This document shows, in pieces, positions 1 to 64,000 of a stretch of 64,000 nt of DNA. Location of the stretch: the NCBI GenBank assembly GCA_015179125.1, contig WHVA01000031.1, positions 186,001 through 250,000 on the forward strand, read 5' to 3'. Both the position numbers and the translations under genes were made by a program. Numbering within the stretch: the first letter of the stretch is position 1; each line of letters starts with the position of its first letter. This DNA comes from Gautieria morchelliformis (taxonomy: Eukaryota; Basidiomycota; Agaricomycetes; Gomphales; Gomphaceae). The notes below the pieces were generated by a model. That model ran no database searches. It was not told where the DNA came from and saw only the letters and a program-made list of their open reading frames with translations.

Positions 1-587
1 GCCGAATATGAAAGAATGGCAGTGCATCTCAGCGCCACGTTGGTTTACTGTAAGGCAAAGAAAAATAATAAGTACTGAATTTTGAACTTACCACTGCTGT
101 TGCAATGGATTAAATATGGACTTGACTGCGCAGCGCATGCCTGGTGATAATCTTTGCGTTTATTTAGGTGATTGCACATATTTCTAAACGGAACGGGTTG
201 CACCTAACTTTGGGCGCAACCTATCACACTCAACCTTGATTGAGTCCCCAAATAGTATGCCAGAATGCCTGGCGTGAACAGCTGTGTCCTAAATCATAAG
301 CCTTGATTATAAGTGATGCATGGCTCGGGTGTACGGTCATGACGAGATGATCAAGCTTAGGGGAGTTTGAGTCGAACTCGTCTGCCACCAAATTGAAGAT
401 GTTTAACGGTCTTCCGAGTTGACTACATTGTGGCGACAACACTGCGTCGCTTGTTGACGCTACGTACAGGCTGTGAGAGGTATGTTCTCATCTCAGGCCC
501 CAGTGATGATAATTCACTCACCAGTTAACCACGCCCCGTATCCATAGTGATAGCATAACGCTTTTCGTGCGGTACTATAAAGGGACA
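1..587. other. Unannotated left edge
   Basis: I see no convincing gene here on either strand. The longest open stretch (230-442, minus) is about 70 codons and resembles nothing I know. The segment lies just outside the LTR-E repeat. Confidence 0.5.
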
Positions 588-1195
588 TGATTATAAGGGC
601 AACCTAGGCAGACACTCTACACTCAAGTGGCAAACTGGCGAAGGGGGATCCAAAGTAAGATAGAGAACTATATACAGGACACAGACATACCTGGCGAAGG
701 GGGATCCAAAGAGAAAACTCTAGGGAACCCCTTCGCCACCTAACTACAACTATAAGCAAACTCAGGCATGCTAGCCCGATCACCGAATGCCTGAGTTACA
801 TAAGCAATCACGCCAGCGATAACAGGGCTGGACAGATAAGGAAGGAATGATGTCAGAAGGGGCCGGAACAGGAAGGGAAATAAACGGAACACAAGACAGA
901 AGGATGCCAAAGGCTAGGAGAAGCTCAGGGGCCATCAATAACATGCTGCGATAAAGCAGTGTGCGATAATGCACAGTGCGATAAAACATGCGATAATTCA
1001 CAGTGCAATAATGCGTGCGATAAAGCATGCGATAATGCATGCGATAAAGCGTGCAATAATGCGCACTGCGACAATGCATGCAATAAAGTGTGCGATAATG
1101 CGCACTGCGACAATGCATGCGATAAGGCGCACTGTGACAATGCATGCGATAAATCATGCGATAATGCGCAGTGTGTGATTGGTGTTCTCCTGACA
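588..1195 (-). repeat. LTR-E, a relative of LTR-D with a tandem array
   Basis: Read on the minus strand the segment starts TGTCAGGAGAAC (1195 downward), close to LTR-D (TGTCAGGGGACA), and ends near GGTTGCCCTTATAATCA, where LTR-D ends GGTTGCCCTTACA. Both share an odd pair of about 21-bp direct repeats with a core resembling AAGGGGGATCCAAAG (here 635-655 and 691-711) around a TATA-like stretch. I found no target duplication, so the left boundary is uncertain (588 or a few bases later). Confidence 0.55.
955..1178. repeat. Tandem array of degenerate 12-bp units
   Basis: About 19 units of the type TGCGATAATGCA / TGCGATAAAGCA / TGCGACAATGCA follow one another without spacers. The array sits inside LTR-E where LTR-D has a different short tandem array. 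Open frames through it encode only His/Tyr/Met/Cys repeats and are not genes. Confidence 0.85.
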
Positions 1196-1526
1196 ACGAT
1201 GACGATCACTGCCGGCCAAGAATTTCCCTCGCAAAAGCTGTGCTCTGGACAAATTTGACCACCTAGTGCCTACACTCCGGGGTGTCAGTCCTTCCATGCA
1301 TCCAGGTAACGTTCAGTTGGGAGCAATACATATCGTCGACGACCTTGCGCCGAAGTTTGTTGGGAAGCTGCCCGCGCAAGACCAGACCTGGTTCGCGCAG
1401 TTGCCGGTACCATCATACCAGGTGGGTTGAGCATGCTTGTTTCCTGCCCATCACCTAACATTTCCGTGTCGTAGCGACACAGACCCTGAGAAGTCTGTGC
1501 TAGCAAAGGCTGGCATGAGGCTGGCA
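1196..1526 (+). pseudogene. Left flank of Copia-1, probable start of gypsy-4 gag
   Basis: This is the target into which Copia-1 inserted; it ends in the duplicated TGGCA (1522-1526) and continues at 11018 in a recognisable gypsy gag. The plus-strand frame next to the duplication is interrupted by stops, so any gag N-terminus here is decayed. The assignment rests on position rather than on a recognised motif. Confidence 0.3.
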
Positions 1527-2244
1527 TGTAGAAAGATTAAGAGTTTGTTGACGATGAGCTTAGGTAGCAATATAATTCAGACTTCGAATAGAAGTCGAAT
1601 CGAGTAGAAGATAGAGGGGTCGAGTATACACCCTATGTGTGATACACCCTATGTGTGATACACCCTATGTGTGTATCTCGAACAGCGGTTACACAGTATA
1701 TGTGCAGTAAGGTGTTCAATAGCTTCCAAGATAAATGAGTACTGATTGACTGGAGATTCCACTTCATACAAGATAGCTATTTAACTACTGTGGGACGAGC
1801 TATGACAGATGAAAGCAGCTACCGGCGAAAATGGATGTGTAAGTGAGATACGGGGGTTATAGTACCGGTTACTGCAGTGGGGGCGGTCTATCGAATAGCA
1901 GGTGGTTTGTATGTATTGCCAATCAGAAAGTAGAAGTAATCATGGCATGTGGAGGTGTGGAGGGGAACGGGGAAAGAGAAGTCCGTATGTGATGAAATGA
2001 TCGGTGTGCCACTCCATGGATCAGAACCCCTCGGGCTTGGGTTTCTGCTTTTGGGTCAGGGCTGGGTCCACGGGTTGTACATGTGATGATCGGCATAGGA
2101 GAGTATGGACTCGTGTAGATAAGTGTGGACATCAGAAAGATTGGTTGTGGTGGATAGAGCGAGTGTGTAGGGCAGGAGTTGGTATAGGTGTTGGAGTGTA
2201 TTGGGGTCAGGTAGTGCAATAATGGAATAGACATTTTTGTAACA
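1527..2244 (-). repeat. Copia-1 3' LTR
   Basis: 718 bp, against 686 bp for the 5' LTR. Most of the excess is a triplication of the unit GATACACCCTATGTGT at 1625-1678, single in the 5' LTR. The remainder is nearly identical, with scattered substitutions. Confidence 0.93.
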
Positions 2245-2251
2245 CTCCCCT

Positions 2252-3588
2252 TCAAGCCCAGCACACTTCTAGCATTTCTAGGATGTGGAGGTGCTTGCGG
2301 GGTGATAAGGGTTTGGTTAGAACGTCAGCGGGATTCTCGAGAGTTTTAATGTAACATAGACATATGTTGCCCGCAGCGATCTGTTCCTTTGTGTAATGAT
2401 AGTGCACGTCAATGTGTTTCGATTGGTTGTTGTTGGCGCTATCGTTGGAGAAGGTGATGGCGGATTGATTGTCTGTGAAGATGGGGATAGGAGTGAAGTT
2501 ATGTTTAAAGTCTTTTCCTAGCCTGATGAGCCAAATGCCTTCTGCGCTTGCAAATGATCCTGCTATCACTTCTGATTCCATGGTTGATCTGCTGACCAGG
2601 CTCTGCTTTTTCAAAGCCCAGGATATAGGTGCACCATTGAACGTGAACACCCAGCCCGTTGTGGATTTCCGATTGTCTCGATCACCTGCTAAGTCCGCGT
2701 CCGTGTACCCCACCAGGTTATGAGCGAATCCCATTGCTCCGTCTCCCTCCCTCACATAGGTTATTCCATACTCCCTCATATTCAACAAATACCTGACGAT
2801 TCTCTTCACAGCCTCCCAATGGGTAATATTTGGTTTGGATGAAAATTGAGCACATTTGTTGACTGCGTAAGTGATGTCGGGTCGAGTGGCCACTGCGCAA
2901 TAGTTGATGCTTCCAATTATGGATGCGTACATGAAATCGATGACATCTGATGAAGTGGTGGAATTATGTAGCTCGATGTTGTGATCCATTGGTGAGTTCA
3001 CTGCTCGTCCGGATGTGATGTTGAACCTTTTGGGGATAGTATCAATGAATGCATCTTGTGATATGTGAATGGTGCCGAGGTCTTGATTTTGTGTGATTTG
3101 GATTCCCAGAAGTCACGTTGGGTCCCCTAAGTCTTGTATGTCGAAACTCCCCTTGATATCCAATACCATTCTCTCCATCGTGGACGCCAATCTCGATGCG
3201 AGGAGTCCGTCATCCACGTACCACCCCGCTATTTCCACACTGTCCCCTTCCCTTAACCTGAAGAAAACTGTTTTGTCTGCTTCCCCCGCCCTAAAACTGA
3301 TCTTTTCCATTTCCCTTCTCAGAGTCCCGTGCCATACCCTCCCGGACTGCTTCAATCCATAAATTCCTTTCTTCAACCTACACACCAAGTGCTCCTCCCC
3401 TTCTTTGACAAATCCCTCCGGTTGCCACATATATACGATATCCTCCAATTTTCCATTCAGGTATGCCCCCTTTACATCCACCTGTCGTAATTCGAGGTTG
3501 TATTTGCAGGTGAGAGCGAGAATGAGTCGTATGGATGTGAGTCAAATGGTGGGTGAATAGGTTTCTTGATAATCGACCCCTGAAACTT
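2252..3588 (-). pseudogene. Copia-1 reverse transcriptase and RNase H (3' part of pol)
   Basis: Translation gives the RT core (VDVKGAYLNG, YGLKQSGRVWH, catalytic YVDDGLLAS) and then a copia RNase H with GYTDADLAGDR, SRSTMESEVIAG and the terminal block ending near PADVLTKPLSPRKH. The pieces are in one frame, broken by TGA at 3542-3544 (in SPTI*LTSIR) and at 3113-3115 (in LGDPT*LLGI); both fit CGA-to-TGA. The stop at 2252 is the natural end, 8 bp before the LTR. Upstream the frame is cut by LTR-F. Confidence 0.92.
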
Positions 3589-3593
3589 GTGAG

Positions 3594-4283
3594 TGTCATA
3601 AAAATATCCGTAAGCTATCACTGCCATCACAATCTGTCGAACCGCCGCATATACACTGTCCCCCGTCTCATACACACTTCCACTCGCACCACCCACGTCT
3701 ACCCGAGCCCACACATGTCCGCATGATACATCATACCATTCCCAATATTCTACCGATCCTACCCTGACCCAATGCCTGTGGACCCACTCGACCCGAGTCA
3801 CAGCCCGAGCCTGAGAGACTTGATCCATGGAGGAGCTAGTCGTGGAGCCGGTGATCTACATATCCTCCATAATATTCCCTTCAATAATCCACAAACCATT
3901 CTTCTGATGCACATGACTACATACATCCCCTCCCATTCGTTACATCGATCCCCTAGCTACCGCTGTCTCTGCACCACCGTATTCCCGAATCCACACACAT
4001 CAGTCGACCAATGCGTTCCCCCCTCCACTCTTTGCGCCGCAGCAGACCTCGTAGCTAGTTAAATAGTTCAGCATGTACACACACATTCTTCAGTCAATTG
4101 GAACTCACATTCTTGAAGTAACTTGGTACCTTGCGATGCATAAACTTGCGTAGTTGTCACTAAAGAGCATACACACCTTGTGTTTACTCTATCTATCTGT
4201 TTTTACGATTCCACTCGATTCGACTTCAAACCGAAGTCTGAATCTACATCTAATTCATCATCAGCTGCTCTTAATCTTTCACA
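3594..4283 (+). mobile_element. Solo LTR-F inside Copia-1
   Basis: A 690-bp unit from TGTCATAAAAATATCC to CTTAATCTTTCACA, flanked by GTGAG on both sides (3589-3593 and 4284-4288). Its ends resemble the Copia-1 LTR in opposite orientation, so it belongs to a related copia family. No internal coding region remains. It splits the RT domain exactly between VAQGYS and QVSGVDYQ. Confidence 0.9.
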
Positions 4284-4288
4284 GTGAG

Positions 4289-5424
4289 TAGCCTTGTGCC
4301 ACCACCCTTGATTTGAATTTATCAACCTCCCCTCGATTGTCTCTCTTGATGCGAAATACCCATCTGCTTCCCACTATGTTAGCCTCTGTCGGCTTCTTGA
4401 CCAGTTCCCACGTGTTGTATCCCATCAACATTTGATATTCCTCCTCACAAGCTTTTCTCCATCTCTCCCTGTTCCCTGATCTCATAGCCTCTTTATAACT
4501 CCCTGGCTTGTCCTCTGCCAATACCACGAACGGCCCTTTGGTTTCTTCAAATTCCATCCTTCCATGTGCCAACGCTGCTATCTCTGTGAGTAACACTGTG
4601 TTTCTTCTTCCCCTTCCGTATTCTGTGTTCCCTGGGTCCATCCACGGACCTTTTGAAAATTCCTTCGGTGCTATATCCATTTCTTCCTTCTCCTCTTCGC
4701 TGATGTTACCTCTAATGTTATTTTTCTCTTGTTCTCCTTCTGGTTCAGCTTCTGTGTCGGAACTTTCCGCCCATAATTCCCTCCCCCTCAATTCTGCCGT
4801 CGCTTCTATCGTGTCCTCTTCCTCGCTAAGATCCTCCTTGTCATCCTCAAGAATTATGAGTGGTGGTATGGCATTGTCATCATCGACGGGTGTCTCATCC
4901 TCGTTGTGGTTTGGGTGTTGTACGCACTTGATGGTTTTTCCGTGGATTACCCACAGTTCAGGTGTGTTGTCGTCGTCGATTAACTGAATGGTGGTGCGTT
5001 CGATATGTTTCAGTTCGTCGAATATTACGTCTCTGGCCTTGATTAGTGTTTGGGTGCGTGGTACCCACACCTTATATGCTTTCGAGTCTTCGAAATAACC
5101 GATGAAGATTCTTCGACCGACTTGAACTCCCCCTTCCTCCTCATGGCTTTTGGGAGCAGTGCCCAACATTTCGAGCAGTATGTACGCAACCAGTCGAGTC
5201 GAGGTCTCCTCCCCCAGAAATATTCGTATGGGGATGTTCCGATTCTGTGGTGTAGTAGTCTGTTTTTGATGAAGTTCATTGTGTGTATGGCTGACACCCA
5301 AAATCCTTTCGACAGCTTGGCATTGTGTTGTAGGGTTAATGCTCCTTCCTGGAGTGTCCTGTTGTACCTCTCGGCTATGCCATTATGTTCTGGTGTGTGA
5401 GGACTGGTGGTTTCATGAATGACG
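4289..5424 (-). pseudogene. Copia-1 integrase C-terminus and start of reverse transcriptase
   Basis: Contains the integrase end (EHNGIAERYNRT with the catalytic Glu region, RIGTSPYEYFWG, IFIGYFEDSKAYKVW), an acidic linker rich in Glu/Asp, and the beginning of RT (WELVKKPTEANIVGSRWVF, VVAQGYS). The reading frame changes near 5115-5130, between a block ending GEFKSV and one starting GRRIFIGYF. It joins 8274-10306 upstream once the LTR block 5430-8273 is removed. Confidence 0.88.
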
Positions 5425-5429
5425 CCGAG

Positions 5430-6687
5430 TGTTTTGGAACCCTTCAAGACTTTGGTGTTATTGCTAACACTTCAATCTATCAGAATGTGTCGTTTACGAG
5501 ACTCAAAGAATATTAAACAATGCTGCAGCATAACTCCGGAAATAATTTAATATTTGTACCTTGGTTGCAATCCACGTAAGAACTAGTCCAAGTTAATACG
5601 GATGGAAGGCAATGTGTTTCTTAGCAGCACTGAACAATAAACTAAAAGACTGTAGGTTCAAGGACACTATCGGGGTCCAAGCGTATTCCAAAATATAAAG
5701 GAATGTACTTAGCAGGCGAGTTTATAAATGGACTGCCCTGATAATCTACCAGCACACAGCAATAAAACGAGAGGCAAAGAATAGAATCTAAAGCGGCTTT
5801 TACAAGTAACAGGAATTGACTTGTGAAAGATATTAACCAGGAAAATCAACTGATCAATCTCTCAGGTATTGGAGTGCGAATGGCAAGACTATCAATTGAA
5901 AGACTCACTCTGTAGAATTACACCCGGAGGATTAGTGTAGGTAGCTAAGCAGAAAAGTATCTACTTAACAAGGAATTAGACACAAAAGTAAGTGAATAAC
6001 CTAGCTGGGATTAGCAGCTTAGTAAGATGCAAGTCACACGAGTCACGTGTAGGATAGAAGCAGTAGATTGCTAGATTGATAATTCAAGGAGGTCAGAATG
6101 GCCTCCATTGACGTTGTAAAATACACAGGATTACATAAAATGGGGTTCTTCTATCTATTATGCGAGTGATGTCATATGTAAATATTTGCACTGCTGAAAC
6201 ACACCCTCGTAACTATTGTGGTGTGTTTGTGCAAAGAAATTGGAAATAGATAGGCAATCACCTTCCCTGGTTTGCACAGCCTTTCACAGCCATACACAGC
6301 CTTGCACTGCCCTGCACAGCCCTACACAGCCGCTATGACATCAAGGGACCTATTTGGTGTTGTAGCATTGCGTTTGGAGGATCCATTCATTTTGTCAAAC
6401 CTGCACCCTAGTTTTGGCTTTGTACATCTTTGTGTGACTTTGTACGCAGCCTTGCACAGGCTTGTGTAAGCAGTAGAGGACACATTCAGTCTCAGTGGCT
6501 GAGTTTGAGTGAGCCAAGGTACCAGAGTTGTAGGTGTTTGAGTGCCTGCAACTCCGAGTTCCCAGTTCATGGGAAGCTCCGGTCGGAGTTTGATAATGAG
6601 CGCAGAGTTGTGGACCTGCGTGGGTTCATAACTCTCCCTGACAGAATAAGGAGTTTTTGAGCCAGGGAAGCCAAGTTAAATGGCGAA
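5430..6687 (-). repeat. LTR-A, truncated copy
   Basis: Starts (plus strand) TGTTTTGGAACCC right after CCGAG (5425-5429), as the intact copies do, and follows the LTR-A sequence of the 37.1-kb copy, including a CACAGCC-type array at about 6275-6335 and a TGATGTCAT motif. It stops short of the LTR end at 6687, where a second copy of 218 bp of Copia-1 begins. The junction has the short shared stretch AGAAAT. Confidence 0.8.
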
Positions 6688-6905
6688 CCCAGAAATATTC
6701 GTATGGGGATGTTCCGATTCTGTGGTGTAGTAGTCTGTTTTTGATGAAGTTCATTGTGTGTATGGCTGACACCCAAAATCCTTTCGACAGCTTGGCATTG
6801 TGTTGTAGGGTTAATGCTCCTTCCTGGAGTGTCCTGTTGTACCTCTCGGCTATGCCATTATGTTCTGAGTGTGTGAGGACTGGTGGTTTCATGAATGACG
6901 CCGAG
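6688..6905 (-). repeat. Direct duplication of 218 bp of Copia-1 integrase
   Basis: Nearly identical to 5213-5429 (a small indel near 6868). It encodes the same piece, from EHNGIAERYNRT to SPYEYFW on the minus strand, and ends in the same CCGAG next to an LTR. The duplication therefore includes the insertion flank of the LTR. Confidence 0.93.
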
Positions 6906-8268
6906 TGTTTTGGAACCCTTCAAGACTTTGGTGTTATTGCTAACACTTCAATCTATCAGAATGTGTCATTTACGAGACTCAAAGAATATTAAACAATGCT
7001 GCAGCATAACTCCGGAAATAATTTAATATTTGTACCTTGGTTGCAATCCACGTAAGAACTAGTCCAAGTTAATACGGATGGAAGGCAATGTGTTTCTTAG
7101 CAGCACTGAACAATAAACTAAAAGACTGTAGGTTCAAGGACACTATCGGGGTCCAAGCGTATTCCAAAATATAAAGGAATGTACTTAGCAGGCGAGTTTA
7201 TAAATGGACTGCCCTGATAATCTACCAGCGCACAACAATAAAGCGAGGGACGAGTTTTGTGAACAAAGCGACTTGTGAAAGTCTCTAATCAGGAAAATCA
7301 ACTGACTAGATCGTCTCGGGTATTGGAGTGTGAATGGCAAGACTTTTAATTGACAGACTCACTCTGTAGAATTACACCCGGAGGATTAGTCCAAGTGGCT
7401 AAGCAGTAAAGTAACTACTTAACAAGGAATTAGACACTAAAGTAAGTGAATAACCCTAGCTGGGATTAGCAGCTTAGTAAGATGCAAGTCACACAAGGTC
7501 ACATGTAGGATAGAAGATGGGTAGATTGGCTGATGAAAGGCAGGCAAAAAGGGCCTCCTTTTATATCGTATTGTACAGGCGCTTAACTAAGCGGTAGGAC
7601 CTTCTATCTATTAATGGAATGGGGGAATGAGTCACGAAGAAGCTTTTGGAATGTGTGGGAAGGTTCTGTCTGACTCATAATGACTCACAATGACTAGAAA
7701 TGACTCCTACTGGTGACTCCACTTGGTGACTCCACTAGGTTTTCCACTAATCAGGGCTTGATTTGTCAGGAATGAGTCATTAATTGGGCCCATGTGATTC
7801 ATGACAGCTTGGGTGAGTCATGTGCATGTGACTCACCAAGGTGTGCCTGAGTCAGTTGAGTCATTGAGGCTGTACAAGCAAATGACTAGGCTTTTCAAAC
7901 TCAGAGGCTGAGTCTGAAGGAGCCACCTGACCGGATTAGCCGCGAGTGACGCGAGCGTCCGGTCGGAGTTTGAAATCGGAAGTCCGAAACAGAGTTGTGG
8001 GGACATGTGTATGCACAACTCTGCTGCACAGAAATAAGTGAGTTTGAGTGAAGACAGCCTCGGAAAAATAGGTAAAATTCATGGATAATTAGAGGGATGT
8101 TTGAATAGGCCTTATGAGGACAGTAGACATTTTTATGGGCGATAATTGGTTGTTTTTAAGGGCCTTTGATGCAGACTACAAATTTACAATAAAGAGACAT
8201 TTGAGAGCTGGTTGAACAGCTAGGACCGAGACTACATAGTGTGCTGGTTGAACAGCGGTTCCCATACA
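6906..8268 (-). mobile_element. Solo LTR-B inside Copia-1
   Basis: 1363 bp, plus-strand ends TGTTTTGGAACC and GGTTCCCATACA, flanked by CCGAG at 6901-6905 and 8269-8273. A TATA box (TATAAAAGG on minus, 7557-7565) gives the transcription direction. LTR-A and LTR-B share the first 330 bp or so and the far end but differ in the U3 middle. No internal region is present. Confidence 0.93.
7628..7863 (-). promoter_or_regulatory. Array of eight TGA(C/G)TCA heptamers in LTR-B U3
   Basis: Eight perfect TGACTCA/TGAGTCA heptamers lie in 236 bp, with further TGACTCC near-matches. This is the binding site of Gcn4/AP-1 type bZIP factors. The array lies upstream (minus direction) of the LTR TATA box at 7557-7565. 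By chance about 0.03 sites would be expected. Confidence 0.8.
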
Positions 8269-8273
8269 CCGAG

Positions 8274-10306
8274 CTCACTGCATAGGTCTTTGAAATCCCT
8301 TCCTGTGTACTCCTCTCCGTTGTCCGTTCTAATCCCCTTTACCTCCTCCCCTCTCTGTCTCTTTAACCATGCCATGTACTCCTTGAACGACTTGGTAACA
8401 GTTCCGCATTCTTTGTTCTTTAGGAAATCGTTGCTGACGTATCTTGTGGCGTGGTCGATCCAGGTGATGAAGTATCGGTATCCTCCTATCAATGATTCGA
8501 ATGGACCGCATATGTCTGACGACACTATATCCCCCATGCTCTTCAGCAGTTCTTCGATGTGTTTGAAGGGCGCCCTTGTCTGTTTTCCGTGCTGGCAGCT
8601 GCTGCATATGTCCATCTTCAGTCCTTTGCGGAAATTCGGTAGTCCCTTGCCGGTTTGTTTCTCCTGCATCTTTTCTATCATGGAGGCTGCTGCGTGTGCT
8701 AATCTGTGGTGCCACAGTGTCAGTTCGTCGGGTTTGATAGAATGTAAGGCTTCTTCTGGTTCGGCCTTCGTTGATGGCTGAGCCATGTACATGAATAGGT
8801 TCTCTATCCTCTTCCCCCTCGCGATCGTCTCTCCATCCATCAAGAGTGAGGTGTCATTGTTGCTGAACATTACTTCAATGTTTGTGGCCGTCATTCGTCC
8901 TACTGACAGCAGGTTTTCTTTCAGTTTTGGCATGAAAATTACATCTTTCAGCATCAGGGAAAGTGGTGGTATCTGTAAGTTAGCGTCGCTTTGGAGAGTT
9001 ATTCTTATGGTCCCCCTCTGATCTGCGTTGAAGGAGTCACCGCTCAATGTCCCTATCGATACCGTTGGTGCAGGGTGGAGTTCGTCGAATAGGTTAATGT
9101 TGCCACATAGGTGACTGGACGCCCCCGAGTCTATGAGCCATACGTGTATGTCGTCCTGTATTGCGGAGAGTGCTGACGGGTTGGTGGACAGGGTCATGTT
9201 GTTATTCGTCGTTTCCTCAGTGTGCGCCATCATTATGATGTCTCTCCTCGGTATGCTTGCGAGTCGAGCTGTGTCGGTGGTACTCAGCTGTTGCCGCTGT
9301 GGGGGTGGGGCCGGCCTGTTGAGGCCGTTCTCGTTGCTGTGTTCCTGTCCCTTCCCAAGTGAGTTATATGTGTTGTCTTCCCTTCTCCATTGTCCTTGCA
9401 TCGTGAGTCCGCCTCCAGGTGCGTAACACCTTGCTGCTGAATGGTTCGGCTTGCCGCAGTTGTTACAGAGGAAGCTATTCCCCTGCTGGTCTGATACTGT
9501 GGTTGGCGGTTCTGGTATGTGTATGTTGTGTTGCTGTTGTGTGTGTTGCCATTGATGAATCTCGGAGTATCATTGTTGTGTTGCCTGGGAGGTTGGGACT
9601 GTGCGATGAATGCGGTGGCAGCTTGTGTGGATACCTTGACGGCCCCTAGGTCTGCTTCGTGCGCTTCCAAACGCTCCTTGATATCGTCCGGATCTTTACT
9701 GATCATCCTTATTGTTTGCGCAATAGGTCTCCATGATTCCGGGAGATTCCTGAGGATTGTAGCTGCGTGAGTGGAATCGGGTATTTGCTCACCCATCCTT
9801 GCAAAGTGATTTCTGAACTCCTTCATGACGGTGATGTATGCCGAGACCGTTTGTCCGTCGGTCATGTGGTAATTCTCGTATCGTGTTCTGATTATGCTGA
9901 TCTTGCTCGGATCAGTGGATTTGAACTTTCTGACAAGTATTTTCCAGGCTTCCTTGCATTTGTTGGTGGTATCTATTGCCGTCTGGAGCTTGGGCGATAT
10001 GCAGAGCAGGATTTGACTGTAAGCTACGTTATTCCTGTCGTCCCAGTCGTCCTGAAGCTGTGATAGTGTCATTCCGCCGGTTGTGTTAGTTCCAGTGGTA
10101 ACGGTTATCTGTTGGTTAGCTGCTGTAGGATAAAGGTCTGCACTGGTAATGATTTTGAATAATCCTCTATCCCTCGCTGTTGCTAACAACTCCTTCTTCC
10201 AGGACATCCAATTGTCCTTCCCCAATTTTGGTTTGATATCCCTGAATTTATGGATATCATGTTTTGGCGTGATGTGCACCGGTGCTGTTGCCGTTGGTTG
10301 TACCAT
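8274..10306 (-). pseudogene. Copia-1 gag, protease and integrase N-terminal half
   Basis: Gag starts at the ATG at 10304-10306 (MVQPTATAPVH), just inside the 5' LTR. A CCHC zinc knuckle follows (CNNCGKPNHSAARC, near 9480), then the aspartic protease motif (WLIDSGASSHL), the integrase zinc-binding region (LWHHRLAHA to CSSCQHGKQ) and two catalytic Asp (SSDICGPF, RTDNGEEYT). The gag frame and the knuckle/protease frame differ, with the change near 9490; this is an indel or a frameshift site, and I cannot decide which. The coding stretch ends at LCSELGV, where LTR-B cuts in; the missing Glu is in the downstream piece. Confidence 0.92.
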
Positions 10307-10315
10307 GGTGAGTAC

Positions 10316-10331
10316 GATGAGACTCTTAATC
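10316..10331 (-). other. Copia-1 primer-binding site, half tRNA-Lys(CUU) type
   Basis: Directly after the 5' LTR the minus strand reads GATTAAGAGTCTCATC. Its complement contains GACTCTTAATC, the anticodon stem-loop of eukaryotic tRNA-Lys(CUU), beginning opposite tRNA nucleotide 40. Copia and Ty5 are known to prime with an anticodon-cleaved tRNA half; the Lys assignment here is my inference from recalled tRNA sequence. Confidence 0.6.
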
Positions 10332-11017
10332 TGTAGAAAGATTAAGAGTTTGTTGACGATGAGCTTAGGTAGCAATATAATTCAGACTTCGAATAGAAGT
10401 CGAATTGAGTAGAAGATAGAGGGGTCGAGTATACACCCTATGTGTGTATCTTGAACAGCGGTTACACAGTATATGCGCAGTAAGGTGTTCAATAGCTTCC
10501 AAGATAAATGAGTACTGATTGACTGGAGATTCCACTTCATACAAGATAGCTATTTAACTACTGTGGGACGAGCTATGACAGATGAAAGCAGCTACCGGCG
10601 AAAATGGATGTGTAAGTGAGATATAGGGGTTATAGTGCCCGTTACTGCGGTGGGGGCAGTCTATCGAATAGCAGGTGATTTGTATGTATTGGGAATCAGA
10701 AAGTAGAAGTAATCATGGCATATGGAGGTGTGGAGGGGAACAGGGAAAGAAAAGTCTGTACGTGGTGAAATGATCGGTGTGCCACTCCATGGATCAGAAC
10801 CCCTCCGGCTCGGGTTTCTGCTTTTGGGTCAGGGCTGGTTCTGCGGGTTGTACGTGTGATGGTCGCGATAGGAGAGTATGGACTCATGTAGATAAGTGTG
10901 GACGTCAGAAAGATTGGTTGTGGTGGATAGAGCGAGTGTGTAGGGCAGGAGTTGGTATAGGTATTGGAGTGTATTGGGGTCAGGTAGTGCAATAATGGAA
11001 TAGACATTTTTGTAACA
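10332..11017 (-). repeat. Copia-1 5' LTR
   Basis: 686 bp, TG...CA ends, followed outside by the target duplication TGGCA (11018-11022). Near-identical to 1527-2244 apart from the missing 16-17-bp repeats and scattered substitutions. Confidence 0.94.
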
Positions 11018-11282
11018 TGGCACACCCCGAGCCATACACAGGGGGATCTGACCTCAAAGAGTTTGAGATCTTTGTCGCAGCTATCCTACAATGGCTGAAA
11101 ATAAACTGCCTCCTAGGGCCAACAAGCATAGACATGCAGGTTGGCTACGTGGGAACTCGCCTGACTGGTGAAGCGCAGGAGTGGTTCCTCAGAAATGTGG
11201 AACCTTTTGACGGCCAGGTCCCCAGTTGGACCCTGGAAATAGTGATGCAGGGCTTTCAAAAAAGGTTCCTGCACACGTTGAC
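11018..11282 (+). pseudogene. Gypsy-4 gag, first recognisable part
   Basis: The plus frame encodes a Ty3/gypsy-type gag core (EPYTGGSDLKEFE, ILQWLKINCLLGP, YVGTRLTGEAQEWFLRN). It is cut at 11282 by LTR-D and continues at 11782. Its start was separated by Copia-1. The Met at 11017 is created by the LTR junction and is not the real start. Confidence 0.8.
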
Positions 11283-11776
11283 TGTCAGGGGACACCCTGT
11301 TTTCCATTTCCAGTTCTGACACCACACCCAGTTCCGACTCCATTTCCGACTCTGCTTCCGGTTCCGATTCCATCTCCACCTCCGCTTTCGGAAATGATTC
11401 CGCTTCTGGGAGAACTTCCACCAGTTCTGTTCGCTATGCCAGTTCCACTCCAATTTCCAACTTCCACTCTCGGAACAGTGTCGGAAATCAAGCGACTCAC
11501 GTAATAGGTGGCATCAAGGGTCGATCAAGGGTCAGGGAGGTCAGGAGGATGCAGGGTTGATGGCAGGTGCCAAGTGTTGTCCCTGGCTGCGCAGTGTAGT
11601 ATAATACGGGCTCGCTGACATTGGGGGTCCTTAGACTTTTCTCTTTGGATTTCCCCTTGTCAGGTGAGAATCCCCTCTCTTATATACTCTGTTCATTTAT
11701 ACATACTTTGGATTTCCCCTTGTCAGTCAGTTGTGTGGTAGTGTGATCTCCACAACCAGCCAGGGTTGCCCTTACA
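11283..11776 (+). mobile_element. Solo LTR-D in gypsy-4 gag
   Basis: 494 bp, from TGTCAGGGGACACCC to GGTTGCCCTTACA, flanked by TTGAC (11278-11282 and 11777-11781). Contains a hexamer-based array of TTCCGA/CTCCAT units (about 11310-11475) and two direct repeats CTTTGGATTTCCCCTTGTCAG (11643-11663, 11706-11726) around TTATATAC. An inverted copy at 59155-59637 is the 3' LTR of gypsy-3, which proves its identity as an LTR. Confidence 0.94.
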
Positions 11777-11781
11777 TTGAC

Positions 11782-12103
11782 CTACCACATCAAATAAATT
11801 CGACGTGGTCATGCAAGGCATAAAAACTGTTCAGGAGATGCTGAACTAGCTCATGAAATATGTGGTGCGTATGATACAGCCGCCAGACGAGTACATGTTC
11901 CGTAGACGGTTCCTGTCCGTGCTGCGTGAAATGCTGCACATGCACAACGAAGTCCTCAAAAAGGGCTATAACGCCGAGAGCAGATCTTTGAGACTGCCTG
12001 CATGATCAAGGAAGCGTCCTGATATAACATGGGAATGCGCAGAGCAGAGAGCGCCACTGCATCAGCAAGCGCTGCCCGGCTTGCAGTGAACAAGCTGGCG
12101 ACA
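11782..12103 (+). pseudogene. Gypsy-4 gag, second part
   Basis: Continues the gag after LTR-D: NKFDVVMQGIKTVQEML, a TAG stop, then PPDEYMFRRRFLSVLREML and MGMRRAESATASASAAR in shifting frames. The sequence ends abruptly at about 12103, where DNA of the unrelated gypsy-2 3' region begins. Stops and frame changes show long decay. Confidence 0.75.
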
Positions 12104-13045
12104 TCCTGTCATTCGCCGCTCTAAACTCCCCCAACAACTCGCACACCCTCTCCCCAACCTCGCCCACCTTCTGTCCCACATCCCTCACCGCCGCTATCAA
12201 CTCCCTCATCTCCACACTTCACTCCGACCTCTTCGTCTTCTTATCCTTCTTCGCCCTCCGACCTTCCACCTCGGCTTCCTTCCCCTCACTCTGCCCCGCT
12301 TCCCCAACCTCTCTCCCCTCACTCTGCCTCGCTCCCCCAGTCTTCTTTCCCTTCTCCTCGCTCAACCTCGCTTCCATCCTCTCCACCCTCGTCTCCAAGT
12401 TCCGCTTGACCCAGTCGCTTGAGTCATCGTCCTCCTCAACCTCGTCCTGAGCCTTGGCCTCCTTCCTCGGCCTCGGCCTGTCCTTGCTATCCTCGCCCAC
12501 TTCTTGCCCGCTGCGCTCGCCTGACTTTTCCCAGGGGTCGCCTTGCTTTGACGACCTAAGGCTATACTACAGCCTAAAGACCGCGTCCTGCACCATATGC
12601 AGGCCCCCTGGTCGGCGACGCCAAAGTCAAGGCTCACCTGGCGAAGGCATGTGTAATCGCACTCTTCGCAGCGCGCGCACCTCGCCTCGTGCTTCACCCC
12701 GAGCTGCCATGCTCAAGGACCCCTGTCAGCGAGCTTGTACCCGTATAGGGTCAAGTCTGTCGGGTGGTAAGCGAAGAGCATTCGCTTGTACTACTCAAGT
12801 CAGCGAACAGCAAAATATGAGGCTACCAAACGACTCACCTTTTTGCCATTCGGCCCTTCCTGCCACGGCTGCCGCATGTCGATGGCCCCCGTCTCATCAA
12901 TTGGCAATGCGCCAACTTCGGGTCGATCCTTGGGCATAACCTCGCCCGAGGCTCCGTTCTCCTCAGACAGTAGTGTCTGGTCGAACGCGTTGTTCCCACT
13001 GTTTTCGTCGATAGCAGAGTTGAAGAGAGCTTGGGGGCGCACCAT
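12104..13045 (-). pseudogene. Gypsy-2 antisense accessory gene, second copy
   Basis: Homologue of the gene at 31900-33061. Exon 1 (ATG at 13043-13045, MVRPQALFNSA) ends at 12839. A 48-bp intron (12791-12838, GTGAGT...CTGAC...TAG) follows and exon 2 runs to the break at 12104, with seven of eight cysteines of the Cys-rich block kept (EARCARCEECDYTC, GACIWCRTRSLGC). An in-frame TGA near 12720 and further frame changes make it a pseudogene; the last part, including the acidic tail, is missing. The intron sequence has diverged from the other copy while both splice sites and the branch point remain. It lies antisense to gypsy-2, just before its 3' LTR. Confidence 0.8.
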
Positions 13046-13217
13046 ATTCGTTGGCACTTGGGTTTGCTGCCCCTACCCACACCCTTTTATCTAACCTCGG
13101 CTACGATTAAGCTTCACCTTTCCGGCGACCTAACATCAGGCCGGGATCTAGATTCGAGGATAGGCGAACCTTGTTCATATTACGGCCTCGAGGGTCTCGG
13201 CCATAAGGAGGGGATAC

Positions 13218-13768
13218 TGTAAGAACCCGGCCTTTGGCCGGTTACTTACCGGTATAACTTTCTTCCCGAGCCCGAGCCTTGTGATACTCGTGCCCGAGTA
13301 CATATGATTTTTATCCCATGCCCGAGCCCGAGCCCGAGCCCAAGCAAGAGCTCATATCCGACCTTGATCCCATGCCCGTATCCCCTTAGTTACTGATTCC
13401 GCTCCATCACGCATCATTCGTATATTACCTCACCCTGACCTCGGCCTCCTGATCTCGCCCTGACCTCCACTAATATGTTCGTCCCTGACTCGTACCCTCG
13501 CTCGTATATAACCCCCCTTGTATGCATTCCTACTCCTCAGTCTGAAAATCAACTATTGTATAACTTCGATCCCTAGCTAGTTTCTAAGCCTCGCCTCTTA
13601 TTCGTTTGCCTCCGAAGTTGGGACTCGTGCGTAGGGTCAGCGCAGCATATAAGCTGAAGCCTAGTCCCTCTCCGACTTCCCCATCCAAACCTTGCCCCGT
13701 AACCTCAGACCATACCTCGGGTTTCGCTCCCGACCTCGGTCAACCTTACGACGGATCGTACCGTAACA
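13218..13768 (+). repeat. Gypsy-2 3' LTR
   Basis: Begins TGTAAGAACCCGG and ends CGTACCGTAACA, the same family as both Gypsy-1 LTRs but in the opposite orientation. A purine-rich tract (AAGGAGGGGATAC, 13205-13217) precedes it, as expected for a plus-strand 3' LTR. No target duplication can be tested because the 5' half of gypsy-2 is missing. Confidence 0.9.
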
Positions 13769-13998
13769 TCACCTCACTACAGCCACTGTTCCTTCCATGC
13801 ATGCGTGCTTCGCCTGGTAGGTAATCTATGTAATCAGCTGAGAGGCCGAGAAAGGAAGTGCACCAGAAAAATAACTATGCAGGGGTCACGCATCTCACCA
13901 GCGGTCATGCCGAGGATCTAACACTGGGACTAACCATTGCTTTGGCATGAGCAGACTTTGCAACTCACTCAGCATCATCTGCAATAACGTTGGTTGAA

Positions 13999-14331
13999 CT
14001 TGACGCAGCAAATGTGAGTGTCGTGTGTAAACAAGTTCAGTTCAAGATCGGCACGAATGTTGAATAAGCGGCAGGAAACATCATCAGACCCTGTTGCAAA
14101 GGCGTCACCAGTAGGGAAAAAGCCATTGAGGTGTGAGAACCGGGGTCAAAAGGTGTAAGTAAAGCTTTCAACTCACAGCGTTAATGTCCGACTTGTGGCC
14201 CACGAATGTCTGCATGGCCTTCCCACTATGAATATCCAAGAACTTGGCAGTAGCGTCACAGGCGCCTGATACTAACCTCGTATTGATCGAACACATGACC
14301 TCCGAACCTCGCATGAGAGAGAGATCTCCAG
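13999..14331 (-). pseudogene. G-protein beta subunit (WD40) fragment
   Basis: The minus strand encodes two blocks typical of the heterotrimeric G-protein beta subunit: [20 protein letters not shown] with [11 protein letters not shown], and [20 protein letters not shown] with [13 protein letters not shown]. Between them sits an intron-like stretch with a GTGAGT donor but no proper acceptor. Only about 90 of about 350 residues remain and the ends fade into stops. This is a duplicated fragment, not the working gene. Confidence 0.8.
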
Positions 14332-15775
14332 GCAAGCGCAGGACTAGGAGAGTAGAGGCAACTACTTAGCTTGTGGGTGTTTGGTTGTCACGTGACTACG
14401 ACTGATTTTTCTGTAACGAGCGATCACAAGCTCGCTCAGACGACGCGGCCCATAGCGTGAGGACGTGGATGATGCTGAGCCTGTGACCGACACCCCAACA
14501 ACACCTTGCACGCCGTGTGCCTCACATCCTCCACGCCCCTTCCAGTACACTTAGGAACCATGTAGGTCACGGTTTTACAGCGATGCCTTACGACCCAGCT
14601 GACACGTCAATGGTTTAGTTATTCGTGTGTAGGGTGAGTCTTTTGTCATTTCTACATCTTCCGTCACTCATATTTTTTAGATTAAAATGTTAATTAGTGC
14701 CTTTTTATCAAATGAAATCTGTTGCTTAGTGGTTGAAACCACTATATTCGCCTCCCCTCTGTGTGCTGACTAAGCTCTTCGGGGTGCGTACAACACTGAT
14801 GAATGAGGGTCACGTGACCGTGTCGTCAGAAGAACAGTGTCGATCCAAGGGATAGTCAAATCAAAAGTGTTCGCTTTTAAGGTAGTATAGAGTAAACAGT
14901 GATAGTAGACTCTCAACGAAGATTTGGAATAAACTGTTAAGAACTGAGCTCTGTAACTATCAAACAAGATTACAGCAATTTCAGGAGGCAGAAAAAATCG
15001 ATTCTGGATAATTTTGTTCATACATTCGTGCTAGCTATTTATACTATTTTAGTAGTAAGTACTAGTACTCAAGATACTAGATAAATGGGTCGGGAAGGCT
15101 GTTTGTAACTAGGGAGTGACTAATTAATAGTCATAATGTCATGGGGTGATGGGGATGATGTTAGGATTCTCTGGGCTTTGGAGCAAGGGTCTATACCTAG
15201 TATACAAAGCCCCTGTCAACATAATACTGAGATAATAGCCAGTGAGACGTGTCATGGAGCTAGAATAGAGAATGATACTATATTTGCCCTGCCTAGCATA
15301 AATGCTAGGCTTGGAGATGGGGCCGCTGTCTCTGTGCCTCTCTTGTGTGGCAGCTGATTGAGTATATGTGTTGCAGATGACTTTCTCAGGTCACTCCACA
15401 ACACCCTGTACCCCTGCGCAGTCTACTATTCTCTGCGGCGTTTGGTGCCCGTACCCCTCGGTACCTATGGCCTGGCGCCTGTCGACGTCATGGCTGATAC
15501 CATCACCCGATAGGCGCGCCGTCCCTGATCGACCGCACGTGGCCGACGCTCGAACTCCTGTATACTACCCGATCTATGGGTAATATAGCGTGTCGTAAGA
15601 TTCGTGTGATCGTCGTTTGCGCCGACGTCTATCGTGAATGTAGTTTGTGTTTCTTTTGATTTTTTTGTTTTGATTTTCTCTTCTTTTTTTATTAGTTTCT
15701 TTTTATATAAATGATTTGAGTAAGATAATTGCGTTTATCACAACAATATTAGCTTCGCCGTAGTGTCCAACGTGG
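14332..15775. other. No recognisable gene
   Basis: About 1.4 kb without a supportable gene. Short open stretches (14362-14550 minus, 15136-15357 plus) have no motif I know. 15640-15700 is T-rich. Confidence 0.5.
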
Positions 15776-16116
15776 AGGCCACATACAAATTATCGCCAAC
15801 AATCAAGGTCACTGAATCACTCCATCATGGGTTAGCTTCACCGACGACGAGCAACTGTGCATCAGAATACACTTCTATGGGAATATACGTGTTTATGTCT
15901 ACCGATAGGGTTGGCGAATCTGCCAAACACGTGTTCCACTCCAATCCTGAAAACACCGTTTTCGACGCAAAATGTCTAATTGGTCGTAAGTATGACGACT
16001 TAGAAGTTCAATGGGATCAGAAGCACTGGCCATTCCAGCTCATCAGCAAGGGTGCAAAGCCATCTATTCAAGTCAAGCATCGCGGTAATCTTCGCTACTT
16101 TGTAAGTCTCGCTATT
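15776..16116 (+). pseudogene. Hsp70 (BiP-like) ATPase-domain fragment
   Basis: Two frames on the plus strand carry consecutive Hsp70 N-terminal blocks: IIANNQGH*ITPSWVSFTDD at about 15790-15855, then DRVGESAKHVF, NPENTVFDAKCLIGRKYDD and HWPFQLISKGAKPSIQV at about 15900-16080. The blocks are separated by a non-matching insert and a frame change, and the nucleotide-binding start (GIDLGTT) is absent. IIANNQGHRITPS is closer to the ER form BiP/Kar2 than to cytosolic Hsp70 in my memory. It is a pseudogene fragment of about 100 residues. Confidence 0.8.
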
Positions 16117-16375
16117 CGTCGTTCTTGACAACCTCTTATATGAGAGCCAGACTCCGGAAGAGGTTAGCACCATAGTACTGGTCAAAATGAAGCCAAGCCT
16201 TCTATGCTCAACACAGCATCGGCTGGGTTGCGCGCCCCAAGCACCATTCCCCACCCAGCCGCCCAAGGCCAAGGCAGGCGCCCCGCCCCCACCCACGCAC
16301 TGCGGCTTCGTGCATGCAGGCCGCTTCAAGAAGGCAAGAACATTTGTAGTAGACAGGAATTATAGGCAGTAGGTA

Positions 16376-16842
16376 TGGACTTGTTGCTCAAAAGAATAGA
16401 CTAGAAATTAATTCACTCTCTCGATGAATTTAGTTGTCACTGTAAATATATTATACACTACCTAGAAATTAATTCACTACAGAGTATTTCTAGGTCAATA
16501 AATCGAAGGAACACTAGACTAATTTACTTGCCTCTCTCAGTGAATTTAGTTGTCACTGAGAGAGGGGGAAATCTGTCTCACTGTGCATGTACTACTACCC
16601 GGCCCTTTAGCGCCCAAGAGCTCGCGCGTCGAAGTCATTTCAGACTCCGCTGGGTGCAGCCGCCTATGAAAGTAGAAATAACAAAATGAAATGGAGAGGT
16701 AGAGAGTGACTGGAAAATTTCGAAAATAAACAGAGAAATGAATGCATGGTACAAGAACAATATGAGAAGAAATTGAAACACCATACAGTAAATTGAATAC
16801 ATTATGCTTGATTTTGGTGCAGGAGCATAAATGCACCCAACA
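16376..16842 (-). repeat. Uncharacterised repeat R1, copy 1
   Basis: Minus-strand start TGTTGGGTGCATTTATGC. Strongly similar to 62055-62480 over about 300 bp, then more loosely. Contains GGTGCA/TGCACC hairpin halves, a block GGGCGCTAAAGGGCCGGGT, and two copies of CAGTGACAACTAAATTCA followed by (CTGA)GAGAG, which can pair with itself. No coding potential. It may be an LTR or a non-autonomous element; I cannot say which. Confidence 0.65.
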
Positions 16843-17170
16843 ACATTAACTATGGCCTTGCACTGAGCCTGAAGGTCGAGAAGTTCGTGCTGCAGCTTGT
16901 CGAGGAGCAGGAGCTGGAGCGCGCGCAGAGGGCGATAGCGGCGGGGGAGAGCGGGGTGGGTGTGGCGGCGGGTGCGGGTGTGGGCACGAGCTCGAACTCG
17001 GCACGCTCGGGCGCGACCGCCTCACAACAACGACGTCGAGCAGTGCGCTGACGGCTGCAGATGTGGAGCTCGACATCAAGTGCGCACTGCACCTGGCGGT
17101 CGAGGAGACGTTTGAGGAGAATTGAAAACTCATAGCTATACAACCTAACATTCACTACAAATTTCATGAA
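16843..17170. other. GC-rich stretch with coding-like frames, unrecognised
   Basis: The plus strand has an Ala/Glu/Gln-rich open frame (KFVLQLVEEQELERAQRA) and, in another frame, TAADVELDIKCALHLAVEET ending in a stop near 17124. The change of frame suggests a decayed exon. I recognise no family. Base composition is clearly richer in GC than the flanks. Confidence 0.3.
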
Positions 17171-18311
17171 TCTTCAGTGATTTGCCTCATATTATTCAGA
17201 TCTCAGGCCAGTGACATTCAGTTGCTGCATCTCTGAAATGTGGTGATAGAACCACGGGGTCGTAAGTGACTATCTCACGGGAACCCAGTGGTTGTCGACT
17301 CGAAATGCCTGGTTCAATCCATTGGTCTTCCGTTGTAGGATCCCTGAATACCCATGAGTCAACCCCTGAAACCAACTCATTGAAACGAAACCTTTTCCAC
17401 TGAAACCAATTCATTGAATTTTCAACGGGTTCTATTGGTATTTACACTAGCTAGTATGGTTTATATACTGAATCCTCAGTGGGTCCACCCAATAGGATTC
17501 ATTGGGTTGACTACCCACAGTGCAGAGCCGGACGAGATGTAGGCGATGTGATATATGAAACAGAGAGATGCTGACCCACTCTTCCGCAGAAGAATATGTG
17601 CGCACCATTCGGTCACAACGCCGGGGTTGTCCAAGAGCTCGCATAAACATGGGGAAGAGACATGTCACCTTGCGAAGGGCCGGGAGAGTGTGGCATCCCG
17701 TGAATCACTAGAACATGACCTCCATTGGATGAAGTGTCAGCACGACCATGAACTTCTCGTGCTGCGTTCCCGCCTCAGTCAGTCGATTTGTCGAACAGAC
17801 TCCCCTCGATCCCAGGTCCCTGCGACAGGAACGATGGAATACGTGAAGTCCGAACATGACGTCTTAGCAGGTATGATGTTGCTAAAATCGACATTCACAA
17901 TCTTGAACAAGCTCGTGAATCAGCCCATACCCATGTGGATGAACATGAATCAAAGAATTGCAACGCGAGGAACTGGACTACATATTGAACACACACGACT
18001 TGAAGCAGAGTTTGACAGGTCGACCACCAAATTTAGTCCGGGTGGCAGCAAGTAAAGCGAGAGCAAGTATGGCGCGATTCTTAGTTTCCTTGTCTCATCC
18101 GTATTTGTCGTGCTCAAACCCAGGGTAGAATGCCTTCAGGGCGAGGTTGGACGACTCGACTCGGCAGCAAATAGTTCAGAAATCAGCCATTCGTACTGGC
18201 AGACAACTAGTATGAACCAAGGTGATCATGATGAGAGAGACAGCCACTGATCCAAGGTTATATGCTCTCCCTGTCATTGTAGCGTTGCGTAACTCCCTGC
18301 GAGTTATACCC
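17171..18311. other. No recognisable gene
   Basis: A 166-codon open frame (17555-18055, plus) has no motif and no clear codon bias. 17365-17435 holds two copies of CTGAAACCAA(C/T)TCATTGAA. Nothing else is supportable between the R1 repeat flank and the WD40 region. Confidence 0.4.
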
Positions 18312-20037
18312 TCATGAGTACTGTGTATGAAGGGGTGAGAGGGGCGCACATAATCTCACGGAGCCGTTAAAGTAGCTTGTGGCGAGCATGCCCCCCGTCG
18401 GGCTCAGGTCGACACATTCAACTGCATATGCGTGCATGCATGCACACATGGCGCAATGAGAAATGAGCTACACGCCTGCATGCATACGCGCTGGGACATA
18501 CCGAAACCCCTATTGCCATGAAGTACAAGCTGCGCTTCCCCCGGGCGCAGGTCCCAGAACCGCACGGATCGGTCATACGAACCGGATACGACCCACTGGT
18601 TGTCGTGTGACACTGCGACGGAGCACACTCCATGCTACATTCACAATCATGAGCATCAAGACCCATAAGTTGGCAATATTTACGAGTTGCGAACGCATGC
18701 AACAGAAAGCGACGAGAGAGGCAAACAGACTGTCCTGTTACATACCGTATGTCCGATAAACTCAACCACGCACGCACACACACCTTCGTTCTGTCCGCTC
18801 TCCTCCTTTGCTGCCGAGCCCGGGTCTTCTTCATCCACTTCATACGACTGCTTCAACGGCGCCCCTCGTTGAGCACTCCTTAGCAATAGTCCCAAATCCC
18901 AACGCTTCATCTCCCCGTGCATGCCTCCGCCAATGAGGCTGTTTCCGTCAGGAGTGAAAGCCAGGCTGGGAATCCAGTCGCTGTGGCCCACGAGGCGGTC
19001 GAGGAGCTGCCCTGTTTGGATGTCCCAGAGGCGCACGGTGGTGTCGTGATAGCCGGCAGCGACGAGATGCCCATCAGGGGAGATGGCGACAGAGCTTACG
19101 CCCTCATCTACCTACGTATATGAATCACAACCACACAAAACAGCATATCACCATCAACATCACCCACAAGCGCAACTCCCATCAGCATGCGACACACGAC
19201 CATAAGCGACAAGAACACTCACATCAGAAGATGCCACTGGCATTATCGACAGCCTCTTGTGCTTCCTGGTCTCCATGTCCCAGATGCACACGGTGTTGTC
19301 CTCAGAGCCGGACACGATGAGACTGCCATCGGGCGAAAAATCGAAGGATGAGAGCCGCCGGCGGTGACCCTCAAAAATGGTCAGGACTCGGATGGGCTTG
19401 TCTGAAATCTCCCATATCTAACAGTGAAGGGCGAAGGGGATATGTGTGGGTTGAGAGGTAAGTGGGCAGTTGAAGACATAGTCCATGGATTGAGAATAGA
19501 ACGGGATCAAGGAGTAGGCCAGGAAATAAATGAAGGATTTCAGCAAATAAAATGGCGAACACGCACTCTAATGTTGTAATCCATAGCACCCGCCGCGAGG
19601 AGCTTCCCGTTGGAGCTAAAGTACACCCTGATGATCCAGAGACTGGGGTCAGCAGTGTCGTCAATGAGGATACTGGTGCAAAGGGGGTCAATGTGTATAA
19701 TCCAAGTGAAAGAAGAGGCAATTGTTCACCATGACCTTGCCCCGGTGGTTGTCTCGTATATTTCCGCGGATCCTATGCACCCAATTGCAAGGTACCTCCC
19801 GTCGGCTGAGAAGCGGACACACAATACCGGGCTGGGGGGAAATGGGAATACAGGAGTACGAGTGAGGGATAAATAAGTGCAAAACCAAGTCATCACCAGA
19901 ACCCCAAAGCTCCACCAGAACTCACCTGCGCTCACGCTCTACTAGAGTATGAAGCAAGTCCACCTCTGTTCGGCGGTGAGGCACATCATTGCTGAAGGCC
20001 ACAAACCAGCCTGCACCCTGTTGCTAATGAGGTGAGG
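18312..20037 (-). CDS. Tup1-like seven-blade WD40 propeller of the fusion gene
   Basis: Begins after the intron with QQGAGWFVAFSNDV and VDLLHTL, the conserved stretch just before the propeller in Tup1. Seven blades follow, each matching Tup1 in order: CVRFSADGRYLAIGC; YFSSNGKLLAAGAMD; FDFSPDGSLIVSGSEDNT; SSVAISPDGHLVAAG; SLAFTPDGNSLIGGG; CSVAVSHDNQWVVSGSYD; CVDLSPTGGMLATSY. All exon joins I checked keep the frame, and no stop is seen. Tup1 is the WD40 subunit of the Tup1-Cyc8 corepressor; its N-terminal Cyc8-binding helix is absent here. The charged insert after blade 5 (about 18800-18870) is also where Tup1 has a variable loop. Confidence 0.85.
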
Positions 20038-20090
20038 TGGAAAGATGGGGAAAGAGTTAGCAATGGGCCAGCAACATACCAACTTCAACT

Positions 20091-21237
20091 CTGGCCGCAG
20101 CATGTTTGGGTTCTTGTTAGGGACTCCCACCGCCGTCTCCAGGAGCAATGAGACAAGCTTATCATGGCCACCCACTACTGCTGCCTGCAGTGCACCACCA
20201 TACACTCCGCCTTGAGCATTGACGTCGGCACCCATGTCTAGGAGGACCTGAACAATTGTATCATGTCCATTATATGCTGCTGCCTGCAGTGCACTGCCAA
20301 ACTCTCCTCCATGAGCATGCAGATCTGCACCCTTCTCCAAGAACAGCCGAACAATCATCTCATGGCCCTGTAATGCCGCTGCCTGCAGTGGACTCCCATA
20401 CTTTCCCCCATGAGCATTCACCTCCGCACCTTTCTCTAGGAGCAGCAGTACAGTTGTATCATGACCATTGTATGCTGCCGTCTGCAGTGCACTCCCATAA
20501 TGTCTGTTTTGGGCATTCACATCTGCGTCCTTCTCTAGGAGCAGCAGTACAGTCATATCATGACCATCATATGCTGCCGCCTGCAGTGCACTCCTATAAT
20601 GTCCTCCTTGGGCATTGACATCTGCACCCTTCTCTAGGAGCAGCAGTACAGTCGTATCATGACCATTCTGTGCTGCTGCCTGGAATGCACTCCCATGGGA
20701 TCCTCCTTGGGCATTCACATCTGCACCCTTCTCTAGCAGCAGTAGTACAGTTGTATCATGACCATTATATGCTGCTGCCTGCAGCGCGCTGCCATAATAT
20801 CCTCCTTGAGCATTCACTTCTGCACCCTTTTCTAGGAGCAGCAGTACAGTTGTATCATGTCCATTATGTGCTGCTGCCTGCAGCACACTCCCATAATATC
20901 CTCCTTGGGCATTCACATCTGCACCCTTCTCTAGGAGCAGCAGTATAGTTGTATCATGACCATTACCTGCTGCTGTATGTAATGCATACCCACCCCCATC
21001 CCATCCTCCTTGGGCATTCACATCTGCACCCTTCTCTAGGAGTAGCAGGACAGTCGTATCATGACCATTATATGCAGCTGCTGCCAGTGCACTCCCATGC
21101 TCTCCTCCTTGTGCATTCACATCTGCACCCTTCTCTAGGAGCAGCTCAATAATAGTATCATGACCACATACTGCTGCAACCTGCAGTGGAGTGCAATGGA
21201 TCCCTCCTGGTGCATCAGCTTCCAGCCCATTCAACAA
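20091..21237 (-). CDS. Eleven ankyrin repeats of the NLR gene
   Basis: Eleven 33-residue repeats of the pattern GGxYGSALQAAAYNGHDTT-VLLLLEKGADVNAQ follow one another in one open frame. Units 4-8 are almost identical at DNA level, which points to recent unequal exchange or gene conversion, as known for repeat domains of fungal NWD/NLR genes. The open frame starts directly after the TGA at 21241, so it is in frame with the NACHT exon apart from that stop. At the 3' end the frame continues with NKNPNMLRPELKL to a GTATGT donor. Confidence 0.93.
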
Positions 21238-21240
21238 ACT

Positions 21241-23627
21241 TCAGCACACCCCTTCCAGTTGAGCTTTGGCCGCATAATAGAGAGGTGAGCCCCTGCCCTC
21301 TGGCCATTCCATGTATTGACGATAAAGCCTCAGCCAGTTGACATAAATAGCACCCATAGGTTCCAGGAGGACCATGCCTAGTTCCTGTAGATCATCACCA
21401 CCAGCTGGATCCAACCGAGCATGAAACATCCAGTACTTGGCGGCATAACGTGATAGTGGATATGACCTGATTGTACTCTGGGTTACAATGTTATCCTGGT
21501 CAAACTGCAGCAGGTATGCCAGACATGTCTTCGCAATGAACACATGTGCCATCTGTTCATTAAAATGAAAATATGAAATCTGGGCATCGCTATTCCCCAG
21601 GTGTTCCGAAATCAGATATTCTTTGACGGAGAAGTGTGCCAATCTAATCTCTCCTGCTTCAATGTTATCGTTCGTCTCCTTGATGTCCGATAATTTTGCA
21701 TCTGGCACAGAAATGGTCACCAAACTGGAACATATGCAGAGGATATCTTGTGGATCCCAAAGCCGCCGCCGCCGGTCAAATAGAGGTCCACCTTTTGCAT
21801 CAGCATCAGTAGCGATCACATCCACAGCCTCGGCCGGTGATAATGTGCCGACAAGGAATGCCAGCCACTGAAGCAAGCTCAGAGCATCCCGTCTATACTC
21901 CTCATCGATGGCTTCCAGAATTCGATCGTACGTCTCATGTAGCGTCTTTGGTAGACGCGTGAGTGCTCTCAAAAGTGCAGCCGGAGAACGGCACTTCCGC
22001 AGTGCATCCAGCTGACAAACAACCCATCGAAACCTTCCCTTTCTGTCAGTAACTACATCAGAGCAGGTGAAATGAACACTTACATTCCATGCGCGCCCTT
22101 CATCAAGGTAGTCTCGACCATTTTCTTCTCATCTGCCGAGCACATGCTAAACTCGATGTCCTCAATAAGTGTCCTGGAAATATGGACTTGGATGTCACGG
22201 TCGACAAGACTCTCGTTCATGGACACCTCATGTGACACCAAGCCCTTCAGCACCCTCTCAATGTCACCCTCTTTTCGACTCGTTGCCAGCAGGTGTAATC
22301 CATCCACCCTCCAAGCATGGATCTCTTTGACCACTTTCAGAAACCTGGATCGCTCCGGACACTCGTCAAGCGCATCAAGCACGATATATACCGCACGGAA
22401 GTGCCCAATAGCGAACTTCAACGTGGATAGCAGCTGTCCATGAGCCGGGGATCGGTTTGCAGTAACACTCTCGGAGCATAGGGTATCCAGGGTGTTGGGG
22501 ATGGCTGTACATTGTGCGGATAATTGTTTGAGCAGAGATCGAAGGACGGCGTCTGACAGAGTGTCCTTGCTGCTGCTGTTAAAATCGAAGTAGAAAAATG
22601 CGATTGCCAGAGAGGGGTCGGAACGGCAATGAAGTGAGAGTTCTTCGATGACGGTTGAGCTTAACGCAGTCACACCTTAGTGTGGTAGGGAAGACAAAGA
22701 CAGCTGTGATGCACATACCATAATATAGTTTTCCCAGCGCCAGCTGCGGCAGTCTATCAGCGATTACAACTTCAGCAGCTTAAAAGAGCGCGCACGTATA
22801 CCGTGAAGCCAAAGGAAGGAGTGAGGGGCCTCTCGCCATTCCTGGAAGCGTTCCCCCTCCACAAACCATGAACCGGTTGTCTCCTGTCGCACGCTACGAG
22901 CATTTCTATGCTTCGATTCGTGATCAGGAGCTGCCAGCCATTTATAGATCTTGTGACGATGTTCTTCTACATGAAAAAGCCGTCTAAATCAGTGTGTCTC
23001 CTTAAGGGGAACTGGCGATATGGGACGTACGCAATTTCGTCTGTTCCATAGCCTCACCGAGCTCAGCAGTCCGTGCCTGCAACACTTCGACCCCGCTATC
23101 TATCTTCAATGTCAAGCGTCTATCTGGTTGATCAGCATGGAGGCGAAGGTAGCGGGTGCAACATACGTCTGATCTACGTCCATGACCGTAGTCAACGAGT
23201 CCTGGAGCTTGCCTAGCTTGTTGAGAGTCTTGCGCACCTCGCTCTCCTTTAGCGGCCAGATCAACGCTTCCACGCGGCCTTTGCGTCCAAGGTCTCTTTC
23301 CAGGGCCGCATTGAGACTATCCAGGTCGCCACGGCAACGAAGAAGTAGCTCATCCAAAGCCGGTAGTCGGGAGGATGCTGTCTCATCGTCTTCTACTAGT
23401 CGACGAATAGTTTCGAGCACTTTTTGGAGTCCAAACAGCTGATCAAGGATCCTTTTCTTGTCCCTAGATGCTTCCTGACGCTACTCCCATAGTTGTAGCA
23501 TGCATTGATAGTCATTCCAGTGAGCAGGAGAACGGCGATGACACTCGCTGATTAGAGTGGTTAGCACCCTACCAACGGTTCTGATAGGTTGGCGGGACTT
23601 ACCTGCTAATCCCAGAGCTGCAGCCAT
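21241..23627 (-). pseudogene. SesA-NACHT half of the NLR gene
   Basis: Exon 1 23603-23627; intron to 23548; exon 2 from 23547 carries the SesA domain (ASVIAVLLLTG, then after a 1-base frame change DKKRILDQLFGLQKVLETI, RVEALIWPLKESEVRKTL, DVDQT). Next comes the linker typical of fungal NACHT proteins (HKIYKWLAAPDHESKH, TTGSWFVEGERFQEW, SFLWLHG), the P-loop remnant AGAGKTIL split by an intron near 22740, AIAFFYFDFNS, the Walker B motif VYIVLDALDECPE (about 22385) and a winged-helix region up to FSVKEYLISEHL. The intron at about 22042-22080 has consensus borders. The stop TGA at 21241 follows QLEGVC, just before the first ankyrin repeat. Confidence 0.85.
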
Positions 23628-23739
23628 AGTGTCGAGTTGGTCAGAGTAATAGAACAACGTTGCCGCCTCTTATCGCAGCGTCGTGGACAGCAGGCGCACA
23701 GGAAGCCGTAGTGTCCACATGGACCCACCCACGTCCCCA

Positions 23740-23934
23740 TTACATAATGCCTGGGCCTTCAGATACGAGGGCAGAGATCTCCTCCTTGTCGTCTATGTAC
23801 TCTTGGAGGACTTGCCGATCCATGACAAGGGTCGAGCCCAGCCCGCGTGAGACTGTGTCCGACCTGACGTACGCCGCTGAAACAAGGAAGCCTTCTGCAA
23901 CAGTGTCATGCAGTGTGTCTAAGAGAGTGTTCAT
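23740..23934 (-). CDS. Small ORF of the virus-like cluster (64 aa)
   Basis: MNTLLDTLHDTVAEG to the stop at 23740, with marked preference for C/G in third codon positions. It lies about 100 bp downstream (minus strand) of the ORF in the left arm of the inverted repeat; the gap carries the TTTTAAAACGG motif. No family recognised. Confidence 0.45.
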   Translation of the reverse strand: MNTLLDTLHDTVAEGFLVSAAYVRSDTVSRGLGSTLVMDRQVLQEYIDDKEEISALVSEGPGIM

Positions 23935-23967
23935 GTCTCAGGTGTTCGCCTGTGGTGATAGCCACTC

Positions 23968-24621
23968 CACGAAGCCCCGCGAAGCACTCCTCCTCCTCCG
24001 TTTTAAAAGGCCAAAGGAGACTTGCATAAGCATTCAGAAGCAAAGGGCTTTGATAGCGTTAACGTTTTCGGGCTTGGCGTTGTGTGTGTTCAAGACCCAT
24101 GCCCTGTGCTGGTAAAGGGTCAGAGCCTCTCCGTACATGTTCTTTCCTTGACGGTCTTTCCCTTCACACAGGTACGAGTCGCTTCCGACGGCAACAAAGG
24201 AACGGTACGTCTTGAGGCTCTTGGTTATGGCCTCCATGTACTCGCTCCTTTAAGACGCAAGCATCTCCACAACAGCAGCACATACCTCACCTCAAAGTTT
24301 GAGGTATGTGCTGCTGTCGTGGAGATGCTTGCGTCTCAAAGGAGCGAGTACATGGAGGCCATAACCAAGAGCCTCAAGACGTACCGTTCCTTTGTTGCCG
24401 TCGGAAGCGACTCGTACCTGTGTGAAGGGAAAGACCGTCAAGGAAAGAACATGTATGGAGAGGCTCTGACCCTTTACCAGCACAGGGCATGGGTCTTGAA
24501 CACACACAACGCCAAGCCCGAAAACGTTAACGCTATCAAAGCCCTTTGCTTCTGAATGCTTATGCAAGTCTCCTTTGGCCTTTTAAAACGGAGGAGGAGG
24601 AGTGCTTCGCGGGGCTTCGTG
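23968..24621. repeat. Long inverted repeat, 321-bp arms, 12-bp loop
   Basis: 23968-24288 and 24301-24621 are near-perfect reverse complements, with few mismatches (for example at 24254 and 24274). The loop is ACCTCAAAGTTT. A transcript through it would fold into a long hairpin. Both arms carry the same 3' end of an ORF (next entry), so the structure is a head-to-head duplication. High arm identity implies recent origin or conversion between arms. Confidence 0.95.
24301..24555 (+). pseudogene. C-terminal ORF fragment in the inverted repeat
   Basis: Open frame ending YMEAITKSLKTYRSF ... KPENVNAIKALCF and stop; the mirrored copy occupies 24034-24288 on the minus strand. Predicted mainly helical, with GC-rich third positions. 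No start codon is left because the arm begins inside the gene. After the stop comes CCTTTTAAAACGGAGG (about 24584-24599). I do not recognise it; a nucleocapsid of a negative-strand mycovirus is possible from context only. Confidence 0.4.
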
Positions 24622-24841
24622 AGGCTTCGTAAGGGTTTCCCGTCAGCGCATAAACAAGCATGCTCGTCAGGTGTGCTCTGAAGGAGTCTGCCTGCACCGG
24701 GGGAACGAGCGCGTAGTACCGGTCTATGTCGATGGGCTCTCCCTCTTCCGCTTTTCCGTTTGGCTGGTTGTGAGAGGATTTCGCTGTGTTTCGTCTCAGG
24801 TCTCCTCCCCGGGATCTGTAGTGCACATCGATGGGTTTCAT
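24622..24841 (-). pseudogene. ORF fragment, unrecognised, cut by the inverted repeat
   Basis: Minus-strand frame with strong third-position GC (ending IDRYYALVPPVQADSF, HLTSMLVYALTGNPYEAS). The natural sequence stops at the arm boundary (24621), and the codons after that belong to the repeat. A Met is at 24839-24841, but the frame is open further upstream. Divergent from the next ORF with about 55 bp between. Confidence 0.4.
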
Positions 24842-24897
24842 CTGCCGGAGGTTTGTGTGTGTTGTGTGGCGCGTGCCACGGCGTGCACCTTTATCAT

Positions 24898-25296
24898 GTC
24901 TCGCGCTTCATATCATTCCGTCTTCGTCTCCGATCCCAAAGGCGGCGGCTACATCAGGGTCTCCTCGGAAACGGCTTCCTCCCCCTCTGTGTTCTCCCCG
25001 TCCCTTGGGCACGTCCAAGACTACGGCTCCACGAACTCGTATCGGCTCATATACCTCACGGACCCCGCCACGAAGAAGAAGACGAGCTACGTCTTTTGCA
25101 CGGCGATCCTCTCGGCACACGGCACCACGGACTTCGGGAAACCCGGAGAGGGCATGGACTCGTATGTGTTCACGCAAACCACTTCAGGCTCCTGAGGAAA
25201 ACCCTCCCCGACGAAGACACCCAAGGGCCCCCGCATAAGGCTGACACCCTCAACGAATGCTACACCATGTTTATGAAGGATGTCACGTACAGCTGA
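24898..25296 (+). pseudogene. Small ORF with one frameshift, unrecognised (about 133 aa)
   Basis: Starts ATG 24898 (MSRASYHSVFVSDPKG) and shows clear codon bias up to about 25180, where a +/-1 change moves the coding signal to the frame ending NECYTMFMKDVTYS at 25296. The C-biased third positions hold on both sides of the shift, so this looks like one gene with a lesion. It is followed by TTGTTTTAAAACGGCG (25325-25340), like the motif after the previous plus-strand ORF. Confidence 0.5.
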
Positions 25297-25465
25297 GGCC
25301 TCGGATGCGCATATAGGCTCCTCTTGTTTTAAAACGGCGTGCCTTCGTGCCACATCTCAACAATCCTCCCTCCCTCTGCTCCTGACCACTCCTATCAGTG
25401 CCACTCCCTCGTGACGAGCTCGTACCGCACTTCTGAAGCGCTCTTTGCCTGACACTCGTGATCGC

Positions 25466-26129
25466 ATGTCTCAGCACGGTGAATCTCCTTCGACTCCCCC
25501 TAAGCCATCTTCTCGTTCACCATCGCAAATGTCGTCCCTATCGCTGTTACCCGTTCCATCTGGCTCAATCCCTAGTCCTTCCCCCCTGACGCAGCGATCC
25601 GAAGGGGAAGATTCTGGTTCGTTTCATGTTCCCTCTACCTCCGCACAGCTAGACACCGAGGATGGGTACGAAGGCGTAGAGCTCAAACGTGCGAAACATA
25701 TCTCAGCTCACAGCGCTATGTCGAGCGAGCGACCCTCCCGAGGAGCTAGCTGTGTTGGCCAGCGTCGATCGGTTCGTAGTTAGCGCCCTGTATCAGTTTA
25801 ATTCAACGACTGGGTCACTTATCACACCATCGCTGCCCAGCGATCCCTTCCTCCTCTTCCCATTGTCCACACCCCCATCCGTCTCGAAATCGCCGCCCTC
25901 CGTTTCTACATCGCCCGCGCCCATTTCCTCATCGCCGCCCTCCGTCTCTACATCGCCGCCGGCCTTCTCCTCATCGCCGCCATCATTCTCGGCATCGCCG
26001 CCGCCCTTCTCGTCATCGCCGCCGCCCTTCTCAACATCCCCGCCGTACACCTTCTCGATATCCCCCCCGTCCTTCTCCTCACCTCCGCCGTCCGTCTCGT
26101 CGGAGATACCTATAGAAAGAAGCACCTGA
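25466..26129 (+). pseudogene. Ser/Pro-rich ORF in two frames
   Basis: Starts near ATG 25466 (MSQHGESPSTPPKPSSR) with a disordered Ser/Pro-rich stretch to about 25700. Another frame then gives SDPPEELAVLASVDRFVVSA and the minisatellite-encoded SPPSVST repeats to 26129. If read together, one frameshift near 25720 is needed. Disordered Ser/Pro-rich proteins are common, so no function is assigned. It follows the TTTTAAAACGG motif by about 130 bp. Confidence 0.35.
25870..26095. repeat. Minisatellite of about 30-bp units
   Basis: Seven or so units built on CATCGCCGCCCTCCGTCTC and CATCGCCGCCCTTCTC variants. The plus strand reads SPP(S/P)(V/F)S repeats and the minus strand GGDVE/DEE repeats, so the long open frames on both strands follow from the repeat. 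Confidence 0.8.
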
Positions 26130-26887
26130 TGTGAAAAAGAGTTCGCAGTCATCTCCACCAGCCTCGAGAACTGGCATTACATACCACCTAGACAATGTTT
26201 CCGTGTTGCAGTTCCGAGGTTACATTCGTGTCATGTACTAGTAGAAGCTTGAGCTGGGAAGCTTCGACTGATCCATAATCTTTGCATTTTCTGTGCTGGT
26301 GTCATCCCGCATACGGAGCAAGGCGGTTATTCCACCAGTACTATATACTTTTAGATAGGAAGATAAGGCTCGGGAACGGGTATGCAAGGACTGTGAGTGG
26401 TCCCGCATTGGTGATCCGTATCGTCACGACATTCTCGCTAATTCCAATGCAATTTGTAGCCTGTAGGTGCTCCAAGTTGCATTTATCGATGCACTGCCAG
26501 ATGACGCGTTGGTCCCCCATGACTCGATGCACTGCCCGACTCGGACGACGGGTTGACTGGAACGAGAACAAGCTTCAAAGTACCACCGCGTATAGAATTT
26601 TGAGTTGTACTAGGCGTGCAAGGTGCGTGTATTGTTAGAGAAGCAAGCGAGATGATAGCAGGTTACAACTGCGTAAGGAACTAGTGTACAACGCGTAGAA
26701 AACTAATGAACCGTTTTCGTGTAAATGACGTCAACATGATGTAGCTCGCATTCCAACACACCTCCTCGAGCGACGGCTTCTCGAGTGACGGAAAGTCGAA
26801 ATGTAATCAGAACAAAGAAGCTGAGAGTTTATCGCCCGTTTCCTCCTTCTTCGGTTCGGGACAATTGGACTTGTAATGACCTTTCTA
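26130..26887. other. No recognisable gene
   Basis: A minus-strand stretch (26341-26571) reads like protein (HLQATNCIGISENVV) but matches nothing I know. The segment borders a truncated LTR-C. Confidence 0.4.
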
Positions 26888-27179
26888 GCGAAAGGGAAAA
26901 TGGGGGTACCAAGGTGCAGGAAATGCACAGGTCATGACAACCCAACTATTAGAACACCATCAGAAGAGGGTCGAGCAGAGGAGGTGGTAGGCCCAGTGAT
27001 GACTGCCGAGTCAGTCCCAGGACGTCGATCGTGCGTTTGACGGCGCGGCTATGGTAGTTGGCGTGAACAGCGAGAGTTGGTTGCCGAACATAACAATGGT
27101 GATCGGAACAAACACGAAGGTGGGGTGAGAAAATAGGAGAACTGAGCTTCTGAGTATGGGAGATAAACGTGTCATGACA
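26888..27179 (+). repeat. LTR-C fragment ending at the Copia-2 break
   Basis: Reverse complement of the first 310 bp or so of the LTR-C at 27239-28479, ending in GTGTCATGACA at 27179. Similarity stops at about 26888. Its 5' part is missing, and with it the downstream end of Copia-2. Confidence 0.75.
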
Positions 27180-27238
27180 AGCGCGTGCTTGATCGCTGTC
27201 CAGTGCCTGGCTCCATAAGTAGTAGTGAATTGGCTCAG

Positions 27239-28479
27239 TGTCATGACACATTTATTTCCCATACTTGCATACTCTATCCTCCTATTTCTCACTCCATTTC
27301 CATTTCGCTCCGATTGCCCTTGCCCTGTTCGGCAACCGATCTTCGCCGTTCGTGCCACTCACCATAGCCACGCCATCAATGCAGGATCAACGTCTTTGGA
27401 CTGACTTGGTGGTTCATCACTGGTCCTATCACCTCCTCTGCTCAACCCTCTTTCGATGGTGTTCCTATGATCAGATCGTCATGACTTGTGTATTTCCTGC
27501 ACCTTGGTATCCCCGTCTCCCCTTTCACCATACCTCCTCTGCCTTCACTTGGCTTCGCCCCTCACTTCGACCACTCCTCCCCTATGTCCGCTCCGTTCGC
27601 CCTTTGTTGCATTCGCCGAACGACTATTCACTGCTCGCATCATTTGCCAGCAGGCACGCCATCAAAAACAAATCGATACCATTTACCCGACGTGATGGTT
27701 CATCACTAACCCCATCATCTTCTCAATCCAACCCCTTTGGGTGTTCATATGGCCAAAGTGTGTTCGCGGGATGTCCCTTCCATAGGTCATGTGGGATCAA
27801 CCCAGTAGACGAAGAGTCTGTGCAGTGTAGCATGTATGCGGGTCCCAAGACATGGTTTCATACATAAGTGCCTTCGCCACCTTTACTCTCCGTCGTTTCA
27901 TGTTCGCACTCTTCCCTCACTCTATTGTATGTTTATTCCATCTACTTAGTATCATGACTGCGCACCCCTATCCAACCCTGACTCACGACGGCCTCTTTCC
28001 TATTCGCTGATACCTTACGAGCATTCGATATAAGTAGTTTACATTTGAATGTATATTCTCCAGTTCAATTATCATACGTCGTCCATCTTGTGCAAACTTG
28101 ACCTCACTGTGATCATCATTTTGAGCCTTCTCCTGGAGATTTCTATCTTCGACCAGAAGAGGACTTAGGCATCACTGGTGAGTCCTCATACTTCATCTTC
28201 GTTACCTTAGCCTTCAAACTATTTTCTGTGCTGACGGCGAAGGGATTGTCGCTACTTAGACAACCCTTCCATGACACCTTGCATGTTACATTGTCAAGTG
28301 CCACGGGCTATTTGGCTACGACTGTAGATAGGGCGATCTCCGCTCGGGTGGCCCTCTTATCTTGTGAACATTTATTGGTTCACCTATTCGCCGAATGGCA
28401 TACTTATTCGCACAAGTCATTGGGGCATTCACTGTGTTCACTAATACACGATATTAACGCCTAAAAACCAACCTTGACA
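27239..28479 (-). mobile_element. Solo LTR-C in Copia-2
   Basis: 1241 bp. Minus-strand start TGTCAAGGTTGG, end GTGTCATGACA; flanked by CTCAG at 27234-27238 and 28480-28484. Two further copies (54592-55862 and 56337-57363) have their own 5-bp duplications. It interrupts the RT of Copia-2 between QHLS and QFTTTYG. Confidence 0.95.
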
Positions 28480-28484
28480 CTCAG

Positions 28485-31173
28485 ATGTTGTACGGTAAAA
28501 CCCAAATCAGGTTGTGTGCTGAGTGATCCAATTGCTTTAGCGTAGGGTACTTTGGTAGTTGGACCCGTTGAGTCCATGGGTGTTGTGAGCTTCATCATTT
28601 TGTGTAGAGGTGTAGATACAGAATGAGCTGTCACCATGTTGAATCGATTGAGTATGATGTCGATGTAATGTCCTTGGGACATAGTCAGTGTTCCCTCATC
28701 CCTATTCCTCTCAACCCTAATTCCCAAGATTTTCTTCATTTCTCCTAAGTCTGTCAAAGGGAATTTTCCATGAAGTTCCCCCTTGAGCTTAACCATCCCT
28801 CCTTTAGAATCAGCAAATAATCCGAAGTTGTCTACGTATACTGATATGACTTCTATTGAGTCCTTATCTTGTCTGATATAGACACATTCATCGGCTGTGC
28901 TTGGGTGGAATCCGAGATCGAGTAGTAATTTGTGTAAGCGCTGATGCCAAGCTCGCCCTGATTGCTTGAATCCATAGAGCACTCTGTTTATTCTTAAAAC
29001 GCGTCCAGACTCCAGGCCCATCATCAAAACTGTCGGGCTGACGCATGTAGATCTCTTCATCTATAGTTGAATTGAGATAGCTGCCTTTGACATCCATCAT
29101 CTCGATTTCCCAATCGAGTGTGTTTGTGGTGGCTAATAGGACATGTAGAGAATCGAACTTGACCATGGGTGAAGTTATTTCATAGTAATCCATCCCTGGC
29201 CTTTGTGTGAACCCTTGAGCCACAACCCTCGCTTTAGCTTTATCAAATTTTCCATCCGGTTGCGTTTTGACAGTGTATACCCATCGGCAACCGATAGCTA
29301 CTCGTCCGGGTGGTAGTTCTGTTAATTCCTATGTTCCTAGCATTTTATGTTGATCCATTTCAATTTCCATCGCTTTCTCCCAGATCGGTGCATCATCATG
29401 TGATACCGCCGTTCTGTAATTCTCGGGTTCTGTGATGATTTCTCTCATTATGTAAGCCTGCTCGGTGTGGCCTGAATCATTCAGTTTCCGGTAATCCGGC
29501 CTTTGAGTGATACACGTGCTCCGTCGAATCTGTGGAGCTGGCGCTTGTTCAGGTGGATCAGGAACGGGCGTTGTCTGGGATGATGACATCTGTGGGGTAG
29601 ATGGGATCGGTTCTGGCACATGCTCGTGTGGTGAATGCTCCCCCTCAAGCGGTGCCATACCAGTGTTGTCGTCATTGTCGTTATCTGGGATAGGATAGAG
29701 TTTATTGTTGTTTTCATCGAATGTGATATTTCTTGAGATTTGGACATGCTTCGAAGCTTTATTGTAATACTTCCAGGCTTTTGCATGTTCAGCTACTCCG
29801 ACAAATATGTGTTCTTCTGCCTTTGGATCAAGTTTAGCTCGATGTTGATCCAGCACCATAACCCAGCAGTTTGTCCCGAATTCCTCTAGGCGTGCTATGT
29901 TCGGCTTCTTGCTGAATAGTGCCTGGAACGGCGTTGTGTCATCTCCAAGTGCTTGCGTGGGTGATCGATTTTTGATATAACATGCATAAGCCACGGCCTC
30001 GGGCCAGAGTATTTTTGGCAGGTTCTTGGCGAATATCATTGCCCGTGCGTGCTCAAGTAAGGTCCGGTTGAGTCATTCTGCAATTCCCTTCTGGTCTGGG
30101 GAGTATGGAGCTGTGGTCTCCATGACAATGCCATGTCTTGCACAAAATTCTTTGAAGTTTTTATTGACATATTCCCCACCATTGTCCGACTGAAACCTCT
30201 TCAGTTTCTGACCTGTTTGGGTCTTGAGGAATGCTTTGTACGTCTCGAAGTGCTTGAGCGCTTCATCTTTGGCGCTCCTGAAATAGATTACGGTGCACCT
30301 CCATTTGATGTCTATGAAAGAATAAAAGTATTTTTCACGTGATGGTCCCCTGGTCTGCGCAGGCCCCCATACATCGGATACTGTTAGGTCACCGACCTGA
30401 TCAACAGTGTCCTCGGCTCTTTTGGGGAACGCCTCCACATGCCGTTTGCCTTGTATGCAAGCCTTGCACTGACTCGGCTCTTTTGACTCGTCAATCTCGA
30501 GTCCAGTAACGAGATCGTTAGATTTCAACATTTTTATAGAGCTTATGTTGACATGCCTGAGTATCCTGTGCTATTTGTCCCATGACCGTCCTTTTGCCGC
30601 TGTGGCAAAATCCCGTGCCTCGACTGATTGAGTGACCAGTGCCTTCATACAGAACAGCCGCCCGTGATTCTGTCCCTGTGCAAAAATAACTCCGGCACGT
30701 GATTTGAATTCGACGCCGGTGCCTGTAAATGTGGCCGTGTTGCCCTTATCAGTTAGATGCCCTACACTGATAAGGTTGTTCAGCGCATCTGGTGCATGCT
30801 TGACGTCACATAGCTCGATTGTGTTCATCTCAGCGCCGACTTTGAATTCCATGTATATAGTGCCTCGGCCTTGTGTATGTAGTACTTCTCCAGATGAAAT
30901 TCCTTCAATTTCCGACGGCTCCTCAGCATAGCTAGCGAAATCGTTCCGGCTTCAAGCTATGTGTGTTGTTGCCGCTGAATCAGCTAGCCATTCAGATGCA
31001 GATATAGCGCTGTATGCTACATCCTTAGATACAAACGCGAAGTCCTTTTCTTCCGCTTGTTTAACTGTCTCTTTGTTCCCTGACTTGAACCACTTCGGTG
31101 CTTGACCTTCCTTGCCACCACCTTTCGCCCAGCAGTCCTTCATGTAATGACCCTTTTTGCCGCAATTTCTGCA
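28485..31173 (-). pseudogene. Copia-2 zinc knuckle, protease, integrase and reverse transcriptase
   Basis: From 31173 down: CCHC knuckle (CRNCGKKGHYMKDC), protease (WLADSAATTHIA; DSA in place of DSG), integrase Cys pair (QCKACIQGK), catalytic SDVWGP, FQSDNGGEY and the Glu region (PDQKGIAE), then RT (VAIGCRWVY, VVAQGFTQ, DVKGSYLN, YGFKQSGRAWH). The catalytic YVDD reads YVDN, a loss of the second Asp by G-to-A in CpG context. Stops include TGA after THIA and after GIAE and TAG after SWDK and HKMLGT; the TAGs fit TGG-to-TAG. A frame change lies near 29000. Not functional. Confidence 0.9.
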
Positions 31174-31178
31174 CTTGC

Positions 31179-31728
31179 TGTTACGATACGATCCGTCATA
31201 AGGTTGACCGAGGTCGGGAGCGAAACCTGAGGCACGGTCCGAGGTTACGGGGCGAGGTTTGGATGGGGAAGTCGGAGAGGGACTAGGCTTCAGCTTATGT
31301 GCTGCGCCGACCCTACGCACGAGTCGCAACTTCGGAGGCAAACGAATAAGAGGCAAGGTTTGGCTTAAGAGGCGAGGCTTAGAAACTAACTAAGGATCGA
31401 AGTTATACGATAGTTGATTTTCAGACTGAGGAGTAGGAATGCATACAGGGGGGTTTATATACGGGGCGAGGGTACGAGTCAGGGGCGAACATATTAGTGG
31501 AGATCAGGGCGAGGTCAGGGCGAGGTAATATATGAATGATGTGTGATGGAGCGGAATCAGTAACTAAGGGGATACGGGCATGGGATCAAGGTCGGATATG
31601 AGCTCTAGCTCTAGCTCGGGCTCGGGCGCAGGATAAGAATCATATGTACTCGGGCACGAGTATCACAAGGCTCGGGCTCGGAAGAAAGTTATACCGGTAA
31701 GTAACCGGCCAAAGGCCAGGTTCTTACA
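31179..31728 (-). repeat. Gypsy-1 3' LTR
   Basis: Minus-strand TGTAAGAACCTGG to CGTATCGTAACA, 550 bp. TATA-like GTATATAAACC near 31458-31468 (minus). Contains many CGAGG-type units (CTCGCC/CTCGGGC). Confidence 0.95.
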
Positions 31729-31741
31729 GTATTCCCTCCTT
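31729..31741 (-). other. Gypsy-1 polypurine tract
   Basis: AAGGAGGGAATAC on the minus strand directly before the 3' LTR, the expected position of the plus-strand primer of reverse transcription. The same tract precedes the gypsy-2 LTR at 13205-13217. Confidence 0.75.
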
Positions 31742-31899
31742 ATGGCCGAGACCCTCGAGGCCGTAATGTGAACAAGGTTCGCCTATCCTTGAATCTAGAT
31801 CCCAGCCCGATGTTAAGTCGCCGGAAAGGTGAAGCTTAATCGTAGCCGAGGTTAGATAAAAGGGTGGGTAGGAGGCAGCAAACCTAAGTGCCAACAAAT

Positions 31900-33061
31900 A
31901 TGGTGCGCCCCCAAGCTCTCTTTAACTCTGCTGTCGACGAAAACAGCGCGAACAACGTGTTCGACCAGACCTTGTTGTCTGAGGATGACCGTCCCTCGGG
32001 CGAGGTTATGCCCGAGGTTCGACCCGACGTGGTCCCGCGACCCATCGAGGATGTGGGGGCCATAGATATGCGGAAGCCATGGCAGGAAGGGCCCAACGGC
32101 AAGAAGGTGAGTACCGTCGTTGTCTGGTCAAGGACGCTGCTGACTTGTATAGTATAAGCACATGTTGTTCTTGTACCACCCCACTGACTTGTCCCTATAT
32201 GGGTACAAGCTCGTCGACGGCGGACCTCGTGAGTGGCAACTCGCGACCAAGGCCGAGGCGAGGTGCATGCACTGTGAAGAGTGCAACTATACGTGCCTTC
32301 GGGCCGTTAGTCTCGACTTTGGCCTCGCCGACCAGGGTGCCTGCGTGTGGTGCAGGACACACTCTTTGGGCTGTAGTATAGCCCATGGTCATTGTAGCAA
32401 GGTGACCCCAGGAAAGGGTGAGGCGAGTGCCGTGGGCAAGAAGCGGGTGAGGAGCGAGGACACCGAGGACGGACTGAGGCCAAGGAAAGAGGCCAAGGTT
32501 CGGGACGAGGTTGCAGAGGACGACGACTCAAGTGACTGGGTTGAGCGGAACCTTGAGACGAGGGTGGAGCGGATGGAAGCGAGGTTGAGCGTGGAGAAGG
32601 GTAAGGGGTCAGAGGGAGTGAGGCAGAGTGAGGAGAAGGGTAAGGGGTCAGAGGGAGCGAGGCATAGTGAGGGGAAGGAAGCCGAGGTAGAGGAAACCGA
32701 GGTGGAAGGTCGGAGGGCGAAGAAGGACAAGAAGACGAAAAGGTCGGAGCGAAGTGCGGAGATGAGGGAGTTGATAGCGGCGGTGAGGGACGTGGGACAG
32801 CAGGTTGGCGAGGTTGGGGAAAGGGTGTGTGAGTTGTTGGGGGAGTTTAGGGCGGTGAATGATAGGATGAACCGGGTGGATGTGGAGTTCATGAGGATAA
32901 GGAGGAGGCGGAATTACTTGAAGCGGATGCAGGGGGCGAGGGACTTGGTGGATTATGGGGGACATGGGGGTCTGGTGGAGCGAAGTAGTAGTAGTAATGA
33001 GGAGGAGTCAGGCGAGGGTAGCGAGGAGAGCGAGGGAGAGGATATGAGGATGTTGGAGTAA
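31900..33061 (+). CDS. Antisense accessory gene of Gypsy-1, spliced, zinc-cluster-like (about 371 aa)
   Basis: Exon 1 31900-32106 (MVRPQALFNSAV ... NGKK), 46-bp intron 32107-32152 (GTGAGT, CTGAC branch point, TAG), exon 2 32153-33061 (YKHMLFLYHPTDLSL to stop TAA); phase 0, no stops. The start at 31900 is the first ATG; an upstream GTG gives four extra codons. Residues about 100-150 carry CMHCEECNYTC and CVWCRTHSLGC, two C-x2-C-x6-C triplets separated by 15 residues, which is the geometry of a Gal4-type Zn2Cys6 cluster with a longer loop, plus extra Cys. Then come a basic patch, a helical Glu/Arg/Lys region (ETRVERMEARLS, KKDKKTKRSE, VGERVCELLGEF) that may form a coiled coil, and an acidic Ser/Glu tail. 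It runs convergent with pol (115 bp between stops). A diverged copy lies at 12104-13045. Function unknown; a DNA-binding regulator is my inference. Confidence 0.8.
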
Positions 33062-33176
33062 ACTAGTAAATGGGATAATGGAATTTTTTTGGATTTTATT
33101 GATTTTTTGTGTTATTCGATTGCGAGGGGATTTTGTTATCTAACTACTGGGTCATGGGGGTTAAACAAGAAAACGA

Positions 33177-36100
33177 TCATAGAGCAGTCAAAGGGCCCGG
33201 CTTGCCCGGGTAAGATTCGTGGAAGTCAGTGACCAGCTCCGAGGCATGACCAAGCTCGGAAGCGAGGATCCACGAGGTTTCTTCGTCGGTACCTTCGTAA
33301 CCAGTCCAATTAACAAGATAGAGCCGCTTGCAGCTCTTTCGTCTATTATCGATCTTCGAGTCGAGGATTTCAGAGACCTCGAACTCGGGCTCGCCATCGA
33401 TGATGACTGGGGGTGGAGGAGGCTGAACTCGGTTCGGGATGGTGTTGGGCGAGGCTGGTTCGAGCATGGATACGTGGAATACTGGGTGGACTGAATGCAT
33501 GTGTTCTGGAAGTTGAAGGGTGAAGGAGTGAGTACCCACTCGGGAAATGATCTCAAAAGGACCCAAAAACTTCTCGGCGAGCTTCTTGGTCGGCCGAGTT
33601 GTTCGGAAGTACTGTGCCTTTACAAAGGTGAGGGATCCTACTTGGAAATCAGGAGCGGGTTTGCGGCGAACATCGGCCGAGGCTTGGTAGGTCTTCTGAG
33701 CTTTGAGGATGGCGCAGCGAAGTTCTTGGTGTAGCTCGTCCAGGTCAACCACGAAGTCTTGAGCTCATGCCGAGGCGAGGTCGTGCTCGGGGTGGACTGC
33801 GAGGTTCGGGTGGTAACCCTTATTAGCAAAGAATGGGGATATGCCGGTGGTTGCGCTAGGCGCATTGTTGTAAGCGAACTTGGCGAGGGGAAGGAGTGAA
33901 GCCCAATTGGACTGTTGATAGTTGCAGTATATCCTGAGGTACTGTTCCAAGGTCTGGTTAGCACGCTCGGTTTGACCGTCACCCTCGGGATGATATCCCG
34001 AGGTAAAATGCAACCGCATGTCCAAGGCTTTCCCTAGAGAACGCCAGAAGTGCGAGACGAACTCAGAACCCCTGTCCGAGGTGATGTGCGAGGGGACTCC
34101 ATGCTTGGAAAAGACATGAAAGACGAAAAGGTGAGCGAGCTCTTGTGAGGTTATCTTGTCGGTGGTTGGAATGAAGATAACCTGCTTAGTGAAGCGGTCA
34201 ACAATCACTAGTATGGAGGTGAACTTGGATGAAGGGGGAAGTTGCTCAATGAAATCCATAGAGATGGAATTCCAAGGCTTCTCGGGAATGGGAAGTTGTT
34301 TGAGGAGACCATAGGGCTTGTGACGTTGCGGCTTGCTTCACATACAAGTGGTACACGTCTTGCAATACTCCTTGACAAGGGATCTAATCCCTGGCCAAGT
34401 GTAGTCTCGTCGGATCAGCTCCAAGGTCTTGTTGACCCCAAAGTGTCCCGAGAGAATGTGATCGTGCTTGTATTGCAGGATGCGAAGTCGAAGGTCTTTG
34501 GCCACTGGAACATAGGTTCAGTTGTCAAGCTTGAGATAACCCTCGGGGTCTGTGGTCCACCTCGGGTCATCACCCAAGCCGAGGTGCGACTTGGTTATGG
34601 GGTCCGAGGGGAGATTTGCTAGTATGTCAGCTCGGATCTGCTCGGTATCAAGCAGCGAAGCGGCTCAGAGTACGACGGGAGCGAGGTTAGTAGCTCTAAG
34701 GGATGATGCCAGCTGGTGTTGAGTAAACACTGGCCGTAGGTTCTGTGGGTTTATGGTGGCATAGTCGCTATTCCCCTCTTTAAGGTAGACGTCCCATCGT
34801 CTAGTGAGAGAGTCAGGCTTCGTTCCGAGGCGACCAGGTCGAAAACGGATGGCGAGGTTGAATTGGGAAAGGTATTCTGACCACCGAGCTTGTCGACGGG
34901 TCAAGAGCTTCGTTGTTGAAAAGTATTCGAGGTTCTTGTGATCGGTGATAACGTCGACAGGGTCGCCAGAGCCCTCGAGGTAGTGTCGCCAGCGTTGAAA
35001 CGCTTCAAAAATTGCTAGGAGCTCCTTGTCATGAACATCGTAGTTGAGCTCAGTAGAGGTGAATGTGCAGGAGTGAAAGGCGACAGGGTGAAGTTCGCCT
35101 TCCGAGGTTCACAGAGATAAGATTGCCGCTAAGGCATAATCTGAAGCATCAGTCTCTAGGATTAGTGGAAGGTCAGGAATCCAGTGGGTAAGGATAGGAG
35201 CGGTAGTGAACGCCCTCTTCAACAGGTTGAAGGCCTGTCGACAATCCTCGGAAAAGTTCCAAGGGGTACCCTTGCGGGTGAGTCGGGTGAGAGGAATGGT
35301 GATGTCGGAGTAGCTGTGAGTGAAACGTCGGTAGAAGTTGGCGAAACCAAGGAAAGACTGGATGTCGCGAACTTTGCGAGGTTCAGGCCAGTCTTGAATG
35401 ACCTTTACCTTGTTGTCTGCCATAGTGAGGCCCTCGGGAGAGAGTATGTAGCCGAGGAATTCAACCGAGTCGCGATGAAACTCACATTTGTCTTCTTTGG
35501 CGAAGAGGTTGTTGAGTCGCAGTCGTCGCAAGACTTCCTTGAAATGTTCAACATGTTTGGAGGGGTCACTGGAGTAGATTTGAATGTCATCCAAGTATAC
35601 CACCACACAAACGTCCAAAAGGTCGGCGAAAATCTCGTTCATGAATCTCTGGAAAGCAGCAGGGCCGTTAGTGAGACCAAATGGCATAACCAACCATTCA
35701 AAAGACCCATAGTGAGTCCTGAAGGCGGTTTTCCATTCGTCACCCTCGGCCACCTGTACGAGGTGGTAAGCGTGACAAAGGTTAATCTTCGTATAGATGT
35801 GAGCATTCTTTGGAGCATCAAGTAAGTCAGCAATCAATGGTAATGGGTACCGATCTTTTTTCGAGATCTTGTTTAAACCTCGGAAGTCGACACACAATGG
35901 AAGTGAGCCATCTTTTTTGCGGACAAACAATACCAGTGCACCATGAAGTGAGCGCGAAGGTCAGATGAAACCGATGTTCAAATGCTCGTCGATGAACTCG
36001 CGAAGTGCTTTGAGTTTGGAAGCTGAGAGAGAGTAGATGGGACCGATAAGCGGCGAGGTCCCTTCTTCAAGGTTGATCTTGATGTCGTGCGGTCGGTGGG

Positions 36101-36890
36101 GGGCTAGAGTGTCAGCGCGTGCTTTGCTGAACACATCTGCAAATTCGTGATATACTTCGGGAACATGTTTTTTAACGTTCTCAGAAAGCTCGGGAGAGCT
36201 TTCTCCTGATGTTGCTCCTCGGGCAAGGAGCTCAGGCGAGGCCAGATTGAGCTGAAACACTTCGGACCCTTCCAATCTAGACGCACGCATGAAATCGGGT
36301 GCATTGATTAGGGAAACAAGCAGTGCTTGCAACTTCGGAGGCGAGTTCTGAGGCGAGGTCGAAGGCGGGGGCGAAGATGCCGTAGGCGAGGTCGTAGTCG
36401 TAGCCGAAGCTGAGCGGGCTGACGTCGCCGTGGTCGCTGGAGTTGTAGTTAGGTCGATGGTCTTGAAGGTAATACTGCCCAATACCCAGTCAATCGACGG
36501 ATTGTAGCGGGTGAGCCAGTTGTGGCCAAGTACCACCGAGCAACTCGAGTCGAGCGAGGTTACGTAGAAGGTAACCCATTGTTGTTCACCAGTCGGAAAG
36601 CAGATACAGAGGTCTAGAGCTTGGGTAATGGTAGTGTTAGTACTACCGTCAAATAGTTTCAAGGGTATAGGAGAGACAGGGTAAGCAGGCATAGAGTACT
36701 TATGGACAAATCTGGATTCAATAAATCAGTCTGAGGACCCGCAGTCAACTAATGCAACAAAAGCGACGTTGGGAAGCGAAGGCGAGGTTAGATCTACATT
36801 CAGGGAATCTTTGGACAATGAATGAGAAGCGGCACTGAGTCTGAGCACATGGGTGAGGTTACCGCAATCCTCGGATCGTGTGGTTCCGAG
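33177..36890 (-). pseudogene. Gypsy-1 pol: protease, RT, RNase H, integrase, chromodomain
   Basis: One frame from about 36880 to the stop at 33177. Protease VALVDCGSSD (Cys in place of Ser in DSG), RT with PLCVDFRGLNKISKKD and catalytic VVVYLDDIQIYS, RNase H ([44 protein letters not shown]), integrase zinc finger (HDHILSGHFGVNKT, CKTCTTC), core (SMDFIEQLP, ITSDRGSEFVSHFW, HPEGDGQTERANQTLEQYL), GPF region (KFLGPFEIISRVG), and a C-terminal chromodomain (FEVSEILDSKI, YLVNWTGYEGTDEETSW). Internal stops are all TGA: 36726, 35961, 35109, 34665, 34518, 34338 and 33765 (lowest base of each codon). Each fits CGA-to-TGA. The gag-pol frame change is near 36905, beside an A6 run. Confidence 0.95.
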
Positions 36891-36906
36891 GTTGCTACCT
36901 ATTTTT

Positions 36907-37084
36907 TCACCTCCGTAATGGAGGCCGAAGTCCCCTCATTGGGGGTCTTCGCTGCCCGACCTTTAGAACCGCTACCACTGGTAGACTTATTCTTTGGCAG
37001 TCCTTGACGATGTGGCCTTTGGTGCCGCAAAGTAGACAAAGGCCCTGGTTGACCCGGTGTTGGCGTTCCTCGGTAAGTAGTTTT
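36907..37084 (-). pseudogene. Gypsy-1 gag C-terminus with zinc knuckle
   Basis: Carries CLLCGTKGHIVKDC (CCHC). Its frame fits that of 38640-39677 when the 1550 bp of LTR-A and duplication are removed. The stop at 36907 and the shift into the pol frame mark the gag-pol border. Confidence 0.85.
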
Positions 37085-37089
37085 CCATC

Positions 37090-38079
37090 TGTTTTGGAAC
37101 CCTCCAAGAGTTTAGTGTTATTGCTAACACTTCAATCTATCAGAACGTGTCGTTTACGAGACTCAAAGAATATTAAACAATGCTGCAGCACAACTCCGGA
37201 AATAATTTAATATTTGTACCTTGGTTGCAATCCGCGTAAAAACTAGTCCAAGTTAATACGGATGGAAGGCAATGCGTTTCTTAGCAGCACTGAACAATAA
37301 ACCAAAAGACTGTAGGTTCAAGGACACTATTGGGGTCCAAGCGTATTCCAAAATATAAAGGAATGTACTTAGCAGGCGAGTTTATAAATGGACTGCCCTG
37401 ATAATCTACCAGCGCACAGCAATAAAACGAGAGGCAAAGAATAGAATCTAAAGCGGCTTTTACAAGTAACAGGAATTGACTTGTGAAAGATATTAACCAG
37501 GAAAATCAACTGACCAACTCTCTCGGGTATTGGAGTGCGAATGGCAAGGCTATCAATTGACAGACTCACTCTGTAGAATTACACCCGGAGGATTAGTCTA
37601 GGTGGCTAAGCAGAAAAGTATCTACTTAACAAGGAATTAGACACTAAAGTAAGTGAATAACCCTAGCTGGGGTTAGCAGCTTAGTAAGATGCAAGTCACA
37701 CGAGTCACGTGCAGGATAGAAGCAGTAGATTGCTAGATTGGATGATTCTCCTAGGGGGTCAGAATGGCCTCCTTTTATATTGTAAATTACACAGGATTAT
37801 GTAAAATGGGGAGCTTCTATCTATTAGGCGAGTGATGTCATAAGTAAATATTTGCATAGCTAAAACACACCCTCGTAACTATAGTGGTGTGTTTGTGCAA
37901 GGAAATTAAGAATAGATAGCCAATCACCTTCCCTGATTTGCACTGCCCGGCATAGCCTTACACAGCCCTGCATAGCCTTGCATAGCCCTGCATAGCCCTG
38001 CACAGCCCTATGATGTCAAGGGTCCTATTTCAGGGGTTGTAGCACTAAGCTTCAAATTATAAAAAAAAAGAATACAAAA

Positions 38080-38110
<31 letters not shown>

Positions 38111-38634
38111 GGAGGCTCAGCATCCAATAAGATTGCTTGATTATGCACCCTAGTTTTGGCTCTGCATATCATTGGGCAGTCTTGCACACAGCCTTACACA
38201 GCCATGGTTGCTATGAAGCAAGTCATGTGTCTGCTGGGTTTGAACTATATTTAGGTGTACAGGCTTGTGTTAGCTGCACCGGATATTCCCAATCTCACCA
38301 GCTGAGATTGAAAGAGCCAAAGTGTCGGAGTTGTGGGTGTTTGTGAATAAGCGCGTTCGAGGATCGCTCCGGTCGGAGTTTGAAATTGAGCGCCGATGAC
38401 AAAGTTTTGGACTCTCATGGGTTCATAACCTTTGTCAAGCAAAATAAGGCAGTTTTGAGCCAAGGAGGTCAGAACAATTGGCGAAGAAATGCCAGAAAAT
38501 TCAAGGAATATTCTAAATCCAGTTCCCCATCAAAGCTGCATGTATTGGCTGAGGTTAAGATGGGAAAAAGGTTTTTTACAGACTTTTTAATGCTTTTTTC
38601 GAGGTTTTTAGACTAGAAAGATGGTTCCTACACA
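37090..38634 (-). mobile_element. Solo LTR-A in Gypsy-1 gag
   Basis: 1545 bp, plus-strand ends TGTTTTGGAACC and GGTTCCTACACA, flanked by CCATC (37085-37089 and 38635-38639). TATA box on the minus strand at about 37771-37785. Its U3 holds a CACAGCC/CATAGCC array (37944-38012) where LTR-B has bZIP-type sites, and an (AT)n/T-rich run at 38078-38110. It is the longest copy of the A subfamily. Confidence 0.95.
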
Positions 38635-38639
38635 CCATC

Positions 38640-39677
38640 CTTCCCGAGCTTGCTCGATATGTCGGGCTGGCTCTTGTGGTTCGAAGAGTTGTTGTTGGAA
38701 CCTTTGCCATTGTTGTTAGTCTTGTTGCGGTTCTTATTGTTGTTGGGACCGCTGGAAGACTGGTTGTTGTTAGTGGCATTGCTGCTGGACTGATTAGTGG
38801 CGCATGCAGGCTGGGAGCTACGACCATTGATCATGGCGTCATATTCCTTACGCTCCCAGTAACGGCTGTCGCATTCCAGCACGAAGTTCCTAAGCTCGGC
38901 GAGGCTGTGGAATCGAGGGAAGTGAAGTAAGTCGTCCTTGATTCGTTTGGCCAAGCCCTTGTAGGCAAAGTGTCGGAGGGCCGCGTCGTTCCACTGAGTC
39001 CGAGTCGAAGCTCGGGCGAAGTCGATAAAGAATCGCATGGCCTTGTGGTGCTCTTTCATAACGATCTTCTCGAGGTCAATCTCGGCTTGGGCAGCGTTGT
39101 CGTATGGGCCGAAGTTGAGCTCAAGCTCGGCCTTGAAGCTGTCCCAGTCCTCGAGCCAATCTGGCTTGGGTTGGACTTCGCCGAGGATCGCCGGCTCAAA
39201 ATACTGTAGAGCTGAGCCGGACAGGTAAGAAATAGCATACTGCACCTTCGAGGACCCAGTCTTGAACGCTGTGGGACGATCTCGGAAGTTGAGTACGCAT
39301 TGAAGGAAGAAGGTGCGAAGCTTGGCCTGGTCAGTACCGTCATAACTATCCGGTTCCTTGACCTTGGCTCATGCTTCGGACTCGCGAGGTTTTGCGAGTT
39401 TGATGAACACTCGACGCATAAGCTTGTTGTTCTTGAGGTCACCGAGGTCCTCGGGCAGCAGGTTGGGGAGGTCCTGATCATTGTCAGAACCTCCAGAGCC
39501 ATCACCTGGATCACCTGAAGGGTCACCGGGGTCAGCCCTACCTTTGGCTTTGTTACTAGGCTCGGCTGGGTCTGCGAGGGGTATCCCCGGGGACGGTGGT
39601 GAATCGTCGGGGGCTTCCAAGAAGCGTCGTTGTTCTGATATACCCCGAAGGGTGCGGGAACGAGTTATCATGGACAT
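38640..39677 (-). pseudogene. Gypsy-1 gag, main part
   Basis: ATG at 39675-39677 (MSMITRSRTLRGISEQRR). A Pro/Asp/Gly-rich N-terminal segment precedes the retrotransposon capsid core (AISYLSGSALQYFEPAI, SFKAELELNFGPYD, FARASTRTQWNDAALRHF, RIKDDLLHFP) and an Asn/Ser-rich linker. A TGA stop at 39369-39371 lies in ESEA*AKVKEPD and again fits CGA-to-TGA. Joined to 36907-37084 after removal of LTR-A. Confidence 0.92.
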
Positions 39678-39721
39678 AGTGAAGAAAAGGGATACGTAGG
39701 GTGTAAGCAGTCTGAAAATAC

Positions 39722-40261
39722 TGTTACGATACGATCCGTCGTAAGGTTGACCGAGGTTGGGAGCGAAACCCGAGGCACGGTCCGAGGTTACGGGGTGAGG
39801 TTTGGATGGGGAAGTCGGAGAGGGACTAGGCTTCAGCTTATGTGCTGCGCCGACCCTACGCACGAGTTGTAACTTCGGAGGCAAACGAATAAGAGGCAAG
39901 GTTTGGCTTAAGAGGTGAGGCTTAGAAACTAACTAAGGATCGAAGTTATACAATAGTTGATTTTCAGACTGAGGAGTAGGAATGCATACAGGGGGGTTTA
40001 TATACGGGGCGAGTGTACGAGTCAGGGGCGAACATATTAGGGCGAGGTCAGGGTGAGGTAATATATGAATGATGTGTGATGGAGCGGAATCAGTAACTAA
40101 GGGGATACGGGCATGGGATCAAGGTCGGATATGAGCTCTAGCTCTAGCTTGGGCTCGGGTGCAGGATAAGAATCATATGTACTTGGGCACGAGTATCACA
40201 AGGCTCGGGCTCGGAAGAAAGTTATACCGGTAAGTAACCGGCCAAAGGCCAGGTTCTTACA
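39722..40261 (-). repeat. Gypsy-1 5' LTR
   Basis: 540 bp; differs from the 3' LTR by a 10-bp deletion and about a dozen substitutions, mostly C/T or G/A at CpG. Outer flank CTTGC (40262-40266). Confidence 0.95.
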
Positions 40262-40266
40262 CTTGC

Positions 40267-40940
40267 CCTTTGTTGCTCCTCAGTCATCTTTCCTGGGCCT
40301 GTGACGTTGTTGCGCCTTAAGCGCCGTCTGTCGTGCCGATCCAGCTTTCCGTGCTTGATCCTCATCGAGGACCCGAGCTATTAATATATCAGCCATCGTT
40401 CCGGCTCCACTGGCGTTTACTCCCATAATAAATGCCAACCAAGACTCTGGTAATGACATCAGCAACGTGTTCGAGAACTTGGTGTCACTGATGTAATGTC
40501 CCCGCGATTCAGTTCTTGTTGAATGCCGCGGAGCTTGCGTACGTGCTCCTCCATGTTTGCGCCATCCTCGGCAAGCATCCAGAAGAATCTCTTTGGAGAT
40601 TTACAATCCCCATGGCTCCCTTAGATACGAATATTGCTTGTAAACTAGTCCATACGGCGAACGCAGACATCGTCTGATTGATGTAGACTAGTTGTTCATC
40701 GGCGACTCTGAGGCAAATTTCTTTTCTAGCTTTTTTGTCCTTCCTTCTCCAATAGTCGATTTCCTGCTGCTCGGTCGCAGTGACGTTGCCAGCATCTGCC
40801 GGTCTTGGTTCTGTCTCCCTGCCGATAGCCACGTCCCACAGATCCAAATCATCAAATATCCACTTGAGCCACCGGCGCCACGCCACGTAATTATCCCCAT
40901 TCAAGGGATCGATCTTGTACGTGTTGTTGCTATTCAACAT
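40267..40940 (-). pseudogene. Copia-2 gag
   Basis: Starts ATG 40938-40940 (MLNSNNTYKIDPLNGDNY), the usual start of a copia UBN2-type gag; continues with WRRWLKWIFDDLDLWD and ALAVWTSL-like AFAVWTSLQAIF. The frame changes near 40600-40510, then LPESWLAFIMGVNAS, DILIARVLDEDQARK. A TGA after RPRKDD fits CGA-to-TGA. The C-terminal knuckle is on the other side of Gypsy-1. Confidence 0.88.
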
Positions 40941-41012
40941 CGTTGATCGGTATTGAGTTGATGGAGTATAGAGTGTGATTAGGATAAGCTAGGTCTGTAG
41001 TAATTTAGTTAT

Positions 41013-41029
41013 GGCCAGGGCCCATAACC
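41013..41029 (-). other. Copia-2 primer-binding site, half initiator-tRNA type
   Basis: Directly after the 5' LTR the minus strand reads GGTTATGGGCCCTGG. Its complement GGGCCCATAACC is the anticodon stem-loop of eukaryotic initiator tRNA-Met and starts opposite tRNA nucleotide 40, as in Drosophila copia, which primes with the 5' half of that tRNA. Confidence 0.75.
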
Positions 41030-41253
41030 TGTAGAATGAAGGAGTTATAATAAATGTTGTTATTCTATGATCTACTTGAGATCATCTGCCTTTATATACT
41101 AAATACGATGTCCATTATATTATTAATATCTTCGAGCTGCTGTGCCGATGCGATGCCGGTGCACCAGCATCCCGGGGTCAAGAGCGTTCTCGAACATCCG
41201 GCTAAGTGCGTGCCGGTTCGTCCTCGGCTGAGTAATCGTCCCGATTACTAACA
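41030..41253 (-). repeat. Copia-2 5' LTR
   Basis: 224 bp, TGTTAGTAATCGGGACG to CATTCTACA. A TATA box (TATATAAAGGCAG, about 41088-41100) stands upstream of the gag start. The first bases form an inverted repeat GTAATCGGGACGATTAC. No second copy exists in the window, so the outer boundary rests on TG/CA ends and the adjacent primer site. Confidence 0.75.
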
Positions 41254-41369
41254 CATCATATGCTCGTTTCTTGCCTTCACTCATGTGGCGGAAACAAAGT
41301 TGCAAGTCATGTGTGACTTACCGCGTCTAGACACGCGCAACATGAGTCGGAGCTGCAACGTGGCTGACT

Positions 41370-41515
41370 TTTTTTCTTTTCCCTTTTTTCTCATCATTTT
41401 ATACGACCTCAGTAAATTCTATGGTGGTTGCTACACGCGAAGTATAAAATTGGACCTTCCTCCTCGTGCCCTGTGGCTCCCAACACGCTGCGTCCTCAAG
41501 CAGGCGGTTGCACCA
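41370..41515 (-). mobile_element. 5'-truncated LINE copy with target duplication
   Basis: About 146 bp resembling the 3' end of the LINE at 42561 (GTTGCTACACGC, then a stretch like GTGGCTCCCA...CTGCGTCCTCAAGC) with a T-rich end (minus poly-A). Flanked by the 13-bp duplication AACGTGGCTGACT at 41357-41369 and 41516-41528. Confidence 0.8.
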
Positions 41516-41528
41516 AACGTGGCTGACT

Positions 41529-42547
41529 AACGCGAGGTATCATCACTAGGTTTTATTCACAAAGTACGTATCCGCTTTCACCATGTTTACGGCGAGGATA
41601 AGGCACTGTAACGTGGAGTCTACCAACTATGAGAGTCTCCCACTGGCACTAGTGACCCGCTGTGGTGGCATCGGATGCTGGCGGACAAACTGCAACGTGC
41701 GACAATCCGACCAGTGGTGGCGCCACAAAGTGTCTGGCCTTTGGCGCCATGTGCTGCCAGACAACGCCACTTCAGAATATATTTTGCGACTGAGACGATC
41801 GTCGGTCTCAAGATATTTGTACACATCATCAAAAAGTCTGGCCCGACGTCACGAGGATTCTGAGATGACCTATGTTCAACAACTAATATGAGGTGTGTTG
41901 GTAATTGCCAACGTACGTCTGCCAGTCGACCAGCAGCCAGGTGGGTTTGTCGTCCACTTGAAGCTCTCGTTGGCCGTACTTCGCCGAACATAGATCGAGG
42001 GAGGGGCTGATGAGGAAGGATAGTCCCGCTTGGGTCAGAAGGGCCGGGAAATAATGAATAGGCACTGCGAGCAAGTGCGAGGTGCAAGGCGTTTCCCGGT
42101 GTGGATTCAGACATTGGACTGCGACGCCGTCAGATGTCCTGATCAGCACAGGATGATGAAAAGTGCCCGTCACACGCACTGATGTGAGATATCGTTGCTG
42201 ACCAACATTGGGCTTCTGATGATGAGTACACACGATGAGTACACGCGAAATGTGAAAACTCAACGCCTCAGGCTGATCATTCTGTCGGCCAAACTCTGCG
42301 AGAATATTTTCTATCAAGAGCTGTAGACTCAGCATGGTTTCAGATAAGAGATAAGATTCGGGGTGATGTAGAGACTTCGAGGCGAGACAATAACGCAATC
42401 CCAGGAACCTGAGAGTTGAAACGGAAGGCCCTGCGACAGGCCATACCACGAGGACTAGCATTCAAATTTGGTAGTGTTCAGAAGATAGGCCACCGTCGAC
42501 GCCCAAATCACTCTCAGCTTTCATTACCATATTGACCATCCCCGCAT
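41529..42547. other. Unrecognised region with a dispersed repeat
   Basis: A minus-strand frame (41883-42461) is open for 192 codons but shows no motif. 42108-42260 is similar to 53338-53480 (shared words: GTCAGATGTCCTG, CACACGCACTGA, GACCAACATT, TGAGTACACGC), so this is part of an older dispersed sequence. It is the target of the LINE. Confidence 0.5.
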
Positions 42548-43061
42548 GAGGAGCCCATCCTTTTTTTTTTTTTTTTTTATGTCATTTTAATCGACCCCAG
42601 GCTAGGCCTATGTTGGTCGCTACACGCGTTGTACTAATAATTGGGTGGGCCTTCCCTCTCACTCCCTAGGGCTCCCATCCCTCTGCGTCCTCGAGCGGGC
42701 GAGTGCACTGACGACGAGCTCCCTGCCCCCCACCAGCCCGACTCCTTGAGCCGTTTCTCACCCCACCCTTTTGAGGTAAGTACTCCCGTTCCCCTGTTGG
42801 TTGTTCTAGTGTGTGGGTGGTCTGGCTTTCTAAGTGCTCGGCTGCCGGGGCGGACTGGCACGACGTGTGGGAGCGCCGCAGTCGAAGGTAAAAAGGGGTC
42901 CACGGACTTCTTCTTGGTCTTGCTGCGACGAGTCGGTACGCGTCGCTGCGCGAGCGGTGTGAGTGGGGTGTTTTGAGGGTTTTGGTCGCGCGATGGCGCA
43001 ACGATGTTGTCCGTCGTCTTGTATTCTAGCGTCCCTGTCGAGCTAGTTATCTTATACTTTT

Positions 43062-46000
43062 TTAAGTGAGTGACGGGGAGACATCACCGAACGCCGATTT
43101 CAGCCTGCCTGTCGCCGCTACGTATCCCAGTAGTGTCTCCATCGAGTTCTTTGCACCCAGGAGCTCCTTGATGGACCCTGACTTTCTGCCCAGCTTCCGT
43201 CTCACCCTGTGTCTTGCGTGCTCGTGCGCTCTACATTCGAAGAGGAAGTGGTGGACCGTCTCGTCGGCCCTGTGGCACGCCGGGCACAGCGGGGATGGCA
43301 CCTGCTTGACCCGATGGAGGTGTTTGTTGAGCGGGGCGTGGCCTGTGCGTAACTGCGTGATCAGACTGTTCTGCGCTCGAGTGAGGCCCGCCGTGTCTCG
43401 GAGGTAGGTACGTGAGGGAAGGCTGTCGTCGATTCTTGCCATCCTCCCGTACCGGGGTGACGCTTTCCATCGCTCTCTCCAACTGTGCCTGTTGCCTGTC
43501 TTGAACTCCTGCCTCGCGGCAGCCAGACTGCGTGGGAGAGCATCAGCCACTAAGAAGGGCGGGAGCGTACTTATCTGACTGCTCTCTCCAGCTGCTGTCT
43601 CTTTTGCTGCCGTGTCCGCAGCCTCATTGCCTTCCACGTCGTCGTGACCTGAGATCCACGTGATCTTGATGCGCACGTTGCGTCTCCTTGAGGGCGTTGC
43701 CATCCTGTTGGCCATGTCGTGGATGCTTCCTAGAATGTGTTGCGCTGGCTTGGGCTTGACGTTACCTACTGCCAGTATCACTCCCTGGTTATCAAGGAGT
43801 ATGCATGCCATTCTGACGCCCTTTTCTCGACTTAACAGCTCCAGCGCCAGGATGACGCCCACCGCCTCCGCCTCATACGTGCTGTGGTCCGCGAGTGGGC
43901 CCAGGTGGTATTGTAACGTGGCTGCCTTTCTCCCTGCCCTATACAGTATCGCCGCCGCCCCCGCATTGCCCTCTAGTCCTGGCCCGTCAGCGTAGACCTT
44001 GGCATCCGCCATGTTCTGAGCGTCCGCTTCCCTAGATTCCGCCCTCGACTCCGCTATCTCCGTGACAAACAGCCTGGGAGCATCGGGAGCATGGATGAAG
44101 GGCTGGATGACTTCGAGGGAGTCCGGGTCGAGGCTGAAGCGGTGGAGGATCCTGTGTAGTGGTGCCGGGTGCTTTTTTACTAGGCGGCGGGTGCAGGAGC
44201 GAGCTGGCCGGTGTAGCGGGTGGGACTTGGGGAGGGTTGCAATGCAGCTGGCTGCCTTGTAGCAGATGCCTAGGAGAAGGAGCTCTATCGGCTGGATGTT
44301 GGCGAGGATCTCCAGGACGTCGCTCGCGGTCGTGCGCATCGCTCCAGTGATAGCGATGGTAGCCATGCGCTGCACAGATGTTAGCTTACGCACCACGCTC
44401 ACAGACCCTGTCGCTCTCCCCTCCCCTCGGTTCTTTTGCACCGGCGTGTACCAGACATCCGCAGTGTACGTGAATTTGGGTATCGCCACTGCGCTGTATA
44501 GTTGCCTCATGTACCTCATGTACGTTGCACGCACCCCTGTGGAGGGTTTAGTTAGTCTGCGAGAGCCAGTAACGTCCACTTAGCCGCTTTCGCCACTGCC
44601 TTCTCAGCCTGATCTTTCCATCGCAATTCCTCATCCAAGAAGACCCCTAGGAACTTGTGTGCCGATGTTGGCTGGACGACGGTGTCCTCGTACATGAAGT
44701 CGGGCCTTATGTCTTGCTTGGTTTTGCCCGGCCTCGCAGGGTCTTCCATCCGGCGTCTCGAGAACCCCACTATCGTGGACTTGGATTTTTCAAATCTGGA
44801 GTGGTGGGTCAGTGTCCACTCTTTCGCCCCCCCCCCCTCCTTGAGCAGCATCTCCCTCAGCCCCTCATACGCTTCCTCGTAGGTGTCGCCTTCTGAGTAG
44901 AGGTTGGCATCATCGACGTACGCCACCGCGGCCTGCCCCTTTCCGTTAGCGATATCTATGAGGTCAGCGTTGTAATAGAGGTAAAGAATCATAGAGAGCG
45001 GGTCCCCCTGCCCGATCCCGTTGTCTATGTGTACCCAGTCTGAGAGGTGATCGTCGAACTTGATCCTGGTGCGTCGGCCGGCCAGCATCCGTCCCACGAA
45101 GTTCACGAACTCCTCTGGCACTCTTCTCTTCCTCATGTTGTGCAGGAGCCGATCCGTTACCGCGTTCGGGAACGCTCCCTCAATGTCGAGGAAAAGCATT
45201 ACCGCTACCTTCTTTCTCCTCCACGCTCCTTTGATCCTGTTGACTATGAGGTGGAGGGAGTCGGTGGTCGTCCTGCCGGGCCTTCCGCCGAAGTGATTGG
45301 CTGGCAAGAGATTGTGCTTCTCGGTAAGGTAAACCAGGTCTTCTGCGACTATCGCCGCTAACAGCTTTCCTATAGTGTTGAGTAGGGCTATGGGGCGGTA
45401 AGATTTCGGAGCATCGTAGCGGGCCTTGCCCGGTTTCCGTAGCACCACTGTAATCCAGGATCTCCAGCTATCACTGTAGGTTTTCAGCGTGAAGGTAGCA
45501 CGAAAGATATAAAGGAGGTGCTCAGCGATCAAATCTACCGCCTCCTTCAGTACTATGTTTGGGATCCCATCGTCGCCTGGGGCCTTATGCGGCTTCAGTT
45601 TATTGATTTGGCGCCTGATCTGGTCCTCATGAAGCTGGAAGCTGTGGCGGACGTGCTTTGGGTAACGATAGTCTGTCGGTACCTGTGATTCGGCGGGCTT
45701 GGGCGGGAAGAATGCCGCTGCCAGGGCTAGGCTCTTCTCTTTGTTGGTTTCTGCCGTTTGCACGGCGCTGCTACTTGTAGTGACGGGATTCGAGACTTGC
45801 CGCCGTCCGAGGCCGGATTGGACAGATACTTGTTTGCAGACCACAGGAGCCCTTCATTGAGATCTTCCAAGTAATCGGCCCAGTGCTGCGCCTTTGCCCT
45901 GCCGATCGCTTTGCTGTACTTTTCGTTGACGTCCTTGAGTTCTGCGTGGGTGTGGTGGTCAGCTATCGCGCGGTGGAGGTAAGATTTGTGGTTCAGCCTA

Positions 46001-47019
46001 TTCTTTGTTTTCTTAAGCTCCGACAACTCCCTGGTCCACCATCTGCGCGAGTGCGGGACCGGCTTTGACATCGGCACCACAATGTCGATGGTGTCTTGGA
46101 TGGTGCTCGTCAGCGCATTGACTGCTCTGACGAACTTGGCCTCGGTGCCGAGTTCCCTCGCATCCCGAACCACCTCCAGCTGCTCTGCCAGCTGCTCCCG
46201 AAAGTGGTCCCAGTCGACCATTCTGAAATTTCGGAACGGCTCCGGCTCTTTAACCTCCACCCTAATATCCAGTGTTGTGAGGATAGGGATGTGGTCGGTC
46301 CCTGGGCCGCGCCTTCTCGGGTCGGTGTCGCAAGTGATGATGGAGCCGGCAACGTTGTCCGTGCAGAACACATTGTCGACCCTGGTCCAATTCTTGGTCG
46401 ACACCGATTGCAGAGTGGGCGTTCGCTTCGGGAGAGCCATCACCATGTTGTACTCTGCTAGCAGCGATAGCAACTCCTCTGCGTCTCTAGTGGCCTCAGC
46501 GGTGAACAGATGATGATTCCTTTCCTCATCTCACATAGGGTGGTGGCGATTAAAGTCGCCGCACCAGACCATGGAGTCTGTTTCCTGCTGGATGATGTTG
46601 CCTCGCTCTAGTTCTATGAAGTTCTCAATAGCCTGCAGTGACTCCGAGTGTTCGCAGTCGTTATAGATGTTGAAGATCGTAGTCTTGCCCTGTGGATGTT
46701 TGAGCTGCACCACCACCACGTCGTTCATCCCCTGGAGCGACATCTGCGACCTCGTGTTGGTATCCAGCGCGGCATTGACCAGGACAACTGTTCTCTTTAC
46801 GGTGGTGTTAGTCAAATGAGAAGTGCGGTATAGGACGCGCCAGTTGTGGTTGGCCTTCGTGTTCCCTAGCGTATCAATGTACAGCTCTTGTAGTAGTACT
46901 AGGTCCCACTCTTTATGTATCGCGGAGTTGATGAGGTCGTATTGCGCCTTGTCCGATTTATTGAGGTTTTGTTGAAATATTCTCAGTCTCGTTGGTGTAG
47001 GTCCTGTTGTGTAGGACAT
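43062..47019 (-). pseudogene. LINE ORF2: endonuclease, reverse transcriptase, RNase H
   Basis: Starts ATG 47017-47019 (MSYTTGPTPTRLRIFQQN), overlapping the ORF1 stop by a base or so. AP-like endonuclease: FQQNLNKS, LLQELYID, VWCGDFNRHHP, TDHIPILTTL. RT: HKAPGDDGIPN, FLDIEGAFPN, GIGQGDPLSMILY, catalytic AYVDDANLYS. RNase H: VYADGPGLEGNAGAAAIL, STYEAEAVGVILAL, WISGHDDVEGNEAAD. C-terminal CCHC (CPACHRADETVHHFLFEC). Lesions: TGA at 46531-46533 (after HHPM, Trp expected), frame changes near 45780 and 44575. Confidence 0.93.
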
Positions 47020-48873
47020 CAGTATTGCTCTGGTAGGGGCGGCTCACCTTCTCTGCCTGTGTCGCCCCACCGCTCGGTGGGGCCCTGGTTAAGGCCAACA
47101 GGGGGGGGGAGCGCAGCACCCTCGTTGACGGGATCCTGCTGGGGCACCGGCCGCAGCTGCCGTCCCGTCGAGCCCTGCCCATATGGGAGCGTCGTCTGCC
47201 TGTACTTGCCTCTCCGTCGTGCTACTACCTCCCATCCCGTGTCCTGCTGTGGTGCAAATGTCGGGAAGGTGGGTATCGGGATAGGGGGGGGGATCTTTGG
47301 CGGTTGAGATACATGGGTCCATGCCTCCTCAGTGGGGAAATAGGGCATCTGGTTCTCAAGGAGTCTAGTGTCTAGCTCGACGCACTTACTCTGAAATACC
47401 GGACATGTTCTGGCCCAGCTGGCGTGTTCCGCAGATTTGCATGAGACGCAGTACAGCCTCGTTTGGTCGCAAGCGGCCGTCCTGTGGCGTCCTCCGCAGG
47501 TGCCGCACATGTCGTGTCCTTGCGGGCAGGCATAGGACATGGGCTCCTTCTTGCACTTCTCGGCATAAACGCGCTTCTGACACACGATCAGTCCATCCGT
47601 CAGTATCTTGTTGGCTACCTCGGGCGTGGTGAAGGTGATGAGGGCGTGGCCACAGGTCTGGTTCGCTGCCCTGCGCTGTCTGGGCTTGATCCATCTTGCC
47701 TTATCGATCGCGCCATGCGACAGGCGGTTGACTTTCTCCATCTCCCTCAGCTCCTCCTCGCGCTCCGGTATGAAGTGGAGTGGGACGAATTGTAGTACTA
47801 GCGAGAATAGCCGCGCCTTCATCCTCGCGTCTGGCGCAAGTGCCTCTGTGAATCGCACTCTGCGCTCAGCTCCATTGAGCCACCTCGCCGCCGCTTCGTC
47901 ATTGAGTTCGAATAGTACCCCTCCATTCGTGAGTCTCCTCGTGCTAACAACAGTGCGGACCCCTTCCGTGTCCATAGCGCTGATGATTTCGTTCGCCCGG
48001 GTCATCAGGTCGGCGTTGTCCATTTCTGCCAGTATGCGCTCCCCCAGGGCCGCAGCATCCACCAGGACTTGTCTCTGCTTTATTCCTTCCCTCGCCCGGA
48101 CCCTGGCATTGAGGGTGGGTGCGCTGGCCGGTGCTCGTTGCGTGATGTCCGCCACCTTCACCATCGCGTCTCGATATGAGGTGCTGGTTTCGTTGATCTG
48201 AGTTGCTGAGGAGGCGACCGTGTTCGACGCCGTCTGCATCGCCTTCACTACCGTCGCCGCGTCCTCGGCGATCTGGCGGGATAGCTTGGCTGTGGCACCC
48301 GCAGCTGCCGTGGCTTTGTCGAGCATTTCTGTGGCCTCCGCCACTTTGATTGAGAGAGCGTTTCCTTCCGCTGCAAGACTCTCTTTTACTCGGCACATAA
48401 CTCTCTCGTATCTCGTGTCGTCCTCGATGCTTTCCATCACGAATGCGATGGATCGCAGCGCGTTGACAGCCTGCCGCGACACTCCTTTGTATTGTGTCAC
48501 TTGCAGTATGGCGGTGGACAGCGTGTCGGTCGTCCAAGATGCGCCCGGAACTGTCAGCAAGGTAAATCTTACCTTCATCGGAATCCCTGATCTCCTGTCC
48601 CGGTAAGTCTCTTATCTCCTCCCTGGTGAGGCACTCCGGGTCCTGCGCTGCACCTCTTGTGGCTGGCCGTCCCGTCTGCACCCTCTTTTCTCCCGGGACC
48701 TCGACTCGCTTCGTCTGCTCTGGCTGTTTCTCCTTCGTTGTGCTGATTGTTGTTCTGGGCTGGATTCGGCCTTGGGTGTCTAGCTTCGCTTGTGCCATGG
48801 TCGTAGGCGCTGGTGCCCGTCGCGTGGGCGTGTTTCTGCCCCTCGCACCGCTCGTCGACGCGTCGTTCGACAT
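47019..48873 (-). pseudogene. LINE ORF1, gag-like zinc-knuckle protein
   Basis: ATG 48871-48873 (MSNDASTSGARGRNTP). A basic disordered N-terminus runs to about 48590, where the frame changes to one containing ASWTTDTLSTAILQVTQYKG, a helical region (KLSRQIAEDAATVVKAM) and the knuckles CGTCGGRHRTAAC and CVSCKSAEHASWARTCP. The frame change at 48580-48590 is a single lesion. ORF1 binds the element RNA in this class of LINEs. Confidence 0.88.
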
Positions 48874-49021
48874 CAGCGCGAGGGTTGGTGGGTGTTATGT
48901 ATGTAAAGAGTGATTTTTGAGCGTAGCTAAGGCGGTAGTTATGGCAGAAAAGTAGGAACTCTAAGTTGCGGTCCGTGGGTGGTGGTGGTCGGAGTGCAAA
49001 AGGTTCCCGAGGAGCCCACCC

Positions 49022-49191
49022 TGCACAGCATCGTCCACTTCAAATTCGCCACCGGTGGTCTCTATCCCAAGGGCTGCTATGATGAGACCGGTAACGTACT
49101 GCTCCCGCGTGGGTCATTCACCGACGAGGCTGATCCTGCCACATTCATTCTCAAGTACAGTTGTAACTGGGGAGGGAGATGTTTCGGCTGA
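49022..49191 (+). pseudogene. Host ORF fragment at the LINE insertion, unrecognised
   Basis: Plus-strand frame from the target duplication: LHSIVHFKFATGGLYPKG, CYDETGNVLLPRGSF, PATFILKYSCNW and a stop at 49191. Codon use looks coding, but I do not know the family. The 5' side was separated by the LINE and is not evident at 42.5 kb. Confidence 0.35.
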
Positions 49192-49699
49192 GGTGGGGGT
49201 GGTGGGATTGAAACCTGAAAAACTATGCCTAAACAAGCAGTCAATGAGGGAGATTCAAGAATGAGTGAGTGAAACGCACGTCTCTCTGAATATCGTCTAA
49301 AATATTTGGCTGCAGAGACATATCCATGTATACTGACGCAACTATCCAACATAATCCATCCTTAACGACATCCAGAAGCCTAGGCGTGCCATCCCCCTGC
49401 TCAAAGACGACGGGGCTCACAGACGTTTGACTCCTTGCCAACGCTCCTTGGAATTCTCTCGACCACCTGACGGAGCTTCCTGGGCCAAAGAAAGGATATC
49501 TTGGCATTCTGATGCATATAGGAGCGATTTACGGGACTGAACGAGGGCTCGGGGACGAGACTCTGGTGGGGTGGACAAGACCAGCATAGGACGGATCGAC
49601 GGGGTTGAAGGTGCTGGTCTACAAAATGAAGTAGACAGATAGCCTACGGAATACGGGGAACAGAGACTCACGTTGGATGGAGTGTTTGGAGTGACTGGT

Positions 49700-50170
49700 G
49701 GCGGGGGTGTTTGTGAACGCGTCCCAACGGTGAAACCCAAATTCCTTCTTAAGTATTTGTGCTGACTCACTTCCAAGCCTTTTGGCATCAGATCCGCCTG
49801 GTTTTCCTTCGACCTGACATAAGTGAGTGATGCTTCGTTAGAGGCCACTTTTTCGCGGATAAAATGGTAAGCAACGTTTATATGCTTCGTCCTTGTGTGG
49901 TATGTGGCATCTTGGGAAAGTGTGATGGCGCTGAGGTTATCGCACTGGATGGATGTTGGATCGGCTTGGTTAATCCCGAGTTCCTGGATGGCGCGGCAAA
50001 GCCAAATCAATTCTTTAGCGCCTTCGGTGAGTGCGATATACTCGGCTTCGGTTGTTGAAACGTTGAGAGTGAGACCGTCCTCTGTTTTTTGGAGTCCGGC
50101 ACGCGATGGCGCCCTGTGCGTCGGTTTGCGTAGTCAGCATCTACAAATAGTTGTAGATTGATACCATTTC
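49700..50170 (-). pseudogene. Copia-3 RNase H fragment
   Basis: LQLFVDADYANR, STTEAEYIALTEGAKELIWL, SIQCDNLSAITLSQD, TRTKHINVAYHFIREK and the end block ENQADLMPKGLEVSQHKYLR are diagnostic of copia RNase H. A frame change lies in the region 50080-50130. Neither LTR nor the rest of pol is visible; the fragment is cut at about 50170. Confidence 0.88.
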
Positions 50171-50417
50171 CCGTCTAAAAATAATTCCACCGTAACTGAT
50201 GTATTTACATAAATAAAAGCGGCACTCCGGCATGCTGACATAAGCCGATGACGCGAACAAAGGTACAGAGTGGTGAAAGGAGCGCAGTAAAAGAGGATCC
50301 TCGTTCTTTACAAGACAAAGGTTACAATTATAATTAGACTAGCTACCCATGTATTTAAGCTAGCGACTTGCGTCGCTGGACATCATCGAATCGACAACCT
50401 AACGCACCTTACTCATA

Positions 50418-51251
50418 GTGACCTACATAAGTACTATTCCTTCCATAGAGGGCGTCCACATACACCCACTGACGTGGTACTTCTTGTTCACGCTCACCCG
50501 AACATCTGAGGTAAGAACTGGCAGTCCCATGTATCCGTCTACTATCTTTTTTACTCACTCGTCGCCACGGACTTCTCAGACGAGTATTCACCACCCGTTC
50601 GCGCAGGACGCATGGGCCGGACCGTCCCGCCATGCGCATGTGCCACAGCCCCCATCTCTCACCCTCACCTACACCCTCAATTCCACAAATGATCGCAGAC
50701 GGGCGATCAGCCCCAGCCCTCCCAGGCTGAACAACGGTGGCGTACGGGCTGACGAGGATATCGTCCTCGACGAGGACGCGGCAGTCAGCGAACGCGGCGT
50801 CTCCGCGCAGGGGCCACAGCACTACCTGGCTGGGCCACCCCACCTGCGTGCGGCGCAACCTCCAAGCGACCGCTACATCAAAAAGTCAAAAGGGGCATAC
50901 CGAGGCCCACGGACGCAGACCGATTTTTACGCGGCGGAGGATATCGCGTCCGACGAAGTTAGGTCGGACGAGGTCATCTCTGGCGATGACGTCGCCAACG
51001 AGAGCGTCCCGGGTAAGATCGTCCACGACGAGGTGGCCTATGATTCGGACTCCTCAGACGGGGGGTACGGCGTGCCGCAGACGCCACCCCACCACACACG
51101 GGCTGGCCCCTCCCGTCGCACGCAGGCGCCTCAGCCTGCGCCTTCCACCTGCATGCGTGTGCACAAGCCGCAAAAGAAGGCTGGATCTAACAAGGAGCAC
51201 AGACGCGCCACAGCCACCTTCCCATCCGTACTGCAGCGTGGCGACCCGTGA
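50418..51251 (+). CDS. Disordered ORF, 277 aa, unrecognised
   Basis: Open from about 50418 to a stop at 51251, rich in Pro, Ser, Arg and acidic residues. Contains DAWAGPSRHAHVPQPPS and a similar later segment (TRAGPSRRTQAPQPAPS), so it has an internal repeat. An acidic middle part (DEDIVLDEDAAVSE, SDEVISGDDVANE) separates them. A relative lies inverted at 51353-51793. No domain is known to me; the coding status rests on length and on the conserved relative. Confidence 0.4.
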   Translation: MTYISTIPSIEGVHIHPLTWYFLFTLTRTSEVRTGSPMYPSTIFFTHSSPRTSQTSIHHPFAQDAWAGPSRHAHVPQPPSLTLTYTLNSTNDRRRAISPSPPRLNNGGVRADEDIVLDEDAAVSERGVSAQGPQHYLAGPPHLRAAQPPSDRYIKKSKGAYRGPRTQTDFYAAEDIASDEVRSDEVISGDDVANESVPGKIVHDEVAYDSDSSDGGYGVPQTPPHHTRAGPSRRTQAPQPAPSTCMRVHKPQKKAGSNKEHRRATATFPSVLQRGDP

Positions 51252-51352
51252 ACCGTGTAAGCATGCAGAGCGGAGGGCCTACTATGTTGGATCTGTACTA
51301 CTGTAAGCTCAGACGTTCGGGTGAGCGTGAACGACTGTTGTTATTACCTGTG

Positions 51353-51793
51353 CTACTGTAAGCTGACGCCACTGTTGGTCAGCCTGGGATGGCTGGGGCT
51401 GATTTCCCGCCTGCGATCACTTGTGGAACTAAGGGTGTGGGTGAGGGTGAAGGATGGGGCTTGTGGTATATGCGCTTGGCGGGACGGTCCGGCCCATGCT
51501 TCCTGCGGGAACGAGTGGTGATAGATACCTTGCTGACCCTCGTCTGAATAGTCGACTGAAAAGACCGTGTCGTCCGACTCGGAGTCCTCACCGTCCACCT
51601 TTCGGAAATGTTCGTCGCGGACGCGCTGTGGCGTGAATTTACCCATTCCGCGCCCGAGATCCTCGGTGGCTAGAGCTGCACCCTGTTGGGGCTGCGATTT
51701 GTTCCACAATATGGGCTTTCGCCACAGCAACTGCATCCCTCTGGGTTTAGAGCTGCCTGGGTCGTCAAGACCCTGCTTGAGCGGGGCTTTCAT
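51353..51793 (-). CDS. Inverted relative of the disordered ORF
   Basis: Minus-strand frame of 146 codons. It matches the plus ORF over EAWAGPSRQAHIPQAPSFTL, STSDRRREISPSHPRL (plus ORF: DAWAGPSRHAHVPQPPSLTL, STNDRRRAISPSPPRL). The two genes point towards each other with about 100 bp between. Further upstream (51800-52000, minus) another open stretch with RYGYSHLRDIFYSYIF may be an earlier exon of the same gene. Confidence 0.4.
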   Translation of the reverse strand: MKAPLKQGLDDPGSSKPRGMQLLWRKPILWNKSQPQQGAALATEDLGRGMGKFTPQRVRDEHFRKVDGEDSESDDTVFSVDYSDEGQQGIYHHSFPQEAWAGPSRQAHIPQAPSFTLTHTLSSTSDRRREISPSHPRLTNSGVSLQ

Positions 51794-52068
51794 GTCCGGT
51801 GCAATCGTCGGTTTAGGGCGACTACCCAGCGATTATTTTCAAGGCGCACGCCGATCGCTTTGAATATATAACTGTAGAAGATATCGCGAAGGTGGGAATA
51901 CCCATACCTTATTAGCAAAGAGATTTGAGATCGTTTTCCCCAGGAAGGCGCTTTTGACGAGGCTGTGAAAGGCGGCGCACAGGGATCACCAATCCATTTC
52001 AAGGCTGAAGATCCAGATTGTATGAGATCCCGACGGTTGGCTGATATATGCAGTCTGCTTGTATCGTT

Positions 52069-53244
52069 TTGTCGAACTCATTGTTCCCACTGTAACCGGG
52101 GTCCTGAAGAGCATAAGTAAATTTGGGTGAGTCAGCCGATTGATTTGCACCCTGTACATGTTTCACTCACTGTTTTCACTTAAGCCGATCCCCCCTGATC
52201 CAGATCCTCGTAACTTCTTTACGTATTCAAATGTGGCTCCCAGTTCTTGTTTTTTTTATCCTGTATCTATCCAGGTGTCAAGTGGCTGATTGATCGTTTC
52301 ACCTTGCAGTTCTAGCGTTCAACGCGTCGTCGTAACTTCTTCTGCGGCAGCCATCATCTGACGCGTGGAGCATCAGCTAGACGACCCTTTCCGAAAAGGA
52401 TTGGCGAATTTTTGGCCCAAGAAGCGAAGATCAAGGGGAAAGACGCCACCAATATTTACAAGTACCGCGCGAGCAAGACGCTCGCCGAAAGAGGTGAATC
52501 AAACCTGGTTGGTTGGCAACCCCCCTTACTTAGAAGAGCTCCGCCTGTAGCTGCGTGGGAGTTTGTGGCAAAGAACAAGAGCGAGATACATTGGGACCTC
52601 GCGGTCCTTAATCCTCCTATGGTAGGAGACTTCAATTCACACGCCATATCCGGATAATAAATAATAACATTTTGTGTCACTGTCTCTAGGTCTGGGGGGT
52701 ATGCGTTATTTCTGTACAGATGTATTATCCCTCGTTAACTTGTACCCCGTTATCGTCGTGCTATCTGACAGCCTACGATCCACGAGATACCGAACGCGTC
52801 CTCACTCAACACACCCCTTCTAGAGATCTATGTCATGGTCAAAGGGACATCGCCTCCATGCGGGGGGGAACTGGGTTGACGATCGAGACGTCGCAACGGC
52901 CCACGTGAATGCAATAGTCACCGGGGCGGCTGGAGGTGAACGCTTTATAGTTGCATTAGGTATGTTCTCGCGTCTATTACAACAAAAAAAGCTTACCTGT
53001 CTGTCATCTATGCCCGTATACCAACCAGGGGATTATCGATGCAATCCACGGCGGAACGGCCTCAGACGCGGTGCTGTCTGCTCTTCCTAAAGGAACTCCC
53101 GGCGCGCGGAAGGACGGAGTATACCCTGTGTTGCTTCATACCACGAAAGCTCGCACAGTGTTGGGGACGACGTTCCGGGAGCTCAGCGAAACCGCCCAGG
53201 ACACGGCCAGGAGCTTGCTGGCCAATGAGAGGGTTTTCGGATAG
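52069..53244 (+). pseudogene. NAD(P)-dependent epimerase/reductase (extended SDR), N-terminally truncated
   Basis: Exons in order: VELIVPTVTGVLKSISKFG; SSVQRVVVTSSAAAI then a stop; the catalytic YRASKTLAER (Y-x-x-x-K) at about 52465; after an intron (52491-52548) AAWEFVAKNKSEIHWDLAVL; GGNWVDDRDVATAHVNAIVT and GGERFIVALG; a final exon (from about 53030) with DAIHGGTASDAVLSALPKGT to LLANERVFG and stop. These are the landmarks of the Gre2/dihydroflavonol-reductase-like family. The Rossmann start (GxxGxxG) is missing and a TGA/TAG lies in the second piece, so it is a pseudogene. Confidence 0.8.
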
Positions 53245-53337
53245 TGAAGCTTAGATGATGCGGGCTTCATTGTTGACGAGAGACGCAATATCCCGGCGCC
53301 AGTATCGTACGTAGGACTAGAACGTTTCTATGAATAA

Positions 53338-53480
53338 GGATTGGATTGCGACGCTGTCAGATGTCCTGGTCAGCACGGTAAGATAGTGAAACACGCCCAC
53401 CACACGCACTGACTTGAGATGATCGTCGCAGACCAACATTTGAGTTTCTCACTATGAGTACACGCCTCATATCGCTGGCT
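53338..53480. repeat. Dispersed repeat, second copy of 42108-42260
   Basis: Shares runs such as CTGTCAGATGTCCTG, CACACGCACTGA and GAGTACACGC with 42108-42260, same orientation. No coding signal. Confidence 0.6.
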
Positions 53481-54190
53481 ACCACAACCCTGACCCCAGT
53501 CTGCAAAAAATAGTTGTTAGTCGAGTTCGCTCCGCCAATTCGTCATCGGTTGGGCTGCCATATCCTTCTGGAAGAAGGATCGGCCTATCAGCTCTGGCTG
53601 CCTCAAGGCGGACGGCACAGCTCAAGAACGCTGCTGGTGTAAGGAGCGGGTGGGAGATGGCAATAGTTAAGCTGAAGTAGTCTTGTAGATAAGTCGGCCG
53701 CGAGGATGGCAACGCAGCGAGAGGGCCTGCAGACGTGGGTGGCGGCAGCAGTGGGGTGATGAATGGCGGAACGTGGAATGAAGTTATGGGGGCGTGGGTG
53801 GATGCATACTGATGGACGTTGAGTGAGGAAATGTACGAATAAAATGAATAAGTCAGTCACTTTGAACGACCCTACAAACATATGGGCAAAGGCGGCCAGT
53901 AAACGGGCATGGTCAGCTTGAGTTTCACAATAGTTATTGCGATCCTGTTCTAGAAACAGCAAGTACGCCACCCATACATCCCCGCGAGCGTGTCGTCGAT
54001 TTTGTGCTGCCCCACCCAGCCATACACGTCTCAATATCCATGGGGAACAATCCGTCACTGTACGGAAAGATCTTTGCAATAGAATTCGACGACCGGGATT
54101 AGCGGTCAAATTTGGTAGGACTAGAAGCACTGCAGAAAGCGCCGGCACCTAAAAATCAGATGAAACGGAACTTGAGTTTCAGTACAAAAC
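53481..54190. other. No supportable gene
   Basis: A 181-codon minus frame (53603-54148) includes stretches that read like protein (YLLFLEQDRNNYCETQADHA, LLAAFAHMFVGSFK) but also long non-protein-like parts. Probably a decayed gene. Confidence 0.35.
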
Positions 54191-54192
54191 CA

Positions 54193-54226
54193 GCTAAAAA
54201 TCAGTACTTGAGCACTGATTTTTAGC
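54193..54226. repeat. Hairpin, 13-bp arms
   Basis: GCTAAAAATCAGT and its reverse complement ACTGATTTTTAGC, 8-bp loop. The half GCTAAAAATCAG/CTAAAAATCAG also occurs just upstream (about 54150). Could be the end of a small inverted-repeat element; no partner end found. Confidence 0.7.
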
Positions 54227-54591
54227 TCACGAAGCATTCCCAGCCTCTTCGACCATGAACTGATTTCTAGTAGTGAAAATGTCCCACTTTGTACTGTTTT
54301 TTCAGCTCAAAAAGAACTTAATTCTAGCTTGTTTAGCACTAATAAAAAGTACATTCAGAACTAATTATTAGGTACATATATTATTGCCTAGCCAGTGGAT
54401 ATGAACTGGGACCGGACCGACACAGGACAGAGACTAAAGTATGAGCTGGTAGTGAGTTAGTGAATGAAACCGATGCAGTTGTAAGAGCGAGTGATTGTAA
54501 GTGCAGTAAACCGATGCAGTCATCAGAGCGTAGTATGAATGGGTCAAGCTAGGTCAAGAGAATATGCGAAGAGCCAGAGTCGGTAGGGAGA

Positions 54592-55862
54592 TGTCATGAC
54601 GCGTTTATTTCTCATACTCAGGTGCTCAGTCCTGCCATTTCTCACCCCATTTCCATGTTCGTTCCGATCGCCATTGTCGTGTTCGGCAACTGATTCTCGC
54701 TGTTTGCGCCAATTACCATAGCCACGCTGCCAAACGCACAATCAACGTCTTTGGACTGACTTGGCAGTCGTCGCTGGGTCTACCACCTCCTCTGCTCAAC
54801 CCTCTTCCGATGGTGTTCTGGTAATTGGATTGTCATGACCTGTGTATTTCCTGCACCTTGTATCCCCATTTCCCCTTTTGCTACTCCTCCCCAGTGTTCG
54901 CTCGGCTTCGCCCTCCACCTCGACCTCTCCTCCTCTATGTCACCTCTGTTCTCCCTTCCTCGCATTTCGCCGAATGACCATTCGCTGCTTGCATCATTCG
55001 CCAACAGGCACACCATAAAACCACGATCGACATCCCTATCCGGCATGATGGCTCGCCAGTAACTCCATCAGCTTCTCAATCCAACCCCCTTTTGGTGTTC
55101 ATATGAGCAAGGTGCGTTTGCAGGACATCCTACCCATAGGTCGTGTGGGATCAACCCAGTAGATGAAGAACCCGTGCAGGGCAGTGTATATGTGGGCCCC
55201 AAGACATGATTTCGTACACAGGTGTCTTCGCCACCTTCAGTCTCCGTCGTTTCATGTTCTCCCTCTTCTCTCATTCTATTGTATGTTTATTCCATCTATG
55301 TTGTATAATGACTGTGCACCCCTATCCAACCCTGACTTGTGACGGCCTCTTTCATATTCGCTGATACCTTATGAGCATTCGATATAAGTAGTTTACATTC
55401 ACATGTATATTCCCCAGTTCAATTATCATACGTCGTTCATCTTGTGCAAATTCGACCTTGCTGTGGTCATCGTCTTAAGCTTCTCTTGGAGATTTCCATC
55501 TTCGACTAGCAGAGGACTTAGGCGTCACTGGTGAGTTCTCATACTTCATCTTCGTTACCTTAGCTTTCGAACCATTTTCTGTGCTGTTGGCGAAGGGCTC
55601 CGAAGGAGCACCTTCGCCGGCGAAGGGATTGTCGAGACTTAGACAGCCCTTCCGTGAGACCTTGCACGTTACATCGTCAAGTGCCACGGGCTATTTCGCT
55701 ACGACTGTAGATAGGGTGAGCCCCGTTTGGGCAACCCTCTTACCTTGTGAACATTCGTTGGTTCATCTATTTGCCGAACGGCATACTTATTCGCACAAGT
55801 TATTCAGGCATTCGCTGTGTTCACTAATACACGATATTAACGCCTAAAAACCAATCTTGACA
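54592..55862 (-). mobile_element. Solo LTR-C, second copy
   Basis: 1271 bp, flanked by GGAGA (54587-54591 and 55863-55867). Minus-strand start TGTCAAGATTGG. It has a 30-bp extra block (CTCCGAAGGAG plus CCTTCGCCGGCGAAGG) near 55600 that the 27.2-kb copy lacks. Confidence 0.95.
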
Positions 55863-56336
55863 GGAGAGTGCAAGTGGGTAACAACTAATGGGTTGTCAAT
55901 CAGTTAAAAGTGGCATAGAAATAAAAGGGACATTATGGAGGTGTCTACTTGTATTCAGCATCAGGTCTTGCAGGAGCACGAACCTGGCGCTTGGACTTCC
56001 TGGCCTCAGGGTCAGCTTTCTTGGGAGCTGTTTTCCTGGGCGCTGATTTATTTGTCTCACTGGCCTTTGAGGCAGCCTGTAGCTGGAGAAGGTTAACACG
56101 GATATATAAAATAAACGGTTCACTTACCCTTTTGGCATGCATGGGCTAGAAGCAAGTGTAAGTTGTTATGTGGCTGGGTGGTGGAATAGGTGAATGTACT
56201 TACAGCTGGCACATCGTCCAGCGTCTTATAGTGTTTTGCCACTGGAACAGACGGTTTTCTGTCCTCTGGTGTTTTCCTTTTCATCGAGCTGGTGGCTTGG
56301 TCATCACAAAAATTTGCACTGGGCTTCCTGGCACCC

Positions 56337-57363
56337 TGTCAAGATTGGTTTTTAGGCGTTAATATCGTGTATTAGTGAGCACAGCGAATGCCCGAATGAC
56401 TTGTGCGAATAAGTATGCCGTTCGTCGAATAGGTGAACCAATGAATGTTCACAAAGTAAGAGGGCTTCCCGAGCGGGGCTCGCCCTATCTACAGTTGTAG
56501 CAAAATAGCCCGTGGCACTTGACGATGTAACGTACAAGGTGTCATGGAAGGGTTGTCTAAGTAGCGAAAATCCCCTCGCCGGCAAAGGTGCTCCTTCGGA
56601 GCCCTTCGCCATCAGCACAGAAAATAGTTCGAAGGCTAAGGTAACGAAGATGAAGTATGAGAACTCACCAGTGATGCCTGAGTCCTCTTCTGGTCGAAGA
56701 TAGAAATCTACAGGAGAAGGCTCAAGACGATGATCACAGCGAGGTCAAGTTTGCACAAGATGGACGTATGATAATTGAACTGAGGAATATACATGTGAAT
56801 GTAAACTACTTATATCGAATGCTCGTAAGGTATTAGCGAATAGGAAAGAGGCCGTTGTGAGTCAGGGTTGGATAGGGGTGCGCAGTTGTGATACAAAATA
56901 GATGAAATAAACATACAATAGAGTGAGGGAAGAGTGCGAACATGAAACGATGGAGAGTAAAGGTGGCGAGGCACTTATGTATGAAACCATGTCTTGGGAC
57001 CTGCATGCATGCTATCCTGCACGGACTCTTCGTCTACCGGGTTGATCCCACATGACATACAGACGGGACATCCCGTGAACACATTCTGGCCATATGAACA
57101 CCCAAAGGGGTTGGATTGAGCAGATGATGGGGCTAGTGATGAACCATCATGCCGGGGAAATGGTATCGATCGTATTTGATGGCGTGCCTGCTGGAAAAAT
57201 GTACGAGCAGTGAACAGCAGTTCGGAGAATGGGGCGAACAGCGAATAGAGTGGACGTAGGGGAAGAGTGGTTGAAGGGTGAGGTGAACGCTGGCGAAGAT
57301 GCTAGGGAGTGACGAGGGGGAACATAGAGGCAGCGGGGTAAGGAAAATAGACAGGTCATGACA
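56337..57363 (+). mobile_element. Solo LTR-C, third copy
   Basis: 1027 bp, TGTCAAGATTGG to GGTCATGACA, flanked by CACCC (56332-56336 and 57364-57368). Opposite in orientation to the copy 475 bp upstream. Lies inside an exon of the Lys/Ser-rich gene. Confidence 0.95.
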
Positions 57364-57559
57364 CACCCATTGTTGAAATCTTGGGCGAGCACGTCACGTT
57401 GTTCACTGATTAGGTGTAGAACTACGATATACAATGATAAACGCACCTTGGATTTGGAGCCAACTGGCTCAGAGGACTTCCCGGAACCCATCGTTGAACC
57501 CTGCGTGAGGGAGTCCCGTCGTTCACAGAACCCAACTTTGGCGGGTGCTCGCAACTTTT

Positions 57560-57990
57560 TATTATATGTAGATTCACCCATTTTATGCTCAGATTATAGA
57601 AAAGAAGAGGGTGAAAATACATGGCAATCTTATTGTTGGGATATAAATAAATTCTCTTTTGTCCCTCCCCGAGTGGCGGCTCCACCAATGAGAATGCCTC
57701 TTCTTATTTTTATGCCTCTTCTTATTTTTTCTACCCACTTTTAATATACACTATATCATTATAACTATTCATACTAATACTCCTACTCATATCTATTAGA
57801 AGTATCTATCCAACTATCTGTTATTCTATCTTGTAGTCAGATACTCTCTCATATGTATATATATCTCCGAGATGTTTAAACATATACAGAATATTCTAAT
57901 AACATCTATTATTCTCCTTATAAATACTACTTATATTCCTATGTGTTGTTATTAATACTCTTATAATATATATTATATACTCATATATGC
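57560..57990. other. AT-rich block
   Basis: About 430 bp far richer in A+T than the flanks (runs such as TATATATATC, TAATATATATTATATAC), between two exon-like pieces of the Lys/Ser-rich gene. No ORF, and no terminal repeats that I could find. Its function is unknown; an inserted or decayed element is likely. Confidence 0.55.
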
Positions 57991-58480
57991 TGTATCACAT
58001 GACCATTTTGATTATCCTCCTTTCTAGTTGATGTAGACTTGGTCATAGACTTACTGGCACTTGCTGAAGAAACTTTGGAAGGATTTTTTTTTTTCACAGA
58101 AGCCCGCTTGCTCATGGTGAACTTGCTGGAGGCCACCGACGCTGCACTCTTACTAGTATTGGCAACAGAGAGGGCTTGAGGCTCCTCACATGGCAGGTGG
58201 GCCAATCATTCCTCTCGCCAGCTTGCAGACCGACATTTGAGCTCTGAGCTATTTTTGAGGAACTGGCGCTTTGATCGGCCATAGGCCTTTGAAATGATTT
58301 AGCTCTGGGCATTCCTCAAGGACCTGTAGATAAAATGAGTATATATTGTGTGGCATCAAAGAGTTGTAATAGACTTACATGCTGTACAACAAGTGAGACC
58401 TTGCGGTTGTCTTGCTCTTGCATTGGCTCATGCGTATTCAGGATTTGAGAGGACCAGTCACGGACCGAACGCTGTATGAA

Positions 58481-59154
58481 TTAACAAAAGTAGATATAAG
58501 AGAACATGAGAACTTACCAGGATTTATTTATAGATTTGTTTATTGTCCTCCTCACCAGTGTCGAGCCCAAGGTGTTTGTGTCTACTGAAATCACAGCCTC
58601 CCATACCTTTGGGCTTAGGGACCTTCACACCTTCCGCTGCCCTGTAAGTCAGACCTCTCACTTACCCTCTCATTATGGTAGGTTAGAATTCACTTCACAA
58701 GCAGACACACATACTCATGGATCACGCTGTGATCACCAGGCAACTAATCTAGGTCAGAGGAGAGCATAGATTGTGCTTTACATACCAGACCCTGTCACCC
58801 ATTTATGATGACCTTGTGTGAATTGGTAGCTTACACAGTAGATGCGCTGCAGGACAGGCTGTGTCCAAGACAGACTATCAGAGGGTTACTGTGAGTACGA
58901 TATGGCAAGTCAAATCACTATGATAGCAGGGGATGCAATATCCATGTGTCAACTGTCAATGAGTGTTTGCTTTGGGAAACTCATGCAGTGCCTCTGCATT
59001 GTGTCCACAAAGTCCCATGCTCAAACCTGCTGAGATCAAGCTTTGTCGACCACTTTGCGAGAACAGCGGTATTCTCTGGCCACCACAAACATACCTGAGA
59101 CCAGGGTGGAACCCAGAATTCAAGTTCTGAGGGCAAGCTGAGTAACCAGCCATT
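58481..59154. other. No recognisable gene
   Basis: Short open frames only. It ends at AATGG (minus), the likely target side of the gypsy-3 3' LTR. Confidence 0.5.
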
Positions 59155-59637
59155 TGTAAGGGCGCTGGTTGTGGAGATCACACTACCACACAACTGACAA
59201 GGGGAAATCCAAAGTATGTATAAATGAACAGAGTATACAAGGGAGGGGATTCTCACCTGACAAGGGGAAATCCAAAGAGAAAAGTCTAAGGACCCCCAAT
59301 GTCAGCGAGCCAGTATTATACTACGCTGCGCAGCCAGGGACAACACTTGGCACCCGTCATCAACCCTGCATCCCCCTGACCTCCCTGACCCTTGATCGAC
59401 CCTTGATGCCACCCATTATGCGAGTCACTTGATTTCCGACACTGTTCCAAGAGTGGAAGTCGGAAATTGGAGTGGAACTGGCAAAGTGAACAGAACTGGT
59501 GGAAGTTCTCCCAGAAGCGGAATCATTTCCGAAAGCGGAGGCGGAGATGGAATCGGAACCGGAAGCAGAGTCGGAAAAGGAGTCGGAACTGGGTGTGGTG
59601 TTGGAACTGGAAATGGAAAACAGGGTGTCCCCTGACA
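59155..59637 (-). repeat. Gypsy-3 3' LTR (LTR-D family)
   Basis: 483 bp, minus-strand TGTCAGGGGACACC to CGCCCTTACA. Same family as the solo copy at 11283-11776, including the direct repeats (59194-59214, 59257-59277) and the hexamer array (about 59450-59625). Different 5-bp flanks on the two sides and an adjoining pol gene show that it is the 3' LTR of an element, not a solo copy. Confidence 0.92.
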
Positions 59638-59650
59638 TCACCCCCCCTCT
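59638..59650 (-). other. Gypsy-3 polypurine tract
   Basis: AGAGGGGGGGTGA on the minus strand immediately before the 3' LTR. Confidence 0.7.
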
Positions 59651-59707
59651 AGCGTGCTGCGTCCTCGAAGCACGGGACACGAGGGATTGAAATGCCAGTG
59701 AGTGGAT

Positions 59708-60093
59708 TCAGCGAGGGGCACCCGGGTGTGTCCTATAGAACTCATGGAGTTTGTCTGGAGCGGATACATCTTGCTCCGGGACCCACGAATTCTCCTCATA
59801 CCCATACCCTTCCCATTTCACGAGGAATTGGAGTCATCCTCGCACAAACCGGCTGTCCAGGATCTGTTCCACCACATAGTGCTCTTCCCCATCTACAATT
59901 TCTGGTGGAGGTGGTGGACGAGCCTTCCGACCTGGAATTGGGTCCTCAAGTGTAGGGAGTAACTTCACCACGTTGAAGACGGGGTGGAGGCGGGACATGG
60001 ACATGGGTGGCTGTTTGCATCTTCACTTGACCGTGGCAGATACTGGCATGGATGCAGCGCATATTGCATATGCACCAGGAGGTGGTATGCATT
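59708..60093 (-). pseudogene. Gypsy-3 integrase C-terminus with chromodomain
   Basis: LHPVFNVVKLLPTLEDPIPG, EIVDGEEHYVVEQILDSR, LQFLVKWEGYGYEENSWVP and LHEFYRTHPGAPR then the stop (59708-59710). The chromodomain is the tail of chromovirus integrases and steers insertion by binding histone marks. A TGA after RFVRG fits CGA-to-TGA. The segment 59990-60093 is partly unrelated or frameshifted. It joins 61477-62054 after removal of LTR-B. Confidence 0.9.
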
Positions 60094-60098
60094 CCGTC

Positions 60099-61471
60099 TG
60101 TATGGGAACCGCTGTTCAACCAGCATATTATATGGTCTCGGTTCTAGCTGTTCAACCAGCCCTCCAATGTCTCTTTATTGTAAATTTGTAATCTGCATCA
60201 AAGGCCTTTTAAAAACAACCAATTATCGCCCATAAAAATGTCTACTGTCCTCATAAGGCCTATTCAAACATCCCTCTAATTATCTATGAATTTTACCTAT
60301 TTTTCCGAGGCTGTCTTCACTCAAACTCACTTATTTCTGTGCAGCAGAGTTGTGGATACACATGTCCCCACAACTCTGTTTCGGACTTCCGATTTCAAAC
60401 TCCGACCAGACAATCGCATCGCTCGTGGCTTGTGCACCCACGGTCACTCACAAATCCGGTGAGGTGGCTCCTTCAGACTCAGCCTCTGAGTTTGAAAAGC
60501 CTAGTCATTTGCTTGTACAGCCTCAATGACTCAACTGACTCATGCACACCTTGGTGAGTCACATGCACATGACTCACCCAAGCTGTCATGAATCACATGG
60601 GCCCAATTAATGACTCATTCCTGACAAATCAAGCCCTGATTGGTGGAAAACCTAGTGGAGTCACCAGTAGGAGTCATTTCTAGTCACTGTGAGTCATTAT
60701 GAGTCAGACAGACCCTTCCCACACATTCCGAAAGCTTCTTCGTGACTCATTCCCCCATTCAATTAATAGATAGAAGGTCCTCCCGCTTAGTTAAGCGCCT
60801 GTACAATACGATATAAAAGGAGGCCCTTTTTGCCTGCCTTTCATCAGCCAATCTACCCATCTTCTATCCTACACGTGACCTCGTGTGACTTGCATCTTAC
60901 TAAGCTGCTAATCCTAGCTAGGGTTATTCACTTACTTTAGTGTATAATTCCTTGTTAAGTAGTTACTTTACTGCTTAGCCACTTGGACTAATCCTCCGGG
61001 TGTAATTCTACAGAGTGAGTCTGTCAATTGAAAGTCTTGCCATTCGCACTCCAATACCCGAGACGATCTAGTCAGTCGATTTTCCTGATTAGAGACTTTC
61101 ACAAGTCGCTTTGTTCACAAAACTCATCCCTTGTTTTATTGTTGTGCGCTGGTAGATTATCAGGGCAGTCCATTTATAAACTCGCCTGCTAAGTACATTC
61201 CTTTATATTTTGGAATATGCTTGGACCCTGATAGTGTCCTTGAACCTACAGTCTTTTAGTTTATTGTTCAGTGCTGCTAAGAAACGCATTGCCTTCCATC
61301 CGTATTAACTTGGACTAGTTTTTACACGGATTGCAACCAAGGTAAAAATATTAAATTATTTCTGGAGTTGTGCTGCAGCATTGTTTAATATTCTTTGAGT
61401 CTCGTAAATGACACGTTCTGATAGATTGAAGTGTTAGCAATAACACCAAAGTCTTGAAGGGTTCCAAAACA
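60099..61471 (+). mobile_element. Solo LTR-B in gypsy-3 integrase
   Basis: 1373 bp, TGTATGGGAACC to GGTTCCAAAACA, flanked by CCGTC (60094-60098 and 61472-61476). TATAAAAGG at 60812-60820 gives plus orientation. Near-identical family to 6906-8268. Confidence 0.95.
60527..60749 (+). promoter_or_regulatory. Array of eight TGA(C/G)TCA heptamers, second LTR-B copy
   Basis: Eight perfect heptamers in 223 bp, ending 62 bp before the TATA box. Same count and place as in the 7.6-kb copy, which lies in the opposite orientation elsewhere, so the array is a property of the subfamily. Confidence 0.8.
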
Positions 61472-61476
61472 CCGTC

Positions 61477-62054
61477 CAACCCTCCGCATCACTTTGAAGG
61501 GCCCAAGGTAGCGGTGGGCAAGCTTCTGCGAAGGGCGTGTGGTGCGGATGTCACTTGCATCTAGATACACCTTGTCTCCGACTTGGTACTCCGGGGCAGG
61601 AACCCGGCGTTGGTTGTAGTACCTTGCCATGTCATCCTTGGCCTTCGCAAGGGCCGACTTGGCTTTGGAAAGGGTGGAGTCCATGTGGTCTCGGAACTCA
61701 TTGACTGTCTCGAGTTGGGACTCTGCCTGGCGTGGCTCGAAGCCCATCCGCGGGTGTCGTCCGGAGTCAAGCATGAAGGGAGTCTGTTGTGTGGCGGAAT
61801 GTACATGGTTGTTGTATTGGAATTCTGCCAGTGGAAGTAACTCATCCCAGTCATCCTGCCTCTCATTGACAAAGAGGCGGAGATATTGCTCCAACTCCTG
61901 ATTGACCCGTTCCGTCTGTCCGTCACCCTGTGGATGGTATGCTGTGGTGGTAGCCAGCTTTATGCCAAGCAGGCGGTAGAGCTCCCGAGTCAGTTCCACG
62001 ACAAACTGCGGACCTCGGTCGGAAACAACTTGCTTTGGGAGCCCATGTAACTTC
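61477..62054 (-). pseudogene. Gypsy-3 integrase core
   Basis: KLHGLPKQVVSDRGPQFV (catalytic Asp), ATTTAYHPQGDGQTERVNQ (catalytic Glu), EFQYNNHVHSATQQTPFML, YQVGDKVYLDASDI and HRYLGPFKVMRRVG. The frame is open across the segment. The 5' part of the element is not seen; repeat R1 begins at 62055 where the integrase frame is cut. Confidence 0.92.
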
Positions 62055-62480
62055 TGTTGGGTGCATTTATGCTCCTGCACCAAAATCAAGCATAATATGT
62101 TCAATTTATTGTGTGGTGTTTCAATCTCTTCTCACATTGTTCTTGTACCATGCATTCACTTCTCTGGTTATTTTCGAAATTTTCCAGTCACTCCCTATCT
62201 CTCCATTTCATTCTGTTATTCCTATTTTCACAGGCGGCTGCACCCAGCGGAGTCTGAAATGACTTCGGCGCGCGAGCCCTTGGGCGCTAAAGGGCCGGGT
62301 GCACGTATATGCTCTCTGAGACAGAATAATACTCCTCTCCTAGTGACAATAAATTCACTGAGAGAGGCGAGTAGTATCTTTCATATTTACATAGCATGTT
62401 GACTGAAAATCATGTAGTGTATTTGATTCTAGGTATTGTATCAATATAACAGTGACAATAAATTCACTGAGAGAGTGTAT
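62055..62480 (+). repeat. Uncharacterised repeat R1, copy 2
   Basis: Begins TGTTGGGTGCATTTATGC exactly where the gypsy-3 integrase breaks off, so it inserted there or marks a rearrangement. Shares about 300 bp with 16540-16842. CAGTGACAATAAATTCACTG blocks occur near 62343 and 62450. I could not find a matching target duplication at the right end. Confidence 0.65.
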
Positions 62481-62709
62481 TTGATTCTAGCTTTCTAAGA
62501 ACTCTACCGAACCTTCCCTGCCATAACCCCAAGTTGATAACATATTTGGCTAGGGTTATGTATTCCATACCCTCTTGTATATTGACATAGAACTGATCTA
62601 TCCCTAGGGAGGCCAAGACGCCAGAATATTTCCGGTTTATGTACCGACCTTTCCCATATTTGTCCTTTCATCCGCATCACAGGTTATTGCTTTCCTCAAA
62701 TTGGATGAG

Positions 62710-63987
62710 ATGGCTCATCTTGAGACGTGGAATCCTAGCGATCGTCAATGGGAGCTGCATTCCCTTTCAACCTCACGTCATGTCAGCGAGGATCAACGAC
62801 TACTTTACAAGGTGATACTCGATTCTACGTCTTCCATTTCCAACGACAGTTGTCCCGGCCTGGCAGCCAAACTTGCTCTTCAGCCTCGTGTTGGCAAATG
62901 GACACGGACAGGAGAAGAATACATCCTGCCGGTTCCTCCGACCCCACCGTTGCTTACACCCGTTCTTTCTACACCCATTCTTTCTACACCTGTTTCCACA
63001 CCGACGGCCACTCCAGCAGGTTCTTGGTCAGCTCGGAGCCCTTCAAGTTCGGCTCACTCACCTTCTCCCCCATCGACAAAATCTCTGAAGCGAAAGCGGC
63101 TCTCTCGTCAGGCAGGTGGTCTTAAGAAGGCATGCTGGACCAAGGGCAAGGAGGTGGTGCGCTCCAGGGTTTGGCCTACGCAGTATCATGTCTCAGAAGT
63201 CACGGAAGGCCTAGAGTATATCCAGAATGGTCGTCACCAAGGGCGTGGAACCATCAAGGAAATCTACCAAGAATTTTACGGACAGCCGATGGTTCATTCA
63301 ACCTTCAAATCCAACCGCAACCTCTGGAATGAACAGATCTCGCCCGAGTTGAAGAGCCATTTCATTGCCTATGGGAAGACACCCTTGGGCCTTTGGCCCC
63401 AGTTCCTGCATACATACCATCACGACGGTGTGGAACTGCCCATGCATCAGGACGAAGAGTCCGATTCTGCTGCATCTGACAAGAACGATCATGATCACCC
63501 CAGGGATGAAAACACAGATACTGAGGGTAGTGGGGGCAACGGCAGGGGTCATCGCCATCCCTCCTTGGAATGGCCAAGTCCAACTGCAAGTGATTGCGTA
63601 TTTTGTGGCCTCCCCTTGCCTGATGTTCTCTCACCTCAACTGCATTCACTGCTGGAAGAGCTCCTTCGTCCCTCTAATAGTTACATATTGGCTTCTAATG
63701 ATGGCATGATCTCCCGTCATCATCACCCAGGCTGTGGTTGGAAACTTCGTGTAGAGTTCTGCGGTCGCCATGTCTGTGAGACACAGGTGGCCAGCGATGC
63801 TGATGGTGAATCCTGGCCTTCACCCATTGACATCGATTATACGCTCCTGGACAGCCGTGTCCGATCTCTTCAACCTGAACTGGCTCGTGCGGTTGTGAAA
63901 CCACAATGTAACTGGCTATTCCGACGTGTCATCCGACAGATCTCCCGCCATGGAATGACAAAATTCCGCAGCCTAGATGGTCTTTGA
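62710..63987 (+). CDS. Intact 425-aa protein, possibly RTC4-like
   Basis: Open from the first ATG at 62710 (MAHLETWNPSDRQW) to TGA 63987, without introns. A Pro/Thr/Ser-rich segment (residues about 75-125) with KSLKRKRLSR, a possible nuclear signal, precedes a region with YIQNGRHQGRGTIKEIYQEF, then an acidic linker and a C-terminal part with CVFCGLPLPDVLSPQL, HHHPGCGWKLRVEFCGRHV and a helical end. CxFCxxPLP followed by an FC.RH motif recalls the RTC4-like domain of fungal proteins, but I recall this only by pattern. It is the only long host-like ORF here without lesions. Confidence 0.6.
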   Translation: MAHLETWNPSDRQWELHSLSTSRHVSEDQRLLYKVILDSTSSISNDSCPGLAAKLALQPRVGKWTRTGEEYILPVPPTPPLLTPVLSTPILSTPVSTPTATPAGSWSARSPSSSAHSPSPPSTKSLKRKRLSRQAGGLKKACWTKGKEVVRSRVWPTQYHVSEVTEGLEYIQNGRHQGRGTIKEIYQEFYGQPMVHSTFKSNRNLWNEQISPELKSHFIAYGKTPLGLWPQFLHTYHHDGVELPMHQDEESDSAASDKNDHDHPRDENTDTEGSGGNGRGHRHPSLEWPSPTASDCVFCGLPLPDVLSPQLHSLLEELLRPSNSYILASNDGMISRHHHPGCGWKLRVEFCGRHVCETQVASDADGESWPSPIDIDYTLLDSRVRSLQPELARAVVKPQCNWLFRRVIRQISRHGMTKFRSLDGL

Positions 63988-64000
63988 AGGTGCATGGGTT

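What the first reader, a model, noticed from the sequence alone, without database searches (positions are those of the whole stretch)
18312..23627. NLR gene fused to a complete Tup1-type WD40 propeller
The ankyrin exon of a SesA-NACHT-ankyrin gene reads, without a stop, through NKNPNMLRPELKL to a GTATGT donor; the next exon continues in phase 0 with the stretch that precedes the propeller in Tup1, and seven blades follow in Tup1 order with frame-keeping introns. No separate start or Tup1 N-terminal (Cyc8-binding) helix is seen. A transcriptional corepressor propeller on an NLR would be an integrated domain, comparable with decoys in plant NLRs, or a new output domain. Domain identities are established families; the fusion and the decoy idea are inference.
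Basis: partly seen in the sequence, partly recalled or inferred. Interest (0 to 1): 0.87.

Follow-up and report, generated by a model that had tools for sequence, protein, structure and literature searches.

The report
Immune receptor with captured Tup1 propeller
In the fungus Gautieria, a family of immune-receptor-type genes carries at its end a copy of the binding disc of the gene repressor Tup1, and that disc varies most on its binding face, which suggests it became a recognition domain; the copy in this window is a damaged member of the family.

Summary
The fusion is real, but the window copy is damaged and one of many. The minus-strand gene (23627-18274, 15 exons) encodes an N-terminal helical domain, NACHT, ankyrin repeats and a seven-blade Tup1-type propeller joined in phase. 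It carries a 1-bp frameshift (~23472) and an in-frame TGA (21243-21241). Three paralogues in the same genome (Gautieria morchelliformis) are open throughout (1299-1432 aa); one is annotated in NCBI as a single protein. Of 36 strong Tup1-type propeller matches, 28 follow an ankyrin tail. Introns sit where the genome's own Tup1 has them, and 20 family propellers form one clade (100/100) beside that Tup1: one DNA-level capture, then expansion. In 15 intact propellers, 28 top-face positions equivalent to those under diversifying selection in HET-D/HET-E take 9.1 nonsynonymous changes per site against 3.1 elsewhere; a codon model gives omega 1.58 (p=0.007) against 0.48. Six non-NLR Tup1-type propellers show no such excess. 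Best reading: a diversifying recognition domain, not a conserved decoy or corepressor output. No RNA, population or functional data were available; other family members are annotated as pieces, several partial.

The parts
18274..23627 (-). whole gene, 15 exons; broken copy of a NACHT-ankyrin-Tup1 propeller gene
   Evidence: exon joins at GT/AG that restore conserved motifs and match three intact paralogues
23603..23627 (-). exon 1 (start ATG)
23167..23547 (-). exon 2, N-terminal helical domain (weak PF17111); holds the frameshift
   Evidence: sub-threshold Pfam match in two paralogues
23471..23473 (-). 1-bp deletion (frameshift) relative to three paralogues
   Evidence: alignment
23031..23119 (-). 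exon 3, linker
22796..22966 (-). exon 4, linker and start of NACHT, up to LHGIP
22719..22743 (-). exon 5, P-loop GAGKTIL
   Evidence: PF24883 NPHP3_N in the intact paralogue C444b (whole protein 5.6e-41)
22084..22659 (-). exon 6, NACHT
20080..22033 (-). exon 7, end of NACHT part, ankyrin repeats, first Tup1 residues (LRPELKL)
21241..21243 (-). in-frame TGA between NACHT part and ankyrin repeats; open in three paralogues
20018..20079 (-). phase-0 junction intron; the own Tup1 gene has an intron at the same place (PSELKKE|GSDW, read by eye from the frames)
19926..20017 (-). exon 8, Tup1 pre-propeller stretch and start of blade 1
19736..19831 (-). exon 9, blade 1
19567..19672 (-). exon 10, blade 2
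19223..19417 (-). exon 11, end of blade 2 and blade 3
18746..19111 (-). exon 12, blades 4 and 5 with the insert before blade 6 that own Tup1 also has
18502..18634 (-). exon 13, blade 6
18350..18421 (-). exon 14, blade 7
18274..18296 (-). exon 15, C-terminus SYATLQ and stop
   Evidence: annotated paralogue P0002

Best explanation
The locus is a degenerate member of a receptor family of Gautieria morchelliformis built from an N-terminal helical domain, a NACHT switch, ankyrin repeats and a propeller. The propeller was captured once, as genomic DNA with introns, from the fungus's own Tup1 gene; the fusion gene then multiplied. The Tup1 N-terminal helix was left behind. The propeller was freed from corepressor work and became part of the ligand-sensing end: its scaffold is kept, while the residues on its top face diversify, as in the WD domains of the allorecognition NLRs HET-D/HET-E. 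Most likely a ligand (a non-self or altered-self protein) binds the ankyrin-propeller end, relieves the NACHT switch, and the N-terminal domain signals, perhaps to cell death. SHOWN by sequence: architecture, reading frames, one origin, family size, where change is concentrated. INFERRED: expression as one protein, ligand binding, activation, output.
For: Three paralogues open over the whole architecture with the same exon joins. NCBI record P0002 (JB92DRAFT_3008675, 1322 aa) annotates one of them as one protein with the same junction. 28 of 36 strong propeller matches follow an ankyrin tail. Propeller introns at the places of own Tup1's. 20 family propellers one clade 100/100, next to own Tup1. 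HET-type positions 7, 9, 25, 27 in 15 intact copies: 9.07 nonsynonymous changes per site, bottom loops 2.63, all non-hot 3.08; MWU p 1.2e-9 (against bottom loops) and 3e-11 (against the rest); same pattern in three close copies (1.04 against 0.23) and in the other 12 (7.35 against 2.60); six non-NLR Tup1-type propellers show none (1.71 hot, 2.05 bottom, 1.66 rest distinct residues). Codon model: omega 1.58 at the 28 sites (LR 7.33, p 0.0068), 0.48 elsewhere, 0.43 in bottom loops.
Against: No transcript was seen. Other family members in NCBI are annotated as NACHT-ankyrin pieces, several 'partial', ending before the propeller. The window copy is broken, so it is no functional example itself. 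Counting dN/dS at the hot sites is only about 1 (1.06 in 15 copies, 0.99 in the three close ones, 1.17 in the other 12). With a free synonymous rate, only position 25 is significant alone (omega 3.62, p 4.7e-4; positions 7, 9 and 27 at 1.15-1.26, not significant), and the estimated synonymous rate at hot sites is 1.29 times that elsewhere, so gene conversion or mutation bias may add to the signal. Part of the family is decaying: 7 of 24 full-length family propeller models carry stops or frameshifts. Ligand and output are unknown.
Confidence: 0.73

Rival explanations
1. Integrated decoy: the propeller imitates Tup1 so that an effector or viral protein that attacks Tup1 is trapped and triggers the NLR.
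For: The domain is copied from the genome's own Tup1; a decoy from the kinase CHK2 has been proposed for Sordariales NLRs (PMC12258605, sections 14 and 20 read).
Against: The top face is what diverges most within the family, while six non-NLR Tup1-type propellers show no excess change there. A decoy could still act through other surfaces.
Confidence: 0.1
2. Relaxed constraint: a redundant, partly decaying multigene family in which the propeller no longer binds anything and its surface drifts.
For: Window copy has two lesions; 7 of 24 full-length family propeller models carry stops or frameshifts; propeller dN/dS 0.51-0.60 is higher than NACHT 0.21-0.27 among the three intact copies; counting dN/dS at the hot sites is near 1.
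Against: Drift should affect exposed bottom loops as much as the top face, but bottom loops are at omega 0.43 and the top face at 1.58; lengths of propeller exons 8-13 differ between the four close copies only by multiples of three.
Confidence: 0.1
3. Two adjacent genes: a NACHT-ankyrin gene and a separate Tup1-type gene that starts in the 'intron'.
For: Several NCBI gene models of the family end within the ankyrin repeats, some marked partial; no RNA evidence seen.
Against: Ankyrin tails read open into a phase-0 intron of 62-83 bp in 27 family models and three, with little room for an end and a promoter (lengths; in two of the 27, C278:116274 and C636, the model starts inside the tail or linker); P0002 is annotated as one protein; the ankyrin exon itself ends with Tup1-like residues PELKL.
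Confidence: 0.04
4. Output domain: the propeller recruits the Tup1-type repression machinery when the NLR is active.
For: Tup1 propeller homology over its full length.
Against: Tup_N absent at the locus; top face not conserved; in NLRs the effector domain is described as N-terminal and the sensor as C-terminal (PMC10197012, passages).
Confidence: 0.03

Closest known systems
HET-E / HET-D / HNWD NLRs of Podospora (PMC1805685 and PMC2873952, passages read)
   Same: NACHT NLRs with a C-terminal WD propeller whose codons 7, 9, 25, 27, modelled on the top face, are under diversifying selection; the same positions vary here.
   Different: Theirs are near-identical tandem repeats that evolve in concert. 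Here it is one non-repetitive seven-blade Tup1-order propeller with introns, behind ankyrin repeats, and the N-terminal domain is not shown to be HET.
CHK2-kinase NLRs of Sordariales, proposed integrated decoys (PMC12258605, sections 14 and 20 read)
   Same: Apparently a single integration of a conserved cellular protein's domain at the C-terminus of NACHT NLRs.
   Different: Nine NLRs in Chaetomiaceae and Podosporaceae, a kinase, no surface analysis in those sections; here 28 ankyrin-linked copies among 36 strong matches in one genome, and diversification on the binding face.
NACHT-ankyrin-SPRY NLRs of Sordariales, and B30.2 NLRs of fish (same sections)
   Same: An extra binding domain behind ankyrin repeats (SPRY in Sordariales), suggested to be a sensor.
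   Different: SPRY/B30.2 is not described there as a copy of the own species' corepressor; here the donor gene is still in the genome.
Tup1 corepressor (own gene at C419:46-50 kb; PDB 1erj Tup1 chain matched at 1.1e-63, eleventh in the list behind repeat-rich and designed WD40 chains, WDR5 and dynein tail)
   Same: Full propeller, intron positions, linker.
   Different: No Tup_N; joined to NACHT-ankyrin; top face diversified.

Membership tests
Fungal NACHT-type NLR | NACHT/NPHP3_N with intact P-loop | tested here: met
   PF24883 5.6e-41 in C444b; GIPGAGKTIL in the window copy too
Fungal NACHT-type NLR | N-terminal effector domain of a known class | tested here: inconclusive
   PF17111 at 25.2 and 25.0 bits, cut-off 27.2; SesA not among the families listed up to E 1
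Fungal NACHT-type NLR | C-terminal superstructure-forming repeats | tested here: met
   Ank_2 7e-34, WD40 2.6e-61 in C444b
Tup1 corepressor | Tup1-type seven-blade propeller | tested here: met
   59.9% to own Tup1, shared introns, tree
Tup1 corepressor | Tup_N helix (Cyc8 binding, tetramer; recalled) | tested here: not met
   PF08581 matches only on C419, C1048, C393
HET-D/HET-E-type WD recognition NLR | diversifying selection at WD positions 7, 9, 25, 27 | tested here: met
   codon model omega 1.58, p 0.0068 for the 28 sites together; of the four positions only 25 is significant alone
HET-D/HET-E-type WD recognition NLR | near-identical tandem WD repeats with concerted evolution | tested here: not met
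   the seven blades differ and keep Tup1 order and introns
HET-D/HET-E-type WD recognition NLR | controls vegetative incompatibility | not testable with these tools
   needs strains and crosses
Integrated decoy | domain copied from a cellular protein and fused to an NLR | tested here: met
Integrated decoy | keeps the surface of the imitated protein | tested here: not met
   top face is the fastest-changing part of the propeller core
Integrated decoy | bound by an effector that targets the original protein | not testable with these tools
   no effector known here

The most novel reading that the evidence does not exclude
The Tup1 propeller is a recurrent raw material for receptors in mushrooms. 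It was captured once into NACHT-ankyrin NLRs in Gautieria and, separately, into kinase genes in Marasmius (three proteins, two propellers each, joined at the same linker), and in both cases its top face was then diversified, giving a repertoire of single-propeller recognition domains derived from a corepressor.
Probability: 0.35. Interest if true: 0.86.

Novelty: new variant of a known kind. Interest (0 to 1): 0.74.

Why it matters
If true, a fungal NLR family turned a conserved transcriptional corepressor domain into a diversifying receptor surface, by one traceable gene fusion with the donor gene still present. It gives a clear route by which new sensor domains arise, an alternative to the decoy model for integrated domains in fungi, and a set of 17 lesion-free family propellers (the window's among them) whose variable residues can be tested directly. 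Annotated models of most listed members stop before the propeller, so such architectures may be under-counted.

Tried and rejected
REJECTED: one isolated fusion (a family was found); the upstream junction acceptor (missing in two paralogues); the C-terminus at 18312 (a further exon exists); retroposed propeller (introns shared with Tup1); SesA label.

LED NOWHERE: protein searches were swamped by repeat-rich WD40 proteins, mostly bacterial, and do not show whether other fungi have the fusion. In search 42 the 120 best of 366 hits were listed; read by eye, only P0002 shows NACHT, ankyrin and propeller families together. The genome tool holds no relatives of this genome, so other Gomphales were not searched. 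A motif screen of C1048 and C393 showed no clear propeller. Position-wise fits for positions 7, 9 and 27 did not leave their starting values; all fits were redone. No fold was predicted: the spliced proteins lie outside the stated input rules or, for P0002, over the length limit.

DROPPED ROWS: selection tests use 15 of the 17 lesion-free full-length family propellers; the window copy was left out because its gene is broken, C653 because its junction was misaligned. The top-face positions were taken from recalled WD40 hot-spot rules after the alignment had been seen; those follow the positions published for HET-D/HET-E, mapped here by motif. In one search branch lengths, kappa and scale were fixed from the non-hot sites.
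Full report
WHAT IS THERE. The gene lies on the minus strand, 23627 to 18274, in 15 exons. Exon joins restore conserved motifs such as LHGIPGAGKTILCSTVIEEL. The order is an N-terminal helical domain (only a weak, sub-threshold PF17111 match in two paralogues), NACHT/NPHP3_N and ankyrin repeats (Pfam on paralogue C444b), the Tup1 linker (LRPELKL) and a full seven-blade propeller.

THE WINDOW COPY IS BROKEN. Against three paralogues it has a 1-bp frameshift near 23472 and an in-frame TGA at 21243-21241. Intact copies exist. Read alone, ankyrin plus propeller is one open frame of 747 residues downstream of the TGA. An assembly error cannot be excluded for either lesion.

IT IS A FAMILY. The genome is that of Gautieria morchelliformis: P0002, named JB92DRAFT_3008675 of that species, lies on a 108,880-bp contig, the length of C444, and by eye matches paralogue C444a apart from one intron kept in the annotation and the C-terminal end. 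C352 (1432 aa), C444a (1305 aa) and C444b (1299 aa) are open over all exons in the first, 14-exon model; their propeller ends are open with the last exon too. A 122-aa propeller exon finds 36 strong matches in the genome (E up to 1.7e-28). Of these 36, 28 have an ankyrin tail aligned in one model with the propeller (25, three; in C338, C708 and C882 the aligner needed extra introns in the tail, in C653 it missed the junction intron, and some copies carry lesions). Two show linker and junction only (C278:116274, C636), two are the Tup1 gene and its neighbour (C419), two gave partial models (C394:93264, C204:189900), and two were not fetched (C204:411839, C394:70174). One more ankyrin-linked copy, C484:84030, lies outside the 36. 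Of 37 places modelled, 27 gave a full propeller, three of them on C419; of the 24 family ones, 17 are lesion-free. A more distant member, C134:141957, has the N-terminal, NACHT and ankyrin parts too, with one frameshift in its N-terminal domain.

ORIGIN. The genome's own Tup1, with Tup_N, is on C419. Its propeller introns at model positions 71/2, 103/2, 139/0, 204/0, 325/0, 370/1 and 394/1 recur: among the 37 models, exactly these positions occur in 27, 24, 32, 16, 35, 27 and 28 (the C419 copies are counted in). The intron near 204 is placed at 200-206 in other models, in seven of them in phase 2. One Tup1 intron (178/0) is found only in the two C419 copies. Tup1 also has an intron where the fusion has its junction intron (PSELKKE|GSDW against ELKL|GAGW); this was read by eye from the frames, not modelled. 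If so, the break lies inside the Tup1 exon before it. The family shares the SKHVPQRR-type stretch with own Tup1, where the two other mushroom Tup1-type records seen have NPKVKRVLDV or similar. In the tree, 20 family propellers are one clade (100/100), own Tup1 and its tandem copy are next to it, and the other Tup1-type propellers, Marasmius included, are outside (100/100). One capture as genomic DNA, then multiplication, is the simplest history.

WHERE IT CHANGES. Among the three intact close copies, dN/dS is 0.21-0.27 in NACHT and 0.51-0.60 in the propeller. In HET-D/HET-E, codons 7, 9, 25 and 27 of the WD repeat, modelled on the top of the propeller, are under diversifying selection (PMC1805685, passages; repeated in PMC2873952, passages). 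At the 28 equivalent sites of 15 intact family propellers there are 9.07 nonsynonymous changes per site, against 2.63 in 39 bottom-loop sites and 3.16 in 232 others; counting dN/dS is 1.06 against 0.43 for all non-hot sites. The three close copies C352, C444a, C444b show the same excess (1.04 against 0.23 per site; dN/dS 0.99 against 0.38), and so do the other 12 (7.35 against 2.60; 1.17 against 0.45). Six non-NLR Tup1-type propellers show no excess (mean distinct residues 1.71 hot, 2.05 bottom, 1.66 rest). A codon model gives omega 0.48 for 271 non-hot sites, 0.43 for bottom loops and 1.58 for the 28 hot sites (test against 1: p 0.0068 with a free synonymous rate; omega 2.06, p 3e-20 with the rate of the other sites). 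Position 25 alone gives 3.62 (p 4.7e-4); positions 7, 9 and 27 are not significant alone with a free rate.

HOW IT MOST LIKELY WORKS. The ankyrin-propeller end senses a ligand with the propeller's top face, NACHT switches, and the N-terminal domain signals. The sensing role rests on the pattern of change; ligand, switch and output are inference from known NLRs. A conserved decoy or a corepressor output domain would be expected to keep the Tup1 face, and it is not kept.

WHAT IS KNOWN. Of five paper searches with results, those for fungal NLRs and Tup1 (20 of 54, 8 of 8 and 3 of 3 papers listed) showed no paper titled or summarised as a Tup1-propeller NLR; only listings were seen except for the passages and sections cited. 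Fungal NLRs with extra domains are known, including an apparently single-origin CHK2 kinase proposed as a decoy, and ankyrin-SPRY ends proposed as sensors (PMC12258605, sections 14 and 20). [quoted passage not shown]

LIMITS. No transcripts, isolates or sister species were available. Other family members are annotated in NCBI as NACHT-ankyrin pieces, several partial. Gene conversion among paralogues could raise apparent change at some sites.

Noticed in passing
window 23968-24621: Near-perfect foldback: inverted repeat with 322-nt arms, 99% complementary, 10-nt spacer, just upstream of the gene's start; assembly artefact or foldback element.
   Followed up: no
P0128, P0131, P0132 (Marasmius proteins): Kinase (PF00069) fused to two Tup1-type propellers, joined at the same linker (PPEFKKEGADW and close variants); top-face positions vary more (2.64 distinct residues) than bottom loops (1.67), p 3.6e-5 in six propellers.
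   Followed up: partly
C444b, residues 1-690: Outside Gautieria the best-scoring named relatives of the NACHT-ankyrin part in the listed 120 are ascomycetes (about 38% identity, for example Trichoglossum); a few basidiomycetes (Pholiota, Athelia) score lower. Old transfer or sampling.
   Followed up: no
C419:33.6-50.9 kb: Own Tup1 has two Tup1-like neighbours on the same strand (C419:40 kb, no Tup_N match; C419:35 kb, diverged, with a stop and a frameshift in the model).
   Followed up: partly
genome G000: Very many WD40 frames (150 scored, all over the Pfam cut-off, of 3357 first-look candidates), many in open frames of 600-1200 aa.
   Followed up: no
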